Below, in pieces: positions 1-64,000 of a stretch of DNA of 64,000 nt; the stretch's first letter is position 1, and each line of letters begins with the position of its first letter. Below the pieces are notes generated by a model. The model was not told the origin of the DNA. It was given only the letters and a program-made list of their open reading frames with translations, and ran no database searches. The stretch comes from Hymenobacter persicinus (GTDB taxonomy: Bacteria; Bacteroidota; Bacteroidia; Cytophagales; Hymenobacteraceae): positions 62,001-126,000 of the forward strand of contig NZ_SEWE01000004.1 of the NCBI RefSeq assembly GCF_004167665.1. The letters are read 5' to 3'. Both the position numbers and the translations under genes were made by a program.

Positions 1-1742
1 ACGGTGCCGATGCTGAGCATGCGGTGCTCCAGGAGGCCCATGAGCTCGTCGTTGTCTTCCACCGCATCCTTGAGGTAGTTGATCTGGGCCCGGTAGGGGG
101 CAATGACGCCGATGGTGAGCAAGTCTTCCTCGTGGTCGGCGGGGTCATACACTTCCAGCAGCTGCGAGAGGCGCTTGAGCAGCAGGTCGGCTTCCTCGGG
201 GTTGGCAATCGAGCGGCTTTCCTCGATGCCCAGTTCCTGAAAGCCGAAGCCGGCCGTGTCGAGAAACTCCACCGGCAGGTCGGGGGCAAAGCGCAGGTCG
301 TAGGCGGGCAAATCGGCGTGGGCTACGGTGGGCGCGGCTTTGAGGCGGCCGTCGTAGAATTGCTCGGAGCTAAATTCCATGATCTGCTCGTGCATGCGGT
401 ACTGCACCTCCAGCATCCGGGCCGCGTCGGGCTGGCGGTGAATGCACTTCTCAAACAGGGTTTCGCGCAGTCCGTCGCGGGCAGCCTTTTCGCTTTTCAC
501 CGTGGGCGGCAGCTGCTGATGGTCGCCGGCCAGCACCACCCGGCCCGCCTTGGTAATCGGAATCCAGCAGCCCGGCTCCAGGGCTTGGGCCGCCTCGTCG
601 ATAAACACGGTTTCGTAGGTCAGGTGGCGGATGGCCCGGTTGGAGGCGCCCACCAGCGTGCAGGTTATCACCTGCACCTTGTCGAGCAAATCCTCGGTGA
701 TGTAGCGCTCCAGATTGTCGGAATCCTGGAGCAGCAAATGGGCTTGCTCCTTGAGCAGGCGGCGCTGCTCGCGTTCCTCCCAGCCGTAGTGGCGCTTGAA
801 CTTGCCGGCCTGCTCCCGGTACTGCTCGGCGGTCTGGCGCATGGCGCGCAACTCCCCGTAGCTCTTGTGCTCCATGATCTGGGCGTCGAGGGTGTGGTGG
901 AGTAGCAAATCCGACACGCGGGAGGGGTTGCCCATGCGAATCACGTTCACGCCCCGCTCGGCCAGCTTTTCGGTGAGCAGGTCTACGGCCGTATTCGAGG
1001 GCGCGCACACCAGCACCCGCCGTTCACGCCGGATGGTTTCCAGGATGGCCTGGACTAGCGTCGTGGTTTTGCCGGTGCCGGGCGGGCCGTGGATGATGGC
1101 CACGTCCTTGGCCGCCAGCACGTGGCGCACGGCCGCCAGCTGGCTTTCATTCAGGGGCGAAGGGTAGTAGAGGGTGGATTCCGACTCGTCGCGGTAGCGG
1201 GCGGGCTTGGCGCCCAGCAGCACGTCGCGCAGCTCGGCCAGGCGGGTTTCGTAGGCGCCCATCACCTTGCCCAGGGCAAACTCCATCTCCCGGTAGCTGA
1301 CCTCGTCGAAGGTCAGGTCCACGCCCAGCTTGCCGTCGTCAATCCAGTCGGGCAAATCTTCCTTGGTGGTGGCCAGCAGAATCTTGTTGCGCTTGACGCT
1401 GGTAATGACTCCGCTGAGCGTGGGCCGGTCGGTGGCGGCGCGGCCGGGAATGTTGCCGAAGAGGGCGGCGTTTTTGCCCACCTGAAACAGGTGCAGGCCG
1501 GTTTGGGCGGCGGGCCGCTCAATTTCGAGCACCAGCTTGCCGCCGAAGCCAATTTCCTCCTTGGTGATTTTGACCGGGTACCAGGTCAGGCCGCGCTTCT
1601 GCCGCTCGCCGATGGTAGCCTGGGCACTCTTGATTTTAAACTGTTCGAGGTCCTCCTGCTGCTCGAGCTTCAGGAGGGCCTGGACCTTGCGCAGCTCTTT
1701 TTCCAGGGCGTACGGGTCGGTATAGGTAGGTTGTTCAGACAA
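1..1742 (-). CDS. SF1 DNA/RNA helicase, AAA-type (3' end outside window)
   Basis: Superfamily 1 helicase of the IGHMBP2/Upf1-like group, expected to unwind nucleic acid using ATP in the cytoplasm. The frame reads without a stop from 1742 to the window edge. Walker A GPPGTGKTT lies near residue 220, with N-E-S-Q just before it as a Q-motif-like element. The Walker B motif FIDEAAQA lies near residue 380, followed by GDHQQLPPT (motif III) and VQYRMHEQI (motif IV region). The N-terminal 200 residues hold the usual beta-barrel type insertion. No ATG precedes the conserved region, so the start is taken as TTG at 1742 (protein begins SEQPTYTDPY). The C-terminal motifs V and VI are beyond the left edge. 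Family assignment is firm; the biological role is not known. Confidence 0.9.
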   Translation of the reverse strand, partial: MSEQPTYTDPYALEKELRKVQALLKLEQQEDLEQFKIKSAQATIGERQKRGLTWYPVKITKEEIGFGGKLVLEIERPAAQTGLHLFQVGKNAALFGNIPGRAATDRPTLSGVITSVKRNKILLATTKEDLPDWIDDGKLGVDLTFDEVSYREMEFALGKVMGAYETRLAELRDVLLGAKPARYRDESESTLYYPSPLNESQLAAVRHVLAAKDVAIIHGPPGTGKTTTLVQAILETIRRERRVLVCAPSNTAVDLLTEKLAERGVNVIRMGNPSRVSDLLLHHTLDAQIMEHKSYGELRAMRQTAEQYREQAGKFKRHYGWEEREQRRLLKEQAHLLLQDSDNLERYITEDLLDKVQVITCTLVGASNRAIRHLTYETVFIDEAAQALEPGCWIPITKAGRVVLAGDHQQLPPTVKSEKAARDGLRETLFEKCIHRQPDAARMLEVQYRMHEQIMEFSSEQFYDGRLKAAPTVAHADLPAYDLRFAPDLPVEFLDTAGFGFQELGIEESRSIANPEEADLLLKRLSQLLEVYDPADHEEDLLTIGVIAPYRAQINYLKDAVEDNDELMGLLEHRMLSIGT

Positions 1743-1828
1743 AAGGGAAGGCTGTTTATGAGTCCGTGATAACAACGGAAACGGCAAAATGGTGGCCGAA
1801 GGTCGGGCAGAAAATCGGAAGGAGCAGT

Positions 1829-2194
1829 TTAAAGCCGGTTCATGCCGGTGGAGCGGCTCAGGTAGGATTCCAATTCAGCCATGTCACGGAAAATAGGGCA
1901 AGCAACGTCTATAAACTCCTGCAAAGCTGATTCACTGTCTAGATGCATATCTAGGAGAAACCCTTCTTCGTCGAAATCCATGTGGTCAACTAAATCATCG
2001 GTATTGAAATCAATCAGCAGAAATGTCACCTCAACCAGAGAGAAGTCGTCTCCAGCTGAAGAATACTTTTGGAACAGGGCTTTGTACGTCGCTAGCTCGG
2101 GGGGTGAGAAGTCAGCAAAGACTTGATACATCTGCTCGGGCGAACCATGCTGCGCACCATTTATGAACCTGACCTCAAAAGGAAAGCTGTCCAT
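1829..2194 (-). CDS. Imm51-like putative immunity protein (paralogue A)
   Basis: Acidic cytosolic protein of 121 aa with no signal peptide or membrane segment. It begins with a SFPFEV segment, has a LFQKY segment in the middle and ends with PIFRDMAELESYL. The same landmarks occur in the gene at 4647-5018 (TFPFQI, LFEKY, PIFADLGRLNQYF), so the two are divergent paralogues. The PIF-D-L-Y ending and the F-E-K/R-Y-G-x-G core of the second copy resemble the Imm51 family of immunity proteins from polymorphic toxin systems; that link is by eye. No toxin gene is visible beside it. Base composition is lower in GC than the neighbours, which fits acquisition. It could also be an unrelated small acidic domain. 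Confidence 0.7.
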   Translation of the reverse strand: MDSFPFEVRFINGAQHGSPEQMYQVFADFSPPELATYKALFQKYSSAGDDFSLVEVTFLLIDFNTDDLVDHMDFDEEGFLLDMHLDSESALQEFIDVACPIFRDMAELESYLSRSTGMNRL

Positions 2195-2238
2195 ATCTCT
2201 TGATTTGGAAAAAGGTCAGTGTATATGCAAAAAAGAAC

Positions 2239-2338
2239 GTCATGCTGAGCCCCGCGAAGCATCTCTACTGCAATGGTAATTACTACGCAACGAAGCGGTA
2301 GAGATGCTTCGGCTTCGCGTTGCTTCGCTCAGCATGAC
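2239..2338. repeat. REP/MITE-like imperfect palindrome
   Basis: A roughly 100-base imperfect inverted repeat between two minus-strand genes. The outer arms are GTCATGCTGAGC at 2239-2250 and GCTCAGCATGAC at 2327-2338. The inner arms are GAAGCATCTCTAC near 2256-2268 and GTAGAGATGCTTC near 2298-2310. The short centre (2269-2297) is unpaired. The right half carries a short extra GCTTCG-rich stretch, so pairing is imperfect. It looks like a dispersed non-coding palindromic element; only one copy is in this window. It could fold in RNA as a long hairpin at the end of the downstream-facing gene. Confidence 0.75.
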
Positions 2339-2361
2339 ACGCCAAATACCAAATACCAAGT

Positions 2362-3447
2362 CTACTTCCCCGCCTTTATCTTCCCCCGGTGCTGCCGCAA
2401 GGCTTCCCGAACCTCGGTGGCGGTGGCCAACTCGTCGAGGTAGGGGCGGGGCGTGGGGTCTTGCTCGTAGCGGGGGACGATGGAAGCGTCCGTGAAACGG
2501 TACTGGAAGATGGTGGTGGCGTAGTGCGCGGCGCGGCCGGTTAGGCGGGTGCCGTCGTCGGCGGTAAACTCCTCGCGCAGGCTGCACTCACTCAGCGTGA
2601 GCAGCTCCTTTTGCCCGTCCTGATTTACGTCGGTGAAGAACAGGGCAGCCAGGGTGGTTACATCGCCGAGGGAGCCCAGGGACAGCACCTGCACGTTGTA
2701 GGTGTCGGCCTTGATGGGGTCGAGCACGAACAGGTCGCTGCCGTACTCATTCCCTTCGCGGCCCGGCACCGAGAAGAACAGCTGCTGCCCGAACGGGCCC
2801 GGAATCCAGCCGTAGACGAGCAGGTCGCCCGAAGCCGGGTACGAAAGCGGGAGGACGCGGGCCAGAAACTCGTCGGCGGCCTCCAGGGGTTGGCGACGGG
2901 CAATTCCGGCGCGCAGGGTCCGGGCTTCGAGGCGGCGGGCGGTAGAATCGGGTATGGCGGGACGCGGGGCGGGCGGCACCAGCCGGGTGGGCGAGGCCGG
3001 CCCGAGCAGGCGCAGAGGCACGTCGTGATATGCTACCCGCACGGGCTGGCCGTGGTGGCGGCCGGGCACGAAGGCCGGCAGTGCCCGGATAGCCGCCAGC
3101 AGCGGGGCATCAATATAATCCAGGATGCCGTGAACCATAACCAGGTTCTCGATTTTGCCGGTTTTGCCCACCACAAACTGCACGAACACGCGGCTTTGCT
3201 CCGTCACGCCAATGTCTTTGGGCAGGGTCAGGCGATGCTGCACGGCCGCTTCCAGCGCCGTAATAATGTCGCCACCGCCGACCAGCCGGGGGACTTGCTC
3301 CACGGTCGTGGGGGTATACACCGGCTCCGGCGCGTGGCGGTGCGCGGCGGTCTGCCCCTGGGCTGCGGGCAGAAAAGAGGCCGGGCCGGGAATACCCAGC
3401 AACAAGAGTAGAACCAGCCCAAGCGGGCAAAGCAGAGAAGCACGCAT
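2362..3447 (-). CDS. Secreted protein with TonB C-terminal-like domain
   Basis: About 361 aa, starting at the ATG at 3447 because this begins a clear signal peptide (MRASLLCPLG, a Leu-rich core, then a small-residue cleavage area). Residues about 65-150 match the TonB C-terminal fold: VFVQFVVGKTGKIENL, then an aspartate-containing helix and PAFVPGRHHGQPVRV, the usual V-x-F-x-V-x-x-x-G and P-x-F-x-P-G pattern. The C-terminal half holds a short calcium-loop-like motif DVNQDGQKELL as in FG-GAP repeats. There is no N-terminal inner-membrane anchor plus proline-rich spacer, so it is not a classical energy-transducing TonB. It is more likely an exported protein using this fold for binding. Role unknown. 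Confidence 0.75.
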   Translation of the reverse strand: MRASLLCPLGLVLLLLLGIPGPASFLPAAQGQTAAHRHAPEPVYTPTTVEQVPRLVGGGDIITALEAAVQHRLTLPKDIGVTEQSRVFVQFVVGKTGKIENLVMVHGILDYIDAPLLAAIRALPAFVPGRHHGQPVRVAYHDVPLRLLGPASPTRLVPPAPRPAIPDSTARRLEARTLRAGIARRQPLEAADEFLARVLPLSYPASGDLLVYGWIPGPFGQQLFFSVPGREGNEYGSDLFVLDPIKADTYNVQVLSLGSLGDVTTLAALFFTDVNQDGQKELLTLSECSLREEFTADDGTRLTGRAAHYATTIFQYRFTDASIVPRYEQDPTPRPYLDELATATEVREALRQHRGKIKAGK

Positions 3448-3562
3448 ACGCACGGGGTAACGGACTGCAAGTAACGACTGGCCCACCAGCGGACCAAGCC
3501 GGGAGGCCGACGGAGTCGGCCTTGCACAATCGCCAGCAGCGGCGTCGGCCGCTGACAAGGCT

Positions 3563-3910
3563 GTGTACCTGCGGGTAAAGGCCGACTGGGTTCAGCCTAA
3601 CCTGCGGGCCTACTTGCGGCAGCCGGGCGCCTCCACTGGGTTTATCGGGCTGAATCTGCCCGCCGGGCAGAACCCTGCGCTGGTGGAGGTAGGCAGCGCC
3701 AAGTCGGCCTTTGGGGCCGGCCAGGAGGTGCGCTTTGGCATCTTTACCAATGACTTGCCGGTGAAAGGCCCGGGCTCCGTCGTTGCGGAACTGGTCCGGG
3801 CGGGCGTGGTCATTGCCGGGCCGGTAACCCGGGATAATACAAATCCGCCCAGGTATGACCAGGGCAGCCAGAGTGCCGAAAGCAACATGACGGTCACGCT
3901 GCCCCAGTAA
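3563..3910 (+). CDS. Unrecognised ORF, probable gene fragment
   Basis: An open frame of 115 codons starting from GTG at 3563; the frame is open upstream to 3461 with no ATG. The protein begins YLRVKADWVQP and ends MTVTLPQ, with a beta-rich, Gly/Val-rich middle and no motif I recognise. It is a plus-strand island among minus-strand genes and sits directly before a clear aldo/keto reductase remnant, so it may be the tail of another disrupted gene. Codon use looks protein-like, but the missing start and lack of a family keep confidence low. Confidence 0.35.
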   Translation: MYLRVKADWVQPNLRAYLRQPGASTGFIGLNLPAGQNPALVEVGSAKSAFGAGQEVRFGIFTNDLPVKGPGSVVAELVRAGVVIAGPVTRDNTNPPRYDQGSQSAESNMTVTLPQ

Positions 3911-3927
3911 CAGGACGCACCGCTCTG

Positions 3928-4140
3928 ATGGCAGCCTTGGTGCGCCCCGGACCCCGGCCGGGCGGCCTGCTTCTTTCCGCGGCCCTGGCTGGTAGCCATC
4001 CGCAGCTGTCCGTGCTCATCGGGGCCAGCAAGCCCAACCAACTCACCGACTCCCTGTTCTGCCTCGACAACCTGCCGTTCAGCGAGGAGGAACTCGGCCG
4101 GATCGAGCAAAACCTGGGCGCGCCGGAAGTGGCGGGCTAG
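3928..4140 (+). pseudogene. Aldo/keto reductase, C-terminal remnant
   Basis: Seventy codons whose second half matches the C-terminus of the L-glyceraldehyde-3-phosphate reductase (YghZ/MgrA-like) branch of aldo/keto reductases. It has SVLIGASKPNQLTDSL, then FCLDNLPFSEEELGRIEQ, which in intact proteins forms the cofactor phosphate-binding end of the barrel. Intact members are over 300 aa; the TIM barrel with the D-Y-K-H catalytic tetrad is absent upstream. The first 25 codons (Pro/Gly/Arg-rich) do not look like the family. It is read as a truncated remnant that is probably non-functional. Its stop overlaps the end of the convergent lipoprotein gene by four bases. Confidence 0.7.
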
Positions 4141-4499
4141 CGGGGCTGCACGGCCAGGCAGGAAAGTGTGGCGGAAAAGTCGGCGGGGGCGCCGTTGGTC
4201 ACCGGCCCCGTCGAACCGTAGCCGATGTACACTACCTGCCCGCTTTGCTGCCGGGGCTGGTAGGCGTCCCAGGCGGCGCCCCGGGGTTGCAGGCGGGTGC
4301 CATCGGCCAGCTCCAGAGTGGTATGCTGGGTGGGGCACTGCGCCGTCAGGCCCGCGCACAGGCGCACGGTGGCCGGCGTGCCGCAAGCCGTTTCGGTGGG
4401 CTCAACGGGCGCCTTGTCGACGCAGCCGGCCAGCAGGAGCAGGCTCGTGAGCAGGGCCGGGCCGGCCGCCCGCCCCGAGGAGGTGAACACAAGTTGCAT
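4137..4499 (-). CDS. Small lipoprotein of unknown function
   Basis: Starting at the ATG at 4499 gives 120 aa with a lipoprotein signal: a Leu-rich core and the lipobox LLLLAGC, followed by VDKAPVEPTE. The mature part carries several further cysteines (ACGTPATVRLC, AQCPT, SCLAV), enough for disulphides in the periplasm or at the surface. No family recognised. The longer upstream frame has no ATG-supported signal sequence and was discarded. The gene converges on the aldo/keto reductase remnant. Confidence 0.7.
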   Translation of the reverse strand: MQLVFTSSGRAAGPALLTSLLLLAGCVDKAPVEPTETACGTPATVRLCAGLTAQCPTQHTTLELADGTRLQPRGAAWDAYQPRQQSGQVVYIGYGSTGPVTNGAPADFSATLSCLAVQPR

Positions 4500-4646
4500 A
4501 GGTAGGCAGTAGAGCAGGAACGGAAAAGCACGGGGCGCTGGTCCGGCGAAGGGCCAACCGGAGAAGGAGGCTCGGGCGCTGCTCAAGGTTGCAGAGCCGA
4601 CGCAGAACAGCCACAAAAAAACGCGCCGGAGGCTGCCCCGGGGTTC

Positions 4647-5018
4647 CTACTCGAAAAAGTCGCTCGGGTCGGCCTGGCAGAAATACTGGTTCAAGCGGCC
4701 CAGGTCGGCGAAGATAGGCTGCACCCGGCGCAGAAACTCGCGCACGGTGTCGGCCGAGTCGGCGTAGTAGATGAGATGGGCGGGGGTGGAAAAGCCCTGC
4801 AGGTGGTCGAGCAGGGCCGGGGCGTCCTCCTCCAGAATGGTGCTGATGTGCTCCTGCCACGAGAGTCCGCCGCCCCCGAACCCGTATTTCTCAAACAGGT
4901 AGAAGTAGCCCTCCAGCGCCGGGTCGGCTTCCACGTTGGCCGTAATGCCGAACTGCGCATCGTCGACCCGCAGGTGCTCGGGTAGGGCGACAATCTGAAA
5001 GGGAAAGGTGTTTTCCAT
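4647..5018 (-). CDS. Imm51-like putative immunity protein (paralogue B)
   Basis: Starting at the ATG at 5018 (MENTFPFQ) gives 123 aa; the longer upstream frame is Arg/Pro-rich and unlikely. The protein is acidic, with LFEKYGFGGGGLSWQEHI in the centre and PIFADLGRLNQYF near the end. This is the arrangement of Imm51-type immunity proteins (aromatic-E-x-Y/R-G-x-G-G-x-x-W, then P-I-F-x-D-x-x-x-L). It is a divergent paralogue of the gene at 1829-2194, 2.5 kb away. No adjacent toxin or Rhs/WXG gene is seen. A near-match to the promoter element (TACCTTTA) lies just upstream, near 5040. Family link is by motif, function inferred. Confidence 0.75.
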   Translation of the reverse strand: MENTFPFQIVALPEHLRVDDAQFGITANVEADPALEGYFYLFEKYGFGGGGLSWQEHISTILEEDAPALLDHLQGFSTPAHLIYYADSADTVREFLRRVQPIFADLGRLNQYFCQADPSDFFE

Positions 5019-5071
5019 GGGTGGGGCGGGGCAAACGGTAAAGGTACGCCGCCGGTACTGCCCGGACCCGG

Positions 5072-5443
5072 CTACGGGGTGCGGAACTCCCCGATGTGCC
5101 ACAGGATTCCCGCCGGATCGTGCACGAAGCCTTCTTTGCCCCAGGCTTCCTCCCGGATGGCGCTGACTTTCACGCCGGGGTAGCGGCCGGGCAGGTCCCG
5201 GGCCTGCAGGGCCGTCCAGTAGGCCTCCACGTCGCCGACTTCCAGAAAGAGCATGGTGTTGTCGACCCAGTCGGGTACGTAGGCATCCTGCAGGTAAAAG
5301 CCGAACCCCTGGGTGCTGAAGTACGACAGCCGGGGCGCCAGCACGCTTTCGGTAAAGCCAAAATCGTGGTAGAAACGGCGCGACAGGGCGAAATCTTTGG
5401 CGCCCACGAAGGGCCGGAGGGAAAGGATGCGCTGCTGCTCCAT
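5072..5443 (-). CDS. VOC family protein (glyoxalase/bleomycin resistance-like)
   Basis: A single vicinal-oxygen-chelate domain, 123 aa, cytosolic. It opens with LRPFVGAKDFALSRRFYHDFGF, shows the F-L-E-V-G-D second strand, and ends with FVHDPAGILWHIGEF, the typical D-P-x-G-x-x-W/x-H/I-x-E ending. This resembles the bleomycin-resistance-like sub-branch rather than metal-dependent glyoxalase I. Substrate unknown; it may bind or detoxify small molecules. Confidence 0.85.
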   Translation of the reverse strand: MEQQRILSLRPFVGAKDFALSRRFYHDFGFTESVLAPRLSYFSTQGFGFYLQDAYVPDWVDNTMLFLEVGDVEAYWTALQARDLPGRYPGVKVSAIREEAWGKEGFVHDPAGILWHIGEFRTP

Positions 5444-5505
5444 GGCCGGAAAAAGGAGAGGAAGAAATCGGAGGTTGAAGTCCGGGTTACCAGAACCCGC
5501 CGGGT

Positions 5506-5982
5506 TTAGGTGAACTGCTCGATAAGCGCGGCCAGATGGGGAAACTCCGCCGTCAGCGTTGCGCGTTGGGCCAGCTCAAAATCGGCGAAATCGAAGCCCG
5601 GGGCCACCGTGCAGCTGACCAAGGCAAAGCCCGCCGGGTGGCGGAGGCGGGCGGCAAACCAGGCGTGGGCCGGAATCACGGCCTGCGGAACTTCCCCGCG
5701 GCTAAAGTCGCTGCCCAGCAGAATGGTGGTGGGCTCCGGGCCGTCGAGCACCACAATTTCCAGGGTCTGGCCCTGGTGAAAAAACCACAGCTCGTCGGAC
5801 TTGATGCGGTGAAAATGGGACTTATCCTCGTTTTCGAGCAGGTAATAAATGGCCGTACTCACGCTGCGGGGCTGGCCCTCGGCCGTGCGGAGGCCGGCGG
5901 CGGAGCGGTAGGTTTCCCGGTAGTAGCCGCCCTCGGGGTGGGGCAGCAGGCGTAGGTGATGGATGATGTCGGGGGCAGTCAT
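5506..5982 (-). CDS. Cupin domain protein, DUF985 (Cupin_5)
   Basis: 158 aa with the Cupin_5/DUF985 signature LLPHPEGGYYRETYRS near residue 12, then STAIYYLLENEDKSHFHRIKSDELWFFHQG with the metal-type histidines, and PAHAWFAA as the second cupin motif. Members are small beta-barrel proteins of uncertain role, some related to sugar-binding or epimerase-like cupins. It starts at ATG 5982 directly before the domain. It lies in the minus-strand run 4137-7029. Confidence 0.9.
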   Translation of the reverse strand: MTAPDIIHHLRLLPHPEGGYYRETYRSAAGLRTAEGQPRSVSTAIYYLLENEDKSHFHRIKSDELWFFHQGQTLEIVVLDGPEPTTILLGSDFSRGEVPQAVIPAHAWFAARLRHPAGFALVSCTVAPGFDFADFELAQRATLTAEFPHLAALIEQFT

Positions 5983-6045
5983 GGGGCAAAGAACGGCACT
6001 GGAAGCGGAAAAATATCGGCGCCGCCTGGGCGCTCCGGCAGCGCC

Positions 6046-6396
6046 TCAGGTTGCAAACTTTTTGCCGCAGCACGCGCACCGCTGCAGCGTGGTGCCGGCG
6101 TAGTACAGGCGCTGCCACCAGGCCGGCCGCGCCAGTGGCGTCGTGGCCGTACTGCCGCAGCGGGGGCAGCGCACCACTTCCAAGGTGGCCCGACGTTCCT
6201 CAAAGTCCTCGACCAGGGGCCGGGCGGCGGGCACCTGGGCTTCCTCGATGAGCAGCTGGTACCAGATTCCGTCGCCGAAGGGAAAGGAGGGCGGCCCGCA
6301 GGTTTTGACCAAGGAGCTGATGTCGGCGTCCAGCAGCTCATTGTACAGGCGCACGGCCTCCGCGTAGGTCAGGTACTGGGCGGCGGCAACGAGCAT
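6046..6396 (-). CDS. DUF2007-like domain with C-terminal zinc ribbon
   Basis: Taken from ATG 6396 (MLVAAAQYLTYAEAV), 116 aa. Residues 8-70 look like the DUF2007 putative signal-transducing fold: LYNELLDADISSLV, then a strand pair ending in LLIEEAQVPAARPLVEDFEERR. The C-terminal 40 residues add CPRCGS and CACCGKKF, a four-cysteine zinc-ribbon. The combination suggests a small zinc-binding regulatory or adaptor protein. The DUF2007 match is by pattern only; the zinc ribbon is clear. Confidence 0.7.
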   Translation of the reverse strand: MLVAAAQYLTYAEAVRLYNELLDADISSLVKTCGPPSFPFGDGIWYQLLIEEAQVPAARPLVEDFEERRATLEVVRCPRCGSTATTPLARPAWWQRLYYAGTTLQRCACCGKKFAT

Positions 6397-6447
6397 GGCG
6401 GGCAAAAAAACGGTGGAAACGCCGGGCCGCACGACCCGGCGGCGGGC

Positions 6448-7029
6448 CTAGCGCCGGCCGCGGGCGGGCCGCAGCTTGCCGCGCAGCTTGTAAATATACC
6501 ACAGCAGCGCGGCGCTCAGCACGGCCAGCCCCACGGCCAGCAGCTCGCGGGTGGTGCGGGCCTGGCTGGCTTCCTCGGCCGTGGCTTGGTACTCGCGCAG
6601 CTTGGCCTCGCGCTGCCGGTCGCGCTCCTGCAGGTTCTGAATCTGGTTTTGCAGGTCGTAAAACCGCTCCCGGGTCATCGACTGGTCGCCCTTGGCCACC
6701 GTCACCTGGCGCTCGGCCTGGGTTTTCTCGGCCACGATGCTGGCCGTGCGGCGGATAGATGTTTCCTTCAGGGCCTGGACAATCTCGGTGTCCTTGCGAA
6801 TGATGGCCTTGAGCACGTCCACGACTTCCTGCAGGTCTTTCTTGCTGGGCTTGTTGCCAAACAAGCTGTTGCGCTGGGCGTTGGCCGCCTCGTAGGCCGC
6901 CACCATGCGGCCGCGCTCCTGAATCAGCGGGGCCAGCGGGTCGGGCTGGGCGGGGGCCGCGGCAGGCGTCTGGGCGCGGGCAGTAAGGGCTAAAAAGAGC
7001 AGCAGAACGGGGAAAAAGCGGTGCGTCAT
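6448..7029 (-). CDS. Exported coiled-coil protein with C-terminal membrane anchor
   Basis: 193 aa from ATG 7029, which begins a signal peptide (MTHRFFPVLLLFLALTARAQ). Residues about 30-150 are charged and helical, with repeated Q/E/R heptads. Near residue 165 a transmembrane helix (LLAVGLAVLSAALLWYIYKL) is followed by a very basic tail, RGKLRPARGRR. This predicts a periplasmic coiled coil with the tail in the cytoplasm. No family recognised. The preceding upstream frame lacks signal-sequence features. Confidence 0.7.
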   Translation of the reverse strand: MTHRFFPVLLLFLALTARAQTPAAAPAQPDPLAPLIQERGRMVAAYEAANAQRNSLFGNKPSKKDLQEVVDVLKAIIRKDTEIVQALKETSIRRTASIVAEKTQAERQVTVAKGDQSMTRERFYDLQNQIQNLQERDRQREAKLREYQATAEEASQARTTRELLAVGLAVLSAALLWYIYKLRGKLRPARGRR

Positions 7030-7131
7030 AGTGGCAAAGGAACGACGAACCCCGGCCTTAGGATACATTCCAGCGCAAAGTTCCGGGGCGGAGCTGCCCC
7101 AGCAGTTGGCTTTTTTTAGTATCTCGAAGGC

Positions 7132-7638
7132 ATGAAGCACTATCTATACCTACTGTATCTATCCGCGGGCCTGGCCATGACTGCCTGCGCCACCTCCAAA
7201 ACGGCCGGCCGCGGCAGCCGCACCACTACGGATGCGGCGCCCCGCATTACCGGCTCCAACAATATTCCCCAGAGCTACTATGACAATGCCCGCCGGACCG
7301 TGGAGCCGTTTCGCGTGGCCGACGTCAGTACCGATGCTACCTACGGCGTAACGCAGAAAAACCCGGTGTGCGTGGGTGGGGCCACTACCGATGGCGTCCG
7401 CAATCAGCAGCGCTACCTCAACGCGCTGCGGGGCCCCCAGGGCGAGGAAATCAGCTACCGCCGCCGGGGCAGCTGCTGTCCGTTTAAAACGCCCAACGGG
7501 TTGATTGAGGGAATGGGAATGCTGGACGCCTACGAAATCACCTGGGCCGGCAACGACAAGCCCGTGCTGCTGTACCTGAACTTCTACGACGAAGGGCCTC
7601 TGCACGCGCCGGTGGGCCTGACCTTGGCTCAGCCCTAG
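7132..7638 (+). CDS. Lipoprotein of a conserved Bacteroidota family
   Basis: 168 aa with a signal peptide and lipobox (LAMTAC). The conserved core is YGVTQKNPVCVGG, then RYLNALRGPQGE, RRGSCCPFKTPNG, and LDAYEITW with LYLNFYDEGPLHAPVG. From memory this is the Bacteroidota lipoprotein family sometimes labelled 2-dehydro-3-deoxyphosphooctonate aldolase in databases. It has no aldolase fold and the lipid anchor puts it in the envelope, so that enzymatic name should not be used. The paired cysteines in SCCPF are a notable conserved feature. Confidence 0.8.
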   Translation: MKHYLYLLYLSAGLAMTACATSKTAGRGSRTTTDAAPRITGSNNIPQSYYDNARRTVEPFRVADVSTDATYGVTQKNPVCVGGATTDGVRNQQRYLNALRGPQGEEISYRRRGSCCPFKTPNGLIEGMGMLDAYEITWAGNDKPVLLYLNFYDEGPLHAPVGLTLAQP

Positions 7639-7651
7639 CCCGGCCGCGGCG

Positions 7652-9955
7652 CTAGTCCGCCGTCAGTAGGGGCACGGGCTGGCGGATTTCTTTGGGCTTG
7701 TGCTTGTAGAAGTACAAGATCAGAATGGGCAGCAGCGTCAGCTCGGCCACTACGCCGAAGAGCAAGGTCAGGCCGATGAGCAGGCCCACGTAGAACGTGC
7801 CGTCGAAAGAGGAGAAAATCAAGGTGCTGAACCCGCCCACCAGAATCAGGGACGTCACGATGACGGCCTTGCCGGCCATCAGGTAGGTTTTGCGCACCGC
7901 CTTAAACAAACTCCGCTCGTGCACCAGCGTCAGCTTGAGCTTGCTGATAAAGTGGATGGTGTCGTCGACGGCAATGCCGAAGGCAATGGTGAAGATGATG
8001 CTGGTGCTCACCTTCATGCTCACCCCGGCCAGCCCCATCACGCCGGCCACAATCAGAATCGGAACCAGGTTCGGGATAAGTACCACGACGGTCATGCGCA
8101 GGCTGCGGAACAGGAACAAGACGATGAGCGTGACCATCACAATGTCGATGCTCATGCCCGTAATCATGTTGAGCGTCAGGTTCTCGTTGTTCTTGTCAAT
8201 CAAGTTAGCCGAGCCCGTCAGGCGGGTCTGCACCAGGGTGGAGTCGACGCGCTGGCGCAGGAAGCGGCGCAAATCCACGTTCAGCGCGTCGGCCCGGATG
8301 CTGCCCACGTCGGGCATGCGGCCGGTGAGGCGGCCCTCGGAGGCGTCGGGCAGCACCAGGGCCCGAAACTCGGGCTTCTTGCGAAACAGCTTGACCTTGC
8401 GCACCAGCCCGGCCAGCTCGGCCTCGGTGGCGGGCAGCGTATATTCTTCCAGCAAACCGCCGTTGAGGGCCTTGCGCACCGATTTGATGAGCGTCACAGG
8501 CGAGGCCACGAAGTTCAGTCCGTAGGTCGTTTGCAGGTATTTTTCAATCTGCTCGGTCTGGCGCAGCACCGCCAAATCGTAGATGCTGCGGCCGGGCGCG
8601 GGCTTGAGGGCCAGTTCGAAGGGCCGCACGCCGGCGAAGTTCTTCTCGAAAAAGGCGAAGTCCAGCTTCACCGGGTCGTTTTTGGACAGGTCGTCGAGCA
8701 GGGCCGAGTTGATGCGGATGCGCGAGGCCGAGGCCACCGAGCCAATCAGAATCAGCGCCGAGAGGCCCACCACCAGCCGCCGGTGGGCCAGCACCGTGCG
8801 GAATAGTCGGCCCAGCACCCCGTCCCAGCTGTGGCCCTCGGCCCGGGGAATGCGCAGCTGGGGCTTGCGCAGCAGCATAAGCATGGCTGGCAGCAGCGTA
8901 AACGACAGCGCAAAGGTCAGCAGCACGGCAATGCCGGTGAAGAGCCCGAAGTTGTAGATGGGCCGGATGGTGCTGGTCATCAGGGTGAAAAAGCCGATGC
9001 TGGTCGTCAGCGCCGACAGCCCCGAGCCGAACCCGGATTCCTTGAGCGTGATGAGCAGGGCCTCCTTTTTAGCCGTGCCGTAGCCCAGCTCAGTGCTGTA
9101 GCGGGTGATGATGTGGATCGTGTCGGACATGCCGACCACGAAGAGCATAATTGGGAGCAGGGCCGTCATCAAATCGATGCTCACCCCGCAGGCCGACATT
9201 AGTCCCAGCCCCCAGAGAATGGCACCCAGCACCACCACCAGCGGCAGCACCACGCCCCACCAGGTACGAAATGTAAACCACAAGAGCCCCGTCACGAGCA
9301 GCACCGACAAGCTCATAAAGACCACCAGTTCCCGCTGCAGCCGGTCCACGAACACGGACTGGGCCACGAGCTTGCCGGCCAGGTGATAAGCGTCGGGCGC
9401 GAAGCCCTGGCGGTCCAGCTCGGTGCGCACGGCCGCCAGCAGGGAGTCGCCGGGGGGCTTGCTCAGGTTGGGGGAGGTCTGAAACAGGATGGTCACGGCC
9501 CGGGCGTCGCGGCTGAGCAGGTTGCCCACCAGCCCCGGCGTGCGGTAGACCAGCGTCGAATCCGGGGCGCGGCGGGCTGGCTCCTGGGGGTGCAGGTAGG
9601 GCACGTTGAACACGCCGAAGCCCTCCACGACGGGGTTGGTGGCGTTGGTCGGGGAGGTGACGTGGGCCACGTGGGCCCGCTGCTGAATAAAGCGCGTGAG
9701 CGAGTCGACCCGGGTCAGAAACTGCGCCTCAAACACGGTGTGGCCCGCCGGCGCCTCCAGGCCCAGCAGCACGTAGTCGTTGTCGTTGCCGAAGCGGGCC
9801 GAATACTTTTGGTAGTAGTCCAGGTCCGGGTCGCCGGCGGGGTAGAAGTCGTTGAAGTTGTAGTTGAAGCGCAGCTGGGCCACGAAATACACGCTCACGA
9901 CCGAAATCAGGGCCAGGGTGAGCAGGGTGAGGTAACTTACTTTGCGAAGCGGCAT
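7652..9955 (-). CDS. MMPL/RND superfamily transporter (SSD-type)
   Basis: 767 aa inner-membrane protein with the two-fold RND layout. TM1 lies at the N-terminus, followed by a large periplasmic loop, then five helices (about 210-360) containing the sterol-sensing-like LFVVGMSDTIHIITRY. The second half repeats this: TM7, a loop, then helices from about 600 to 750 with FGIAVDDTIHFISKL. The G-x-x-x-D-D/D-x-x-I-H elements carry the proton-relay acidic residues of MmpL-type exporters. There is no adaptor or TolC gene beside it, and its size is below that of AcrB (about 1,040 aa). This suggests a lipid or hopanoid-type exporter (HpnN/MmpL-like) rather than a drug pump. Substrate is inference. Confidence 0.88.
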   Translation of the reverse strand: MPLRKVSYLTLLTLALISVVSVYFVAQLRFNYNFNDFYPAGDPDLDYYQKYSARFGNDNDYVLLGLEAPAGHTVFEAQFLTRVDSLTRFIQQRAHVAHVTSPTNATNPVVEGFGVFNVPYLHPQEPARRAPDSTLVYRTPGLVGNLLSRDARAVTILFQTSPNLSKPPGDSLLAAVRTELDRQGFAPDAYHLAGKLVAQSVFVDRLQRELVVFMSLSVLLVTGLLWFTFRTWWGVVLPLVVVLGAILWGLGLMSACGVSIDLMTALLPIMLFVVGMSDTIHIITRYSTELGYGTAKKEALLITLKESGFGSGLSALTTSIGFFTLMTSTIRPIYNFGLFTGIAVLLTFALSFTLLPAMLMLLRKPQLRIPRAEGHSWDGVLGRLFRTVLAHRRLVVGLSALILIGSVASASRIRINSALLDDLSKNDPVKLDFAFFEKNFAGVRPFELALKPAPGRSIYDLAVLRQTEQIEKYLQTTYGLNFVASPVTLIKSVRKALNGGLLEEYTLPATEAELAGLVRKVKLFRKKPEFRALVLPDASEGRLTGRMPDVGSIRADALNVDLRRFLRQRVDSTLVQTRLTGSANLIDKNNENLTLNMITGMSIDIVMVTLIVLFLFRSLRMTVVVLIPNLVPILIVAGVMGLAGVSMKVSTSIIFTIAFGIAVDDTIHFISKLKLTLVHERSLFKAVRKTYLMAGKAVIVTSLILVGGFSTLIFSSFDGTFYVGLLIGLTLLFGVVAELTLLPILILYFYKHKPKEIRQPVPLLTAD

Positions 9956-10125
9956 CGGCAGAATGGGTCCGCCACAGCCGGCGGAAAGCGGAAAATCAGG
10001 CCGGCCCGGCGCGGAGTTATCGTCCGCCTTTCGTACTTTAGGGGCAGCGGCTGGCGCGGGGCAGACTTCGGAAAGCCAACCATGCCCCGCTGGCTTTTGT
10101 TTCCTCCACCTCCCTCATTTTCCCC

Positions 10126-10338
10126 ATGAAAAACGCCCTGCTGGCCCTGGCCCTGTTTGCTTTTGTCGGATCTGCTGCTGCCCACGAAGGCAAAGACGGC
10201 AAGAAGGATAAAAAAAGCACTAAGTCGTGCTCAATGGCCGAGAAAGGCGGCGCCAGCTGCTGCGCCAAGAAAGGCAAAACGGCCTCGGTGAAGCCCGCCG
10301 AAACCCTGCCCTCCGCCCCGGCTACCAAGTCGCTGTAG
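10126..10338 (+). CDS. Small secreted Lys/Cys-rich protein
   Basis: 70 aa with a signal peptide (MKNALLALALFAFVGSAAA) and a short mature part rich in Lys and Ser. It contains three cysteines in CSMAEKGGASCCAKKGK. The Cys-Cys pair could bind metal or form disulphides; no family recognised. It is followed immediately by a strong hairpin terminator, so it is a monocistronic unit. Confidence 0.7.
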   Translation: MKNALLALALFAFVGSAAAHEGKDGKKDKKSTKSCSMAEKGGASCCAKKGKTASVKPAETLPSAPATKSL

Positions 10339-10364
10339 AAAACAGACGAAAAGTTCAGCTTCAT

Positions 10365-10403
10365 AAGCATGCCTCGCCTTTGTGGCGAGGCATGCTTTTT
10401 TTT
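10365..10403 (+). terminator. Rho-independent terminator
   Basis: Perfect 14-base arms AAGCATGCCTCGCC and GGCGAGGCATGCTT around a five-base loop, followed by a T run. It ends the small secreted protein gene and isolates the next gene from upstream read-through. Confidence 0.9.
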
Positions 10404-10468
10404 AGGAGTATTGGTAGTAAGAAATAGAATGATACATTTAAAGCCGGTATAACAATCTAAAGAGAAAT

Positions 10469-11575
10469 ATGGACCTGATTGACCAATTAACGAACCTAGC
10501 GTCAAGGGCGCAGAAGCAAATTTCTCACATTCAAACTGAGGAGGCGACAAAAAACGCTTTAGTTATGCCGTTTATCAACGCGCTTGGCTATAACGTTTTT
10601 GACCCTACGGAAGTCGTACCAGAGTTCATTTGTGATATAGGCACGAAAAAAGGTGAGAAGATCGACTACGCCATTGTGCGCGATGGGAAGCCAATCATTC
10701 TTATAGAATGCAAGCACGTTGGCGGTGAACTTAGCATCAACCACGCAAGCCAGCTTTTTCGTTATTTCCACGTTACGGAAGCTCGTATTGCTGTATTGAC
10801 AAATGGAATTACTTACAAGCTGTTTACCGATTTAGAGCAGCCAAATAAGATGGATGAGCGGCCCTTCATGGAATTTGACTTGTTCAACTTTCATGAAAAT
10901 GACGTCGCCGAAATCAAGAAGCTGAGCAAAGCTACCTTCAACATTGAGGACATGCTTTTTGCTGCCTACAATCTGAAGTACATGCGGGCTTTTAAAAAGT
11001 ACTTCGACGAGCAGTACACGCAGCCTTCAGCAGACTTTATTCATTTTGTCTCCAAGCAGATCTATGATGGAGTGCTCACGACGAAGCTTAAAGAGCAGTT
11101 TAGCATCCTAGTTCATCGTTCGTTCCAACAGTTCCTGAACGATAAAATTGCCATGCGTTTACGGACGGCATTGGTCGATACCAGTGGACAAGGAATTCTC
11201 ACTACGGAGCTTCCTGCTGCCCCAGTTCCTGAGCCATCAGTCTCTTCTGATGCGGAGGGTAAAGACAAGGATATTGAAACTACAGTCGAAGAAACAGAGG
11301 GCTTTATGATTGTGAGGGCCATTCTGCGCAAGACAGTGGTGGTAAACAGAGTTGTAATGCGGGATGTACAGTCCTATTGCGGGATTTTGCTGGACGATAA
11401 TAACCGCAAGCCAATCTGTCGTTTACACTTCAATGGCAGTAAGAAGTTTGTGACCCTGTTTGATGTTGAAGGGGGAGAAAGGGTTGATATCAACTCATTG
11501 GATGACTTGTACGGCCTAGCTTCTCGTATCCGGGCGGCAGTGCAACGACATGAGAATAAGCCGGTTGAAGCTTAA
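10469..11575 (+). CDS. Stand-alone HsdR N-terminal-like endonuclease protein
   Basis: 368 aa matching the type I restriction HsdR N-terminal (PD-(D/E)xK) module as a free-standing protein (COG4748-like). Early helix EEATKNALVMPFINALGY and then DPTEVVPEF are family landmarks. The nuclease core is KIDYAIVRDGKPIILIECKH, giving D at about 70 and E-x-K at about 82. There is no helicase or HsdM/HsdS gene nearby. The C-terminal third, after an acidic linker near 265, is an additional beta-rich domain (YCGILLDDNNRKPICRLHF). The gene is visibly A+T-richer than its neighbours and bounded by hairpins, consistent with transfer. Likely a DNA-targeting nuclease or its inactive relative; a defence role is inference. 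Confidence 0.85.
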   Translation: MDLIDQLTNLASRAQKQISHIQTEEATKNALVMPFINALGYNVFDPTEVVPEFICDIGTKKGEKIDYAIVRDGKPIILIECKHVGGELSINHASQLFRYFHVTEARIAVLTNGITYKLFTDLEQPNKMDERPFMEFDLFNFHENDVAEIKKLSKATFNIEDMLFAAYNLKYMRAFKKYFDEQYTQPSADFIHFVSKQIYDGVLTTKLKEQFSILVHRSFQQFLNDKIAMRLRTALVDTSGQGILTTELPAAPVPEPSVSSDAEGKDKDIETTVEETEGFMIVRAILRKTVVVNRVVMRDVQSYCGILLDDNNRKPICRLHFNGSKKFVTLFDVEGGERVDINSLDDLYGLASRIRAAVQRHENKPVEA

Positions 11576-11614
11576 AGAAAGACCCCACTCTACAGTAGAG
11601 TGGGGTCTTTCTTT
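11574..11614. terminator. Strong hairpin terminator
   Basis: Nineteen-base perfect arms (AAAGAAAGACCCCACTCTA and its complement) around a three-base loop, with T-rich 3' ends on both strands. It overlaps the stop codon of the HsdR-N gene and can also end the convergent gene at 11633-11932. Confidence 0.9.
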
Positions 11615-11632
11615 GAGACGTAATCTTAATCA

Positions 11633-11932
11633 TTACACGTACTCCGGCACCGTTTCCTCGAGCAATTCCGCCAGGCTCAGCTCCTCCACGTCGGGCAGGG
11701 CGGCGAAGCGGCTTTCGTGGAAGTTAGCTTCGGGAAAGCCCGGGGCCACGCCGGCGTTGTTGATTTCAACCAGCGTCAGGCCGTAGCCGCGGTGGGTGTC
11801 AAACAGGTTGCGCACGGTATAGATGGGGCCGCGCTTGGGCGTCTGGATGGCCGGGTTCTGGGCCAGCAGCAGGGTGAAGTCGTCGTTGGTGCAGACGATT
11901 TGCTGGCCGGGGTGAAACAAAGGAGGGTTCAT
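11633..11932 (-). CDS. Conserved small hypothetical protein
   Basis: 99 aa from ATG 11932 (MNPPLFHPGQQIVCTND). Core features are GPIYTVRNLFDTHRGYGLTLVEINN and an acidic Leu-rich C-terminus. It resembles small SH3-like beta-barrel proteins seen in this group, but I cannot name a family. A TATCTTTG element ends only four bases upstream of the chosen ATG, so the transcript would be nearly leaderless. Confidence 0.7.
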   Translation of the reverse strand: MNPPLFHPGQQIVCTNDDFTLLLAQNPAIQTPKRGPIYTVRNLFDTHRGYGLTLVEINNAGVAPGFPEANFHESRFAALPDVEELSLAELLEETVPEYV

Positions 11933-11936
11933 AGGG

Positions 11937-11944
11937 CAAAGATA
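11937..11944 (-). promoter_or_regulatory. TAnnTTTG promoter element
   Basis: TATCTTTG on the minus strand matches the Bacteroidota -7 element exactly. It sits directly before the ATG at 11932. No clear TTG -33 element was found. Confidence 0.5.
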
Positions 11945-12013
11945 CAACTGCCGGCCGCGCCCGACGCGCCGGGCGGGGCAGAATTATTTTGGGAGCGGGC
12001 TCTGCTTCAGCGC

Positions 12014-12862
12014 TTACTGGGTCGGGCCGTTGTCGACGCGGGCTTCCACCGCCTGCTGCACGGCCGGGGCCACGGCCGACAGCAGGTCGTAGCCGGTGGC
12101 CGCCTCGATGGCGTCGACGCTGGTACGGTAGCCGCCCCAGGCCGGGTCCAGGCCGTTGTCGTTGGGCGTATCGACGGCAATAACCCGGGTGCTGGCCGTC
12201 ACGCGGGTGGCGTCGGCCGTGCCCACGGGCAGCACCACGACCACCTTCCAAACCCGCTTGGGCACGGTCACGCGGCCGTTATCGATGGTCGTTCTGGCCC
12301 CGCTACTGCCCACGCCGCCGGTGCCGTATTGGCCCTGAATGATGTAGAGCTCATTGCCGGCCCGGGCCAGGGTGCGGCAGTATTCCTCCAGGTCGCCCCA
12401 GGTCTGCTGGTTGTTGCGCGGGGCCTGCGGAATCATGTTGGTCATCAGAAATGTGGCCGAGTTGTCGGCCACCGAGGCCGTGCGGTCGGCGCTGGGGCAG
12501 TTGTGACCCCTATCGAAGCCCGAGCCCGAGTAGCTGCTGGCCGATACCTGGTACCAGCCGGCGGGCAGGTCGGGGTCGGCGCGGAAGTCGTCTTGGCGGG
12601 CTGACGCGCCCAGCCAGGCGCTGCTCAGGTGCCAGCTCACCCAGTTCGGGATGCCCTTGTCGCGGTGGTAAGACAGCGCGTACTGGGGCTTGAGCAGCAG
12701 GTAGTTGGTCGGGGAGGCCGCGTCGGTTACGGCACCGCTGGGGTTGCCCAGCGCCAGGTGTCCGTCCTGGGCAGGTGTCGTCGGGGCTGGATCTTCGCGG
12801 GAACAGGCAGCCAGGGCCAGGGCAAACAACAGGCGGGTACAGTAGGAGGGGAAGCGGTTCAT
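12014..12862 (-). CDS. DNA/RNA non-specific endonuclease, lipoprotein
   Basis: 282 aa from ATG 12862, with signal peptide and lipobox LALAAC, so probably anchored in the outer envelope. It contains DRGHNCPSADRT, the DRGH catalytic motif of the beta-beta-alpha-metal NUC1/Serratia nuclease family, with the histidine general base. It is followed by the metal-ligand segment TFLMTNMIPQAPRNNQQTW (asparagine ligand) and the strand VWKVVVVLPVG. Length and layout fit secreted nucleases used for DNA scavenging or competition. It is a single gene, divergent from thyA. Confidence 0.92.
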   Translation of the reverse strand: MNRFPSYCTRLLFALALAACSREDPAPTTPAQDGHLALGNPSGAVTDAASPTNYLLLKPQYALSYHRDKGIPNWVSWHLSSAWLGASARQDDFRADPDLPAGWYQVSASSYSGSGFDRGHNCPSADRTASVADNSATFLMTNMIPQAPRNNQQTWGDLEEYCRTLARAGNELYIIQGQYGTGGVGSSGARTTIDNGRVTVPKRVWKVVVVLPVGTADATRVTASTRVIAVDTPNDNGLDPAWGGYRTSVDAIEAATGYDLLSAVAPAVQQAVEARVDNGPTQ

Positions 12863-12866
12863 GGGA

Positions 12867-12874
12867 CAAAAATA
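12867..12874 (-). promoter_or_regulatory. TAnnTTTG promoter element for the nuclease gene
   Basis: TATTTTTG on the minus strand, an exact match to the Bacteroidota -7 consensus, four bases before the nuclease start codon. This implies a leaderless or nearly leaderless mRNA. Confidence 0.45.
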
Positions 12875-12961
12875 GCGGCTAGAGCAACGATACCACGCCG
12901 CCCGGGGCGCAACAAGACGGCCGGCGCCAAAGTTGGGAGCCCGGAAAATGCGCCGGCTTGC

Positions 12962-12969
12962 TACCTTTG
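12962..12969 (+). promoter_or_regulatory. TAnnTTTG promoter element for thyA
   Basis: TACCTTTG, exact consensus, 26 bases upstream of the thyA ATG. A TTG at 12933-12935 is somewhat too distant (26 bases) for an ideal -33 box. Confidence 0.5.
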
Positions 12970-12995
12970 AAGTCGACCACCCTTGTCCCCGCCTC

Positions 12996-13790
12996 ATGCG
13001 CCAGTACCTCGACCTCGTTCGTCATATTCTCGACCACGGCACCCAGAAAACCGACCGCACCGGCACGGGCACGCTCAGCATCTTCGGGCACCAGATGCGC
13101 TTCAATCTGCAGGAAGGCTTTCCGCTGGTCACGACCAAGAAAGTGCACCTGAAAAGCATCATCCACGAGCTGCTCTGGTTTTTGCGGGGCGACACGAACG
13201 TGCGCTACCTGCAGCAGAATGGCGTGAAAATCTGGGATGAGTGGGCTGACGAGCAGGGTGAGCTGGGACCGGTCTACGGCAAGCAGTGGCGCAGCTGGCC
13301 CCGCCCCGACGGCACCCATATGGACCAGATGGCCGAGGTGATTCGCCAGCTCAAAACTTCGCCCGACTCCCGCCGCATCCTCGTTTCGGCCTGGAACGTG
13401 GCCGAGCTCGACCAGATGCACCTGATGCCTTGTCACGCCCTGTTTCAGTTCTACGTGGCCGACGGCAAGCTCAGCTGCCAGCTCTACCAGCGCTCCGCCG
13501 ACGTATTTCTGGGCGTGCCCTTCAACATTGCCAGCTATGCCCTGCTTACGCTTATGGTGGCCCAGGTCACGGGCCTGCAGCCCGGCGAATTTATCTGGAC
13601 CGGCGGCGACACCCACCTGTATTCCAACCACCTCGAGCAGGCCCGCCTCCAGCTCACTCGCACGCCGCGCCCGCTGCCACAGATGCGCCTGAATCCGGCC
13701 GTAACCGACCTGTTCAGCTTTCAGTACGACGACTTTCAGCTGGAAAACTACGACCCCTGGCCCGCCATCAAGGCGCCGGTAGCCGTGTAG
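12996..13790 (+). CDS. thyA: Thymidylate synthase
   Basis: 264 aa, the usual length. It makes dTMP from dUMP with methylene-tetrahydrofolate in the cytoplasm. [17 protein letters not shown] near residue 20 is the phosphate and folate loop, RRILVSAWN precedes the catalytic cysteine in [12 protein letters not shown] (about residue 146), and [18 protein letters not shown] and GDTHLYSNH are the substrate-binding motifs. The start is the ATG at 12996 ([12 protein letters not shown]), matching family N-termini; an in-frame upstream extension overlaps the promoter. No dihydrofolate reductase gene is adjacent. Confidence 0.97.
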
Positions 13791-14028
13791 GACCGCGGCG
13801 GAAGCAGAAGCAGTAGTACGGTTGAGCTCAACAGAATTGTGCTATAATCCGGCCTGATCACAACTCTGGGGCAAACTGAGCGCAGTCATACCGGCTAAAG
13901 TGCTAACTTGGGGCGTATTACCGGGCTCTGCCGACGGGCAGGCTAGCGGCTGACCTAAAAAAAAGCCGCGGTAAAATTCAACCTTGCTCTGAAAATCCAA
14001 TCTAACGGTAGACTTCGTATCTGCTGTT

Positions 14029-14247
14029 ATGCCTACTCGCACGCCTGCCTTGCAACCTTCTTCACCCGCTGCCGCCGACACGCACCTGTCGCGGAAGCAC
14101 CGCGCCCTGGTGGCGCTCTACACCCTCGATGCGGGGCATCTTTCGCGCGAGGAAATCCTGCGCCTCAACAACGTGTCGGAAGCCGATTTGGCCGAGCATG
14201 AGGAAGAATGGCTGCGCCTGCGCTGCCGCAACCCCTCGATGGTTTAG
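14029..14247 (+). CDS. Small hypothetical protein with HTH-like segment
   Basis: 72 aa. After a Pro/Ser/Ala-rich start, residues 22-66 are helical (HRALVALYTLDAGHLSREEI, then LRLNNVSEADLAEHEEEWL) with the spacing of a small helix-turn-helix or winged domain. It has no signal or membrane segment. The 238 bases upstream contain no other gene. It ends by overlapping four bases with the convergent aminotransferase gene. Function unknown. Confidence 0.55.
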   Translation: MPTRTPALQPSSPAAADTHLSRKHRALVALYTLDAGHLSREEILRLNNVSEADLAEHEEEWLRLRCRNPSMV

Positions 14248-15068
14248 TCTGCCGCGGCCTGCGCATCCCACTCCTGCAGGCGCGCCCACAGCGCCGGCGG
14301 GGCCGTCGGCAGCTGGTGCGCCCCGATTTGCTTCACCAGTTTCAGAGCGGCCACATTGGCCGTAAATACGGCGTCAGCCGCCAGCAGCGCCGCGGGCTTA
14401 AATAAGCCTTCATGGCAAGGTACGCCGTGGGCCCGGGCAACTCGCAGCAAGTGCGCCCGGCGCACGCCGGCCACGCAGCCCGAGCGCAGGGCCGGGGTAA
14501 ACAGTTCGCCTTGGCGAGTCCAGAAGAGGGCGGCGGCCCCGGCTTCGGCCACGTGTCCGGCCGCGTCGCAGAGCAGAATCTCGTCGAGGCCGCGCTGCTG
14601 CCGCTCGTGGGCCGCGCGCACGTACAGCCAGGCCTGCGGACCCTTACAAAAGCTCAGCGGCGAGAACAAAGCGTAGTTTTCTTGGGCAAATTCCGCGGTG
14701 CCAACCTCCGCCGGATCCGGGAGAAAGGGCTCCGCCGTGGCTAGCCACTCGGCCGCCGCGGTGGGCGGGGTGTAGCGGCCGGCGCCGCTGCGCCAGATCT
14801 GCAGGCGCAGCCGGGCGGCGGGCAGGGCGCTGGCCTGAGTTAAGCGAAGCATGCTGGCCGTCAGGGCCTCGGCAGTAGCTAACGGGGCGGGCAGCTCCAG
14901 GTGCAGGGCGGCCGCGGCCAGCTGCATGCGGTTGAAGTGGTCGGGGGCGTAGCGCAGCCGGCCGGCCGAGCAGATCATGGTTTCAAAAAAACCGTCGCCA
15001 AAGGCTAGGCCGCGGTTAGGCAGGGGCAGGGTGGCCGTGGGCAGGAGTTGGTCGTTGAGCAGGAGCAT
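14244..15068 (-). CDS. Aminotransferase class IV (BCAT / ADC-lyase fold)
   Basis: About 274 aa from ATG 15068; an in-frame TTG three codons earlier is possible. The family start NRGLAFGDGFFETM is clear. The PLP lysine is expected in SPLSFCKGPQAW, followed by RGLDEILLCDAAGHVAEA, the E-x-x-x/N-L-F-type cofactor segment. TPALRSGCVAGVRR matches the phosphate cup. Members include branched-chain aminotransferase, D-amino acid aminotransferase and 4-amino-4-deoxychorismate lyase (PabC). Short length and solitary context do not settle which; PabC-like is a reasonable guess. Confidence 0.88.
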   Translation of the reverse strand: MLLLNDQLLPTATLPLPNRGLAFGDGFFETMICSAGRLRYAPDHFNRMQLAAAALHLELPAPLATAEALTASMLRLTQASALPAARLRLQIWRSGAGRYTPPTAAAEWLATAEPFLPDPAEVGTAEFAQENYALFSPLSFCKGPQAWLYVRAAHERQQRGLDEILLCDAAGHVAEAGAAALFWTRQGELFTPALRSGCVAGVRRAHLLRVARAHGVPCHEGLFKPAALLAADAVFTANVAALKLVKQIGAHQLPTAPPALWARLQEWDAQAAAD

Positions 15069-15164
15069 GGGCCGCAAGATACGGCGCCGCGCCGGCCCGG
15101 TTTTTCGAAGGCGCCCGGCTTTGTAACCTGACTTGTCGTCTTATTCCGACCGGGCGGCAGTCAG

Positions 15165-16292
15165 CTACACGAGCACAAACTTCTTCCCCGGCAGCGCCTT
15201 GACCACCCCCCGGAACTCCAGGCCCAGCAGCAAAGAAGCCACTTGGTGCACGGGCAGCTGGGTTTTCCAGCTCAGGTCATCCAGTAACTCCTCCCCGCGG
15301 GTCAGCACTTCTACGAGTTGAAATTCGGGCGCGGAAAAGTCGGCGGCGGCGTAGCTCGGGGCGGGCTTGAACTTGCCGCTCTGGTGCAGGGCCGCGTCCC
15401 AGTTTAGGAGTTGCTCCAGGTCGGCGGGCTCGGCGTAGAGGGCGGCTTTGTTGGTTTTAATCAGGTTGTTGCAGCCTTCCGACGCGGCCGAGCCCAGGTT
15501 GCCGGGCACGGCCAGCACGTCCCGGTCGTAGCTCAGGGCCAGCTCGGCCGTAATCAGGGCCCCGCCTTTCTGGGCCGCCTCCACCACCACCGTTCCATCC
15601 GCCAGCCCGGCAATGATGCGGTTCCGGGCCGGGAAATTGAAGCGGTCCGGGGGCGTGCCGAAGGCAAACTCGGTGAGCAGGCCGCCCTGGGTGAGCATTT
15701 TTTCGGCCGTCTTGCGGTGGGCGTGGGGGTAGATAACGTCGAGGCCGGTGGCCATGACGCCCACCGTTTCGAGTCCTTCCTGCAAGGCCGCACGGTGGGC
15801 GGCAATGTCGATGCCGTACGCCAGGCCGCTGACGACCAGGGGCTGGTGGGGCACTAGGCCCTGCACGAGGCGGGTGGTTTGCTCCCGGCCATAGTCGGTG
15901 GCCTGGCGCGTGCCGACGATGCCGATGGTTTTGGGCTGGTTGAGGTTGGCCGTGCCCTGATAGTAGAGCAGCACGGGCGCGTCGGCCAGCTGCTTGAGGC
16001 GGCTGGGAAACCGCTTGCTGGTGTAAAACAGCAGCTCTATGCCCTCGGCGGCGGCTTTTTTCAGCGTGGCCTCGGCCTGGTGCAGGGCGGCCGTGCGCGC
16101 CGCGCCGGTCAGGGCCAGCACGGTAGCGGGGCCCACGCCCGGAATCTTGCGCAGCTTGCCCGGGGGCAGCATCAGCACGTTCTTGGCCGAGCCCCCGTAG
16201 CTCATCAGCTGCCGCGTGAGTTGGGGTCCCACGCCGGGAAAAAGGGTCAGGGCGACTTCGTGGAAGAGTAACTCGTCGGTAGAAACAGACAT
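15165..16292 (-). CDS. dprA: DNA-processing protein DprA
   Basis: 375 aa single-strand-DNA-binding RecA loader used in natural transformation. An N-terminal SAM/HhH-like region (IPGVGPATVLAL, about 48-60) is followed by the Rossmann core: IGIVGTRQATDYG (about 125), VVSGLAYGIDIAAH, and ARNRIIAGLADGTVVVEA. The C-terminal 60 residues form the winged-helix DML1-like domain. Length is typical. No competence neighbours (comEC, comM) are in the window. Confidence 0.96.
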   Translation of the reverse strand: MSVSTDELLFHEVALTLFPGVGPQLTRQLMSYGGSAKNVLMLPPGKLRKIPGVGPATVLALTGAARTAALHQAEATLKKAAAEGIELLFYTSKRFPSRLKQLADAPVLLYYQGTANLNQPKTIGIVGTRQATDYGREQTTRLVQGLVPHQPLVVSGLAYGIDIAAHRAALQEGLETVGVMATGLDVIYPHAHRKTAEKMLTQGGLLTEFAFGTPPDRFNFPARNRIIAGLADGTVVVEAAQKGGALITAELALSYDRDVLAVPGNLGSAASEGCNNLIKTNKAALYAEPADLEQLLNWDAALHQSGKFKPAPSYAAADFSAPEFQLVEVLTRGEELLDDLSWKTQLPVHQVASLLLGLEFRGVVKALPGKKFVLV

Positions 16293-16382
16293 GCAAGGAT
16301 AGGTAACGAATTAGGATAGAGCCGGTAAGTATAACTATAAAACGTGCTGCTTCCGCCCTGGGCGGCCATAATTCGCGGGGGG

Positions 16383-16742
16383 CTACCCCTGGGCCTTGTG
16401 CAGGGCCTCAATCTCCTTTTTCATGGTCACCAGAAAGCCGCGCACCTTTTCCAGGCTCTGAATCACGTCGATTTTCTCCTTGAGCTGGGGCCCTTTCTGC
16501 TTGAGCATGTCGCGGGCGCCGGGAATGGTATAGCCGCGCTCCTTGACCAGGTGGTAGATGGTGCGGAAAACGTCGATGTCCTGGGGCGTGTAGAGGCGGT
16601 TGCCCTTCTTGCTTTTGCGCGGGCGCAGCTCCTCAAACTCGGTTTCCCAGAACCGGATCAGCGACGGGGCCACGTTGAACTGGGCCGCCACCTCGCCGAT
16701 GGTGAAGTACTGCTTCTCGATTTCGCGGTCTTTGTAAGGCAT
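16383..16742 (-). CDS. MerR family transcriptional regulator
   Basis: 119 aa from ATG 16742 (MPYKDREIEKQYFTIGEVAA). The N-terminal winged helix is standard for MerR: YFTIGEVAAQFNVAPSLIRFWE, then GNRLYTPQDIDVFRTIYHLV. The C-terminal half is a helical dimerisation coil without effector-binding cysteines, so it is not a metal sensor. This short type is common as a single gene in Bacteroidota. A perfect 12-base palindrome lies 11 bases before the start. Confidence 0.92.
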   Translation of the reverse strand: MPYKDREIEKQYFTIGEVAAQFNVAPSLIRFWETEFEELRPRKSKKGNRLYTPQDIDVFRTIYHLVKERGYTIPGARDMLKQKGPQLKEKIDVIQSLEKVRGFLVTMKKEIEALHKAQG

Positions 16743-16752
16743 GATAATAGAA

Positions 16753-16764
16753 CTCAGATCTGAG
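16753..16764. promoter_or_regulatory. 12-base palindrome, possible operator
   Basis: CTCAGATCTGAG is a perfect palindrome just upstream of the MerR-type gene start. MerR proteins bind dyad sites in promoters, so autoregulation is plausible, but a 12-base palindrome can arise by chance. Confidence 0.3.
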
Positions 16765-16869
16765 AAGGTAGAACTTAGAGACGCCCCAAAAGAGCCAGAG
16801 AAGGTCAAAAAAGCTTGTCAGAACCGGTCTAAGCTCTACGCTCTGATTTCTCACTTCTGTAAAGTCGGC

Positions 16870-16877
16870 TAACTTTG
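16870..16877 (+). promoter_or_regulatory. TAnnTTTG promoter element for alaS
   Basis: TAACTTTG, exact consensus, 88 bases before the alaS start. No clear TTG -33 element. Confidence 0.5.
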
Positions 16878-16965
16878 CCGGCAGCGCCATTCCATCGGAA
16901 AGGCGAAAAGTAGCCAAAATCCCGGCCGCCGCCAATTTCTGCGCCCGTCGTCATCTATATCCGCC

Positions 16966-19650
16966 ATGTCACTGCCCACCGCCAGCCACGTCCGCCAGCA
17001 ATTCCTGGATTTCTTCGCCTCCAAGGGCCACCACATCGTGCCCTCGGCGCCCATCGTGGTGAAGGACGACCCCACGCTGCTGTTCATCAACTCGGGCATG
17101 GCCCCGTTCAAGGATTACTTCCTGGGCAACAAGCCCGCGCCCTACAAGCGCATTGCCGACACCCAGAAGTGCCTGCGCGTGAGCGGCAAGCACAACGATT
17201 TGGAGGAAGTCGGCTATGACACCTACCACCACACCATGTTCGAGATGCTCGGGAACTGGAGCTTCGGCGACTACTTCAAAAAGGAAGCTATTGCCTGGGC
17301 CTGGGAGCTGCTGACGGAGGTGTTTAAGCTTGAAAAGGACCGCCTCTACGTGACCTACTTCGAAGGCGACCAGAAGGACGGCACTGCCGCCGACACCGAA
17401 ACCCAGAATCTGTGGCGCCAATACACCACCGACGACCGGATTTTGCCCGGCAACAAGAAAGACAACTTCTGGGAAATGGGGGATACCGGTCCGTGCGGCC
17501 CCTGCACCGAAATTCACATCGACCTGCGCTCTGAGCAGGAGCGGCAGCAGAAGCCCGGCCGGGAGCTGGTCAATGCCGACCACCCGCAGGTAGTGGAAAT
17601 CTGGAACAACGTGTTCATGGAGTTCCAGCGCCTGGCCGATAAGTCCCTGATCAAGCTGCCCGAGCAGAGCGTGGACACCGGCATGGGCTTCGAGCGGCTG
17701 ATGATGGCCGTGTCGGGGGTGAAGTCGAACTACGACACCGACGTGTTTCAGCCCCTGATTCAGTTCATTGCTCAGGAGGCCGGTATCCAGTACCACGGCA
17801 CGGCCCCGGCCACCGTGAACGACCAGCCGGCCACCGAGAACGAGAAAACCGACATTGCCATCCGGGTTATTGCCGACCACATCCGGACCATTTCCTTCGC
17901 CATTGCCGACGGCCAGCTGCCCTCGAATGTCAAGGCCGGCTACGTGATTCGGCGGATTCTGCGCCGGGCCGTGCGCTACGCCTTTTCGAGCCTGGGCTTT
18001 AAGCAGCCCTTCCTGTACAAGCTCGTGCCGGTGCTGGCCGAGCAGATGGCCGGCATCTTCCCCGAGCTCAAGCAGCAAACCCAGTTTGTGCAGCGCGTGG
18101 TGGAAGAAGAGGAAATTGCCTTCCTCAAAACCCTCGAAAACGGCCTGCGCCGCCTCGACGCCCTGGAAGAAACCGCCCGCCAGAACGGCAACCGCATCGA
18201 CGGCAAAACCGCCTTTGAGCTCTCCGATACCTTCGGCTTCCCACTGGACTTAACAGCCCTCATTGCCCGCGAAAAGGGCCTGAGCGTGGACGAGGAAGGA
18301 TTTAAAAAGGAGCTCGACCAGCAAAAGAGCCGCAGCCGCAACGCCCAGGAAACCGAGCAGAGCGACTGGACCGTAGTGACCGAATCCGACGAGCAGCCGG
18401 CCTTCGTGGGCTACGACCTCGACGAGGCCCCGGCCAAGATTCTGCGCTACCGCAAAACCACCGCCAAGGGCAAAACCGAGTACCAGGTCGTGCTCGACCA
18501 GACTCCGTTCTACGCCGAGTCGGGTGGGCAGATTGGCGACACGGGCTACCTGGTTTCGCCCCTGAGCAAGGTGCGGGTGCTGGACACGAAAAAGGAAAAC
18601 GACCTTATCGTGCACACCGTCCTCGACTTGCCCCAGGACCTGGACGCCGACTTCTCCGCCAAAATTGACCACGCCCGCCGGGAGCTGATCCGCAAAAACC
18701 ACTCGGCCACGCATTTGCTGCAGGCCGCCCTGCGCGAGGTTATCGGCTCGCACGTGCAGCAGAAAGGCTCGCTGGTGAACGAGAAGCTCCTGCGCTTCGA
18801 CTTTTCCCACTTCACCAAGGTCACCGACGAGCAGCTGCGCGAAATTGAGCGGCTCGTCAACCAGCGTATCCGTCAGCAGATTCCGCTCGATGAGCGCCGC
18901 AACGTGCCCATTGCCGAGGCCAAAAACTTGGGCGCCATGGCCTTGTTCGGCGAAAAGTATGGGGAGTTTGTGCGCGTCATCACCTTCGACAAAGACTACT
19001 CCGTGGAGCTCTGCGGGGGCACCCACGTGCGGGGCACCGGCGAAATCGGCTTCTTTAAAATCACTTCCGAAAGCGCCGTGGGCGCCGGCGTGCGCCGCAT
19101 CGAGGCCGTAACCGGCGAAACTGCCGAGGCCTACGTGGACCAGCAGCTCGACTTGCTGGCCCAAGTGCGCGAGGCCCTCGGCAACCCCCAGCATCTGCTG
19201 CCTGGCATTCAGAAGCAGACCGAGGAAATTGCGGCCCTGCGCAAACAGATTGAGCAGTTTGAGCTCCAGAGCCTGAGCCAGCAGAAAGACCAGCTAGCCG
19301 CCCGGGTCAAGCCGCTGAATGGCGTCAACTTCCTGGCCGCCCAGGTGCAGGTAAGCTCGGCCGACGGCCTGAAAACCCTGGCCTACCAGCTGCGCCAAAC
19401 CGTCGACAACCTCGTGCTGGTGCTCGGCGCTGACCTCGACGGCAAGCCCCAGCTGGCCGTGATGCTCGACGACGAAATTGCCAAAGCCGGCAAGCTCAAC
19501 GCCTCCACGCTGGTGCGGGAGCTGGCCAAGGAAATTCAGGGTGGGGGCGGCGGTCAGCCATTCTTCGCCACGGCCGGCGGCAAGAACGCCGCCGGGCTGG
19601 GCGCCGCTATCAGCAAGGCCGAAGCCTTAGTTAGCCAGCAACTGGCCTAG
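16966..19650 (+). CDS. alaS: Alanine--tRNA ligase
   Basis: 894 aa, full length. It attaches alanine to tRNA-Ala and edits mischarged serine and glycine. The class II catalytic core is N-terminal (HHIVPSAPIVVKDDPTLLF, and TGMGFERLMMAVSG as motif 3). The editing domain has the zinc-binding pair HSATHLLQAAL (about residue 578) and LCGGTHVRG (about 683). The C-terminal DHHA1 domain ends with GGGGGQPFFATAGGKN. Preceded by an exact TAnnTTTG element and followed by a strong terminator, so it is transcribed alone. Confidence 0.98.
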   Translation: MSLPTASHVRQQFLDFFASKGHHIVPSAPIVVKDDPTLLFINSGMAPFKDYFLGNKPAPYKRIADTQKCLRVSGKHNDLEEVGYDTYHHTMFEMLGNWSFGDYFKKEAIAWAWELLTEVFKLEKDRLYVTYFEGDQKDGTAADTETQNLWRQYTTDDRILPGNKKDNFWEMGDTGPCGPCTEIHIDLRSEQERQQKPGRELVNADHPQVVEIWNNVFMEFQRLADKSLIKLPEQSVDTGMGFERLMMAVSGVKSNYDTDVFQPLIQFIAQEAGIQYHGTAPATVNDQPATENEKTDIAIRVIADHIRTISFAIADGQLPSNVKAGYVIRRILRRAVRYAFSSLGFKQPFLYKLVPVLAEQMAGIFPELKQQTQFVQRVVEEEEIAFLKTLENGLRRLDALEETARQNGNRIDGKTAFELSDTFGFPLDLTALIAREKGLSVDEEGFKKELDQQKSRSRNAQETEQSDWTVVTESDEQPAFVGYDLDEAPAKILRYRKTTAKGKTEYQVVLDQTPFYAESGGQIGDTGYLVSPLSKVRVLDTKKENDLIVHTVLDLPQDLDADFSAKIDHARRELIRKNHSATHLLQAALREVIGSHVQQKGSLVNEKLLRFDFSHFTKVTDEQLREIERLVNQRIRQQIPLDERRNVPIAEAKNLGAMALFGEKYGEFVRVITFDKDYSVELCGGTHVRGTGEIGFFKITSESAVGAGVRRIEAVTGETAEAYVDQQLDLLAQVREALGNPQHLLPGIQKQTEEIAALRKQIEQFELQSLSQQKDQLAARVKPLNGVNFLAAQVQVSSADGLKTLAYQLRQTVDNLVLVLGADLDGKPQLAVMLDDEIAKAGKLNASTLVRELAKEIQGGGGGQPFFATAGGKNAAGLGAAISKAEALVSQQLA

Positions 19651-19673
19651 AGCCGCCGCAAGCCCAGGAAATG

Positions 19674-19726
19674 TAAGTCCGCCCCTTGCCCGCCCTTCCC
19701 GGCGGCGAGGGGCGGACTTATTTTTT
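19674..19726 (+). terminator. Rho-independent terminator after alaS
   Basis: Inverted arms TAAGTCCGCCCCTTGCCCGCC and GGCGGCGAGGGGCGGACTTA (one T/G mismatch and a one-base offset) followed by six T, 24 bases after the alaS stop. Confidence 0.88.
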
Positions 19727-19890
19727 AAGGGGCAGCTGCACCGCGGCCGTGGCCGGGCGCCGCCGCCAATGGCTGCCCAATGCAATACGATGAATAATAG
19801 TAGCTTTCCAACATACTAGTGGCGGCTAGGAGGCCGCCGGGTAGTTGTGATAGTTCCGGTTCAATAACTCAATCAGTTTAGTAAGCACCT

Positions 19891-20601
19891 ATGGATAAGA
19901 AGTGGATTTTGGGGGCCGGCCTGCTGACGCTGCTGGCCGTTGGCGCTCAGGCGCAAAGCCAACCGGGTAAGGTAGCCTTGCCCGCCACGACCCAGGGCAT
20001 GGCCCCCGGCGAGGTTCGCACGCCCGTAGAATACTTTGACATCACGGGGTGGCCCGTAAAAGACCTCACGTACGCGGCCTTCTATCGCCAGACGACCCTG
20101 CACGGCGACGGCAGCGGAACCGAGCGCCTCTACTATTATCCGTCTGGCCGGCCGCTGATGAGCATTCCCTACGTGCAGGCAGACCGCCGGACCCGGCAGG
20201 GCCTAGTGCAGGTCTGGTACCAAAGCGGGCAGCTGCTCTCGGAGCAGGCCTATGAGGCAGGGCAGCGCCACGGCAGCGGTCAGGCTTTTTACCCGAGCGG
20301 CAAGCTGGAACGCAAGATGGTTTTTGAGCACGGCGTACGCCTGAGCGGCGCCAGTTTCAAGCGCGGGGGCAAAGCCACTGCCTACGGTGAGCCGGCGCCC
20401 GGGGGAGGCTTCCTGGCGGACATTCCCGAGGCGGTAGCAGCCGTGCGCCGGAAGGTTTCGCCTCCGCAGAGCTACCCGGCGCTTCCGGCGGCAACGGCGG
20501 CCCGCCCGGAGAACAGGGATATGCCGTCCCGGGTCCAGGGCAACGAGATGCCGCTGATCCGGGGTGGGGAAGTGCCGGCCCAGCCTACGCGGGTGTGGTA
20601 G
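19891..20601 (+). CDS. Secreted MORN/YwqK-like repeat protein
   Basis: 236 aa with an N-terminal signal peptide (WILGAGLLTLLAVGAQAQ). The centre carries MORN-like repeats of the YwqK type: YYPSGRPLMSIPY, then VWYQSGQLLSEQAYEAGQRH and AFYPSGKLERKMVFEHG. Such repeats form beta-hairpins in secreted Bacteroidota proteins. The C-terminal 80 residues are low complexity (Pro/Arg/Ala). No enzymatic motif. Role unknown, probably periplasmic or surface. Confidence 0.75.
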   Translation: MDKKWILGAGLLTLLAVGAQAQSQPGKVALPATTQGMAPGEVRTPVEYFDITGWPVKDLTYAAFYRQTTLHGDGSGTERLYYYPSGRPLMSIPYVQADRRTRQGLVQVWYQSGQLLSEQAYEAGQRHGSGQAFYPSGKLERKMVFEHGVRLSGASFKRGGKATAYGEPAPGGGFLADIPEAVAAVRRKVSPPQSYPALPAATAARPENRDMPSRVQGNEMPLIRGGEVPAQPTRVW

Positions 20602-20755
20602 CTATTCGCTTGGTTTATAAGTCTCTGCGAGCTTGTTGCGCCGCTAGAAAAATCGTGTTGACGAGAAGAATCCAAGCCTTGCCGCGCCGTAGGTTGCGGC
20701 GGGGCGGGCTACGCTTCGATCTTTCTCTACCGGGCGGGAGCCTAGCCTACTACCC

Positions 20756-20792
20756 AAACTGGGCCGGATAGACTTTCCGGCCCGGTTTTTTT
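20756..20792 (+). terminator. Rho-independent terminator
   Basis: AAACTGGGCCGGA paired with TCCGGCCCGGTTT (one mismatch) around TAGACTT, followed by a run of T. It lies between the MORN-like gene and gatB, nearer to gatB. Confidence 0.85.
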
Positions 20793-20873
20793 GTCCGGCC
20801 GGGGCGGCGGATAGTTTTTATCTTGCAGCCGCTTTGGGGTCCCAACCCGCCCCGACAGCTCATTCTGATTGAT

Positions 20874-22331
20874 ATGGACGAAGAGATAAAAGCCAAATAC
20901 CAGCCCGTTATCGGCCTCGAAGTACACGCCCAGCTGCTCACCCGCAGCAAGATGTACTCCGCCGACGAAAACGAATACGGCGCGCTGCCCAACAATAACC
21001 TGAGCGTGATTACGCTGGGCCACCCCGGCACGCTTCCGCGCGTGAACCGCACGGCCGTGGAGTTTGCCATGAAAATGGGCCTGGCCACCAACTGCCACAT
21101 CACCCGCGACAACCTGTTTGCGCGCAAAAACTACTTCTACCCCGACCTGCCCAAGGGCTACCAGATAACCCAGGACAAAACCCCGATCTGTACCCAGGGC
21201 CACGTCCCGATTCGGCTCCAGGACGGCTCGGTGAAGGAAATCGGCATCACCCGCATCCACATGGAAGAGGACGCGGGCAAATCGATGCACCTGGCCGGGG
21301 ACGTGGAAACCCTCGTGGACCTGAACCGGGCCGGGGTGCCGCTGATTGAAATCGTGAGTGAGCCCGACATCCGCGACGCCGACGAAGCCTACGCCTACCT
21401 GTCCGAAATCAAGAAGCTGGTGGTGTATTTGGGCATCTGCGACGGCAACATGGAGGAAGGCTCCCTGCGCTGCGACGCCAACGTGTCGGTGATGCTCAAG
21501 GGCGCCGACAAGTTCGGCGTCAAGGTGGAGGTCAAGAACATGAACTCCTTCCGCAACGTGCAGCGCGCCATCGAGCACGAAATTGAGCGGCAGATTGCGA
21601 TTCTCGAAGCCGGCGGCACCCTTGACAGCGAAACCCGGGGCTTCGACGCCGCGACGGGCACCACCAACGCCCAGCGCAGCAAGGAAACGCTCAACGACTA
21701 CCGCTACTTCCCCGAGCCGGATTTGCCCCCGCTCATCATCGACGACGCCTGGCTGCACGAAATGCAGGCGGCCCTGCCGGCTTTGCCCCAGCAGCTCTAC
21801 ACCCGCTTCACCGGCGAGCTGGGCTTGTCCGACTACGACGCCTCGGTGCTCACCGACCAGAAGGATATTGCCCTGTACTTCGACCAGATTTCGCGGCTCA
21901 CGCCCAACGCCAAGGCCGCGGCCAACTGGGTGCAGGGGCCGGTGAAGTCGTTCCTGAACGAGCGCGCCCTCACGCTGGCCGACTTCCCGCTCACGCCCCA
22001 GCACCTGGCCGACATCATCGGGCTCATCGACGAAAACAAGGTCAGCCACTCGGTAGCGGCCAAGCAGCTGTTTCCCTACCTGCTTGACCACCCGACCCAG
22101 TCGGCCGCCGCGGCCGCCGAGACCCAGGGCCTGCTCCAGCAGTCGGATGCCGGCGCCCTGGAAGCCATGGTGCAGCAGGTGCTCGACGCCAACCCGGCCA
22201 AGGTGGAGGAGTACCGGGCCGGCAAAAAGAGCTTGACCGGCATGTTTATGGGCGAGCTCATGAAGCTCACCGGCGGCAAGGCCGACCCCAAGCTGGCCAA
22301 CCAGCTGCTGCGCCACAAGCTCGACGCCTAG
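20874..22331 (+). CDS. gatB: Aspartyl/glutamyl-tRNA amidotransferase subunit B
   Basis: 485 aa. Part of the GatCAB complex that converts Glu-tRNA-Gln and Asp-tRNA-Asn to the amidated forms. YQPVIGLEVHAQLLTRSKMY opens the cradle domain. The signature YFYPDLPKGYQITQ, then GITRIHMEEDAGKS and VEVKNMNSFRNVQRAI, are diagnostic; the YqeY-like tail domain is at the C-terminus. The start is ATG 20874; an upstream in-frame ATG would overlap the terminator region. gatA and gatC are not in the window. Confidence 0.97.
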   Translation: MDEEIKAKYQPVIGLEVHAQLLTRSKMYSADENEYGALPNNNLSVITLGHPGTLPRVNRTAVEFAMKMGLATNCHITRDNLFARKNYFYPDLPKGYQITQDKTPICTQGHVPIRLQDGSVKEIGITRIHMEEDAGKSMHLAGDVETLVDLNRAGVPLIEIVSEPDIRDADEAYAYLSEIKKLVVYLGICDGNMEEGSLRCDANVSVMLKGADKFGVKVEVKNMNSFRNVQRAIEHEIERQIAILEAGGTLDSETRGFDAATGTTNAQRSKETLNDYRYFPEPDLPPLIIDDAWLHEMQAALPALPQQLYTRFTGELGLSDYDASVLTDQKDIALYFDQISRLTPNAKAAANWVQGPVKSFLNERALTLADFPLTPQHLADIIGLIDENKVSHSVAAKQLFPYLLDHPTQSAAAAAETQGLLQQSDAGALEAMVQQVLDANPAKVEEYRAGKKSLTGMFMGELMKLTGGKADPKLANQLLRHKLDA

Positions 22332-22397
22332 CCCCAGCTCGAAACTTTCCTCGCCACCGCTGACCCTTGGGCCGGCGGTGGCTTTTCGTTGGTTGTG

Positions 22398-23513
22398 ATG
22401 CCACGTTTCCCTGTAAAGACGTTTGCGGCGCTGCTGGCCCCGCTCGGGTTGGCCGCCTGCCAGCCGGGCAACCCGGAGCGGGCGGCCGAAGCCGGCTACG
22501 AGGTCCGCGGCACGCTCACGCACGCCCCGGCCGGCGCCTGGCTGTACCTGCGCGACACCCGCGGCGCGCAGGTGCGCTACCCCGATTCGGTGCGGCTGGA
22601 TTCGACAGGGCGCTTTACGCTGCGCGGGCGGGTGCCGGAGCCGGCGGTGCTGGGCCTGACCACCGACAAAAAACAGGATCTGCTGCTTGTGCCGCTGGAA
22701 AACGGCGTTCCGCTCGACTTAAGCGCCGACCTGGCCCGGCCCACGGCCACCGAACGGCTGCGGGGCTCGGCGGCGGCGGCTCTGCTGCAGCGGTTTCTGG
22801 GGCTGCGGGCCCGCTACGAGGCGGCCGCCGCGGCCTTGCAGCAGCAGCCCGCCGGGGCGCCCGAGGCTGGCCCCGAGCCCTGGAACCGCATCTGGCGCGA
22901 CTTTACCCGTCATACGTTGGCCCTGGCCCGGCCCCGGCCCGATTCCTACGTGGCCGCCTACCTGACCGCCTACCTCAAGGCCAACCCCGAACTGCACGCC
23001 GCCATCGACTCCCTGACCACGCGCCTGGCCGAAGCCCAGCCCGGGTCACGCTACGTGCGGGAGCTGCTGCGGCACCGGGCCGTGTGGCTGGCCACCACGG
23101 TCGGGCAGGTGGCCCCCGACCTGCGCCTGCCCGGGCCGGATGGCCGGCCCGTGGCGCTGAGCAGCCTGCGGGGGCAGTACGTGCTGCTGGACTTCTGGGC
23201 TTCCTGGTGCGGGCCCTGCCGGGAGCAACACCCCGCGCTGCGCCGGCTCTACGGGCGTTATCATTCCAAAGGCTGGGAAATCTACGGCGTTTCTCTCGAC
23301 GAGTCGGCGGCGAAGTGGACCCGGGCCGTGGCCGCCGACCAGCTGCCCTGGCCCCAGGTGTCGGACCCGCGGGGCTGGCAGAGCCCGGCGGCGCTGAACT
23401 ACGCCGTGGTCACAATTCCGCACTCGGTGCTACTCGACCCGCGGGGCCGTATTCTGGCCCTGGACCTGCGTGGAGCCGCGCTGGAAAAAAAGCTGGCCGA
23501 GCTGCTGCCCTGA
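22398..23513 (+). CDS. TlpA/ResA-like thiol-disulphide lipoprotein (copy 1)
   Basis: 371 aa from ATG 22398. Signal peptide with lipobox LGLAAC, then a DUF4369-like beta domain (YEVRGTLTHAPAGAWLYL), a helical spacer rich in Ala/Arg, and a C-terminal thioredoxin domain. It holds LLDFWASWCGPCREQHP with the CxxC redox pair at about residue 275, and the cis-proline in VVTIPHSVLLDPRG. It acts in the periplasm as a disulphide reductant. The next gene has the same architecture, so the two are tandem paralogues. This copy has a more diverged, GC-driven middle. Confidence 0.9.
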   Translation: MPRFPVKTFAALLAPLGLAACQPGNPERAAEAGYEVRGTLTHAPAGAWLYLRDTRGAQVRYPDSVRLDSTGRFTLRGRVPEPAVLGLTTDKKQDLLLVPLENGVPLDLSADLARPTATERLRGSAAAALLQRFLGLRARYEAAAAALQQQPAGAPEAGPEPWNRIWRDFTRHTLALARPRPDSYVAAYLTAYLKANPELHAAIDSLTTRLAEAQPGSRYVRELLRHRAVWLATTVGQVAPDLRLPGPDGRPVALSSLRGQYVLLDFWASWCGPCREQHPALRRLYGRYHSKGWEIYGVSLDESAAKWTRAVAADQLPWPQVSDPRGWQSPAALNYAVVTIPHSVLLDPRGRILALDLRGAALEKKLAELLP

Positions 23514-23667
23514 CGCGGGCTGACTGCTGCTGCCGGGTGGCGCGGGCACTGCAAAATCCGGCCGGAGGCTTCCTTAATTTTCGCAATCCGGGGCAAATCG
23601 GCAATTTGCAGGCTGAACCCCGTTTTTCTTAACGGTTTGTAAGCCCGTAGCTTGCCCGTACCCCGAG

Positions 23668-24813
23668 ATGAAACCACGAAATATGAAAAGCATACTGCTG
23701 ATTGGTAGCGTATTGGCCATGGCCAACGGCTGCAACCGGGGCGCCAACCCCAGCGCCAGCACCACCGAGGGCGGCTTTCAGGTCAGCGGCCAGCTGACCA
23801 ACGCCCCGGCCGGCACCAAGGTATACCTGGCCGAGCTGACCGAAACCCAGTTTGCGCCCCGCGACACGGCCACGGTAGACGCCCAGGGCAAGTTCACGCT
23901 CCAGGGCACCGCCGCCGAGCCCGGTCTCTACCAAGTCAAGGTCAATGATGCCAACCAGGTGCTGCTGGCCCTGGAAAGCAAAAGCAGGGTCCAGCTCTCC
24001 GGCGACGCCACCAAGCTCACCGAGAACTACACCGTGAAGGGCTCGAAAGACTCCGAGGTGTGGCAGCAGCTCAACCGCAGCATGTTGCGCGCCAAGCAGC
24101 AGATGGCTGGCGTGGAGCAGCGCTACGGGGTGCAGGCCGCCGCCGGCCGCACCGACTCGACCGAGCTGCTCAAAAACAAGTATTTCGCCGTACAGGCCGC
24201 CAACACGGCTGAAATCAAGCAGCTGGTGCGCCAGAACCCGAAGTCGGTGGTATCAGCTTTCGTGGTGGGCAACCTGCTCAACCCCGACGACCAGTTTGCC
24301 TTCGCCGACTCGATGGCCACGGAGTTTAAGAAAACCATGCCCGAGTCGCGCTTCACCAAGGCCCTGGTGGCCCGCCTCGACCCGCTGCGGGCCACGGCCC
24401 GGGGGCAGGTGGCCCCGGAAATCAGCCTGGCGGCCCCGGACGGCAAGCCGGTGGCGCTGAGCAGCCTGCGCGGCAAATACGTGCTGATTGATTTCTGGGC
24501 CTCCTGGTGCGGACCCTGCCGCCAGGAAAACCCGAACGTGGTCAAGGCCTACAAGCGCTTCAAGGACAAGGGCTTCGAAATCTACAGCGTCTCGTTTGAC
24601 CAGGACCGTGGCAAGTGGCTCAAGGCCATCCAGTCCGACGGGCTGATCTGGACCCACGTTTCGGACCTGAAGGGCTGGGAAAGCGCCGCCGGCCAGACCT
24701 ACGGCGTGAAGTCGATTCCACTGTCCATTCTGCTCGACCCCCAGGGCCGCATCATCGACAAAAACCTGCGCGGCGAAGCCCTCGAAGCCAAGCTGGCCTC
24801 GGTGCTGAAGTAG
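23668..24813 (+). CDS. TlpA/ResA-like thiol-disulphide lipoprotein (copy 2)
   Basis: 381 aa. Lipobox LAMANGC, N-terminal DUF4369-like domain (FQVSGQLTNAPAGTKVYLAE), helical spacer with LVRQNPKSVVSAFVVGNLL, and C-terminal thioredoxin fold with LIDFWASWCGPCRQENP and the cis-proline in GVKSIPLSILLDPQG. An internal ATG at 23683 is an equally good start. It follows copy 1 by 154 bases and ends at a strong terminator. Likely function is reducing periplasmic disulphides, for example in cytochrome maturation. Confidence 0.92.
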   Translation: MKPRNMKSILLIGSVLAMANGCNRGANPSASTTEGGFQVSGQLTNAPAGTKVYLAELTETQFAPRDTATVDAQGKFTLQGTAAEPGLYQVKVNDANQVLLALESKSRVQLSGDATKLTENYTVKGSKDSEVWQQLNRSMLRAKQQMAGVEQRYGVQAAAGRTDSTELLKNKYFAVQAANTAEIKQLVRQNPKSVVSAFVVGNLLNPDDQFAFADSMATEFKKTMPESRFTKALVARLDPLRATARGQVAPEISLAAPDGKPVALSSLRGKYVLIDFWASWCGPCRQENPNVVKAYKRFKDKGFEIYSVSFDQDRGKWLKAIQSDGLIWTHVSDLKGWESAAGQTYGVKSIPLSILLDPQGRIIDKNLRGEALEAKLASVLK

Positions 24814-24877
24814 GTTTGTAGGTAATCGTTGTTGGTTTCTGGTTTTGTTGTGCTAGGCTAAGCACTAACTGAGTATC

Positions 24878-24915
24878 AACAAAGAAGGCTCGTCAACTGA
24901 CGATCCTTCTTTGTT
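24878..24915 (+). terminator. Rho-independent terminator
   Basis: AACAAAGAAGG and CCTTCTTTGTT arms with an inner GTC/GAC pair, 64 bases after the thioredoxin gene. The U-tract is interrupted (TTCTTTGTT), so strength is moderate. Confidence 0.75.
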
Positions 24916-24959
24916 ATGCCAACACCGCAACGATGCTAACAGCTAACCACTACCGCGGC

Positions 24960-25772
24960 TTACGCCAGAAACATGCGCTGCATGGCCTGCCAGAGCAGCT
25001 TTTTGCGGCTGTTGTCTTCTTCGAGCAGCTCGATTTCGGCCGCGGGCAGGTAGGCCACGTCATTGACGAGCAGGACCGGCTCGTAGAGCTGGGTTTTGTA
25101 AACGGCCACGTCGAGCAGGTTTTTGCCGAAGCCGATGATCTGCTTGGCCGCCAGCTGCTGCCGGAGCGTGCTTAGGGCCACCGGCAGGTGCGACTCCACG
25201 TTGATGAGCACCACGTCTTCCACAATCAGGCGGATGGCCTTGAGCAGGTTGTTGAGGAACACGTTTTTGGGCAGGCGCTGGAACCGCACAGCGTCCATGC
25301 GCACCAGAATCACCAGGCCGTTGGGGTTGCTGCCGAGCGTGGAATACGACGTCTGGGTAAGTGGCGGGGCCGTGCGCTGGGGCGGAGCAGGTTCTGGCGC
25401 TGGCAGCGGGGCCGGGGCTGGCGGCGTGGCAGCCGCAGGCGGTGGGGCTGGCGCGGGCTTGGCCGCCAGCGTGGCCAGGGAAGGCAGCTTGGTCGGAATG
25501 GGAATCGGGGCCGCGGCTGGCGCAGGAACCGGCGTGGACATTGGGGCTGGCTCCGGGGGCCGCGCGGCGGGCGGCGGACTGGGGGCCGCCACTGCCGCGG
25601 GGGGCATGACCGGCGCCGTAGGCGGAACCGGCAAGGGGGCGGCCGGAGCCGCTGCGGGCGCCGGCACTATTTCCGCCTGGCCGGGAATAGCCTCCGCTTC
25701 CGGCACCACGTAGAGCGACACGTTGGTGTAGAAGTTCTGAAAGAAAGCCAGCGACGCCTGTTCCTGTTCCAT
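24960..25772 (-). CDS. Pro/Ala-rich linker protein with HolD-like C-terminal domain
   Basis: 270 aa. The N-terminal 30 residues are a folded-looking segment (FFQNFYTNVSLYVV), then about 110 residues of almost pure Pro/Ala repeats, then a 130-residue globular C-terminus. The latter contains RLPKNVFLNNLLKAIRLIVE, a QIIGFG strand, and ends with KKLLWQAMQRMF. That final L-W-x-x-M/L-Q-x-x-F helix and the F-G strand resemble DNA polymerase III psi (HolD)-like proteins of Bacteroidota; this is by eye and uncertain. No signal peptide, so cytosolic. It is 36 bases downstream of the thioesterase gene and likely cotranscribed with it. Confidence 0.75.
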   Translation of the reverse strand: MEQEQASLAFFQNFYTNVSLYVVPEAEAIPGQAEIVPAPAAAPAAPLPVPPTAPVMPPAAVAAPSPPPAARPPEPAPMSTPVPAPAAAPIPIPTKLPSLATLAAKPAPAPPPAAATPPAPAPLPAPEPAPPQRTAPPLTQTSYSTLGSNPNGLVILVRMDAVRFQRLPKNVFLNNLLKAIRLIVEDVVLINVESHLPVALSTLRQQLAAKQIIGFGKNLLDVAVYKTQLYEPVLLVNDVAYLPAAEIELLEEDNSRKKLLWQAMQRMFLA

Positions 25773-25808
25773 GGATTCAACTACTTACTGGTGAGCACCG
25801 GGCGGAAG

Positions 25809-26330
25809 TTACTCAATCTCGAAGAGGGATTTAAGCTCCGTGGCGTCCTGGGGCTTGAGGCGGCCGGCCAGCACGAGGCGCAGCTGCCGCCGACGCAGGG
25901 CGCCTTCGTAGAGCTGAATGTCTTCGGGCGTTTCGGCCAGAGCCTCGGGCACGTCAATCGGGCGGCCCGACTGGTCCACGGCCACGAAGGTGTAGAAAGC
26001 CTCGTTGCTTTTGATCTTGGTGCCGCTGGGAATGTCCTCGGCCCACACGTCGATGTGCACTTCCATGCTGGAGCTGAACGAGCGGGTCACCTGGGCCTGG
26101 AGCGTCACCACGTTGCCCAAACGAATGGGCTCCCGGAACGAGACGTTATCGACGGAGGCCGTCACGACGATGCGGTTGGAGTGGCGCTGGGCCGACACGG
26201 CGGCGGCAATGTCCATCAGGTGCATCATGCGGCCCCCCATCAGGTTGTGGAGCGTGTTGGTGTCATTGGGCAGCACCAGCTCGGTCATGGTTACGAACGA
26301 GTCTTTGACGGGCTTTTGTTTGCGCAGCAT
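25809..26330 (-). CDS. Acyl-CoA thioesterase (hotdog fold)
   Basis: 173 aa from ATG 26330. A single hotdog domain hydrolysing acyl-CoA, cytosolic. It carries TLHNLMGGRMMHLMDIAAAV, the catalytic helix with N-x-x-G-G/x-x-x-x-x-D, then VVTASVDNVSFREPIRLGNV, the second family strand, and EAFYTFVAVDQSGRP. A TATCTTTG promoter lies 35 bases upstream. A second, different thioesterase is at 44985-45392. Confidence 0.92.
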   Translation of the reverse strand: MLRKQKPVKDSFVTMTELVLPNDTNTLHNLMGGRMMHLMDIAAAVSAQRHSNRIVVTASVDNVSFREPIRLGNVVTLQAQVTRSFSSSMEVHIDVWAEDIPSGTKIKSNEAFYTFVAVDQSGRPIDVPEALAETPEDIQLYEGALRRRQLRLVLAGRLKPQDATELKSLFEIE

Positions 26331-26364
26331 GCGGGAGAAGTTAGGCAGTAAGGGAAAGCGGCCG

Positions 26365-26372
26365 CAAAGATA
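26365..26372 (-). promoter_or_regulatory. TAnnTTTG promoter element for the thioesterase
   Basis: TATCTTTG on the minus strand, exact consensus, 34 bases before the thioesterase ATG. Confidence 0.5.
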
Positions 26373-26449
26373 GGGTGGCCCGCCGTGGGGAATTGGTAAA
26401 TGTTGGATGCCGGCGGTTGCGTAGACGTTCCGCATGCAGCCGTCCCCCG

Positions 26450-27103
26450 TTATTTATCCCAGCCGGCCCGGCCCAGCAGGGGCACGAAGCGAAACTCCTC
26501 AAACTCCTCGCGCACGAAGCCGGCTTCGCTTTCCCGCGTCACGCGCAGCATGCGCTGGGTGTGCTCGTTGCCCACCGGAATCACCAGCGCGCCGCCCACG
26601 CGCAGCTGCTGGAGCAGGGCCCGCGGAATGGTGGGGGAGCCGGCCGTGACCAGAATCTTGTCGAAGGGCGCGTAGGCGGGCAGGCCCACCGAGCCGTCGC
26701 CGCAAAACAGGTGGGCCGCCTGGTGCAGGCTGGCCAAGCGGCGGCGGGTGCGCTCAAAGAGCACGGCGTTGAACTCGATGCTGCACACGTGGGGCGTGAG
26801 CTGGAGCAGCACGGCGCACTGGTAGCCCGAGCCGGTCCCGATTTCCAGCACCCGGTCCTGGGGCCGCACCTGGAGCAGCTCGGTCTGGTAGGCCACCGTG
26901 TAGGGCTGGGAAATGGTCTGGCCCTCGCCGATGGGAAAAGCCTTGTCCTGGTAGGCATGTTCCTGAAAGGCAGGCTCAAAGAACAGATGGCGCGGCACGG
27001 TGCCCAGGGCCAGCAGCACCCGCTCGTCGCGGATGCCCTTGCGGCGCAGCTCCTCGACCAGCGTGCGGCGCTGCCCCCGGTGTCGGTAGCTGTCAGCGTG
27101 CAT
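26450..27103 (-). CDS. pcm: Protein-L-isoaspartate O-methyltransferase
   Basis: 217 aa. Repairs isoaspartyl residues in aged proteins using S-adenosylmethionine. VPRHLFFEPAFQEHAYQDKA, then IGEGQTISQPYTVA, and the SAM-binding VLEIGTGSGYQCAVL (about residue 88) are diagnostic. The segment APFDKILVTAGSPTIP is the family's fourth motif, and GGALVIPVG follows. Start ATG 27103, full length. Confidence 0.95.
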   Translation of the reverse strand: MHADSYRHRGQRRTLVEELRRKGIRDERVLLALGTVPRHLFFEPAFQEHAYQDKAFPIGEGQTISQPYTVAYQTELLQVRPQDRVLEIGTGSGYQCAVLLQLTPHVCSIEFNAVLFERTRRRLASLHQAAHLFCGDGSVGLPAYAPFDKILVTAGSPTIPRALLQQLRVGGALVIPVGNEHTQRMLRVTRESEAGFVREEFEEFRFVPLLGRAGWDK

Positions 27104-27169
27104 GGGCGAAGAAATGGGAGCGGGCCATAATCAGGGGAAGTGGTAGTCTGCGGTTCCGCATTAATGCCC

Positions 27170-27177
27170 TACCTTTG
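27170..27177 (+). promoter_or_regulatory. TAnnTTTG promoter element for the sugar transferase
   Basis: TACCTTTG, exact consensus, followed by a leader of about 110 bases that holds no other gene. Confidence 0.45.
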
Positions 27178-27291
27178 CGGGGCTCCAAAACGGCACCAGC
27201 GGCCCATTAGAGCAACATCAGCCGCAAAACTACGGCTTCAAACCCACAATCCAACCCCGAGCCGGCACCCGCTGGTCTGCCCTGAACCCCC

Positions 27292-28710
27292 TTGATTCGC
27301 ACCGCTCAAAAACTGAAGCTGATAGCCGCCGACTTTCTGGCGGCCCTGTTGGCCTGGGTCTGCTTCTTTCTGCTGCGCAAATACCTGCTCAGCGAAATGA
27401 CGCCCGGCTACCGCTTCAGCGAGGGAGCCCTGTTCACGCTCACCGGCGGCGCGGTCATGATTGCCGCCTTCTGGATGCTGCTCTACGCCCTGATCGGGGA
27501 GTACCGCGACATTTTCCGCAAGTCGCGCCTGGCCGAAATCATCCGCCTGGCCCGGGTGTCCATCCTGGGGGCGCTGATTATCTTCTTCGCCTTTCTGCTC
27601 GACGACCAGGGCGTGAGCAACTACCGGCTCTACTACAAGACCATTACGGCCTATTTCCTGCTGCACTTCTTTATCACGGCCATCCTGCGCACCTGGGCCG
27701 TGACGAGCGTGCAGCGGCTCGTGCACAACGGCACGATTTCGTTTAACACCCTGCTGGTGGGCTCTAACGCCCTGGCCTACGAAACCTACCACGAGCTGGC
27801 CCGCACCAGCCGCCACCTGGGTTTGAAGCTGGTCGGCTTCGCGCCGGTGGGCGACACCGTGGACGAGGCCCTGGCCGCGGAGCTGCCCACCCGCGGCTCC
27901 TACAAGCGCCTGCCGGCTTTGATCCGGGCCCTCAAGCTCGAGCAGATCGTCATTGCCATCGAGCCCAGTGAGCACCGCATGATCCAGGAAATCCTGACTT
28001 TGCTCGAAGGCACCAACACCCGCGTGAGCATCCTGCCCGACCTCTACCAGATGCTGCTGGGGTCGGTGAAGGTCAACCATCTGTTTGGCACGCCCCTGAT
28101 TGAAATCAAGCACGATTTGCTGCCGCTCTGGCAGGAAGTCACCAAGCGCGGCCTCGACATTGCGGGTTCCTTGCTGTTTTTGCTGCTGGCCTGGCCCGTG
28201 TACGCCTTCACCGCCATCATGGTGCGCACGTCCTCGCCGGGCCCGATTTTCTACTCCCAAGAGCGCGTGGGCCGGCTCGGACACCCGTTCCGCATCTACA
28301 AGTTCCGCTCGATGTACGTGGATGCCGAGAAGATGGGCCCTTCGCTGTCGTCCGACCACGACCCGCGCATCACGCCCTGGGGCCGCTTTATGCGCAAGGT
28401 CCGCCTCGACGAGCTGCCCCAGTTCTGGAACGTGGTCAAGGGCGACATGAGCCTGGTGGGCCCCCGGCCCGAGCGGCAGTTCTACATCGACCAGATTGTG
28501 AAAGTGGCGCCCCACTACCGCCACCTGCACCGGGTGCGGCCGGGCATCACCAGCCTGGGCCAGGTGAAGTACGGCTACGCCGAAACCGTGGCCCAGATGG
28601 TGGAGCGGCTTAAGTTCGACATTCTCTACATCGAAAACATGAGCCTGGCCATGGACTTTCGGGTGATGCTCTACACGCTCAAAATCATCGTCGAGGGCCG
28701 GGGGAAATAA
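27292..28710 (+). CDS. Undecaprenyl-phosphate sugar phosphotransferase (WcaJ-like)
   Basis: 472 aa inner-membrane enzyme that loads the first sugar-phosphate onto undecaprenyl phosphate for exopolysaccharide or O-antigen synthesis. Four N-terminal helices, a CoA-binding-like cytosolic domain (FNTLLVGSNALAYETYHEL), a fifth membrane hairpin, then the bacterial sugar transferase domain: KRGLDIAGSLLFLLLAWPVY, then YKFRSMYVDAEKMG, KVRLDELPQFWNV and GDMSLVGPRPERQFYIDQI. The start is TTG at 27292 because the next ATG is inside a conserved helix. No other glycosyltransferases are beside it. Confidence 0.92.
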   Translation: MIRTAQKLKLIAADFLAALLAWVCFFLLRKYLLSEMTPGYRFSEGALFTLTGGAVMIAAFWMLLYALIGEYRDIFRKSRLAEIIRLARVSILGALIIFFAFLLDDQGVSNYRLYYKTITAYFLLHFFITAILRTWAVTSVQRLVHNGTISFNTLLVGSNALAYETYHELARTSRHLGLKLVGFAPVGDTVDEALAAELPTRGSYKRLPALIRALKLEQIVIAIEPSEHRMIQEILTLLEGTNTRVSILPDLYQMLLGSVKVNHLFGTPLIEIKHDLLPLWQEVTKRGLDIAGSLLFLLLAWPVYAFTAIMVRTSSPGPIFYSQERVGRLGHPFRIYKFRSMYVDAEKMGPSLSSDHDPRITPWGRFMRKVRLDELPQFWNVVKGDMSLVGPRPERQFYIDQIVKVAPHYRHLHRVRPGITSLGQVKYGYAETVAQMVERLKFDILYIENMSLAMDFRVMLYTLKIIVEGRGK

Positions 28711-28819
28711 GAAATTTTAACGGATGGATGTTGAAGACTGAATGAACCGGTTCGTTGCGCGGCGCGCAGTGAGACGGCCAAATCCACCTTTCAGCATTCA
28801 GAATTCAACATTCCCAAAG

Positions 28820-29410
28820 ATGTTCACAGGCATTGTAGAAGCCCTCGGCACCGTCACGGACGTGCAGACGGAAGGTACCAACCGTCATTTCACCGTTTTG
28901 ACGCCCTTCGCGGCCGAGCTGCAGATTGACCAGAGCGTGGCCCACGACGGCGTCTGCCTGACGGTGGTGGCCGTGGACGCGGCCGCCGGCACCCACGTCG
29001 TGACGGCCATCGACGAGACCCTGCAGAAAACCAACCTGGGCACCTGGGCCCCGGGCCGGCAGGTGAATCTGGAGCGCTGCCTGGCCGCCAACGGCCGCTT
29101 CGACGGCCACATCGTGCAGGGCCACGTCGATCTGACGGCCGTCTGCGAGGCGGTGACGGACCAGAACGGCTCCTGGCTCTACCGCTTCCGTCACGAGCCG
29201 GGCCCCGGCCGCGTGACGGTGGAAAAAGGCTCCATCTGCATCAACGGCACCAGCCTGACCTGCTTCGAGAGCACCGACACGGGCTTCTCGGTGGCCATTA
29301 TTCCCTACACCTACGAGCACACCACCTTCCAGCACCTGCGCCCCGGCGACCTGGTCAATCTGGAGTTCGACATCGTGGGCAAGTACGTGGCGAAGCTGCT
29401 GGGCAAGTAA
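28820..29410 (+). CDS. ribE: Riboflavin synthase, alpha chain
   Basis: 196 aa. Dismutates two lumazines to riboflavin. Starts at ATG 28820 with the classical MFTGIVEALGTV. Two lumazine-binding repeats: the first ends in DGVCLTVV (S/D-x-x-G-x-C-L-T), the second in SICINGTSLTCF. NGRFDGHIVQGHVD links the repeats. The upstream in-frame ATG at 28742 adds an Arg-rich stretch and is rejected. No FMN riboswitch upstream. Confidence 0.96.
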   Translation: MFTGIVEALGTVTDVQTEGTNRHFTVLTPFAAELQIDQSVAHDGVCLTVVAVDAAAGTHVVTAIDETLQKTNLGTWAPGRQVNLERCLAANGRFDGHIVQGHVDLTAVCEAVTDQNGSWLYRFRHEPGPGRVTVEKGSICINGTSLTCFESTDTGFSVAIIPYTYEHTTFQHLRPGDLVNLEFDIVGKYVAKLLGK

Positions 29411-29414
29411 ACCG

Positions 29415-30212
29415 GTGTCGGCTTCCCCGAGCGTTGGCCAGCGGTGGTTGGGGCGCGGCAGCGCCCTGAGCGGGGCCGCTTGCCGGCTTGGGCGCGGATT
29501 CATGCTGGGCGGGCTGCTTGGGCTAGCCGCCGCAGGCTGCCGGCCGGCCCCGGCCGAGCTGGCCGACCAGGACGTGGTCAGCTACTGGGTCGACCTGCGG
29601 CGGCAGAAGCTGAAGCTGTACTGGAAAGACGACCGGGGCCGGCGGCTGCGGAGCCTGCACCGCCTGCGCGACTGGGTCGGCGGCCAGGGGCAGGAGCTGG
29701 TGTTTGCCACGAATGCGGGTATGTTTCACCCGGACCACGCGCCCGTGGGCTTGTTTGTCGAGGCTGGCCGCCTCGTGGCCCCACTGGATACCGGCTGGGG
29801 CCGCGGCAACTTCTACCTGCAGCCCAACGGCGTGTTCTACACCACCACCGACCAGCGCGCGGGCATTTGCCGCTCGACTCGCTTCCGGTATTCGCGCCGG
29901 ATTCGCTACGCCACCCAGTCGGGGCCCATGCTGGTGCTGGACGGGCAGATTCACCCCGCCTTCCGGCCGGATTCGCGCAATCTGAACGTGCGCAACGGGG
30001 TTGGCCTGCTGCCCGACGGGCGGGTGCTGTTTGCCATGTCGAAGGGGGAGGTGAGCCTGTACGCCTTTGCCGCCTACTTCCGCGGCCACGGCTGCCGCCA
30101 AGCCCTGTACCTTGACGGCTACGTGTCGCGCACCTACCTGCCCGCCCGGCACTGGCGCCAGACCGACGGCGACTTCGGCGTGCTGGTGGGCGTGACGCGG
30201 CCGGCTCAGTAA
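29415..30212 (+). CDS. Phosphodiester glycosidase family protein (NAGPA-like), lipoprotein
   Basis: 265 aa from GTG 29415, or about 236 aa from ATG 29502, which begins a good lipoprotein signal (MLGGLLGLAAAGC). The mature part matches the PF09992 fold of the uncovering enzyme: VFATNAGMFHPDHAPVGLF, QSGPMLVLDGQIHP, NVRNGVGLLPDGRVLFAMSK and ALYLDGYVSRTYLP, with conserved Asn, Asp and Gly of the catalytic pocket. Probably cleaves sugar phosphodiesters in the envelope. It starts five bases after ribE, likely cotranscribed. Confidence 0.85.
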   Translation: MSASPSVGQRWLGRGSALSGAACRLGRGFMLGGLLGLAAAGCRPAPAELADQDVVSYWVDLRRQKLKLYWKDDRGRRLRSLHRLRDWVGGQGQELVFATNAGMFHPDHAPVGLFVEAGRLVAPLDTGWGRGNFYLQPNGVFYTTTDQRAGICRSTRFRYSRRIRYATQSGPMLVLDGQIHPAFRPDSRNLNVRNGVGLLPDGRVLFAMSKGEVSLYAFAAYFRGHGCRQALYLDGYVSRTYLPARHWRQTDGDFGVLVGVTRPAQ

Positions 30213-30268
30213 TTAGACTTTCGCGTCCGGCCTGCGTAAAAGGTTCATACCCTAACCCACTCAGAGCT

Positions 30269-30469
30269 ATGTCCAAACGCGAATTGATGGAGCCCCACGA
30301 GGACGACAAACGCTACGTGCGCCGCAACGAAGATGGTCAGATTGAGCAGTCCGTGGACCTGAACCGGTCCCTGTCGCAGGACGACCAGCATAATTCCAAG
30401 AAAACCACCACGCCCGGCCAGGGCGACAAAGGCGACGGCCACACCGGCAACCGCAAGCCCGGCCAGTAA
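30269..30469 (+). CDS. Small hydrophilic hypothetical protein
   Basis: 66 aa, highly charged and without hydrophobic core: MSKRELMEPHEDDKRYVRRN, then a Gln/Asp/Lys-rich tail ending KPGQ. It looks intrinsically disordered. It is 56 bases after the glycosidase gene and is followed 15 bases later by a strong terminator, so it is a real transcription unit end. Function unknown. Confidence 0.65.
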   Translation: MSKRELMEPHEDDKRYVRRNEDGQIEQSVDLNRSLSQDDQHNSKKTTTPGQGDKGDGHTGNRKPGQ

Positions 30470-30484
30470 GACCTGGAATCTTTT

Positions 30485-30522
30485 AAAAAAGCCCCGCTGT
30501 GCTCGCGCAACGGGGCTTTTTT
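30485..30522. terminator. Bidirectional hairpin terminator
   Basis: AAAAAAGCCCCG and CGGGGCTTTTTT arms with partial inner pairing (TGTGCTCGCGCA). It ends the small protein gene and may also serve the convergent serine hydrolase. Confidence 0.9.
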
Positions 30523-30579
30523 ACATTCACTAGTGGAAGACCTGTACTGCTGCAGTGCTTTAGCACCAAAGGTCTATGC

Positions 30580-31824
30580 TTAGCGGCCCACCCGGAGCTG
30601 ATATTTCTGCAGGGTGTCCCAGATTTTATACATCGTAGCCTCCCCGGCCCGGTCCGCCAGGTTGGTATTGAGCAGCAGAACCCGGCCGATGCCGGACTTA
30701 GGGTCGAAAAACAGCAGCGACACCACGCCGGGGTCACCGCCGGTGTGGCCAATAAAACCGGTGTAGCCGAAGCCCATGAAAATGCCCACGTTGTAGGATT
30801 CACTGTAGGGATTCCGCTCGTTGCGGTCGGTGAAGTTGGCCGCCGCCAACTGGGGGCGAAACAGCTCCCGGTAGCTGTCCGGGCGCAGCAGGGTGCCCTG
30901 GCCCTGGTAGCCCCGGATCAGCTCCCGCAGGTACCGGCCCAGGTCGGCGACGGACGAAATAAAGTTGCCGTCGGGATAGGTGGTCAGGCTGTAGTAGGGC
31001 AGCGCCACCGCCGGGGACTGGTAGAGCCGGGAGCAGCGCGCGAAGTTGACCTCGGCAAAGCTCCAGCCCGAGTCCCGCAGGCGCAGGGGCCGGGTAAGGT
31101 GGCGGGCCGTAAACTCCCGGAACGGCATCCCGCAGGCCCGCTCCACCACGTAGGCGGCCAGGGCCGTGCCCACGTTGGAATACTCGTAGAGGGCGCCCGG
31201 GCGGCTTGCCAGAAACCCCTTGGGCTGGTACCATTTTCCCCGCGGAGTCAGCACGTTCTGCAGAAACTCGGGCAGGGCTACGGCCGAATCGGCCGGAACA
31301 AAAACTTGCACGTCTTCGAAGGCCAGGGGCAGGCCGCGCAGGTCCTGGCCGGGCTTGAGGTAGTAGTTTTTAGTAAGGTAGAAGTCGTTGTCGCGGATGC
31401 TGGACGTGTGGGTAGCCAGCTGCCGGAGCGTAATCGGCACGTCGGGAAATGCCGGGTTCACCACCGGAAACGGCAGGTACTTGCTGATTGGGTCGTCGAG
31501 CTGGAGCTTACCCAGTTCCTGGGCTTTGAGCAGGGCTAAGCCTACCACCGTTTTGGATACCGACGCAATGCTTTGCGCGGTATGCACGTCGTAGGCCCGC
31601 CGGGTTTGGGCGTCGGCCACGCCGAAACCATGCTGGTAGAGCACCCCGCGGGCGCTGACAATGGCCACCCCAAACCCGTTGAAATGTCCTCGTCCCAGCA
31701 GGGCGGTGAGCTCCGCCGTCAGCGAATCCTGGGCGGCGCGGGGCCGGGATGATTGCGCCGTGCCGGGCGTAGCGCCGCCGGCGAGACAGAAGAACAGGGC
31801 CAGTAAGCCGTTTCGCATGGGCAT
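30580..31824 (-). CDS. Serine hydrolase, beta-lactamase (class C-like) family
   Basis: 414 aa from ATG 31824 (another ATG at 31818 is equal), with a signal peptide. The catalytic SxxK is in SIASVSKTVVGLALL (about 85), the YxN motif is YEYSNVG (about 210), and the H-T-G region TGFIGHTGGDPGVVS replaces KTG. Such periplasmic proteins include esterases, D-aminopeptidases and carboxypeptidases, not necessarily beta-lactamases. The long disordered upstream residues were trimmed. Substrate unknown. Confidence 0.9.
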   Translation of the reverse strand: MPMRNGLLALFFCLAGGATPGTAQSSRPRAAQDSLTAELTALLGRGHFNGFGVAIVSARGVLYQHGFGVADAQTRRAYDVHTAQSIASVSKTVVGLALLKAQELGKLQLDDPISKYLPFPVVNPAFPDVPITLRQLATHTSSIRDNDFYLTKNYYLKPGQDLRGLPLAFEDVQVFVPADSAVALPEFLQNVLTPRGKWYQPKGFLASRPGALYEYSNVGTALAAYVVERACGMPFREFTARHLTRPLRLRDSGWSFAEVNFARCSRLYQSPAVALPYYSLTTYPDGNFISSVADLGRYLRELIRGYQGQGTLLRPDSYRELFRPQLAAANFTDRNERNPYSESYNVGIFMGFGYTGFIGHTGGDPGVVSLLFFDPKSGIGRVLLLNTNLADRAGEATMYKIWDTLQKYQLRVGR

Positions 31825-31905
31825 GGGCCGGAGAGAATAACGCCCGGTCGGCCGCAAAGAACGCTTTTTCCTGAGAGGGTGCCGAAACGGGGGCGATGCG
31901 GAAAG

Positions 31906-32529
31906 CTAGGGCACCAGGTTTTTCACACGGGGCGCGGCGTCTTCCGCGTAGGTGGGTGCCGCTTCCGGCCACCAGCGCGCCACCCCGCGCCGGTACAGTT
32001 TGGCGCAACCCCAGGCCATCAAGCTGCCCAGCAGGGCGCCGGCCAGTACGTCGGTGGGGTAGTGAGCGCCGAGGTAAATGCGGCTGTAGCTTAGCAGGCA
32101 GGCCCAGATCAGCGTCAGCCACTTGGCCAGCCAGAACCGCCGGGGTAGCACCTGCCACAGAAACACAGTCATGGCGAAGCTGTTGGCCGCGTGCGACGAC
32201 ATAAACCCAAACTGCCCCCCGCAGCCGTGGGCCAGGTTCAGCACGGCCGACAGGTCCGGGTCGTGGCAGGGGCGCAGGCGGGCAAAGTACGGCTTGAAGA
32301 AGCGGCTCGACACGCTGTCGGCCAGGGCCACGCTCAGCAGCAGCAGCGGAATGAGCAGCTTGGCCCGCTGCTCAAACAGGTAGACCAGCGCCAGCAGCAG
32401 CACCAGGTAAGCCGGAAACCACACGAAGCGCTCCGAGAAAAAGATCATCCACTTGTCGCGCACCGGCGAGTGATGATTGTTGGCCGCCAGCAGCAGCCAG
32501 CGGTCCAGGGTCTGCAGCGCCTCAATCAA
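31906..32529 (-). CDS. PAP2 family phosphatase
   Basis: 207 aa membrane acid phosphatase of the type that acts on undecaprenyl pyrophosphate or phosphatidic acid. Five to six helices. The three active-site motifs are intact: KPYFARLRPC, FMSSHAANSFA and YSRIYLGAHYPTDVLAG. It starts with TTG at 32529, overlapping the hemF stop as TTGA, so translation is probably coupled to hemF. Substrate by inference. Confidence 0.92.
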   Translation of the reverse strand: MIEALQTLDRWLLLAANNHHSPVRDKWMIFFSERFVWFPAYLVLLLALVYLFEQRAKLLIPLLLLSVALADSVSSRFFKPYFARLRPCHDPDLSAVLNLAHGCGGQFGFMSSHAANSFAMTVFLWQVLPRRFWLAKWLTLIWACLLSYSRIYLGAHYPTDVLAGALLGSLMAWGCAKLYRRGVARWWPEAAPTYAEDAAPRVKNLVP

Positions 32530-33482
32530 GTGGTAGCGGGCGTTTCAAGCCAGTTGACCCCTTTGCGCAGCCACTGCTGGGTGACGGCCTCGGGGGAGCC
32601 GGGGGCGGGAACCAGGTTGTAGTGCCACTCGCAGCGGGGCGGCAAGCTCATCAGGATGCTTTCGGTGCGGCCGCCGGTTTCGAGGCCGAAGCGGGTGCCC
32701 CGGTCGATGGCCAGGTTGAACTCGGCGTAGCGGCCCCGGCGCACGAGCTGCCATTTTTCCTCGGCCTCCCCGTAGGGCAGGTCGCGGTTTTGCTGCATCA
32801 GGGTGGTGTAGATGGGCCCGAAAGCGTCGCCGACGGCCCGCACGAAGGCAAACAGGGCCTCGGCCGAGCCGTCTTTGCCCACGGTGAGGCGGTCGAAGAA
32901 AATGCCGCCCACGCCCCGGGTTTCCTGGCGGTGGGTAATAAAGAAATAATCGTCGGCCCAGGCGTGGAAGCGGGCGTAGTAAGCCGGGTTGTGCTGGTCG
33001 CAGACGGCCTTGAGCGTGGCGTGAAACCAGCGGGCCTGGGCTTCGTCGACGTAAATCGGGGTCAGGTCGATGCCCCCGCCAAACCAGGCCTCGCCGTTGC
33101 CGGCCTCGAAGTAGCGCACGTTCATATGGGCAATGGGCACGCGGGGGCTGCGCGGGTGCTGCACCACGCTCACGCCGGTGGCGAAGTAGTGCGGGTTGGG
33201 CATGAGCAGCACCTTGGCGGCCTGCTCACTCATGGTGCCCGCCACGGCCGAAAAGTTGACGCCGCCTTTTTCCAGCACGTTGCCCTCCGTCAAAACCCGG
33301 CTGCGGCCCCCACCGGTGCCGTGGTGCTGCCAGGCATCTTCGTGAAAGCGGCCCCGGCCGTCGGCGGCTTCGAGCTGCTGGCACAGGCGGTCCTGAAAGT
33401 CGCGCATCCAGGCTTCCACCTGCGCCCGGAAGGGTGGGGAAACGACGGGACCAGACGGGGAAAGCGGAGTGGAGGTAGGCAT
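32526..33482 (-). CDS. hemF: Oxygen-dependent coproporphyrinogen III oxidase
   Basis: 318 aa from ATG 33482. Converts coproporphyrinogen III to protoporphyrinogen IX with oxygen in heme synthesis. GRGRFHEDAWQHHGTGGGRS, GGVNFSAVAGTMS, then VPIAHMNVRYFEAG and WFGGGIDLTPIY are signature blocks, as are FFITHRQETRGVGGIFFD and RRGRYAEFNLAIDRGT. The start has a short nonconserved leader (MPTSTPLSP). Overlaps the downstream PAP2 gene. Confidence 0.97.
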   Translation of the reverse strand: MPTSTPLSPSGPVVSPPFRAQVEAWMRDFQDRLCQQLEAADGRGRFHEDAWQHHGTGGGRSRVLTEGNVLEKGGVNFSAVAGTMSEQAAKVLLMPNPHYFATGVSVVQHPRSPRVPIAHMNVRYFEAGNGEAWFGGGIDLTPIYVDEAQARWFHATLKAVCDQHNPAYYARFHAWADDYFFITHRQETRGVGGIFFDRLTVGKDGSAEALFAFVRAVGDAFGPIYTTLMQQNRDLPYGEAEEKWQLVRRGRYAEFNLAIDRGTRFGLETGGRTESILMSLPPRCEWHYNLVPAPGSPEAVTQQWLRKGVNWLETPATT

Positions 33483-33579
33483 AAAGCAGGCAATTGCCGG
33501 AAAATGCAGTCGGGAATACCGCAGTATCTCAACCACTCAAAACAGGTTGACGCGGGAGTGGGTTCCGAGAGCCGGATGA

Positions 33580-33587
33580 CAAAGATA
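33580..33587 (-). promoter_or_regulatory. TAnnTTTG promoter element for hemF
   Basis: TATCTTTG on the minus strand, exact consensus, about 98 bases before the hemF ATG. Confidence 0.45.
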
Positions 33588-33680
33588 CGTGTTTTGCCGG
33601 CGCATAAACGGGAGGCGTCGTCCGGCCGGGGCTGGCCCGGCGGCTGGCCGGGGAGGAGAAAAAGAGTGGCTCTGCGTCGT

Positions 33681-34208
33681 CTAGACTTCCGCCGCCAGCG
33701 GCTTTTCCAGTACCAGCAGCACCAGCGGCTGCCGGGGCAGGCCGAAACGCGGGTCGGTGGGAAAGTCCTCGGTGGCGCCGGTGCGGTGGTAGCCGTGCCG
33801 TTCGTACCAGGCCAGCAGTTCGTGCCGCACCGAAATAACGGTGATGCGCATCCGGGGCAATTGCCGCCGGCGGGCGTAGTCTTCGGCCGCCGCCAGCAGC
33901 TGCTTGCCGAGCCCTTGTCCCTGCCGGGTAGGCCGCACCGTGAGCATGCCCAGATACAACGCGTCGGGCTGCTGCTGCAAATACACGGAACCCAGCAAAA
34001 CGCCGTTTTCGTCGCGGCCGAGCAGGATCACGGCATTGTCGGCGGCCAGCATCTCGCGCAGGGCCGCCGCGTCGGTGCGCTGCCCGCCCAGCAGGTGGGC
34101 TTCCGTGGTCCAGCCCTTCTCCGACTCGGCGCCCCGGTAGGCGCTGTTGACCAGCTCGGCCAGGGCGGGCGCGTCGGCGGCCGTGGCCGGGGTAAAGGTG
34201 TGCATCAT
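33681..34208 (-). CDS. GNAT family N-acetyltransferase
   Basis: 175 aa from ATG 34208. Acetyl-CoA binding motif A is LYLGMLTVRPTRQGQGLGKQLL with the Q/R-x-x-G-x-G/A pyrophosphate loop, followed by VISVRHELLAWYERHGYHRTG. The N-terminal ATAADAPALAELVNSAYRG fits the family. Substrate unknown. Divergent from the E1 gene. Confidence 0.92.
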   Translation of the reverse strand: MMHTFTPATAADAPALAELVNSAYRGAESEKGWTTEAHLLGGQRTDAAALREMLAADNAVILLGRDENGVLLGSVYLQQQPDALYLGMLTVRPTRQGQGLGKQLLAAAEDYARRRQLPRMRITVISVRHELLAWYERHGYHRTGATEDFPTDPRFGLPRQPLVLLVLEKPLAAEV

Positions 34209-34323
34209 GGCGCGAAGGTAGGGGCCGGGGCGCGGTTGGCAAAGAATGGCGCCGGCGCGAACGGCGAAGCATGTTGCTATCGTTGCGAAACCGTAATTTC
34301 GCCGTCTCAACTCCCGCTCCTTC

Positions 34324-36438
34324 ATGCCCACGCAAACCACCCCCGCCCTGGAACCTTCCTTTATTGATTCGCACGCGGCCGTTGAGCCCGACCTGGGCAC
34401 CCAGCTGCGGGCCTACGAGCTCATGCGCACGGCCGACGAGCTGGCCCGCCTCTACGAAGAAAACAAGGCCGTGACGGCCAAATACGTGCACGCGACGGCC
34501 CGGGGCCACGAGGCCATTCAGCTGGCCACCGCCTTTCACCTGCGCGCCACCGATTACGCTGCGCCCTACTACCGCGACGACGCCATGCTGCTGGGCCTGG
34601 GCCTGACGCCCTACGAGCTGATGCTGCAGCTCATGGCCAAGCGCGACGACCCGTTTTCCGGCGGCCGCACCTACTACTGCCACCCTTCGCTGCGCCGGGA
34701 GGGCTTCCCCGTGATTCCCCACCAAAGCTCGGCCACGGGCATGCAGGCCATTCCGGCCACCGGCCTGGCCCACGGTCTGCACTACCTCGAAAGTCAGGGT
34801 TTGCTGCAAGACGCCGCGGAGACGCCCGTGGTGGTGTGTTCCATCGGCGACGGGGCCATGACCGAGGGCGAAGTGGCCGAGGCCCTGCAAATGGCCGTGC
34901 TGCACCAGCTGCCCATTATTTACCTGGTCCAGGACAATGACTGGGGTATTTCGGCCACCGGCCGGGAGATGCGCGCCATGGATGCCTACGAGTTTGCTGC
35001 CGGCTTCAAGGGCTTGCAGCGCCTGCGCGTCAACGGAGCCGATTTTGGCGACTCCTACGCCGGCCTGGCCGCGGCCTTCGACTACGTGCGCCGCACCCGG
35101 GGCCCGATTCTGGTGCACGCCAAGTGCCCGCTGCTGGGCCACCACACCAGCGGGGTGCGCCGGGAGTGGTACCGCGGCGACAACCTGGCCGAGCACACCA
35201 CCAACGACCCGCTGCCCCGCCTGCACGGGCAGCTGCTGGACCTGGGCGTGGCCGAAGCCGAGCTCCAGCAGCTCGGCGCCCAGGCCTGCGCCCTAGTCGA
35301 AGCTGATTACCAGCGCGCCCTGGCCGCTGCCAACCCCGATCCGGCCACCTTTGCCGACCACGAGTTTGCCCCGCCGGCCGTGACTGAGGAAGCCGGGGAA
35401 CGGACTCCCGCCGGCGCCGACAAGGCCCTGATGGTGGACGCCGCCCTGCACGCCGTGGACGATATTCTGGCCGAGTTTCCCGAGGCCTTGTTCTATGGGC
35501 AGGACGTGGGCGGGGAGCTGGGCGGCGTGTTTCGCGAGGCGGCTCTGCTGGCCAAAAAGTACGGCGATACCCGCGTGTTCAACACCCCGATTCAGGAGGC
35601 CTACATCGTGGGCAGCACCGCCGGGATGAGCGCCGTGGGGGCCAAGCCCATCGTCGAAATTCAGTTTGCCGACTATATCTGGCCGGCCCTGAACCAGCTG
35701 GTGGAAGAGCTGTCGAAATCCTGCTACCTGAGCATGGGCAAGTTTCCGGTGCAGGCCCTGATCCGGGTGCCCATCGGGGCCTACGGCGGCGGCGGACCCT
35801 ACCACTCGGGCTCCATCGAAAGCACCCTGCTCACCATCCGCGGCATCAAGGTGGTGTATCCGAGCAACGCGGCCGACATGAAGGGCCTCATGCGCGCGGC
35901 TTTCCTTGACCCCAACCCGGTTATTATGCTCGAGCACAAAGGCCTGTACTGGAGCAAGGTGCCCGGCACCGAGGATGCCAAAACCACCGAGCCGGCTGCC
36001 GGCTACGTTATTCCGCTCGGCCAGGCGGCCATTGCCCAGCAGGCCGACCCGGAAAAGCTGCGCCAGGGTGAAACCTGCGTCGTTATCACCTACGGCATGG
36101 GCGTGCACTGGGCCAAAACGGCCAGCAAGCAGTTTGCCGGCCAAGTGGAAATCCTGGATTTGCGCACCCTGAATCCCCTGGACTTCGAGGCCGTGCAGGC
36201 CGCCGTGCGCCGCCACGGCAAGGCGTTGGTCCTGACCGAGGAGCCCCTGCTGAATTCCTTCGCCGAGAGCCTGGCCGGGCGCATCCAGCGTACCTGCTTC
36301 CGCCAGCTCGACGCCCCAGTCTTCACCCTGGGCGCCGCCAACCTGCCCGCCATTGCCCTGAACGTGGAGCTGGAAAAGCAGATGCTGCCCAGCGCCGACA
36401 AAGTAGCCACCGCGTTAGCTGAGCTGCTGGGGTACTAG
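34324..36438 (+). CDS. Fused 2-oxoacid dehydrogenase E1 (alpha+beta)
   Basis: 704 aa. TPP-dependent decarboxylase component of a branched-chain 2-oxoacid or pyruvate-type dehydrogenase complex, with alpha and beta subunits fused. The alpha half (about 30-345) has GHEAIQLATAFHL and the TPP/Mg motif GDGAMTEGEVAEAL to LVQDND (about 175-205). The beta half (about 365-704) has FYGQDVGGELGGVF, FNTPIQEAYIVGSTAGMSA and IRVPIGAYGGGGPYHSGS. Fused E1 is common in Bacteroidota. Partners E2 and E3 are not in the window. The substrate is most likely branched-chain oxoacids, by family resemblance. Confidence 0.94.
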   Translation: MPTQTTPALEPSFIDSHAAVEPDLGTQLRAYELMRTADELARLYEENKAVTAKYVHATARGHEAIQLATAFHLRATDYAAPYYRDDAMLLGLGLTPYELMLQLMAKRDDPFSGGRTYYCHPSLRREGFPVIPHQSSATGMQAIPATGLAHGLHYLESQGLLQDAAETPVVVCSIGDGAMTEGEVAEALQMAVLHQLPIIYLVQDNDWGISATGREMRAMDAYEFAAGFKGLQRLRVNGADFGDSYAGLAAAFDYVRRTRGPILVHAKCPLLGHHTSGVRREWYRGDNLAEHTTNDPLPRLHGQLLDLGVAEAELQQLGAQACALVEADYQRALAAANPDPATFADHEFAPPAVTEEAGERTPAGADKALMVDAALHAVDDILAEFPEALFYGQDVGGELGGVFREAALLAKKYGDTRVFNTPIQEAYIVGSTAGMSAVGAKPIVEIQFADYIWPALNQLVEELSKSCYLSMGKFPVQALIRVPIGAYGGGGPYHSGSIESTLLTIRGIKVVYPSNAADMKGLMRAAFLDPNPVIMLEHKGLYWSKVPGTEDAKTTEPAAGYVIPLGQAAIAQQADPEKLRQGETCVVITYGMGVHWAKTASKQFAGQVEILDLRTLNPLDFEAVQAAVRRHGKALVLTEEPLLNSFAESLAGRIQRTCFRQLDAPVFTLGAANLPAIALNVELEKQMLPSADKVATALAELLGY

Positions 36439-36460
36439 GTGGTGAACTTGTGAGGTTGTG

Positions 36461-36510
36461 AAATGGGGAGTTGACGTTCCATCCGCGCGAACGTCAACTC
36501 CCCATTTTTT
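36461..36510 (+). terminator. Rho-independent terminator
   Basis: Long perfect arms (AATGGGGAGTTGACGTTC and its complement) with a nine-base loop and six T, just after the E1 gene. It may also serve the opposite direction because the left side is A-rich only weakly. Confidence 0.9.
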
Positions 36511-36563
36511 GTGCGCCGTCGGTGCCAGCCACGCCGCCCAAACGACAACTCACCATTTCACCC

Positions 36564-38567
36564 TTAGAATGGGTATCCGATGCCGATGTTGAAGGCGGTC
36601 TGGTCCCGGGAGTTGGTCAGGCGGAAGTTGGGCAGCACAAACTTGCGGCCCAGGGCGGCCGGGTCGTACACCTTGGTGGCAATGTCGAGGCGCAGAATCA
36701 GGAAGGTGAAGTCGAAGCGGACGCCGATGCCCGAGCCCACGGCAAACTGCCGGTAGAACCGGTCGGCCCGAAACTGGGCGCCGGGCCGGTTGGTTTTCGC
36801 GTCCGACTGCAAGGACCACACGTTGCCGAAGTCGGTGAACACGGCTCCGTTGATGAAGTCGTAGACCGGGAAGCGGTACTCCACGTTGCCTTCCAGCAGC
36901 ACTTCGCCGGGCTGCTCCAGGTCATAGTCGCGCACTTTTTCGCTGTTGGGGTCATTCGAGTCGGCCAGCTTGAGCGAGGTGTAGGAGCCCGGACCCAGGC
37001 GCCGCGGCTTCCAGGCCCGCAGGCTGGAGCTGCCGCCGGCGAAGAAATACTTGTCGTAGGGAATCACCGACAGCCCGTCGGTGGTGGTCAGGGCGTGGGC
37101 AATGCCGCCGTTGAGACGATACACGAAGTAGGAGCTGGTCCCGATCTTGGCGTAGCGGCGGTAGTCGGCGCTGAAGCGGGCAAAGTTGTAGACCGTCAGC
37201 CCGATGGCGTCCTGGTATAAATCACGGGTGAGGCCGCCGACTTCGGCAAACAGGCGCAGGTAGTGGGCGTTGCGGGTCTGGTTGAAGTCGTTGGAGTTGT
37301 AGAGGGAGGTGAAGTTGATGCTGGGCACAAACAGGTTGCCGAAGCTGCGCAGCAGCGGGGAGCCCTGCTCAGCTTCGAGCTGCTGGAGCTTGGCCCGGAA
37401 GTTGGGCGACAGGTTGGGCGTATTCACCAAGCTCAGGGAGATAGGCGTAAACACGTACTGGTGAAACGTGGACCGCTGCCAGATGTAGTCGTAGGTGGCC
37501 TCCAGGTTGGTGCGCGTGTACTCGGGCCGCAGCACGTAGGTGTAGGCCGCGTTGATGCGGGTGCGCGGGTTGTACTGGGTCAGGAAGTGGTTGGTGCGCC
37601 AGGGCACCAAGAACTGCGGCAGCACCAGGTTGGCGTTGGCCCCGAGCTGGGTCGTGTACACGCTCGTTCGGGACTTGTTATCGACCTGGCCGGTGCTGGT
37701 GTACTGGCCTTCGAAGCCCGCCCGCACCCCGATTTCGAGCACTTCCGCCCCGCCGAACACGTTCCGGATTTTCACTTTCTCGTTGGCGAAGGGCCCGACC
37801 AGATACGCTACGTAAGTCGCGCCGGCCTCGGTGGTTTCCTGGAATTTCTTGGCCGGCGAGGCATTCACCACCGCGTCGAGCTGGCGGCGGGTGGTGTCGC
37901 CGCCAGCCGGGGCGTTGCGCACCCGGAAGTAGTTCACGGTGTTGAAGCGGAACACGTCCAGGTTGCTGAGCTGGCGCTGGGTGAGCTGGGTGCTGGTCAG
38001 GCTGTAGGTGTCGCCGGGGCGCACGGTGAGCTTGCGGTCCAGCGTCTTGGGACTGATCTGGTGCTTGTAGGCCAGGTAGTAGATGGAGTCCTGCACGAGC
38101 GTGTCACGGGCCTGGCCGAAGCGGGTCACGCCGGCGTCGGTGATGACGCGCACCCGGCGGATGGTGTACTGGTAGTGGCGGCGCCCGGGGCCGGGGTCGG
38201 AGATAATCGTGCGCAGGCGCACGGTGCCGGGCGCAAAGCTGGTATCGGCCTCCAGGGTCACGTACTGCTGGCGAAAATCGTAGTAGCCCTGGTTTTTGAG
38301 CAGGGTTTCCAGCCGGTTCCGCTCGTTGCCGATGGCTTCCTCGTCGTACTGGTCGCCCACGTGCAGCAGCGAGGCCGGCTGGCTGGCAATAACCCGGCGG
38401 GCAATGGCCGAGTCAGCAATGTCGTAATCGAGCTGGGTGTACTTAAACGGTTGGTTTTCGGTCACGCGGTACGTGACCGTCACCCGGCGGTTATGCACCG
38501 TGTCGGGCCCGCCCAGCAGGCGGCCCAGCGAAAAGCGCCGGTCGGCCACGGTGTCGGTGGCCGTCAC
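36564..38567 (-). CDS. BamA/TamA-like outer-membrane protein, C-terminal part (frameshifted gene)
   Basis: 667 codons from GTG 38567. Contains the remaining POTRA-like repeats (VTYRVTENQPFKYTQLDY, then RQQYVTLEADTSF) and a C-terminal 16-strand barrel region with FAGGSSSLRAWKPRRLGPG, the G-G-x-x-S-x-R-G-W-like loop of the D15 family. It ends in FNIGIGYPF with a terminal phenylalanine. It would insert or assemble proteins in the outer membrane. The reading frame of the N-terminal part (38564-39067) breaks in the middle of a POTRA at 38576-38581. Inserting one T into TTTTCC would restore one protein of about 834 aa. The GTG overlaps the upstream stop as GTGA, so reinitiation is possible. Confidence 0.9.
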   Translation of the reverse strand: MTATDTVADRRFSLGRLLGGPDTVHNRRVTVTYRVTENQPFKYTQLDYDIADSAIARRVIASQPASLLHVGDQYDEEAIGNERNRLETLLKNQGYYDFRQQYVTLEADTSFAPGTVRLRTIISDPGPGRRHYQYTIRRVRVITDAGVTRFGQARDTLVQDSIYYLAYKHQISPKTLDRKLTVRPGDTYSLTSTQLTQRQLSNLDVFRFNTVNYFRVRNAPAGGDTTRRQLDAVVNASPAKKFQETTEAGATYVAYLVGPFANEKVKIRNVFGGAEVLEIGVRAGFEGQYTSTGQVDNKSRTSVYTTQLGANANLVLPQFLVPWRTNHFLTQYNPRTRINAAYTYVLRPEYTRTNLEATYDYIWQRSTFHQYVFTPISLSLVNTPNLSPNFRAKLQQLEAEQGSPLLRSFGNLFVPSINFTSLYNSNDFNQTRNAHYLRLFAEVGGLTRDLYQDAIGLTVYNFARFSADYRRYAKIGTSSYFVYRLNGGIAHALTTTDGLSVIPYDKYFFAGGSSSLRAWKPRRLGPGSYTSLKLADSNDPNSEKVRDYDLEQPGEVLLEGNVEYRFPVYDFINGAVFTDFGNVWSLQSDAKTNRPGAQFRADRFYRQFAVGSGIGVRFDFTFLILRLDIATKVYDPAALGRKFVLPNFRLTNSRDQTAFNIGIGYPF

Positions 38568-39067
38568 CCGGCTGCGGAAAAGCCCTTCGACTTGAGGAAG
38601 ATGCCAATCTGCTCCACGGTCTTGCGGGTCAGGGCCGAGTCGTAGACCACCGGCGGCTCGCCGATGCGCATGATGGCGTTGCCCTTGTCGATGGTGCGCT
38701 GCAGGCGGCTGGTGCGCTTCTCGCGCCGGGCCAGCAGCCGGCCCACCTTCACAGAGTCGGGGCGGGCGGCCTGCAGGCGCTCATCAAACTCCTGCTGAAT
38801 GCGGGTCAGCTTGGCTTTGAGGCGCTCCTGGTTGTAAATCGTGCGTCCCAGCTGGTAGATTGCTAGCTTTGGCAGCGGAAAGCTCGTATTTGGCTTTTGC
38901 TGGTAGAGGGCCGCAATCCGCTCGGCATCGGCTTGCTTGACGCCCTCGAGCCGCACGCGGCTGAGCAGTTTCTGCTTGGGCTCGAGCAGCCGCAGCGGCG
39001 AGCAGCTCACCACCCCCGCCAGCACCAGCACCCCGGCCAGGGCCGCAGACATTCTTACAGTAGACAT
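38564..39067 (-). CDS. BamA/TamA-like outer-membrane lipoprotein, N-terminal part (frameshifted gene)
   Basis: 167 codons from ATG 39067. Signal peptide with lipobox-like LAGVVSC, SPLRLLEPKQKLLSRVRLEG, then a helical region and the start of a POTRA fold (RKTVEQIGIFLKSKGF). After KGF the frame runs into SAAG and a TGA, while the other frame continues as FRSRVTATDTV, exactly completing the POTRA. One lost base in a T run is the simplest explanation. It is divergent from trmH by 32 bases. Confidence 0.85.
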   Translation of the reverse strand: MSTVRMSAALAGVLVLAGVVSCSPLRLLEPKQKLLSRVRLEGVKQADAERIAALYQQKPNTSFPLPKLAIYQLGRTIYNQERLKAKLTRIQQEFDERLQAARPDSVKVGRLLARREKRTSRLQRTIDKGNAIMRIGEPPVVYDSALTRKTVEQIGIFLKSKGFSAAG

Positions 39068-39099
39068 AGCCCGATGCAGGGTAGCAGGCAACAGCGAAT

Positions 39100-39843
39100 A
39101 TGGTTTCAAAAGCAGTAGCGAAATATGTGCACGCGCTGCACCTGAAGAAATACCGGCTTCGGCACGGCGCATTCCTGGTGGAAGGCGGCAAAAGCGTTCA
39201 GGAGCTGCTAAGTTCCGGACTTCTAACGGAACGGGTGTTCCTGACGGCCGAGTTTGCGGCAAAAATCCCGCCGCTGCCCGCGAAGGTACCCGTTGAAATC
39301 GTAACGGAAGCCGATTTAACCCACCTGGGCACGCTGGCCAACAACACCACGGCCCTGGCCATTGCCCACCTGCCCGCGGAAACCCCGCTCCATCCGGCCC
39401 CGAACCAGCTGCTGCTGGCCCTCGACCAGGTGCGCGACCCCGGCAACCTGGGCACCCTGATCCGGCTGGCCGACTGGTACGGCCTGCAGGGCGTGGTGTG
39501 CTCCGACACCTGCGCCGACCCGTGGGCACCCAAAACCATTGCCGCCACCATGGGCTCCTTCACCCGCGTGGCCATCTGGCAGCGCGAACTGCCCGAGTGG
39601 CTCGACTCGCTGCCCGCCGCGCTGCCCCGCTACGGCGCCCACCTCGAGGGCGACAACGTGCACCGGCTCACGCTGCAGCCCGGCGGCGTGCTCATCATGG
39701 GCAGCGAATCGCACGGGCCCCGGCCCGAGGTGCTGGCCCGCCTCACCCAGCGGCTCTACAGTCCCGGCGCCGGCGGGGCCGAAAGCCTGAACGTGGCCGT
39801 GTCGGCCGCTATTCTGCTCGACAACTTCCACCGGGCGCTGTAA
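39100..39843 (+). CDS. TrmH/SpoU family RNA 2'-O-methyltransferase
   Basis: 247 aa. Uses S-adenosylmethionine to methylate rRNA or tRNA ribose. An N-terminal RNA-binding domain (FLVEGGKSVQELL) is followed by the knotted SPOUT core: LLLALDQVRDPGNLGTLIR (motif 1 with Asn and Arg), LIMGSESHGPRPEVL (motif 2) and ESLNVAVSAAILLDNFHR (motif 3). The exact RNA target cannot be read from sequence. Confidence 0.95.
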   Translation: MVSKAVAKYVHALHLKKYRLRHGAFLVEGGKSVQELLSSGLLTERVFLTAEFAAKIPPLPAKVPVEIVTEADLTHLGTLANNTTALAIAHLPAETPLHPAPNQLLLALDQVRDPGNLGTLIRLADWYGLQGVVCSDTCADPWAPKTIAATMGSFTRVAIWQRELPEWLDSLPAALPRYGAHLEGDNVHRLTLQPGGVLIMGSESHGPRPEVLARLTQRLYSPGAGGAESLNVAVSAAILLDNFHRAL

Positions 39844-39872
39844 GAATAGCAGGCGTAAGGACGGTCAACAGA

Positions 39873-39908
39873 AAAAGGCCCGGCAGAAGTGTTTCCGCCG
39901 GGCCTTTT
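39873..39908. terminator. Bidirectional hairpin terminator
   Basis: AAAAGGCCCGGC and GCCGGGCCTTTT arms. Placed between the convergent trmH and outer-membrane barrel genes. Confidence 0.88.
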
Positions 39909-39940
39909 GGTGCGTTATGCAAGCCTAATTATTGCTTGAG

Positions 39941-41080
39941 CTAAATCGAGAAGCCGAAGCTCAGGGTCTGGGCCTGGGGGCCGCGGTTGTTCTTGAACAG
40001 GTCGCTCATCCCGTACTTGACGAACAGGTCGATGCCGCGCACGCCGATGGTGCCCTGCAGGCCGTACTGGAAGTCCTCCAGGTTGTAGCCGCCCTTGTCC
40101 TTGTCTTTGTGGTCGCGGCCGCCTTCGTTGTACTTGATTTTGGTGTGCGAGCCCACGCGGTAGCCCACGTAGCCGCCGGCTCCCAGGCGGAAGGCGTCGT
40201 GGCCTTTCTTGTTCTGGAAGTTGAGCATGGCCATCAGCGGCAGGTTAATCGTGGTTACGGCCAGCTTGCTTTTCTCCAGGCTCCGGTCGGTGGACGACAC
40301 GATGCGCGTCGTGCCGGTGCTGTTGTCGAAGCGGGTGTTGTTGTCGAGCATGTAGTTGTTGAAGGCCAATTCGGGGCCGGTGCGCAGATACAGCGGCGAG
40401 CCTTTGGCGCCCAGGCGGATGTCGTAGTGCCAGTTCAGGCTGATGTAGCGCGAGCCGATGGGCTTCAGCTCGGGGGAGAGCTGGCCGGCGGGCGTCGACA
40501 CGTTGGTCAGCGCATTCAGGCCCAGGTCCACGCTAAAATCATTTTTCACGGCCCGGTTGGCGCGCTCCTCTTTCTTGCGCTTGTTCTCGGCCGTGCGCAG
40601 CGAGTCGCTGCCGCCCTTGCCGAAGGTGATGTTCACCTCGTCCTTCTTGCCGTCCTTGCCCTTGTTGTCATCGTCGTCGTCCACGGTCACGCTGATGAAG
40701 CGGCCCACCTTGGTCGTGGTTTTGGTCGACTTGGTGTCTTCGGCCCGCACCGTGATGCGCACTTCCTCGGGGGCATTGGTGCCGGGCTTGTCCTTGGCGG
40801 GGTAAAACTCCATCGTGACGGCCTTGTTGCCGGCGTTCTTGCTGGCCGCATCGGCCTGGCTGATGTAGCTGTCGAGCAGAATCATCAGCGAGTCGAGGTG
40901 ATAAGTGCGCAGCTCCTTAAGCTGGGCTTTGTTTTTGGTGATGAGCGTCATGGTCGCCTGATTAGGCAGCTTGACCATGATGGTGTCGTCGTTGAGGGGG
41001 CGGTTGGCGGCCTGGGTACGGCAAGGCGCGGCCAGAACTGTCAGCAGCACGGCTGCCAGCAGCGAGGAGAGACGTTTCAT
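39941..41080 (-). CDS. Outer-membrane beta-barrel protein in an ECF-sigma operon
   Basis: 379 aa with a signal peptide. The first half holds a helical LKELRTYHLDSLMILLDSYI segment and an extremely acidic/basic linker (VTVDDDDDNKGKDGKKDE). The second half is beta-rich (FSVDLGLNALTNVS, then LNWHYDIRLG) and ends in FSFGFSI-like aromatic strand TLSFGFSI, typical of PorT/OmpA-like barrels. It is third in the operon sigma - anti-sigma - barrel, 21 bases after the anti-sigma gene. It is probably a regulated surface component. Role not known. Confidence 0.85.
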   Translation of the reverse strand: MKRLSSLLAAVLLTVLAAPCRTQAANRPLNDDTIMVKLPNQATMTLITKNKAQLKELRTYHLDSLMILLDSYISQADAASKNAGNKAVTMEFYPAKDKPGTNAPEEVRITVRAEDTKSTKTTTKVGRFISVTVDDDDDNKGKDGKKDEVNITFGKGGSDSLRTAENKRKKEERANRAVKNDFSVDLGLNALTNVSTPAGQLSPELKPIGSRYISLNWHYDIRLGAKGSPLYLRTGPELAFNNYMLDNNTRFDNSTGTTRIVSSTDRSLEKSKLAVTTINLPLMAMLNFQNKKGHDAFRLGAGGYVGYRVGSHTKIKYNEGGRDHKDKDKGGYNLEDFQYGLQGTIGVRGIDLFVKYGMSDLFKNNRGPQAQTLSFGFSI

Positions 41081-41101
41081 GACGAAAGGGGTTGTAAGAG
41101 C

Positions 41102-41917
41102 TTAGAGTTGAATGTCTTTGGTAGAAAGCGAGTGGTTGAGCACGTTGAGCGTCACCACGGGCACGTCTACTTTTTCGCGGACTTCCCGCAGGGCCACCGA
41201 GCCGGCTTTGCGCAGCAGACGGCCCACCAGCCGGCGCTCCTGTGGCGCGTCCGCCAGGGCGAGGGCTTGCTCGGGACGACCCCGGCGTACTTCCACTTCA
41301 ATGGTCCCGGCCGCGGGAGCCGGCGCATCAGGGGCCACCGTTTCGGCCTTAGCCAGCCCCGACAAAGCTTTTTCTTCCTCTACCGGGCGTTCCGGACGCG
41401 CCGTGGTAGCGGTGGCAAAGGCGGCGGGAGCTTCCTGAGCCGGCGGCAGGCTGCGACCCGCGCGGGCGGCCTTGGCTGGTTTGGTAAGCGTGGCCGCAAA
41501 GCGGACCGGGATTTTTGACCGCTGCGCAATGGCTGCCTGGGGCGCGGCCGGGGCCGGAGTTGCTGCGGTCAGGGTTTCGGCCCGATTGGCTTCTGGGAGG
41601 GTAGATGGAGTCTGCCGGGGTGGGGTTGCCTGGGCTACCGAAGTTTTTTCGGCGGCGACCGGAGCGGCGGGAGCAGGAGCGGTGCTCTTAACTGCTGAGC
41701 CTGCCAGCGTGCCGGCGCCGGGCGTCTGCCAGAGCCAGCCGCCCCCGGCCACGAGCAGCAGCGCCACTACGGCGGCCGCGGCGTAGAGCCACATGGCGGG
41801 GCGCTTTTTAGCCGGCTTGAGCTCCGCTTCGAGCTGGTTCCAGAGGTAGGCCGGCGGGGCCGGGGCATGGTCGCGCAGTTGGTCGCGAAACAGCTTATCA
41901 ATATCTTCCGGTTGCAT
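41102..41917 (-). CDS. Anti-sigma factor-like membrane protein
   Basis: 271 aa. Cytosolic N-terminus DIDKLFRDQLRDHAPAPPAY, then WNQLEAEL, a pattern typical of Bacteroidota anti-sigma partners. One transmembrane helix at about 42-60 (MWLYAAAAVVALLLVAGGGW), then a long Pro/Ala-rich periplasmic region. No zinc-binding anti-sigma (ZAS) motif. Its start overlaps the sigma gene by 20 bases, so it is translationally coupled. It presumably holds the sigma factor inactive until an envelope signal arrives. Confidence 0.8.
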   Translation of the reverse strand: MQPEDIDKLFRDQLRDHAPAPPAYLWNQLEAELKPAKKRPAMWLYAAAAVVALLLVAGGGWLWQTPGAGTLAGSAVKSTAPAPAAPVAAEKTSVAQATPPRQTPSTLPEANRAETLTAATPAPAAPQAAIAQRSKIPVRFAATLTKPAKAARAGRSLPPAQEAPAAFATATTARPERPVEEEKALSGLAKAETVAPDAPAPAAGTIEVEVRRGRPEQALALADAPQERRLVGRLLRKAGSVALREVREKVDVPVVTLNVLNHSLSTKDIQL

Positions 41918-42530
41918 AGTATTCTTTCGGTTCGGAGGTGGAGGAGGCGCTCAGGTTGGCTACCGCTAGGCGGCGCTGCAGCATGGCGCGGGCTTTACTG
42001 AGCTGGGATTTGGAAGTGCCTTCCGAAATGCCCAGCATCTCGGCAATTTCGGCGTGGGAAAAGCCCTCCAGGGCGTAGAGGTTAAACACGGTGCGGTAGC
42101 CGGCCGGCAGCTGAGCCAGTACGGCCAGCATATCGGCCGCGTTGAGCTGGCTTTCGGCCTCGGCCGGCGTCACGGCCAGCTCCACGTGGGAGTCGTCGAT
42201 GGCCAGGTGCATGGGCTCTTTGCGGCGCAGCTGGCCCAGGGCCTCGTTCACCATGATGCGGCGAATCCAGCCCTCAAAGCTGCCCTCGTGCCGGTAGGAG
42301 TCCAGGGCCCGGAACACTTTGGCAAAACCGCCCAGCATCACTTCCTCGGCATCTTCGCGGTGGCGCAGATAGCGCAGGCACACGCCGAACATCATGCCCG
42401 CAAACTGCTCGTAGAGCTGCTTTTGGGCCCGGACACTGCCTTGGCGGCACGCGGCGATAAGTTCGGCTTCGGTCACGGAAGTAAGGGTAGTAGCAAACGG
42501 TAAAAAGCGGTTTGGAAGGCTAGATGCCAA
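41898..42530 (-). CDS. ECF RNA polymerase sigma factor
   Basis: Up to 210 aa. Sigma region 2 (LYEQFAGMMFGVCLRYLRHR, then EDAEEVMLGGFAKVFRALDSY) and region 4 (LPAGYRTVFNLYALEGFSHA, then EIAEMLGISEGTSKSQLSKAR) are both intact. The start is TTG 42530, but GTG 42476 (VTEAELIAACRQG) matches family N-termini equally well. First gene of a three-gene operon with its anti-sigma partner and a barrel protein. Probably autoregulated. Confidence 0.93.
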   Translation of the reverse strand: MASSLPNRFLPFATTLTSVTEAELIAACRQGSVRAQKQLYEQFAGMMFGVCLRYLRHREDAEEVMLGGFAKVFRALDSYRHEGSFEGWIRRIMVNEALGQLRRKEPMHLAIDDSHVELAVTPAEAESQLNAADMLAVLAQLPAGYRTVFNLYALEGFSHAEIAEMLGISEGTSKSQLSKARAMLQRRLAVANLSASSTSEPKEYYATGRY

Positions 42531-42652
42531 AGTCCACGGGTAGGTTGCCCGAAGAATCTAAAAATTTATAAACAACCGCCGTGGTCTGGATCCTTGGGGC
42601 TGGCGCCAGGGCGTCAAACCGGCCTGGCAGCGAACTAGGTCCTGTAAAAGCA

Positions 42653-42686
42653 CCAGGCCCCGACGCAGAAATACGCTGGGGCCTGG
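42653..42686 (-). terminator. Hairpin, probable weak terminator after the CoA-binding gene
   Basis: CCAGGCCCC and GGGGCCTGG arms with partly paired inner bases. On the minus strand it is followed by TGCTTTTA, so the U-tract is short. Confidence 0.5.
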
Positions 42687-42762
42687 GGGTATAAAAGCAG
42701 CTGTTCGAATCGGGACCGGCGAAGTGTAGCAGGCCGTTTGCCCGGCCGCAGTAGCGGGGCGG

Positions 42763-43128
42763 CTAATAGTTGCCGATGCTGAGCATCACCAGCGTGCAGG
42801 CTTCCTCAGTGCGGATGCCGCGCTGCTGGGCCAGCTTTTCCAGCTCCGCGTTTTCGGTGCCGGGGTTGAAGATGATGCGCTTCGGGTTCAGGTCGAGAAT
42901 GTAGTCGTACCAGGCGGGCTGGTTTTGCGGGCCCACGTAGAGCGTGACCGTGTCGATGCCCGATTCCGCGGGCCGGTCGGTGTGAATGTCGAGGCCGGCC
43001 ACCTGGCCTTTGCGGATGCCCACGGGCACTACTTCGTGACCGTGCTGCTTGAGTTGGTGCACGGCGCGAAACGAGTAACGGGCCGGATTGTCGCTGGCGC
43101 CGAGTACGAGGGTTTTCTTCTGTGTCAT
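42763..43128 (-). CDS. CoA-binding domain protein (YccU-like)
   Basis: 121 aa from ATG 43128. A single Rossmann domain with TLVLGASDNPARYSFRAVHQ at the N-terminus, VVPVGIRKGQVAG, and the conserved ending IIFNPGTENAELE, then ACTLVMLSIGNY. Homologous to the succinyl-CoA synthetase alpha N-terminal fold. Ligand CoA is assumed from the family; role unknown. Upstream in-frame residues are unlikely. Confidence 0.92.
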   Translation of the reverse strand: MTQKKTLVLGASDNPARYSFRAVHQLKQHGHEVVPVGIRKGQVAGLDIHTDRPAESGIDTVTLYVGPQNQPAWYDYILDLNPKRIIFNPGTENAELEKLAQQRGIRTEEACTLVMLSIGNY

Positions 43129-43304
43129 TACTACGGATAAAAAGAGGATGCGCTTTAGGTCCTTGTACGAAACCTGGCGGCGCCCGGTCGGACCAGGCGG
43201 CCCTGACTCCCCGGCTCCGGGGCCAAGATTACGCCGGACCCAGAAAGCAGCCACTCAGCGCCCGAAGCAGCGCAAGCCGGCCCAGTTGCGCGCAATAACC
43301 AGCC

Positions 43305-44873
43305 TTACCGGGCCATCAGCGCGGCGGCTTCGGCGCACCGCTCCCCGTCCATGGCCGCCGACACGATGCCGCCGGCGTAGCCCGCGCCTTCGCCGCAGGG
43401 AAACAGCCCCGTAATTTCGGGGTGCTGGAGCGTGTCCCGGTCGCGGGGAATGCGCACGGGGGCCGACGTGCGGCTTTCCACGCCCACAATCTGGGCCGCA
43501 TTGGTGGCGTAGCCGGGAATCTTGCGGCCAAAGTCGCGGAAACCCTGGCGGAGGCGGTCGGCGAGGGCCGGGCCCAGCACCTGCTCCATATCCACCGACA
43601 CGAGGCCGGGCTGGTAGGAGGTTTCGAGCAGCTCCGTCGACACCTTGCCCTGGAGGAAGTCGCCCAGGCGCTGGGCCGGAGCCCGCTGGGTGTGGCCGGC
43701 CAGGGCGCAGGCCCGCTGCTCGATTTCCTGCTGCAGGCGCAGGCCCGCCAGCTCGCCGTGCTGGGCCAGGTCCATGTCTTCAAGCTCAATGGCCGTCACG
43801 ATGCCCGAGTTGGCGAAGCGGGAGTCGCGGCGGCTGGGGCTCATGCCGTTTACCACCACTTCCCCGGAGGCCGTGGCCGCGGGCACGATAAAGCCGCCGG
43901 GGCACATGCAGAACGAAAACACGCCCCGCTGCTTGCCCTGCCACTGGGTTTGGTGCACCAGGGCGTAGGAAGCCGCCGGCAGCGGCCCCCGGTCCCGGAG
44001 TCGGTACTGGGCCTGGTCGATAAGCTGCTGGGGGTGCTCCACGCGCACGCCTAAGGCGAAAGGCTTGGCTTCGATGCGGACCCCGCGGCGGTGCAGCAGC
44101 TCGTAGATGTCGCGGGCCGAGTGGCCGGTGGCCAGAATCACGGCGTCGGCTTCCAGGGTTTCGCCGGTGGCCGTAACCACGCCGCGTAGGTGGTTTTGCT
44201 CCAGAATCAGGTCGTCGACCCGGGTGTCGAAGCGCACCTCGCCGCCGGCGGCCCGCACGCTGTCCCGCAGGGCCGCTACCACATAAGGTAGCTTATTGGT
44301 GCCGATGTGGGGGTGGGCATCAACGAGAATGTCGGGAGTGGCCCCGTGCTGCACGAGCAGGCGCAGGATGCGCTGAATGTCGCCTCGCTTGGTGGCCCGG
44401 GTGTAGAGCTTGCCGTCGGAGTAGGTGCCTGCGCCGCCCTCGCCGAAGCAGTAGTTGGAGTCGGGGTTCACCACGTGCTCCTTGTTGAGGGCGGCCAGGT
44501 CGCGGCGGCGGGTGCGCACGTCCTTGCCGCGCTCCAGCACGATGGGTTTCAGGCCGAGCTCGATGCAGCGCAGGGCGGCAAAGAGCCCCGCCGGCCCGGC
44601 GCCCACGATAAGCACCGAGCGGTGGGCCCGGCTCACGTCGGGGTACTGAAACCAGGGCCCGAAGGTGTCGGCCGGGGGCGGGGTCAGCCAGATATCGGCC
44701 CGCAGGCGCACCAGGGGCTGCCGGCCGCGGGCGTCGATGCTGCGCTTGCGCAGGTGCACGAAGTCGGCCTGACCGGGCACCAGGCCGGCCGCGGCGAGCA
44801 GGGCCCGGTAGCGGGCAAATTCGTCGTAAGCCACTTCGGGCGGAAGCAGCACTTCAATTTCTCTCTTGGACAT
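43305..44873 (-). CDS. FAD-dependent dehydrogenase, COG2509-like
   Basis: 522 aa flavoprotein. N-terminal about 80 residues form a small alpha/beta domain, then the FAD dinucleotide fold VLIVGAGPAGLFAALRCIEL with GxGxxG. CFGEGGAGTYSDGKLYTR is a hallmark of this uncharacterised family, and FSFCMCPGGFIVPA adds two cysteines. The end GLFPCGEGAGYAGGIVSAA binds the flavin. Cytosolic, soluble. Substrate unknown. Confidence 0.93.
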   Translation of the reverse strand: MSKREIEVLLPPEVAYDEFARYRALLAAAGLVPGQADFVHLRKRSIDARGRQPLVRLRADIWLTPPPADTFGPWFQYPDVSRAHRSVLIVGAGPAGLFAALRCIELGLKPIVLERGKDVRTRRRDLAALNKEHVVNPDSNYCFGEGGAGTYSDGKLYTRATKRGDIQRILRLLVQHGATPDILVDAHPHIGTNKLPYVVAALRDSVRAAGGEVRFDTRVDDLILEQNHLRGVVTATGETLEADAVILATGHSARDIYELLHRRGVRIEAKPFALGVRVEHPQQLIDQAQYRLRDRGPLPAASYALVHQTQWQGKQRGVFSFCMCPGGFIVPAATASGEVVVNGMSPSRRDSRFANSGIVTAIELEDMDLAQHGELAGLRLQQEIEQRACALAGHTQRAPAQRLGDFLQGKVSTELLETSYQPGLVSVDMEQVLGPALADRLRQGFRDFGRKIPGYATNAAQIVGVESRTSAPVRIPRDRDTLQHPEITGLFPCGEGAGYAGGIVSAAMDGERCAEAAALMAR

Positions 44874-44984
44874 AGGGCGAAAGGTGTCGAGCCTTTAAAC
44901 CGAAAGGGGACGTGACCCGGCAAAGATACGGCGGAGCCCCGTACGAAGCCCCATCCTCCGCATCCGACCCGGGGCTGCCCTCAG

Positions 44985-45392
44985 CTAGTGCTGCTCGGCC
45001 CGGGCCCCGGCCAGGATCGAAACCGGGCGCTTGTCGGCGTCGATGGCCACGAAGGTAAATAGGCCCGACACGGCCTTGGTGCGCTCCTCGGAGTACATCT
45101 GCTCCACGAATAAATCCACGCGCACCTGCAGGCTGGTGTTGCCCACGCGCACCACGTTGCCGATCAGCTCGACGAGCGTGCCGCCGGGACTGGGGTGGGT
45201 GAAGTCGACCTTGTCGGAGGAAACGGTGACCATCTTGAGGCGGCTGAAGCGGGTGGCGCAGATAAAGGCCACCTCGTCCATCATATGCAGCGTGGCGCCG
45301 CCGAAGAGCGTGTCGTAGTGGTTGGTGGTGTTGGGAAATACCGCCTTGAAGATGCGGGTTTCGGCGCGGGCAATTTTCTCGGCGAGGCTCAT
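44985..45392 (-). CDS. Acyl-CoA thioesterase (hotdog fold)
   Basis: 135 aa from ATG 45392 (MSLAEKIARAETRIFKAVFP). HYDTLFGGATLHMMDEVAF is the catalytic helix with G-G and D, followed by VTVSSDKVDFTHPSPGGTLV and GLFTFVAIDADKRP. Same family as the gene at 25809-26330 but shorter. It is the first intact gene downstream of the cobalamin riboswitch, about 190 bases away, though no biochemical reason links it to B12. Confidence 0.9.
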   Translation of the reverse strand: MSLAEKIARAETRIFKAVFPNTTNHYDTLFGGATLHMMDEVAFICATRFSRLKMVTVSSDKVDFTHPSPGGTLVELIGNVVRVGNTSLQVRVDLFVEQMYSEERTKAVSGLFTFVAIDADKRPVSILAGARAEQH

Positions 45393-45582
45393 GGCGCTAG
45401 GGTACAGGGGAGAAGGGCGGAAAAATTCCTTGGCCGGTTTCCGGGCCGCCCACTCGTCGCAGAGCACTCAATCGGGAAGGTGCCACCAGCCCGGGCCGGC
45501 CGCCGGGCAAGGGCGCGGCGGGGCCAGTAAGGGCATCAGCTCCCGATAAAGGCCTTGTGGCGCGAAGGCAACCTTATCACTA
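45393..45582 (-). other. Leader between riboswitch and thioesterase, no recognisable gene
   Basis: About 190 bases. On the minus strand, just after the riboswitch, GATAAGGTTGCCTT and AAGGCCTTTATC can pair, a possible expression-platform hairpin without a T run. A 22-codon open frame from ATG 45536 to 45468 (MPLLAPPRPCPAAGPGWWHL) has no known match. The rest shows no features I can name. Confidence 0.4.
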
Positions 45583-45770
45583 AGACGAAAGGCAGGTCTC
45601 CTGACTTGTAACATTTTCCCCGCCCTTCTCAGGCCGGCCGGGGCCGGCCCAATGGGCTGCTTGCGGGGGAAAACGGCGTGGTTACTTACAGTAGCGCGTC
45701 TGTCCGGGATTTGCACCCGGTTCCCTGTTAGGGGCGGTATTACCCGCCCACCTCTCGTCGTCTGATGGAA
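45580..45770 (-). promoter_or_regulatory. Cobalamin (AdoCbl-type) riboswitch
   Basis: Read on the minus strand, the region carries the conserved core in order: GGGAACCGGGTGCAAATCC, then CGCTACTGTAAGTAACCACG, a long GC-rich variable stem, and finally AAGTCAGGAGACCTGCCT. These are the B12-box and junction signatures of the cobalamin riboswitch. Closing helix P1 pairs TCGTCT (45758-45763) with AGACGA (45583-45588). The usual targets (btuB-like receptor, cob genes, B12-independent enzymes) are absent downstream. Confidence 0.93.
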
Positions 45771-45826
45771 ATCAAACCAAGAATAACGGCGGCGAAGGTA
45801 GCGGTTTTACCAGGGTGGGCCCAAAC

Positions 45827-45859
45827 AAAAAAAGCTCCTTCCCGCGGTGGGGAAGGAGC
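45827..45859 (-). terminator. Rho-independent terminator
   Basis: On the minus strand GCTCCTTCC and GGAAGGAGC form the stem, followed by seven T. It ends the small helical gene at 45882-46226 before the riboswitch. Confidence 0.9.
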
Positions 45860-45881
45860 CCGCTTGACTTAAGGCGCGGAT

Positions 45882-46226
45882 TTATTCGGCCACCTCCGGC
45901 CGGCGCACCTCGCGGCCGTCCGTGCCTTTGGCAGTGCTCGAGCCATTCTTGCGGGGCCAGAACTCCTCCATCGATTGGTTGAAGCAGTTGAGCACCTGCG
46001 CCCGCACTTCGCCCGAGGAGTGGCGGAGCAGCGTGCCCAGCATGGCCCGGTACATTTCGGTGGTAACCTCCAGCCCTTTGGCACTTACCAGGCCGTGGTG
46101 GAGCAGGTCGCAGTTGGTCGCCACGGAGTTGGTGATAGAGTCGGCCAGGTCTTCACGAGCCTGGTCGGCTTCTTTGAATGATTGTTCCAAACGGGCGTTG
46201 ATTGAAGAGGTGGACTTCTGATCCAT
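45882..46226 (-). CDS. Small helical hypothetical protein
   Basis: 114 aa, all-helical and charged: LEQSFKEADQAREDLADSIT, then HHGLVSAKGLEVTTEMYRAM and NCFNQSMEEFWPRK. The amphipathic pattern recalls phasin-like or small structural proteins, but no family can be named. The last 25 residues are polar and disordered. Monocistronic, with its own terminator. Confidence 0.65.
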   Translation of the reverse strand: MDQKSTSSINARLEQSFKEADQAREDLADSITNSVATNCDLLHHGLVSAKGLEVTTEMYRAMLGTLLRHSSGEVRAQVLNCFNQSMEEFWPRKNGSSTAKGTDGREVRRPEVAE

Positions 46227-46459
46227 TGTCGAAAGAGAAGGTTACGGTGTCGGTGGCCTGAACCTGCCCAGCGGATTAAAAAGTTCACAAACCCGGGCAA
46301 TATTCTATCTAATTTGCCCCATGTACGGGCCCAGTGCAGGAGTCGGATTATACGAGACTCGCTCATTGTCTGTTCGCCACCGGGGCTGGAATCCGTTTAG
46401 CCTTGCCCACCTACTTGTCTGCCTCGCGCGCCCTGTCCGCCTTTTCGAGCCGTTTTCTT

Positions 46460-47778
46460 ATGCTGCCATCCGCTGCCCCTTCCGCCTCCGTATCCGCCGC
46501 GGCCCGCCTGCGCTCCATCTTCAGCGGGTCGGTGGGCAACCTGGTGGAGTGGTACGACTGGTACGTGTACTCGGCGTTTTCCCTGTACTTCGCCCCGGCC
46601 TTTTCCCCAAGGGCAACCTTACGGCCCAGCTGCTCAACACGGCCGCTATTTTCGCCGTGGGCTTTCTGATGCGCCCGCTCGGGGGCTGGCTGATGGGCGA
46701 ATACGCCGACCGCCGCGGCCGCAAGGCCGCCCTGCTGCTGTCGGTGCTGCTGATGTGCGCCGGCTCCCTGCTCATTGCCCTCACCCCGGGCTACGCCACC
46801 ATCGGCGTGGCGGCCCCGGTACTGCTGGTGGTGGCCCGGCTGGCCCAGGGGCTGAGCGTGGGCGGCGAATACGGCACCTCGGCCACTTACCTCAGCGAAA
46901 TGGCCGACCGGCGCCACCGGGGCTTCTACTCGAGCTTTCAGTACGTGACCCTCATTGCCGGGCAGCTGCTGGCCCTGCTCGTGCAGCTGGGGCTGCGCCA
47001 AGTGCTGACCGAGCCCCAGATGTACGCCTGGGGCTGGCGGGTGCCGTTTGTGGTGGGCGCCGCCGCGGCCGTCACGGCCCTGTACCTGCGCCGCAGCATG
47101 GCCGAAACTGAGGCCTTTGCCCAGCAGGAAACGGCTCCCGCCCCGGCGGTTAAGCGGGAAAGCAAGCTGGCCGTGCTGCTGCGCTACCCCGGCCCAGTGC
47201 TCACGGTGGTGGGCATGACGCTGGGCGGGACCATTGCCTTTTACACGTTCACCAACTACGCCCAGAAGTTCTTGGTCAACACCTCGGGCTTCAGCAAGGA
47301 CGAGGCCACGCTGATTTCATTCGGGGCCCTGGCCGTCACCATCGGGCTGCAGCCGCTGATGGGGGCGCTGTCGGATAGGGTGGGGCGGCGGCCGGTGCTG
47401 CTGTTTTTCGGGGTGGGCGCCACGCTCTTCACCGTGCCGCTGCTCACGCTGCTGAGCCGCACCCACGACGCCTGGACGGCCTTCGGCCTGCTGCTCATCG
47501 GGCTGGTTATTGTCAGCGGCTACACGGCCATCAATGCCATTGTGAAAGCCGAGCTGTTTCCGACCGAAATCCGGGCCCTGGGCGTGGGGCTGCCCTACGC
47601 CCTGACGGTGGCCATCTTCGGCGGCTCGGCCGAGTACGTAGCCCTGCAGGCCAAGGATATGGGCGTGGAAAGCTGGTACTACTGGTACGTGACCGGGTGC
47701 GCCGCCCTGTCGTTGCTCGTCTACCTGCGTATGTCCGACACGAAGCAAACCTCCCGCCTCGACGACGAGCCAAGCTAG
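46460..47778 (+). CDS. MFS transporter, metabolite:H+ symporter type (frameshifted)
   Basis: Would encode about 439 aa, 12 membrane helices, like KgtP/ProP permeases. The N-terminal frame from ATG 46460 gives GSVGNLVEWYDWYVYSAFSL, then YFAPAF, and breaks at 46601-46608. The next frame continues FPKGNLTAQLLNTAAIFAVG, FLMRPLGGWLMGEYADRRGR and SVGGEYGTSATYLSEMA, all family hallmarks. Adding one T to TTTTCCCC restores a single protein. Either a sequencing or assembly error or a recent inactivating mutation. The substrate is probably an organic acid, proline or betaine, by family. Confidence 0.85.
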
Positions 47779-47894
47779 GGCCGCGGCGCGTGCAACGCAG
47801 CCGGCCGGCTGGCGTCAGATAGGCTGCGGAGTTGAAACAAAAGCCGCATCTGCGTATTTTCAGTTCTCTCATTCACTCTCACGCCCCATTTTCC

Positions 47895-48434
47895 ATGACC
47901 ATGCGAAGCACTGCCCCCCGATTCCTGTTCGCCGCCGCCCTGCTGCTCAGCGGCCATGCCTACGCCCAGGACAACAAGATGCCCGAGGACAAGTCGAAGC
48001 GCCCCAGCCCGCCGGCCACCGTGACGACCACCGTGGGCGCGGCCACGGTCACTATCGACTACAGCCGCCCGGCCATGAAGGGCCGCAAGGTGTTTGGCGA
48101 GCTGGTGCCCTACAACGCCGTGTGGCGCACTGGGGCCAACGAGGCCACCACTTTTACCGTCGACAAGCCCGTCAAAATCGAGGGCCAGACCCTGCCCGCC
48201 GGCAAATACGCCCTGTTCACCATCCCGACGGCCACGGAGTGGACCATCATCTTCAACAAGACCGCTAATCAGTGGGGCGCCTTTAAGTACGACCCCAAGC
48301 AGGACGCGCTGCGGGTAAAAGTGAAGGCCAAAAAGACCGCCGCCCCCGTCGAGCAGTTCACCATCACGGCGGATAAAGCCGGCAAGGTGAGCCTGATGTG
48401 GGAAAATTCCCAGGCCGATTTTATGGTGAAGTAA
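47895..48434 (+). CDS. DUF2911 domain-containing secreted protein
   Basis: 179 aa from ATG 47895, with a signal peptide (FLFAAALLLSGHAYAQ). The DUF2911 core is clear: VTIDYSRPAMKGRKVFGELV, then PYNAVWRTGANEATTF, LPAGKYALFTIPTATEWTII and NKTANQWGAFKYD. Periplasmic beta-sandwich of unknown function, very common in Bacteroidota. Followed by a strong bidirectional terminator. Confidence 0.95.
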   Translation: MTMRSTAPRFLFAAALLLSGHAYAQDNKMPEDKSKRPSPPATVTTTVGAATVTIDYSRPAMKGRKVFGELVPYNAVWRTGANEATTFTVDKPVKIEGQTLPAGKYALFTIPTATEWTIIFNKTANQWGAFKYDPKQDALRVKVKAKKTAAPVEQFTITADKAGKVSLMWENSQADFMVK

Positions 48435-48448
48435 CCGCGAATCAACCC

Positions 48449-48497
48449 AAACAGCCCCCGGAGTGCAGCATCAACGGCTGCGCTCCGGGGGCTGTTT
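48449..48497. terminator. Bidirectional hairpin terminator
   Basis: AAACAGCCCCCGGAG-GCAGC and GGCTGC-CTCCGGGGGCTGTTT arms between convergent genes. Confidence 0.88.
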
Positions 48498-48510
48498 GCG
48501 TAATGTCCGA

Positions 48511-49287
48511 CTAGCGCGGCCGCAGCAGCTGCGTGCCGTTTCCGAAGACAACCGGGGCCGTTTCTATCTTCTCGGCGGTGGCCCCGGGGTAGTTGACGGT
48601 GAAATAAAGGACCGGATTGTCATCGTTGGCGCAGGAGTAGCCAATAACGTCGCCCTGGGCAACGCGCTGCCCGATACGAACCGTGGCACTCTGCTGCCGC
48701 AGATTCTGGTACCACGCGTAGCTGCCGTCCTCGTGGATGATAATAACGAAGTTGCCATCGGAGCCTCGGTTGCGCCGCGCGTCTTGTCGCAGGGTAGCCA
48801 CGATACCTTCCCGGGCGGCGCAGAGGGCGGTGCCGCCCGGGAGCGGAAAGAAATATGGGTACCAGGGCTCGGGCCCATTTCCTTTGCGGGTAATGATGTG
48901 CGGCGGTTCAGCCGGGACAGCGGACTGGTACGGGAGCCTGTACACGTAGGCCGTATCGGGCAGCTGTCCGGTGTAGATACCAAGCTGGTTGGGAGCGTAA
49001 TAGCGGAAGTAGAAGGGTTGGTCGGGCTCGGGCGTGAACGTGGTCAACAGTTGGGGCTTCTTGCCTGGAAAAACCACGATGCGGGCTGGCAGGGGCACGC
49101 TACTGGTCACGTGGCGCAGGTCGGCGCGGAGGTAGACGGTGTAAGGCACAAACCCACTATTTTGGGAAAACACTGAAGTGCTGCCATCCGCATTGGTGAC
49201 CTGGGAAGTGTGCGCCAACTTGGGCTGCTGGCCGAAAACGGGGCCACTTAACCCCAGCGCCGTGCATAGTAGTAGCAAGCCTTTCAT
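48511..49287 (-). CDS. M23 (LytM)-like secreted protein, catalytic residues degenerate
   Basis: 258 aa with a signal peptide (LLLLCTALGLSGPVFG). The C-terminal half follows the M23 fold: GGTALCAAREGIVATLRQ, then NFVIIIHEDGSYAWYQNL, VRIGQRVAQGDVIGY and NPVLYFTV. In active M23 enzymes the Y-x-H-L and H-x-H-F-E-V motifs carry zinc ligands; here they read WYQNL and VLYFTV, so the ligands are missing. It is therefore probably a pseudoenzyme that binds peptidoglycan or regulates another hydrolase. Fold assigned from strand order; confidence moderate. Confidence 0.85.
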   Translation of the reverse strand: MKGLLLLCTALGLSGPVFGQQPKLAHTSQVTNADGSTSVFSQNSGFVPYTVYLRADLRHVTSSVPLPARIVVFPGKKPQLLTTFTPEPDQPFYFRYYAPNQLGIYTGQLPDTAYVYRLPYQSAVPAEPPHIITRKGNGPEPWYPYFFPLPGGTALCAAREGIVATLRQDARRNRGSDGNFVIIIHEDGSYAWYQNLRQQSATVRIGQRVAQGDVIGYSCANDDNPVLYFTVNYPGATAEKIETAPVVFGNGTQLLRPR

Positions 49288-49315
49288 ACGTCGTTGTCAG
49301 CCGGCGGCCTGCCTT

Positions 49316-50299
49316 TTATTGAACTGCCCGCACTTCTTCCAGGATGCTGTCAACCCAGCCTTTGCCCCATTCTTCGAGGTCCTGCTCGGTCCAGAGCTGG
49401 GGGTAGAAGATGCGCTTCTGAAACTTGGGAGGCAGGTACTTCTTCCAGTTGGTGCCGCCGGTGGCCGCCAGTGCGGTCGGGTCGCGCTCCAGGTAGCGCA
49501 CCGCCGACTTATAGTGCATCAGGGGCCAGTTCACGTTCACGTTCACGTCGAGCTGCTTGAGGGCGCGCAACAGGCGCGGGTGCTGGCGCTCGGCTTCGGG
49601 CAGGCGCTGCACTACGCTCCACACGTTCCGGTCGTGGTAGTCGGCGGCGTGGCGGGCCAGCTGGTCGGTGTACTTCTCCTCGAACTGAATCAGGGTCAGG
49701 GCCTTGGCTCCGGTTTCCTCAATAGTAGCCCCGGCTTTCCAGTAGATGCAGCCCATGAGCTCATCGTGGGCGGCGGCCTCGCCCAGCAGGCGGCGCTTTT
49801 CCTGGTTGAGCAGGTTGTTCAGGTCAGTGCTGGCAATTTCAATCATGCGGTACTGGGCGCTCTGGAAGCCCGAGGCGGGCATCAGGGCCATGCGGAACTG
49901 CAGAAACTGCTGCTTGTCCATGCCGTCGACCATCACGTCGAACGAGTCGATCAGGTTCTCGAAGTAGCGGTTGATGCGGCCTACGCGCAGCACCAGCTCG
50001 CCCACGGTGGGTTCGCGCAGCTGCCCGATCTGCTCGTACTCGCAGAGGCAGAGCTTGAAGTAGAGCTCCGTAATCTGGTGGTACATGATAAAAATCCGCT
50101 CGTCGGGAATCTGGGTGAGCGGGCGCTGCAAACTCAGCAGCGTGTCGAGCTCGATGTAGTCCCAGTAGTTGACGTAGTCGGCGTAGTACAAGCCTTCCAG
50201 GTAGCCGGCCAAGTCCTGACCGTCAGCGGCATACTTGCGCTGGAGTCGTCGGAGCTGCTCGAGTACGGCGGGCGAGAATTCGTCCTCGGGGGTGGTCAT
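49316..50299 (-). CDS. Tryptophan 2,3-dioxygenase family protein
   Basis: 327 aa from ATG 50299. Heme enzyme opening the indole ring of tryptophan in the kynurenine pathway. YVNYWDYIELDTLLSLQ, FIMYHQITELYFKLCLCE (distal-pocket His and substrate contacts), then SGFQSAQYRMIEIAS and WPLMHYKSAVRYLE (proximal His region) with TGGTNWKKYLPP near the end. The large upstream extension in the same frame is nonconserved and rejected. No kynureninase or kynurenine 3-monooxygenase gene is adjacent. Confidence 0.93.
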   Translation of the reverse strand: MTTPEDEFSPAVLEQLRRLQRKYAADGQDLAGYLEGLYYADYVNYWDYIELDTLLSLQRPLTQIPDERIFIMYHQITELYFKLCLCEYEQIGQLREPTVGELVLRVGRINRYFENLIDSFDVMVDGMDKQQFLQFRMALMPASGFQSAQYRMIEIASTDLNNLLNQEKRRLLGEAAAHDELMGCIYWKAGATIEETGAKALTLIQFEEKYTDQLARHAADYHDRNVWSVVQRLPEAERQHPRLLRALKQLDVNVNVNWPLMHYKSAVRYLERDPTALAATGGTNWKKYLPPKFQKRIFYPQLWTEQDLEEWGKGWVDSILEEVRAVQ

Positions 50300-50462
50300 G
50301 GGTGAGGGGTGGAGTGGGAGTGAGGGTGGGGAGTGGCTACAAAGAACGAAAAAGCCACCGAATGTGCCAGCCCCAGGCAACGCTTGGGCCGCGGGCAGCA
50401 TCTTTGGGCGTAACGACGCCCGCAGCCGCGCCCGGCCCCGTCGGAGCCGGCAGGAATAGGCG

Positions 50463-50492
50463 TTGGTTTCCCGCCCGAAACCCCTACTTTTA
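50463..50492 (+). promoter_or_regulatory. Putative promoter for sdaAB
   Basis: TTG at 50463-50465 and TACTTTTA at 50485-50492, separated by 19 bases. It resembles the Bacteroidota TTG/TAnnTTTG pair with one mismatch, and lies ten bases upstream of the start codon. Confidence 0.35.
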
Positions 50493-50501
50493 GCCCGTCT
50501 T

Positions 50502-51182
50502 ATGGCCGAGAAAAGCAGTATCTTCGATATGATCGGACCGGTAATGATTGGGCCCAGCTCCTCGCACACCGCCGGGGTGGTCCGCATTGCCAGCGCCGCC
50601 ATCCGCATCCTGGGCTCGGTGCCCACGCATGCCACCATCACCTTCTATAACTCCTTTGCCCGCACCTACGAGGGGCACGGCTCCGACCGCGCCATCGTGG
50701 CCGGCCTGCTGGGTATGGCCACCGACGACAAGCGCATCCGCGACGCCTTCGACCACGCCAAGGAGGCCGGGCTGACCTACGTGTTTCAGAGCGTGGGCAA
50801 CGCCAGCACCATGCACCCGAACACCATCCGCCTGCAGCTGCGCGACGAGCGCACGGGCCGGGAGGTGGAAGTTATCGGGCAGAGCCGCGGGGGCGGCGTG
50901 ATTCGCATCGTGGAGGTCGACGGCTTTCCGTCCGACTTCTCGGCTTCCCTGCACACGCTCATCATCGACGCCGACGACCGCACGGGCTCCATCGCCTTCA
51001 TTGCCTCCGTTATTGCCCACGACGACTGCAACATTGCCACCATGTTCGTGAGCCGCAAGGGCAAGAACGACGCGGCCCGGCAGTTCATCGAAATGGATTC
51101 GGGCCTGCGCGACATCACGCTCGAGTACCTGCGCCAGCTCAGCTGGGTGCACCGCGTAACTTATATTCCTAACATCGACTAA
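50502..51182 (+). CDS. sdaAB: L-serine ammonia-lyase, iron-sulphur type, beta subunit
   Basis: 226 aa from ATG 50502. Beta chain of the two-subunit iron-sulphur L-serine dehydratase that makes pyruvate and ammonia from serine. FDMIGPVMIGPSSSHTAGVV holds the P-S-S-S-H-T signature. HGSDRAIVAGLLGM follows, and the C-terminal ACT domain is seen in HTLIIDADDRTGSIAFIASV. The alpha chain (sdaAA) is not adjacent. Confidence 0.93.
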   Translation: MAEKSSIFDMIGPVMIGPSSSHTAGVVRIASAAIRILGSVPTHATITFYNSFARTYEGHGSDRAIVAGLLGMATDDKRIRDAFDHAKEAGLTYVFQSVGNASTMHPNTIRLQLRDERTGREVEVIGQSRGGGVIRIVEVDGFPSDFSASLHTLIIDADDRTGSIAFIASVIAHDDCNIATMFVSRKGKNDAARQFIEMDSGLRDITLEYLRQLSWVHRVTYIPNID

Positions 51183-51208
51183 GCGCCCCACCCCAGCCAC
51201 GCCCGGCT

Positions 51209-52753
51209 ATGAAATCAACCCGTACTCCGCTTGCCCGCCTGGCCGCCGCCAGCGCCGGCGCCCTACTTGTGGGCTCGGCCGCGCTGCCGGCCGCCGCCCA
51301 AACGACCACGCCCGCCCAGCCCCCGGCGGCCACGCTGGCCCCGGCCGCGCCCAGCGGCCCGTATTCGCTGCGCCGGGCCGTGGACGTGGCCCTGCAAAAC
51401 AACCTGACCATCCGCCAGCAGCAGCTCAGCGCCCAGAACACCGACGCCATTCTGCGCCAGAGTCGGGCCGCAATGCTGCCCTCGGCCAACGCCAGCGCCA
51501 ACCAGAACTTCAACTTCGGCACCACCATTGACCCGCTGACGAACCAGTTCACGACCAAGAGCACCATCATCCGGTCGAACAACTTCTCGCTCAGCTCCCA
51601 GGTCACGCTGTTTTCGGGCTTCCAGCTGCGCAACACCATCAAGCGCAACGTGCTCGACTACGAGGCGGGGCTGCAGGACGTGGAAAAGTCGAAAAATGAC
51701 ATTGCCCTGAACGTGGCCTCCTCGTTTCTGCAGCTGGTGCTGGCCCAGGAGCTGGTGCGGGCCAACCAGGCGCGCGTGAACAGCTCCCAGCAGCAGGTGG
51801 AGCGCACTCGCAAGCTGCTCAAGGCCGGCAGCGTGGCCGAAAGCAACCTGCTCGACAGCCAGGCTCAGCAGGCTTCCGACGAGCTCAATGTCATCACGGC
51901 CCAGAACCAGGTCGACTTTTACCGCCTCCAGCTGGCCCAGCTGCTGAACCTGAATTCGGTGGCCGGCTTTGACATTGAGGTGCCCAACCTGCCCGACCCC
52001 GATGAGGAGTTGCCGCTGGTGGGCAACCCCGACGGCACCTACCAGACGGCCCAGGAGCTGATGCCCGAGGTGAAGGCCGCCGACCTGCGCACCCAGAGCG
52101 CCCACCGCACGGTGGACGTGAGCCGGGGCGGCTACCTGCCCCGCCTGACCATGGCCGGCTTCCTGAGCTCGGGCTACTCGTCGTCCCGCCAGACCTTCGT
52201 GCCCACCGGTGAGTTCGAGGACGGCACCATCTCGCCGGTCTACACCATCGACCCCAACCCGAAAGTGCGCACCCCGGTACCCGGTACGGTCGCCATCGGC
52301 TTGCAGCCCAAGTTCACCAGCCTGCCCGACGGCTTTTTCAACCAGCTGCGCAACAACTACGGCAAGCAGATTCAGTTTGCCCTGCAGGTGCCGATTCTGA
52401 ACGGATTGCAGGTGCGCACCAACGTGCAGCGCGCCGAAATCGGGGTGAAGCAGGCCGAGCTGCGCGCCGAGCAAACCCGCCTGACCCTGCGCCAGAACAT
52501 CCAGCAGGCCTACTCCGACGCCATTGCCGCCCAGCGCAAGTACAGCGCCGCCAAGCGCCAGACCGAAGCCCTGAGCACGGCTTACCGCAACGCCGAAATC
52601 CGCTTCAACAACGGCCTGCTCAACGGCACGGACTTCAACATCGCCAAAAACAACCTCTACGGGGCCGAGTCGAGCATGATCCAGGCCAAGTACGAGTTTA
52701 TCTTCCGCCGCAAGGTGCTCGACTTCTACGAGGGCCGGGCCCTGGACCTGTAA
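51209..52753 (+). CDS. TolC family outer-membrane efflux protein
   Basis: 514 aa with a signal peptide ending near AAAQ. The two OEP repeats are seen: YSLRRAVDVALQNNLTIRQQ, then VASSFLQLVLAQELVRANQA, KLLKAGSVAESNLLDSQAQ in the first half; and GLQVRTNVQRAEIGVKQAEL, then AYRNAEIRFNNGLLNGTDFN in the second. It forms the outer-membrane channel of a tripartite exporter. The adaptor gene follows 186 bases later. Starts 26 bases after sdaAB. Confidence 0.95.
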   Translation: MKSTRTPLARLAAASAGALLVGSAALPAAAQTTTPAQPPAATLAPAAPSGPYSLRRAVDVALQNNLTIRQQQLSAQNTDAILRQSRAAMLPSANASANQNFNFGTTIDPLTNQFTTKSTIIRSNNFSLSSQVTLFSGFQLRNTIKRNVLDYEAGLQDVEKSKNDIALNVASSFLQLVLAQELVRANQARVNSSQQQVERTRKLLKAGSVAESNLLDSQAQQASDELNVITAQNQVDFYRLQLAQLLNLNSVAGFDIEVPNLPDPDEELPLVGNPDGTYQTAQELMPEVKAADLRTQSAHRTVDVSRGGYLPRLTMAGFLSSGYSSSRQTFVPTGEFEDGTISPVYTIDPNPKVRTPVPGTVAIGLQPKFTSLPDGFFNQLRNNYGKQIQFALQVPILNGLQVRTNVQRAEIGVKQAELRAEQTRLTLRQNIQQAYSDAIAAQRKYSAAKRQTEALSTAYRNAEIRFNNGLLNGTDFNIAKNNLYGAESSMIQAKYEFIFRRKVLDFYEGRALDL

Positions 52754-52939
52754 GGGCCGCCCAGCCCGGGCCGGCGCCGCAGCGGCCGACTCAAAGCTGC
52801 CTTCTACCGGCGCAGGCGGTGCTTTTTCCGGATTTTCCCCCGGCGCCGCCCGCGCATTACTGCCGACTACTTCCTTACTTTGCCCCGTCATAAACGCCTG
52901 ACGGATTCCTTTCCACACTTCCGGGTCTCATTTCTGAGC

Positions 52940-54346
52940 ATGAAAAACAACCGATTACTCTACATTCTGCTGGCCGTGCTGGGCGCACTGCTACTTGGCT
53001 TCGTGGTAGCGAAAAAGAAAGGCTGGGTGGGGCAGCCGGCGGGCACCGAAGTTATCGTGTCCAAGGCCGCGCCGGCCACCATTGTGGAGAAGGTCAGTGC
53101 CTCGGGCAAAGTGCAGCCCGAAACAGAAGTGAAAATCTCGCCCGACGTATCGGGCGAAATCACCGAGCTCTACGTCGAGGAAGGCGACTCGGTGCGCAAG
53201 GGCCAGCTGCTGCTGCGCATCCGCCCCGATAACTACCAGGCCATGGTGAATATGCAGTCGGCCACCGTGGGCACCCAGCGCGCCAACGTGGGCCAGACCC
53301 AGGCCCGCCTGCAGCAGCTGATTGCCTCGGCCAAGCAAACCGAGCTGACCTACCGCCGCAACGCCTCGCTCTACAAGCAGAAAGTTATTTCCCAGGCCGA
53401 CTACGAGGCCTCCCAGGCCGCCTACAACGCCTCCCAAGAGGAAATCAACTCGGCCCGCCAGAGCATCCGCGCCGCCCAGAGCAACGTGGCCAGCGCCCAG
53501 GCTTCGCTCGATGAGGCCCGCAAAAACCTGAACAAAACCACGATTTACGCCCCCGTCAGCGGTACGGTCAGCAAGCTCAACGTGAAGAAGGGCGAGCGGG
53601 TCGTGGGCACGACCCAGATGGCGGGCACCGAAATCATGCGCATTGCCAACCTCAACTCGATGGAGGTGCGGGTGAGCGTGAACGAAAACGACATCATCAA
53701 CGTGGACCTCGGCGACTCGGCCATCGTGGAAGTCGATTCCTACGCCAGCAAGGACGAGAAATTCCGGGGCCTAGTGACCAGCATTGCCAACACGGCCAAG
53801 GACGCGCTGACGGCTGAGGCCGTCACCGAGTTTGAGGTCCGCATCCGCCTCTTGCCCGAGTCGTACCGTCACCTGCAGCGCACCGTCAAGGGCCACACCA
53901 TCGTGCCCTTCCGCCCCGGCATGACGGCCTCCGTCGACGTGATTACCGACCGCAAAAGCAACGTGCTGAGCGTGCCGCTGGCCGCCGTCACGACCCGCTC
54001 CGACAGCACCGAGGCCAAGGCCGGGGAGGACCAGAAGGGCGTGAAGGTGAACCGCGGCAGCACGGCCCCAGCCGAAAACAACGGCAAGCCGGCCCCGAAA
54101 GTTGACATTCAGGAAGTGGTATTCGTGGTGCGCAACGGCAAGGCTGTGATGACGCCCGTCAAGACCGGCATCAGCGACTTCGCCAACATCGAAATCCTGA
54201 GCGGCCTGCAGGCCGGCGAGCAGGTAGTCAGCGGACCCTTCCGGGCCGTGGCCAAAACCCTCAAGGACGGCGCGCTGGTGGTTATCAAAGACGCCAAGAC
54301 CATCAACAAGGCTGCCCTGAAGGAAACCCCCGAAGAAGACAAGTAA
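52940..54346 (+). CDS. Periplasmic adaptor (membrane fusion protein) of efflux system
   Basis: 468 aa from ATG 52940. One N-terminal membrane anchor (LLYILLAVLGALLLGFVV), lipoyl-like half motifs (VEKVSASGKVQPETEVKIS and YAPVSGTVSKLNVKKGERVV), a coiled-coil hairpin rich in Gln/Ala (about 100-200), and the beta-barrel and membrane-proximal domains. It links an inner-membrane pump to TolC. No pump gene is next to it; a terminator follows and then gpsA. It resembles adaptors of MacA/HlyD type. Confidence 0.95.
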   Translation: MKNNRLLYILLAVLGALLLGFVVAKKKGWVGQPAGTEVIVSKAAPATIVEKVSASGKVQPETEVKISPDVSGEITELYVEEGDSVRKGQLLLRIRPDNYQAMVNMQSATVGTQRANVGQTQARLQQLIASAKQTELTYRRNASLYKQKVISQADYEASQAAYNASQEEINSARQSIRAAQSNVASAQASLDEARKNLNKTTIYAPVSGTVSKLNVKKGERVVGTTQMAGTEIMRIANLNSMEVRVSVNENDIINVDLGDSAIVEVDSYASKDEKFRGLVTSIANTAKDALTAEAVTEFEVRIRLLPESYRHLQRTVKGHTIVPFRPGMTASVDVITDRKSNVLSVPLAAVTTRSDSTEAKAGEDQKGVKVNRGSTAPAENNGKPAPKVDIQEVVFVVRNGKAVMTPVKTGISDFANIEILSGLQAGEQVVSGPFRAVAKTLKDGALVVIKDAKTINKAALKETPEEDK

Positions 54347-54427
54347 GCTGTTTAGCTCGTCGTGGCCCGCCCCGCCAAGCAAGTTGGCCGGCGCAGGAAG
54401 ACGGGCCGGATTTACCCGAACCGGCCG

Positions 54428-54463
54428 AAAAGCCCTTGACGTAAGCGCCCGTCAAGGGCTTTT
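54428..54463 (+). terminator. Rho-independent terminator
   Basis: AAAAGCCCTTGACG and CGTCAAGGGCTTTT arms with a short loop, 81 bases after the adaptor gene. Confidence 0.9.
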
Positions 54464-54539
54464 CTGTCAGGAAACTTTGCACATTTGAGCGGCTGGAGAG
54501 CCTTGTTTCGCCCGCCCAGACCCTAGCCAGAACTACACA

Positions 54540-55529
54540 GTGGAAAAAATAGCCATGATTGGCGGCGGCTCCTGGGCCACCGCGCTGACCAAGATACTGT
54601 CGGAAAACGGGGCCCGCGTGGGCTGGTGGCAGCGCAGCAAAGACGACGTGCAGCACCTGCGCAGCACCCGCCACAACCGCCGCTACCTCTCGTCGGTGGC
54701 CTTCGACCTGACCCGCGTGTTTCCTTCCACCGACCTGGAGGAAGTGGTCAAGGAAGCCGACTGGCTGGTGCTGGCCGTGCCCGCCGCCTTCGTCAAGGAT
54801 GCCCTGGACAAGCTCGACCGGGACGCGCTGAAAAACAAGCGCATTATTTCGGCCATTAAGGGCATGATTCCGGGCAAAAACCTGCTCGTGACCGACTACG
54901 TGGCCGAGCGGTTCCGCCTGCCCGTGGCCAGCCTGGGCATTGTGGCCGGGCCCTGCCACGCCGAGGAAGTGGCCCTGGAAAAGCAAAGCTACCTGACCAT
55001 CGGCTCCGTGGACCACCAGCTGGCCGAGGACTTCAGCCAGCTGCTGCGCAACCGCTACGTAAAGGCCCACCCCATGGCCGACCTCGACGGTATTGAGTAC
55101 TGCGCCGTGATGAAGAACATCATTGCCCTGACCTGCGGCATTGCCCACGGCCTGGGCTACGGCGACAATTTCCAGGCCGTGCTGGTCAGCAACGCGGTGC
55201 AGGAAATGCGCCGCTTCGTGCACGCCCTGAACCCCCAGCCTCGCGACCTATCGGCCTCGGCCTACCTGGGTGACTTGCTGGTGACGGCCTACTCGCAGTT
55301 TTCGCGCAACCGCACTTTCGGCAGCATGATCGGGCGGGGGTACTCGGTGAAGTCGGCGCAGATGGAGATGAACATGGTGGCCGAGGGCTACTACGCCGTC
55401 AAGAGCATCTACGAGCTCAACAAGGAGCTCAAGGTGCCCATGCCCATTGCCACGGCCGCCTACCACATCCTCTACGAAAAGATTTCCCCGGCCGTGGAGC
55501 TGGAGATTCTGAAGGAGAAGTTTAGATGA
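54540..55529 (+). CDS. gpsA: Glycerol-3-phosphate dehydrogenase [NAD(P)+]
   Basis: 329 aa from GTG 54540. Makes sn-glycerol 3-phosphate for phospholipids. The Rossmann loop IAMIGGGSWATALTKIL is at the N-terminus, followed by WWQRSKD, IISAIKGMIPGKN, GIVAGPCHAEEVALEKQSYL and the catalytic CAVMKNIIALTCGIAHGL with lysine. Typical length. Its stop overlaps the start of the next gene by ATGA. Confidence 0.97.
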   Translation: MEKIAMIGGGSWATALTKILSENGARVGWWQRSKDDVQHLRSTRHNRRYLSSVAFDLTRVFPSTDLEEVVKEADWLVLAVPAAFVKDALDKLDRDALKNKRIISAIKGMIPGKNLLVTDYVAERFRLPVASLGIVAGPCHAEEVALEKQSYLTIGSVDHQLAEDFSQLLRNRYVKAHPMADLDGIEYCAVMKNIIALTCGIAHGLGYGDNFQAVLVSNAVQEMRRFVHALNPQPRDLSASAYLGDLLVTAYSQFSRNRTFGSMIGRGYSVKSAQMEMNMVAEGYYAVKSIYELNKELKVPMPIATAAYHILYEKISPAVELEILKEKFR

Positions 55530-55978
55530 GAAATCTGTACCGAAGCGGGTTTGGAGTGGTTTGCTTAAGCTTGTTGCTGGGCTTCCAAACTGCCCCAAAA
55601 GCACCCGTCGCTGTTGTGACCGATAAGGCCGCCTATGCGCCGCCGCAAGCCATCCAGGTGCGGCTAACCAACCAGACGGCTCAGCCGCTCGAATACGTCG
55701 TCAGGATGGAGTGGCGTCTGGACAGCCAATGGCTGCCGTTGGATATGGATGTAGTATCGAATACCCCACTATCGTACACGACCAAGCGGACGGGCCGAAT
55801 CAGAAAGATACTGCCCGGGCACCCCGTTGCGGTGAGCTACAATGCCTACATCAACAAGGCAACTGCGCCTACGCTGCGCCACGGTCCGGTACAGGCCCGG
55901 TTTGTGGCCGTCCTCTACAACCCGGAAGGAGATAAGAAGACCCGGGTGGAGTCGGCCCCGATTCTTATCAAGCGGTAA
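55526..55978 (+). CDS. Secreted Ig-like domain hypothetical protein
   Basis: 150 aa. N-terminal signal peptide (VVCLSLLLGFQTAPKA), then a beta-sandwich like bacterial Ig domains: VAVVTDKAAYAPPQAIQVRL, then TNQTAQPLEYVVRMEWRLD, and ILPGHPVAVSYNAYI. Its ATG overlaps the gpsA stop (ATGA), so translation is coupled, though no functional link to gpsA is obvious. A+T content is a little higher than in neighbouring genes. Periplasmic or surface; role unknown. Confidence 0.75.
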   Translation: MRNLYRSGFGVVCLSLLLGFQTAPKAPVAVVTDKAAYAPPQAIQVRLTNQTAQPLEYVVRMEWRLDSQWLPLDMDVVSNTPLSYTTKRTGRIRKILPGHPVAVSYNAYINKATAPTLRHGPVQARFVAVLYNPEGDKKTRVESAPILIKR

Positions 55979-55991
55979 AGCTGGTCTTACG

Positions 55992-56420
55992 ATGCCCTGG
56001 ATTCTGCTCGCCCTGCTCACGGCCCTGTGCCTGGCGCTCTACAACTTTTTCATCAAGCTGGCTGCCGACCAGCTCCCGGCCGCCGTGGGCGCGGTGGTGC
56101 TCCAGCTGGTGGCCGCCCTGCTGGGCGCGCTGTGGCTGCTCAAGCTCAAGTGGGAGGGGCAGCCGCTGCCCATTACCACCAAAGGCCTGGTGCTGGCCGC
56201 GCTGGCGGGCCTGGGCGTGGGGCTGGCCGAGATTCTGACCTTCGTGGTCTTCAGCCGGGGCGTGCCTTCGTCGGTGGGCACGCCGGTGATTGTGGGCGGC
56301 TCGGTGCTGCTGACGGCGGTGCTGGGCCTGGTCATCCTGCGCGAGTCGCTCACGCTGCCCCAGGGGCTGGGCTTGCTGCTGATTGTGGCCGGCATTGCCC
56401 TGCTGGCCCGCGGGCACTAA
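55992..56420 (+). CDS. Half-size EamA/DMT-type membrane protein
   Basis: 142 aa with four to five helices and one EamA-like repeat: ALYNFFIKLAADQLPAAVGA, then LTFVVFSRGVPSSVGTPVIV, and ending ESLTLPQGLGLLLIVAGIAL. Full DMT exporters have two such repeats in about 300 aa, so this single-repeat protein would act as a dimer, like small multidrug resistance proteins. Start ATG 55992, 13 bases after the previous gene. Substrate unknown. Confidence 0.85.
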   Translation: MPWILLALLTALCLALYNFFIKLAADQLPAAVGAVVLQLVAALLGALWLLKLKWEGQPLPITTKGLVLAALAGLGVGLAEILTFVVFSRGVPSSVGTPVIVGGSVLLTAVLGLVILRESLTLPQGLGLLLIVAGIALLARGH

Positions 56421-56433
56421 GTCAGCGTTACTG

Positions 56434-56862
56434 CTACGACATGGCCGCCAGACCGGCTGCTAATGTGGGCAGGGTGCGCTGCAACGCGGCTTCCAGCTTG
56501 GTGTGGTGACAGGCCAAATACGACTGCAGCGTGCCGCGCCGGTGAATGAAGATGCGCGTGTCGGCCGCGTCCGGGGCGGCATCCTTGGCCGGGCAGTACT
56601 CGGCCACGGTTAGCTGGCAGTCGTTGCGGAAGTCGATAATCAGGTGGGCTCCGTGGTAGAGCTTGTCCTGCCAGCCGCTGACGCGGGTGGGCTGCAGACT
56701 CAGCAGCAGCGGCAAACAGGCCGTGAGCTGCTCGGTCACAATCTCCTGGCAGCTGTCCGACAGCGAACCGACGGCCTGCAGCTGCTGGCGCAGCTCCTGC
56801 TGGATCTGCTGGCTCAGGGTATCGGATTTGGGCAAGCGCTTTAAAAGTCTTCGCACGGGCAA
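56434..56862 (-). CDS. Conserved small hypothetical protein
   Basis: About 142 aa from TTG 56862 or GTG 56856 (VRRLLKRLPKSDTLSQ); upstream residues are Arg/Pro-rich and unlikely. Helical N-terminus (SQQIQQELRQQLQAVGSL), then DKLYHGAHLIIDFRNDCQLT and FIHRRGTLQSYLACHHTKLE. No signal or membrane segment. No family recognised. Convergent with the EamA-type gene. Confidence 0.65.
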   Translation of the reverse strand: MPVRRLLKRLPKSDTLSQQIQQELRQQLQAVGSLSDSCQEIVTEQLTACLPLLLSLQPTRVSGWQDKLYHGAHLIIDFRNDCQLTVAEYCPAKDAAPDAADTRIFIHRRGTLQSYLACHHTKLEAALQRTLPTLAAGLAAMS

Positions 56863-57020
56863 AACGGTTGCGGCTGGAAAACAGTAAAGATAACCCCTGC
56901 GCGCCCGCGGCCCTAGCGCGGGCGGCAAATAACTTCGCCGCGCCGGCCTTTACTGCCCCGCCGCCGCCTGCGCGCCGTATAGCAAGTCCTACTTTCTTTT
57001 TGTACACCAACCCATCCATC

Positions 57021-57425
57021 ATGAGCACTCTGGGCAACAGCAACTTTGACGACGATTCCGCGGCCGACTTCCTGGCTGATTTCACCGAGGCCCCGGGCGA
57101 AGTAGCCCTGCTCGAAGCCCTGGCCCCGGCCGCCGACGCCGCCGAGGATCAGGAGTACCTGGAAGCGGAAGTGGCGGGGCCGGCCATGGCGGCGGCCGAA
57201 ATCGTGGCCGCGCTGGCCGGGCAGCCTTTCGCGGGCTTTCCCGCGGGGTTGCTCCAGCAGCTGCAGCAGCTGGATATCAGCGACCTGGAGGAGCTGCAGG
57301 AGCTGGCCACCCAGGCCGTGACGGCCGTGGCCCAGGACTCGGAGCTGCGGGCCCAGGCCGCCGAGGGCAGCACGCTCAACGACTGGCTTACCCAGCAGCA
57401 GGAACTGCTCAAGCGCCTGGCCTAG
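57021..57425 (+). CDS. DUF4259 domain protein
   Basis: 134 aa from ATG 57021. The start MSTLGNSNFDDDSAADFLAD fits DUF4259 (normally G-x-x-x-F-x-N/D-D-x-A-x-D). The remainder is acidic, Ala/Leu/Gln-rich and helical. Function of the domain is unknown; related proteins occur in toxin-immunity loci, but nothing here supports that role. The 96 bases before it hold no other gene. Confidence 0.8.
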   Translation: MSTLGNSNFDDDSAADFLADFTEAPGEVALLEALAPAADAAEDQEYLEAEVAGPAMAAAEIVAALAGQPFAGFPAGLLQQLQQLDISDLEELQELATQAVTAVAQDSELRAQAAEGSTLNDWLTQQQELLKRLA

Positions 57426-57528
57426 GGCAGCCGGCTTGGGGAGTTGAAATGTGCAAAATAATGGCCGCCGGTGAACATTGGCCGAGTTATTTGTAGTTTA
57501 AAGTAGCCAACCACTATCCTGAACGCGA

Positions 57529-59217
<1,689 letters not shown>

Positions 59218-59258
59218 GCAGCTGGCCTGCCATCCAGATTCCTGCTTACTCCCACGTA

Positions 59259-59294
59259 AAAACAGCCCGCTGATTCTTTCGGCGGGCTGTTTTG
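59259..59294 (+). terminator. Rho-independent terminator after katA
   Basis: AAACAGCCCGC and GCGGGCTGTTT stem followed by T; 41 bases after the catalase stop. Confidence 0.85.
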
Positions 59295-59383
59295 GTATAA
59301 CCGGCAAGGCTGGCTCCGCCGGCCAGCACCGGCTTCCGGGCTTTGTCTGGTAGCCACTGCAACTACAACCGGGATTTAGCGGG

Positions 59384-59391
59384 TATTTTTG
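59384..59391 (+). promoter_or_regulatory. TAnnTTTG promoter element for the SNF2 helicase
   Basis: TATTTTTG, exact consensus, about 76 bases before the helicase ATG. Confidence 0.45.
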
Positions 59392-59467
59392 CCGGACCAG
59401 GGCGGCGCGACGGTAGAAAATCCGGTAGGGCCCGCCGTTCAGCCTTTCTTCCGTTTCTGCGTCTCGT

Positions 59468-62400
59468 ATGCTTTCCGCGCCCCACGCGTACGTATTTGCC
59501 CATCTGCTGCTACCCGACCTGACGGAAACGCTCGTGGCCGCGCACTGCCTGGATTATTCAACCCTGGCCGACCAGGACGGGGCGGCCGTGCAGGTCGTGG
59601 CGCTAACCGAGGATGCGGGGGAATTCACGGTGGCAGCTCCCGGGTGGTCGGTGCCCGTGACCGTGACCCAGACCCAGACTCCCGCGCCGGGGCTGACGGT
59701 GCGCTGCGGGTGCCCGGCTCTGCGGGGCCGGCTCTGCGGGCACCAGGCCCAGGTACTGCTGGCCCTGCTACGCCGGACCGAGCTGCGGATTTTCTTCGAC
59801 ACTGACCTGCGCCAGACCCGGCTGCGGCGGGAGGCCCGTGCCTATGGGCTGGAAGGCGAAGTTGACCCGGCGGCGCATTTCAGTGTGCGCTACGCCGACC
59901 AGCAGCTGAGCTTGGTGCCCCGGCAGGCGGGTCTGCTGGCTTTCACACCCGCCGCCCAGCAGCAGCTTACCGAAGTCCTGCTGCCGCCGCGCCCGACTAC
60001 GCCGACCGCAGCCTCTGCCGCCGCTACCCGGCGCATTCTAGTGCTGGGCCCCCACAAGTACTACGGCCACCTGACCGTGCACCTGTTTGATGCTCCGCTG
60101 ACGGCGGCTGGCAAGCCCAAAAACCCGCTGACCGGGGTACCGCCCCTGGATGCGGCCCTGGCCAGCCCCAACCTGGCCGAAAGCCGGTTTTACGCGGCCG
60201 TGTCGCGCCTGCAGCAGCCCCACGGGGAGCGAAACCCGCCCGTCGACCACGCCGCCCTGCGGGCCGTGGTGGAAAATCCGCTGGGACTGGCGGTGTTTTG
60301 GAGCCCGGAGGCGTTGTCGGACCGCACCACGGCGCCTGGCCTGCGCCCGCTGGGGTTGCGGCCCGGCCCGGTGGAAGTGAGCCTGGAAGTAACGGAGCGG
60401 GCAGCGTTTCACGAGGTGGTGGCCCGGGTGCAGCTCAACGGCGCCACCTACGCGCCCGAGGCGTTGCCGCTGAAATTCGCCGCCTTTCTGGCCCTGGACA
60501 ACGTCTGGTATCTGGTCGAGCGGCCGGCGGTGCGGCGGGTGCTGGCTTTTTTCAAGGACCGCCCCGGGCCGCTGGTGCTCCACCACTCCCAGTTTGCGGC
60601 GTTTCAGCACGCCATCCTCGCGCCCCTGGCCCCCGACGTGCCGGTGACCTACGTCGGACTGGCGCCGGCCACGCCGGCCCAGCTCACGGCCCACGGCGTA
60701 ACTCAGGCCCCCGAAAAGCTGCTCTACTTATCGGACTCCGGCGACTACGTGGACCTGGTGCCGGTGATGCGCTACGGCAGCGTGGAAGTGCCGGTGCTCG
60801 CGCGCCAGCCGGTTTACCTGACCGATGCGCGCACGCGCAAGCCCTTCGCCCTGCCCCGCGACGAAACGGCGGAAGTCGCCTTCACGGCCCTGCTCACCCG
60901 GCAGCACCCCGACTTTGCCGAGCAGCTCCACCGGGAGGCATTCAGCCTGTCGCGGCGGCAGTTTCTGGAGGAAGAGTGGTTTTTAGAGGCCTTCGAGACC
61001 TGGCAGCAGCAGGGCATCACGGTGCTGGGCTTCCGGGAGCTGAAAAACAACCTCTACACCCCCCACAAGGCCCGTGTGACGGTGCGCGTGGGTACCGAGG
61101 CCAACTGGTTCGACACCGAGCTGCACGTGCGCTTCGGGCCGCAGAAAGTGCCCCTGGCCAGCCTGCACAAGGCCCTGCGCAACAAAAGCCGCTACGTGAC
61201 CCTGGGCGACGGTACCCGCGGCATTCTGCCCCAGCACTGGCTGGACCGCTTTGCCCGCTACTTCTCGGCTGGGGAGCTGGTCGGGGAGCGGCTCCGGACC
61301 CCAAAAATCAGCTTCGCCACCGTGGCGGCCGACTACGAGCCCGAGTTTCTGACGCCCGAAACCCGGGCCCAGCTCGCCGAGTACCAGGCCCAGCTGACCG
61401 ACTTTGCCGGCATCGAGCCGGTGGCCCCGCCCGCGGAGCTGCGCGGCACGCTGCGGCCCTACCAGCAGCACGGCCTGGACTGGCTTTGCTTTCTGGACCA
61501 GTTCGGCTTCGGGGGCTGCCTGGCCGACGACATGGGCCTGGGTAAGACCATCACCGTGCTGGCCTTGCTGCTGCTGCAGCGCCAGCGCCGTCCCGGGGCC
61601 GTGAGCCTAGTGGTGGTACCGACTTCGCTCGTGTTCAACTGGCAGGCCGAGGCCGCCCGGTTTGCGCCCGCACTGCGCCTGCTGGTGGTCCACGGCCCCG
61701 ACCGGCCCCGCAGCAGCGGCGCCTTCGCCAACCACGACGTGGTGCTGACCACCTACGGCACGCTGCTCACCGACGTCGGTTTTCTGAAAAGCTACCCGTT
61801 CAACTACGTTATTCTCGATGAGTCCCAGGCCATCAAGAACCCGGCTTCCCAGCGTTACCACGCCGTGCGGCAGCTCCAGGCCCGCAACCGGCTGGTGCTG
61901 ACTGGCACGCCCATCGAAAATAACACCTACGACCTCTACGGGCAGCTTTCCTTTGCCTGCCCGGGTCTGCTGGGCACCCAGCAGCACTTCAAAACTCAGT
62001 TTGCCACGCCCATCGACAAGTTTAAGTCGACCCCGCACGCGCGGGCGCTGCTGGCCCGGATCCGGCCCTTTGTGCTGCGCCGCACCAAGCAGCAGGTGGC
62101 CGCCGAGCTGCCCGCTAAAACCGAGATGGTGGTGTACTGCGACATGGGCGAGGAGCAGCGGCAGGTGTACGAGCGTTTCCGGAAGCAGTACCGCGAATGG
62201 CTCATGGGGAAGGAGCCCGAGGAGTTGCCCCAGCAGCGCCTGCACATTCTGCAGGGCCTGACCAAGCTGCGCCAGATCTGCAACTCCCCGGCGCTGCTCA
62301 ACGACGAGCGGTTCTACGGCACGGCTTCGGCCAAGCTGCACCGGCTTGTGCACGAAATCGAGGACAAGGCCCCCGAGCACAAGATTCTGGTCTTTTCGCA

Positions 62401-62830
62401 GTTTGTGGGCATGCTCAAGCTCGTGCACGCGGCCCTCACCGCGCGGGGTATTGCCACGCTCACGCTCACGGGCCAGTCGAAAATCCGCGCCGCCACGGTC
62501 GAGGCCTTCCAGCAGGATCCGACGGCGCGCGTGTTCTTGATTTCGCTTAAAGCCGGGGGCACGGGCCTGAATCTGACCGAAGCCGACTACGTGTACCTCG
62601 TGGACCCGTGGTGGAACCCGGCGGTGGAAAACCAGGCCATTGACCGCAGCCACCGCCTGGGCCAGACCAAGCCCGTGGTGGCCGTGCGCCTGATTTGCCC
62701 CGATACGGTGGAGGAAAAAATCCAGGAGCTCCAGGCCGGCAAGCAGGAGCTGGCCTCGGATCTGATTCGCACCGACACGGCCGTGCTCAAGTCATTATCG
62801 GCGGCCGAGCTGCTGACGTTGTTCAGCTAA
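59468..62830 (+). CDS. SNF2-family DEAD/DEAH box helicase with SWIM zinc finger
   Basis: 1,120 aa. A SWIM zinc finger near residues 72-95 (RCGCPALRGRLCGHQ, C-x-C then C-x-H) is followed by a large linker and the SNF2 ATPase. It shows CLADDMGLGKTITVLALLLL (Walker A, about 686), VILDESQAIKNPASQRYHAV (motif II, DESQ), VLTGTPIENNTYDLYGQ, then the helicase C domain with ILVFSQFVGMLKLVH and QAIDRSHRLGQTKPVVAVRL (motif VI). Double-stranded DNA translocase, RapA/HepA-like. Probably remodels DNA-protein complexes. Confidence 0.95.
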   Translation: MLSAPHAYVFAHLLLPDLTETLVAAHCLDYSTLADQDGAAVQVVALTEDAGEFTVAAPGWSVPVTVTQTQTPAPGLTVRCGCPALRGRLCGHQAQVLLALLRRTELRIFFDTDLRQTRLRREARAYGLEGEVDPAAHFSVRYADQQLSLVPRQAGLLAFTPAAQQQLTEVLLPPRPTTPTAASAAATRRILVLGPHKYYGHLTVHLFDAPLTAAGKPKNPLTGVPPLDAALASPNLAESRFYAAVSRLQQPHGERNPPVDHAALRAVVENPLGLAVFWSPEALSDRTTAPGLRPLGLRPGPVEVSLEVTERAAFHEVVARVQLNGATYAPEALPLKFAAFLALDNVWYLVERPAVRRVLAFFKDRPGPLVLHHSQFAAFQHAILAPLAPDVPVTYVGLAPATPAQLTAHGVTQAPEKLLYLSDSGDYVDLVPVMRYGSVEVPVLARQPVYLTDARTRKPFALPRDETAEVAFTALLTRQHPDFAEQLHREAFSLSRRQFLEEEWFLEAFETWQQQGITVLGFRELKNNLYTPHKARVTVRVGTEANWFDTELHVRFGPQKVPLASLHKALRNKSRYVTLGDGTRGILPQHWLDRFARYFSAGELVGERLRTPKISFATVAADYEPEFLTPETRAQLAEYQAQLTDFAGIEPVAPPAELRGTLRPYQQHGLDWLCFLDQFGFGGCLADDMGLGKTITVLALLLLQRQRRPGAVSLVVVPTSLVFNWQAEAARFAPALRLLVVHGPDRPRSSGAFANHDVVLTTYGTLLTDVGFLKSYPFNYVILDESQAIKNPASQRYHAVRQLQARNRLVLTGTPIENNTYDLYGQLSFACPGLLGTQQHFKTQFATPIDKFKSTPHARALLARIRPFVLRRTKQQVAAELPAKTEMVVYCDMGEEQRQVYERFRKQYREWLMGKEPEELPQQRLHILQGLTKLRQICNSPALLNDERFYGTASAKLHRLVHEIEDKAPEHKILVFSQFVGMLKLVHAALTARGIATLTLTGQSKIRAATVEAFQQDPTARVFLISLKAGGTGLNLTEADYVYLVDPWWNPAVENQAIDRSHRLGQTKPVVAVRLICPDTVEEKIQELQAGKQELASDLIRTDTAVLKSLSAAELLTLFS

Positions 62831-62848
62831 GACCCGCGCTGCGGCCCG

Positions 62849-64000
62849 CTACCGGCCGGCCTCGTCGAGGTCCGGCTCCTGCACGGGGGCCAGCACCTGC
62901 GAGGAGTCCCGGACTTCGGGTGCGGGACGTGGGGCTGGTTCCACCGAGTCCTGGTCGGCGTCGGCGGCCGGAATGCTGGCCTCGTCCACTGCGGAGTCAG
63001 CAGCCAGTTCATCGGCCCCGGCTTTCGCGGCTTCTTGCCCTGCCGATGAGTGGGCGCGCGGAGCAACCCTGGCCGAACGGGTCGGGGCGGGCGCGGGCCA
63101 AAACTGCCGGGTCAGGTGGGTGATGCCCCAGACGGCCGCCCCGGACCAGCCCAGCACGGCGGCCACAATAGCTACCCGGGACCATTGCAGGTGCCACTGG
63201 GCCCGCGAGGCCGGCCGGCGCGGCGCGGTACGGCTCACCGGGGGGCGCAACGGCGGGGTTGGAACGGGCCCGGCACTCTGCCCGACCCCCGGCGCGGGCG
63301 CAGTCTGCAACTGCCGGATCTGTTGGGTGAGCTGCTCGATGCGGGCATCCAGGCGCTGGTTCTGCGCCGCGGCCTCGGCCCGGGCGGCCCGTACGGCTTC
63401 GGCCAACGCCGCCTTTTCCCGGGCTTCCGCGGCCAAGCGAGCCTGCAGGGCGGCGGCTTCGGCTGCCACGGCCGGCGCCTGAGCCAGGCGGGCCTGGAGC
63501 TCGGCAATGGTTTGTTCCCGCTCGGCCTCCCGGGTGGCGGCCACCTGGCTTTGCTCGCTCAACTCGGCCCGGACCTGCTGGCGGATCTGCTCCAGTCGGG
63601 CTTTTTCCTGCTGACTGATAGCCACCGCATCCGGCGCGGGCGGGTAGCCGCCGTAGGGCGCGTCGTGGGGACTGTCCTCGGCCCCTAGCCAGCGCCAGAG
63701 CTGCCGGGCTTTCTGCTCCCAGAAGCCCGTCGGCAACGTGTTTTCGGTTTCTTCGGCCTCATCGTCCCCGGCTAATTCCCGCACCCAGGCCTGCAGGGCG
63801 GCTTCGGGCAACGTTAGCTCCGGGTGGGCCATCCGGGAAAGCTGCGCCGGCAGCCCGGGGGCGGAGTCCAGCAGCAGAAACGGTTGGGTGCCGAGGCGGG
63901 AATGCAGGTGCGCTGCCACCGTCGGCCCGAACGTGGTGGGGGCGGTAAAAAGGGCCAGGCCCGTCACCCCGGCCGGCGCCACCCGGGTGCCAAGCTGGGT
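62849..64000 (-). CDS. Coiled-coil membrane protein (5' end outside window)
   Basis: At least 383 residues, open to the right edge. The visible N-terminal part is globular (GLALFTAPTTFGPTVAAHLH), then an acidic linker, a long coiled coil rich in Ala/Gln/Glu (about 130-230), a Pro/Arg-rich stretch, one transmembrane helix (VAIVAAVLGWSGAAVWGITH), and a disordered Asp/Ala/Glu tail. It looks like a membrane-anchored scaffold. No family recognised; the missing start may change this. Confidence 0.6.
   Translation of the reverse strand, partial: TQLGTRVAPAGVTGLALFTAPTTFGPTVAAHLHSRLGTQPFLLLDSAPGLPAQLSRMAHPELTLPEAALQAWVRELAGDDEAEETENTLPTGFWEQKARQLWRWLGAEDSPHDAPYGGYPPAPDAVAISQQEKARLEQIRQQVRAELSEQSQVAATREAEREQTIAELQARLAQAPAVAAEAAALQARLAAEAREKAALAEAVRAARAEAAAQNQRLDARIEQLTQQIRQLQTAPAPGVGQSAGPVPTPPLRPPVSRTAPRRPASRAQWHLQWSRVAIVAAVLGWSGAAVWGITHLTRQFWPAPAPTRSARVAPRAHSSAGQEAAKAGADELAADSAVDEASIPAADADQDSVEPAPRPAPEVRDSSQVLAPVQEPDLDEAGR

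Follow-up and report, generated by a model that had tools for sequence, protein, structure and literature searches.

A cobalamin riboswitch upstream of an acyl-CoA thioesterase gene in Hymenobacter persicinus: an apparent member of the Bacteroidota cobalamin regulon

What does a cobalamin riboswitch control when no cobalamin gene lies behind it? The question is raised by 64,000 nucleotides of H. persicinus DNA (contig NZ_SEWE01000004.1, positions 62,001 to 126,000 of the forward strand), the whole of which is called the window here. The original prediction had read a cobalamin riboswitch on the minus strand, followed by a 22-codon open frame and an acyl-CoA thioesterase gene, and offered that the regulated gene had been deleted and the switch left stranded, or that the switch controls the thioesterase or a small leader peptide. 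The Infernal search against Rfam that it proposed bore out the riboswitch itself: the Cobalamin model (RF00174) matches positions 45574–45770 of the minus strand at 103.4 bits, far above the cut-off of 31.5 (E 8.6e-25), the alignment spans the full length of the model (1–189 of 189), and cmscan gave no other Rfam match above cut-off in the 64-kb window. The AAGTCAGGAGACCTGCCT end is also present. The following two genes encode the thioesterase and an FAD-dependent protein, the latter with a promoter-like box before it, and so the observation that no cobalamin gene stands behind the switch held as well.

The leader and the thioesterase

A TACCTTCG box (45793–45800, minus strand) lies 22 nt before the aptamer and appears to be a Bacteroidota-type promoter −7 element, the consensus of which we take to be TAnnTTTG. 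The pattern TAnnTT(T/C)G precedes the aptamer in 22 of 23 leaders (that of the window and those of 22 named Hymenobacter), whereas 0.04 of random 165-nt pieces drawn from the window contain it. Further upstream, a terminator-like hairpin with a T run (45832–45861, minus strand) stands 3′ of the preceding gene (45882–46226, minus strand), and transcription of the riboswitch therefore probably begins anew. A second terminator-like hairpin (44921–44953, minus strand) precedes the gene after the thioesterase together with a TATCTTTG box read by eye, which suggests that the thioesterase is transcribed alone; both hairpins belong to a set of four terminator-like sites in the region, where shuffles gave 2.1. 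The preceding gene encodes a protein of 114 residues without a Pfam or NCBIfam match, and a protein resembling it by eye is found at L090:7538–7855.

The L5 kissing-loop bases CGCG (45695–45698, minus strand) were placed by comparison with the UCCCG consensus in the available text of PMC10653944. They are complementary to the CGCG of L13 (45561–45564) in a predicted P13 hairpin, the putative expression platform (45545–45578, minus strand), whose energy of −16 kcal/mol in a 51-nt stretch is not exceptional (z −0.79). In all 23 aligned leaders the aptamer is followed by a hairpin whose CGCG loop is invariant. On a wider scale, L5 reads CGCG in 30 of 31 readable thioesterase leaders, and in 6 of 6 in a later reading in which 30 of 31 full riboswitches were readable. 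CGCG in L5 is accompanied by CGCG within 70 nt downstream in 29 of 31 thioesterase leaders with a readable L5, though since the downstream 4-mer was sought anywhere in those 70 nt, part of this count may be chance in GC-rich DNA. The L5 pattern was unreadable in 9 of 40 thioesterase, 11 of 23 metE and 16 of 20 btuB leaders. The fold suggested a pairing between the aptamer's GAGAAGGGCGG stretch and the pyrimidine tract that precedes the start codon, but this was dropped; each of the 23 leaders was equalled by at least 43 of 200 shuffles, and most leaders by most shuffles. The minimum free energy of the whole leader was uninformative (z −1.75).

As described in the available text of PMC10653944, corrinoid binding in the riboswitches studied allows L5 and L13 to form a kissing loop; P13 is thereby stabilised and expression usually goes down, either through concealment of the ribosome site or through termination, with one activating case known. 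Here 181 nt separate the aptamer match from the thioesterase ATG (45392). P13 stands about 150 nt away from that codon, a distance at which it does not evidently mask the ribosome site in any simple way, and a search for terminator-like sites gave none on the same strand between the aptamer and the thioesterase. The long spacer is no defect of the window copy, since a second cobalamin riboswitch of the same genome (C2:200951–201182), which precedes a TonB receptor and a DUF5074 protein (BtuB-/BtuG-like), has a similar one, 159 nt to the receptor compared with 182 nt by the same measure in the window. Going by the riboswitch class, a corrinoid would bind the aptamer, the CGCG:CGCG kissing loop would stabilise P13 and expression would fall, such that the thioesterase would be made when B12 is low. 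The same direction is suggested by the partner genes of this riboswitch in relatives, which encode B12-independent isozymes (metE, class I nrd) or are B12-uptake-like.

The thioesterase gene (44985–45392, minus strand), the candidate regulated gene, encodes 135 residues with a hot-dog 4HBT domain (PF03061, 58.3 bits against a cut-off of 20.6), and Pfam, fold and active-site residues place it with the acyl-CoA hydrolases. The closest solved relatives by sequence are 2gvh (E 2.8e-44) and 2eis (E 3.3e-29), and the best folds among the Foldseek matches listed are 5egk (Z 17.6), 7cz3 (16.9) and 2eis (16.6), with the model superposing on 5egk at 2.2 Å over 125 residues. The AlphaFold model has a mean pLDDT of 79.5, falling below 50 in residues 23–30, the active-site loop. 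N24, D39 and T56 are invariant in 26 orthologs and align with the N, D and T of the Staphylococcus aureus enzyme. Titles of PDB entries 5egj, 5egk and 5hz4 name mutants of Asn28, Asp43 and Thr60 in that enzyme, and these are probably the same residues with an offset of 4. Fold and active site thus fit a predicted acyl-CoA hydrolase activity. The more specific name YciA was rejected, with the NF007970 equivalog scoring 50.6 bits against a curated cut-off of 162.

Conservation of the pairing

Our Hymenobacter set held 37 genomes including that of H. persicinus, 26 of them with a thioesterase ortholog. In 23 of these 26 a riboswitch lies 146–204 nt upstream on the same strand; in one (G032) the riboswitch precedes metE and metE precedes the thioesterase, and in two (G020 and G024) no riboswitch was found near the gene. 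An order-wide search added 24 Hymenobacter orthologs, of which 22 of the 23 tested have a riboswitch directly upstream (G263 was left out, and none was found directly upstream at L184 of G284). This brings the genus to 45 of 49 orthologs with a riboswitch directly upstream, one more by way of metE and three without. With two riboswitches in 4.8 Mb, the probability that one lies by chance in the correct orientation in the 300 nt upstream of a given gene is about 6 in 100,000. At least two riboswitches are present in 25 of the 26 genomes with the ortholog, and exactly one in each of 10 without it (leaving out the 82%-complete G027, with no ortholog and two riboswitches). Where more than 40 genomes were searched for riboswitches the filters were stricter and weak matches are lost, and absence of a riboswitch may therefore be overcounted.

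Outside the genus we used an evenly drawn sample of 390 genomes of the order, in which 101 orthologs at E ≤ 2e-41 were found in 100 non-Hymenobacter genomes (a further 14 genomes, whose matches were all weaker at 1e-40 to 1e-25, were left out). At 54 of these 101 loci a same-strand riboswitch lies no more than 8 kb upstream; none was found at the other 47, and none of the 101 has one in another orientation within 8.5 kb. The distance is below 600 nt at 7 of the 54 linked loci, 0.6–2 kb at 2, 2–3.5 kb at 40 and larger at 5, and the intervening genes were examined in a minority of them.

A second set, 80 named loci that are the best 80 of at least 581 relatives, has a same-strand upstream riboswitch at 60. 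Eleven of these loci were confirmed by cmscan (nine with weak profile matches, holding 10 riboswitches, plus L116 and L117), and the remaining 49 linked loci rest on profile matches with E 6e-15 or better. The Rfam scan gave no cobalamin riboswitch above cut-off at the other 20, some of which have contig ends inside the operon (for instance L145, with metE pieces upstream, and L152, with nrdA upstream). Among these best 80, the riboswitch is directly before the thioesterase at 22 of 24 Hymenobacter and 11 other loci, and a CWC gene, small and Cys-rich, comes between the two at 5 of those 11. Also among the best 80, metE stands between riboswitch and thioesterase at 20 loci (confirmed in L143), accompanied at 8 of the 20 by a FabH-type synthase, and four loci have a class I nrd partner. 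Two riboswitches are present in L107 and L154, one ahead of class I nrdB-nrdA and the other ahead of the thioesterase; in L141 and L144 the order is riboswitch, nrd genes, thioesterase (nrdB was not called in L144). A secreted protein is found between the two in L111.

Two records bear names from other phyla. L117 (CP034120.1, named Glaciecola amylolytica, a gammaproteobacterium in the taxonomy) was not counted as spread beyond Bacteroidota, since 5 of the 6 long neighbouring frames have their best matches, at 51–89% identity, in Fluviicola-like Flavobacteriales loci and the record is probably mislabelled. L101 (CAJCJB010000256.1, named Candidatus Saccharibacteria) holds a thioesterase 69% identical to that of the window and is possibly a mis-binned contig.

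Three neighbours of the thioesterase recur. The CWC protein (PF14375) precedes it in 8 riboswitch loci of the best 80 of at least 581 (L107, L117, L132, L138, L142, L146, L149 and L154), is fused to it in G044 (L065:2568–3146), G049 (L066:2857–3435) and L105, and is also present at G039 (L064:3896–4258); the domain was verified by Pfam in G039, G044, G049 and L117 and by motif elsewhere. Such a fusion is a Rosetta-stone hint that the two proteins work together. In Pedobacter (the loci are L109, L113, L124, L125, L131, L133, L139 and L143) the riboswitch operon has the FabH-type ketoacyl-ACP synthase III gene after metE and ahead of the thioesterase, and the synthase could consume propionyl- or branched acyl-CoA. 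A PAS-domain protein stands beside the thioesterase in the riboswitch operons L112 (6507–6998), L149 (6507–7004) and L107 (6306–6776), verified by Pfam in L112 and L149. Two of the three have an FLQG stretch that resembles the LOV motif but has not the usual Cys.

The thioesterase gene is therefore co-directional with and downstream of the riboswitch in an arrangement conserved beyond close relatives, and this pairing in and outside the genus makes it look like a member of the cobalamin regulon in Bacteroidota. Genome comparison thus favours the option of the original prediction in which the thioesterase is a new regulon member, and the riboswitch at 45574–45770 is very probably the leader of the gene at 44985–45392 and regulates it. 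The available text of PMC2211319, PMC8620254 and PMC8123684 gives as genes under cobalamin riboswitches those for B12 synthesis and uptake, cobalt transport, metE, nrdD, one desaturase and hypotheticals. No statement of a link between a cobalamin riboswitch and a thioesterase was found in the available text of open-licence PMC papers. Both the riboswitch class and the enzyme family are known; their pairing as a conserved regulon member is apparently new, with an earlier mention possible.

A possible role at low B12

The H. persicinus genome encodes a methylmalonyl-CoA mutase and a fused IcmF-type mutase, typed from size and domain match. PrpD was found in none of the 59 genomes searched, H. 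persicinus included, which leaves the cell without a PrpD-type methylcitrate route. A mutase match is present in all 38 linked non-Hymenobacter named genomes (from the best 80 of at least 581) and in 52 of 54 linked versus 36 of 46 unlinked genomes of the order sample (Fisher p 0.011), where absence means that a genome is missing from the list of matches and, since relatedness is uncorrected, the association counts as support and not as proof. The background is high, with mutase matches in 316 of the 390 order-sample genomes and in 54 of 59 in a smaller set, and mutases also occur in Hymenobacter genomes that have no thioesterase. A mutase as a strict requirement was rejected, as it fails in 2 of the 54 linked genomes: no mutase was found in the riboswitch-linked G310 and G395. 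In G075 there is one weaker match only.

From these observations a role can be proposed. At low B12 the B12-dependent acyl-CoA mutases would stop, and with no PrpD found, CoA would be tied up in accumulating propionyl-, methylmalonyl- and branched acyl-CoAs. The thioesterase would then free the CoA and the acids would leave the cell, so that the thioesterase would be to the mutases what MetE is to MetH. Relief of acyl-CoA build-up is the likeliest reading of the role, which we put at slightly less than an even chance, and G310 and G395 speak against it as the whole story. Taken overall, a thioesterase in a riboswitch-led regulon together with acyl-CoA relief is the explanation we favour, with moderate confidence. 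More tentatively, Bacteroidota may possess a riboswitch-triggered safety valve in which B12 starvation stalls the mutases, a dedicated thioesterase hydrolyses methylmalonyl-, propionyl- and branched acyl-CoA and the acids are excreted. Within this proposal the system might jointly be a built-in bacterial counterpart of methylmalonic aciduria, an analogy that we draw with the same reserve, and, just as tentatively, a third B12-independent backup, in addition to MetE, which stands in for MetH, and class I NrdAB, which stands in for class II reductase. If so, the conserved thioesterase would add acyl-CoA balance to the adjustments of a cell short of B12, a gene annotated only as a thioesterase would gain a testable function, and B12-starved Bacteroidota would be predicted to excrete propionate or methylmalonate.

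Alternative explanations and known systems

The layout itself probably goes back to loss of an intervening metE. The H. persicinus genome has MetH and MetE was not found in it, and metE is present in 2 of the 37 Hymenobacter genomes (G025 and G032). Hymenobacter sp. BT559 (L088, whose contig is also G020:C6) retains a C-terminal MetE remnant at L088:6501–6884 directly before the thioesterase, namely the last 127 codons, 93.7% identical to the G032 MetE; no riboswitch was found there. The spacer of the window gave no match to a MetE remnant. The loops point the same way: 11 of the 12 metE leaders read have TCGCG in L5 and one has TCGTG (with CACG downstream), with ACGCG in L017, TCGCG in G032 and, as an exception, TCCCG in L003 among further ones. 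Leaders with a TonB receptor first (n = 16) have CCCCG in 10 cases (that of H. persicinus included), TCCCG in one and other bases in 5, with CGG within 70 nt downstream in all 16. Since metE and thioesterase leaders have the CGCG loop class in common, the window's switch may well have belonged to metE once, the gene behind metE having since become the first. G025 has separate riboswitch-metE and riboswitch-thioesterase units, so the history is not simple.

This history could also be the whole explanation, the thioesterase being a passenger of an ancestral riboswitch-metE-thioesterase operon that lost metE in most Hymenobacter, with a function tied not to the mutases but to methionine, folate or the upkeep of acyl-CoA in general. 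The intact operon order in G032 and in 20 of the 80 named loci (best 80 of at least 581), the BT559 remnant without a riboswitch found, the loop class in common with most metE leaders read and the two linked genomes without mutases all fit. Passenger status accounts for the layout, but not for retention of the riboswitch-thioesterase pair in 45 of 49 genomes when metE is absent from 57 of 59 relatives (counting Hymenobacter alone, from 35 of 37), and it leaves the nrd and btu contexts unexplained. We consider it unlikely, if a serious alternative.

That the thioesterase acts in corrinoid uptake or remodelling is improbable. It shares operons with BtuB-, BtuF- and BtuG-like proteins: receptor-containing thioesterase operons occur in G038, G039, G058 and L156, and between riboswitch and thioesterase L110 has a DUF6580 protein and a BtuF-like protein and L156 a TonB receptor, a DUF5074 protein and a BtuF-like protein. 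The family, however, hydrolyses CoA esters, and at most linked loci among the best 80 of at least 581 the intervening gene is metE or nrd, or there is no large one.

The two other options of the original prediction fared worse. The 22-codon frame is present (45468–45536, minus strand; ATG 45536–45534, stop ending at 45468) and preceded by GGGAG, and interplay of a B12 riboswitch with an upstream frame is reported for Mycobacterium tuberculosis in the available text of PMC11260477, but the frame is not conserved, with an ATG at the aligned place in 0 of 22 other Hymenobacter leaders (alignment read by eye); it is probably not a gene, and its control as a leader peptide is very improbable. Equally far-fetched is a stranded relic without a present target: the window has no classical cobalamin gene downstream, metE is missing from the genus as described and half-deleted in BT559, and to this extent the idea of a deleted gene probably stands, but aptamer, promoter box, kissing loop, strand and spacing are kept with the thioesterase throughout Hymenobacter and the pairing turns up again far from the genus, which argues that the switch still has its target.

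Returning to the favoured reading, a riboswitch-led regulon thioesterase, the arrangement can be set beside known systems. The metE cobalamin riboswitch (RF00174) has the same aptamer and L5-L13 kissing loop and, in most metE leaders read, the same CGCG:CGCG loop class, and metE itself precedes the thioesterase in relatives, whereas in the window the first gene is the thioesterase and the genome has no metE that we could find. The riboswitch at C2:200951 is of the same family with a similar spacer, but its L5 reads CCCCG against ACGCG in the window and transport-type genes lie downstream. A lipid-metabolism gene under a B12 riboswitch has a precedent in the fatty-acid desaturase ole1, which lies under a B12 element in metagenomes and is suggested to be a member of an isozyme pair in the available text of PMC2211319; the enzyme is a different one, and that text names no thioesterase. 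On the protein side, the hot-dog acyl-CoA hydrolases (S. aureus 5egk/5egl, Bacillus cereus 1y7u/7cz3, Thermus thermophilus 2eis, mammalian ACOT7 and ACOT12) resemble the window's thioesterase in fold, in sequence and in the invariant N24, D39 and T56, and what sets the window's enzyme apart from them is its place under a cobalamin riboswitch.
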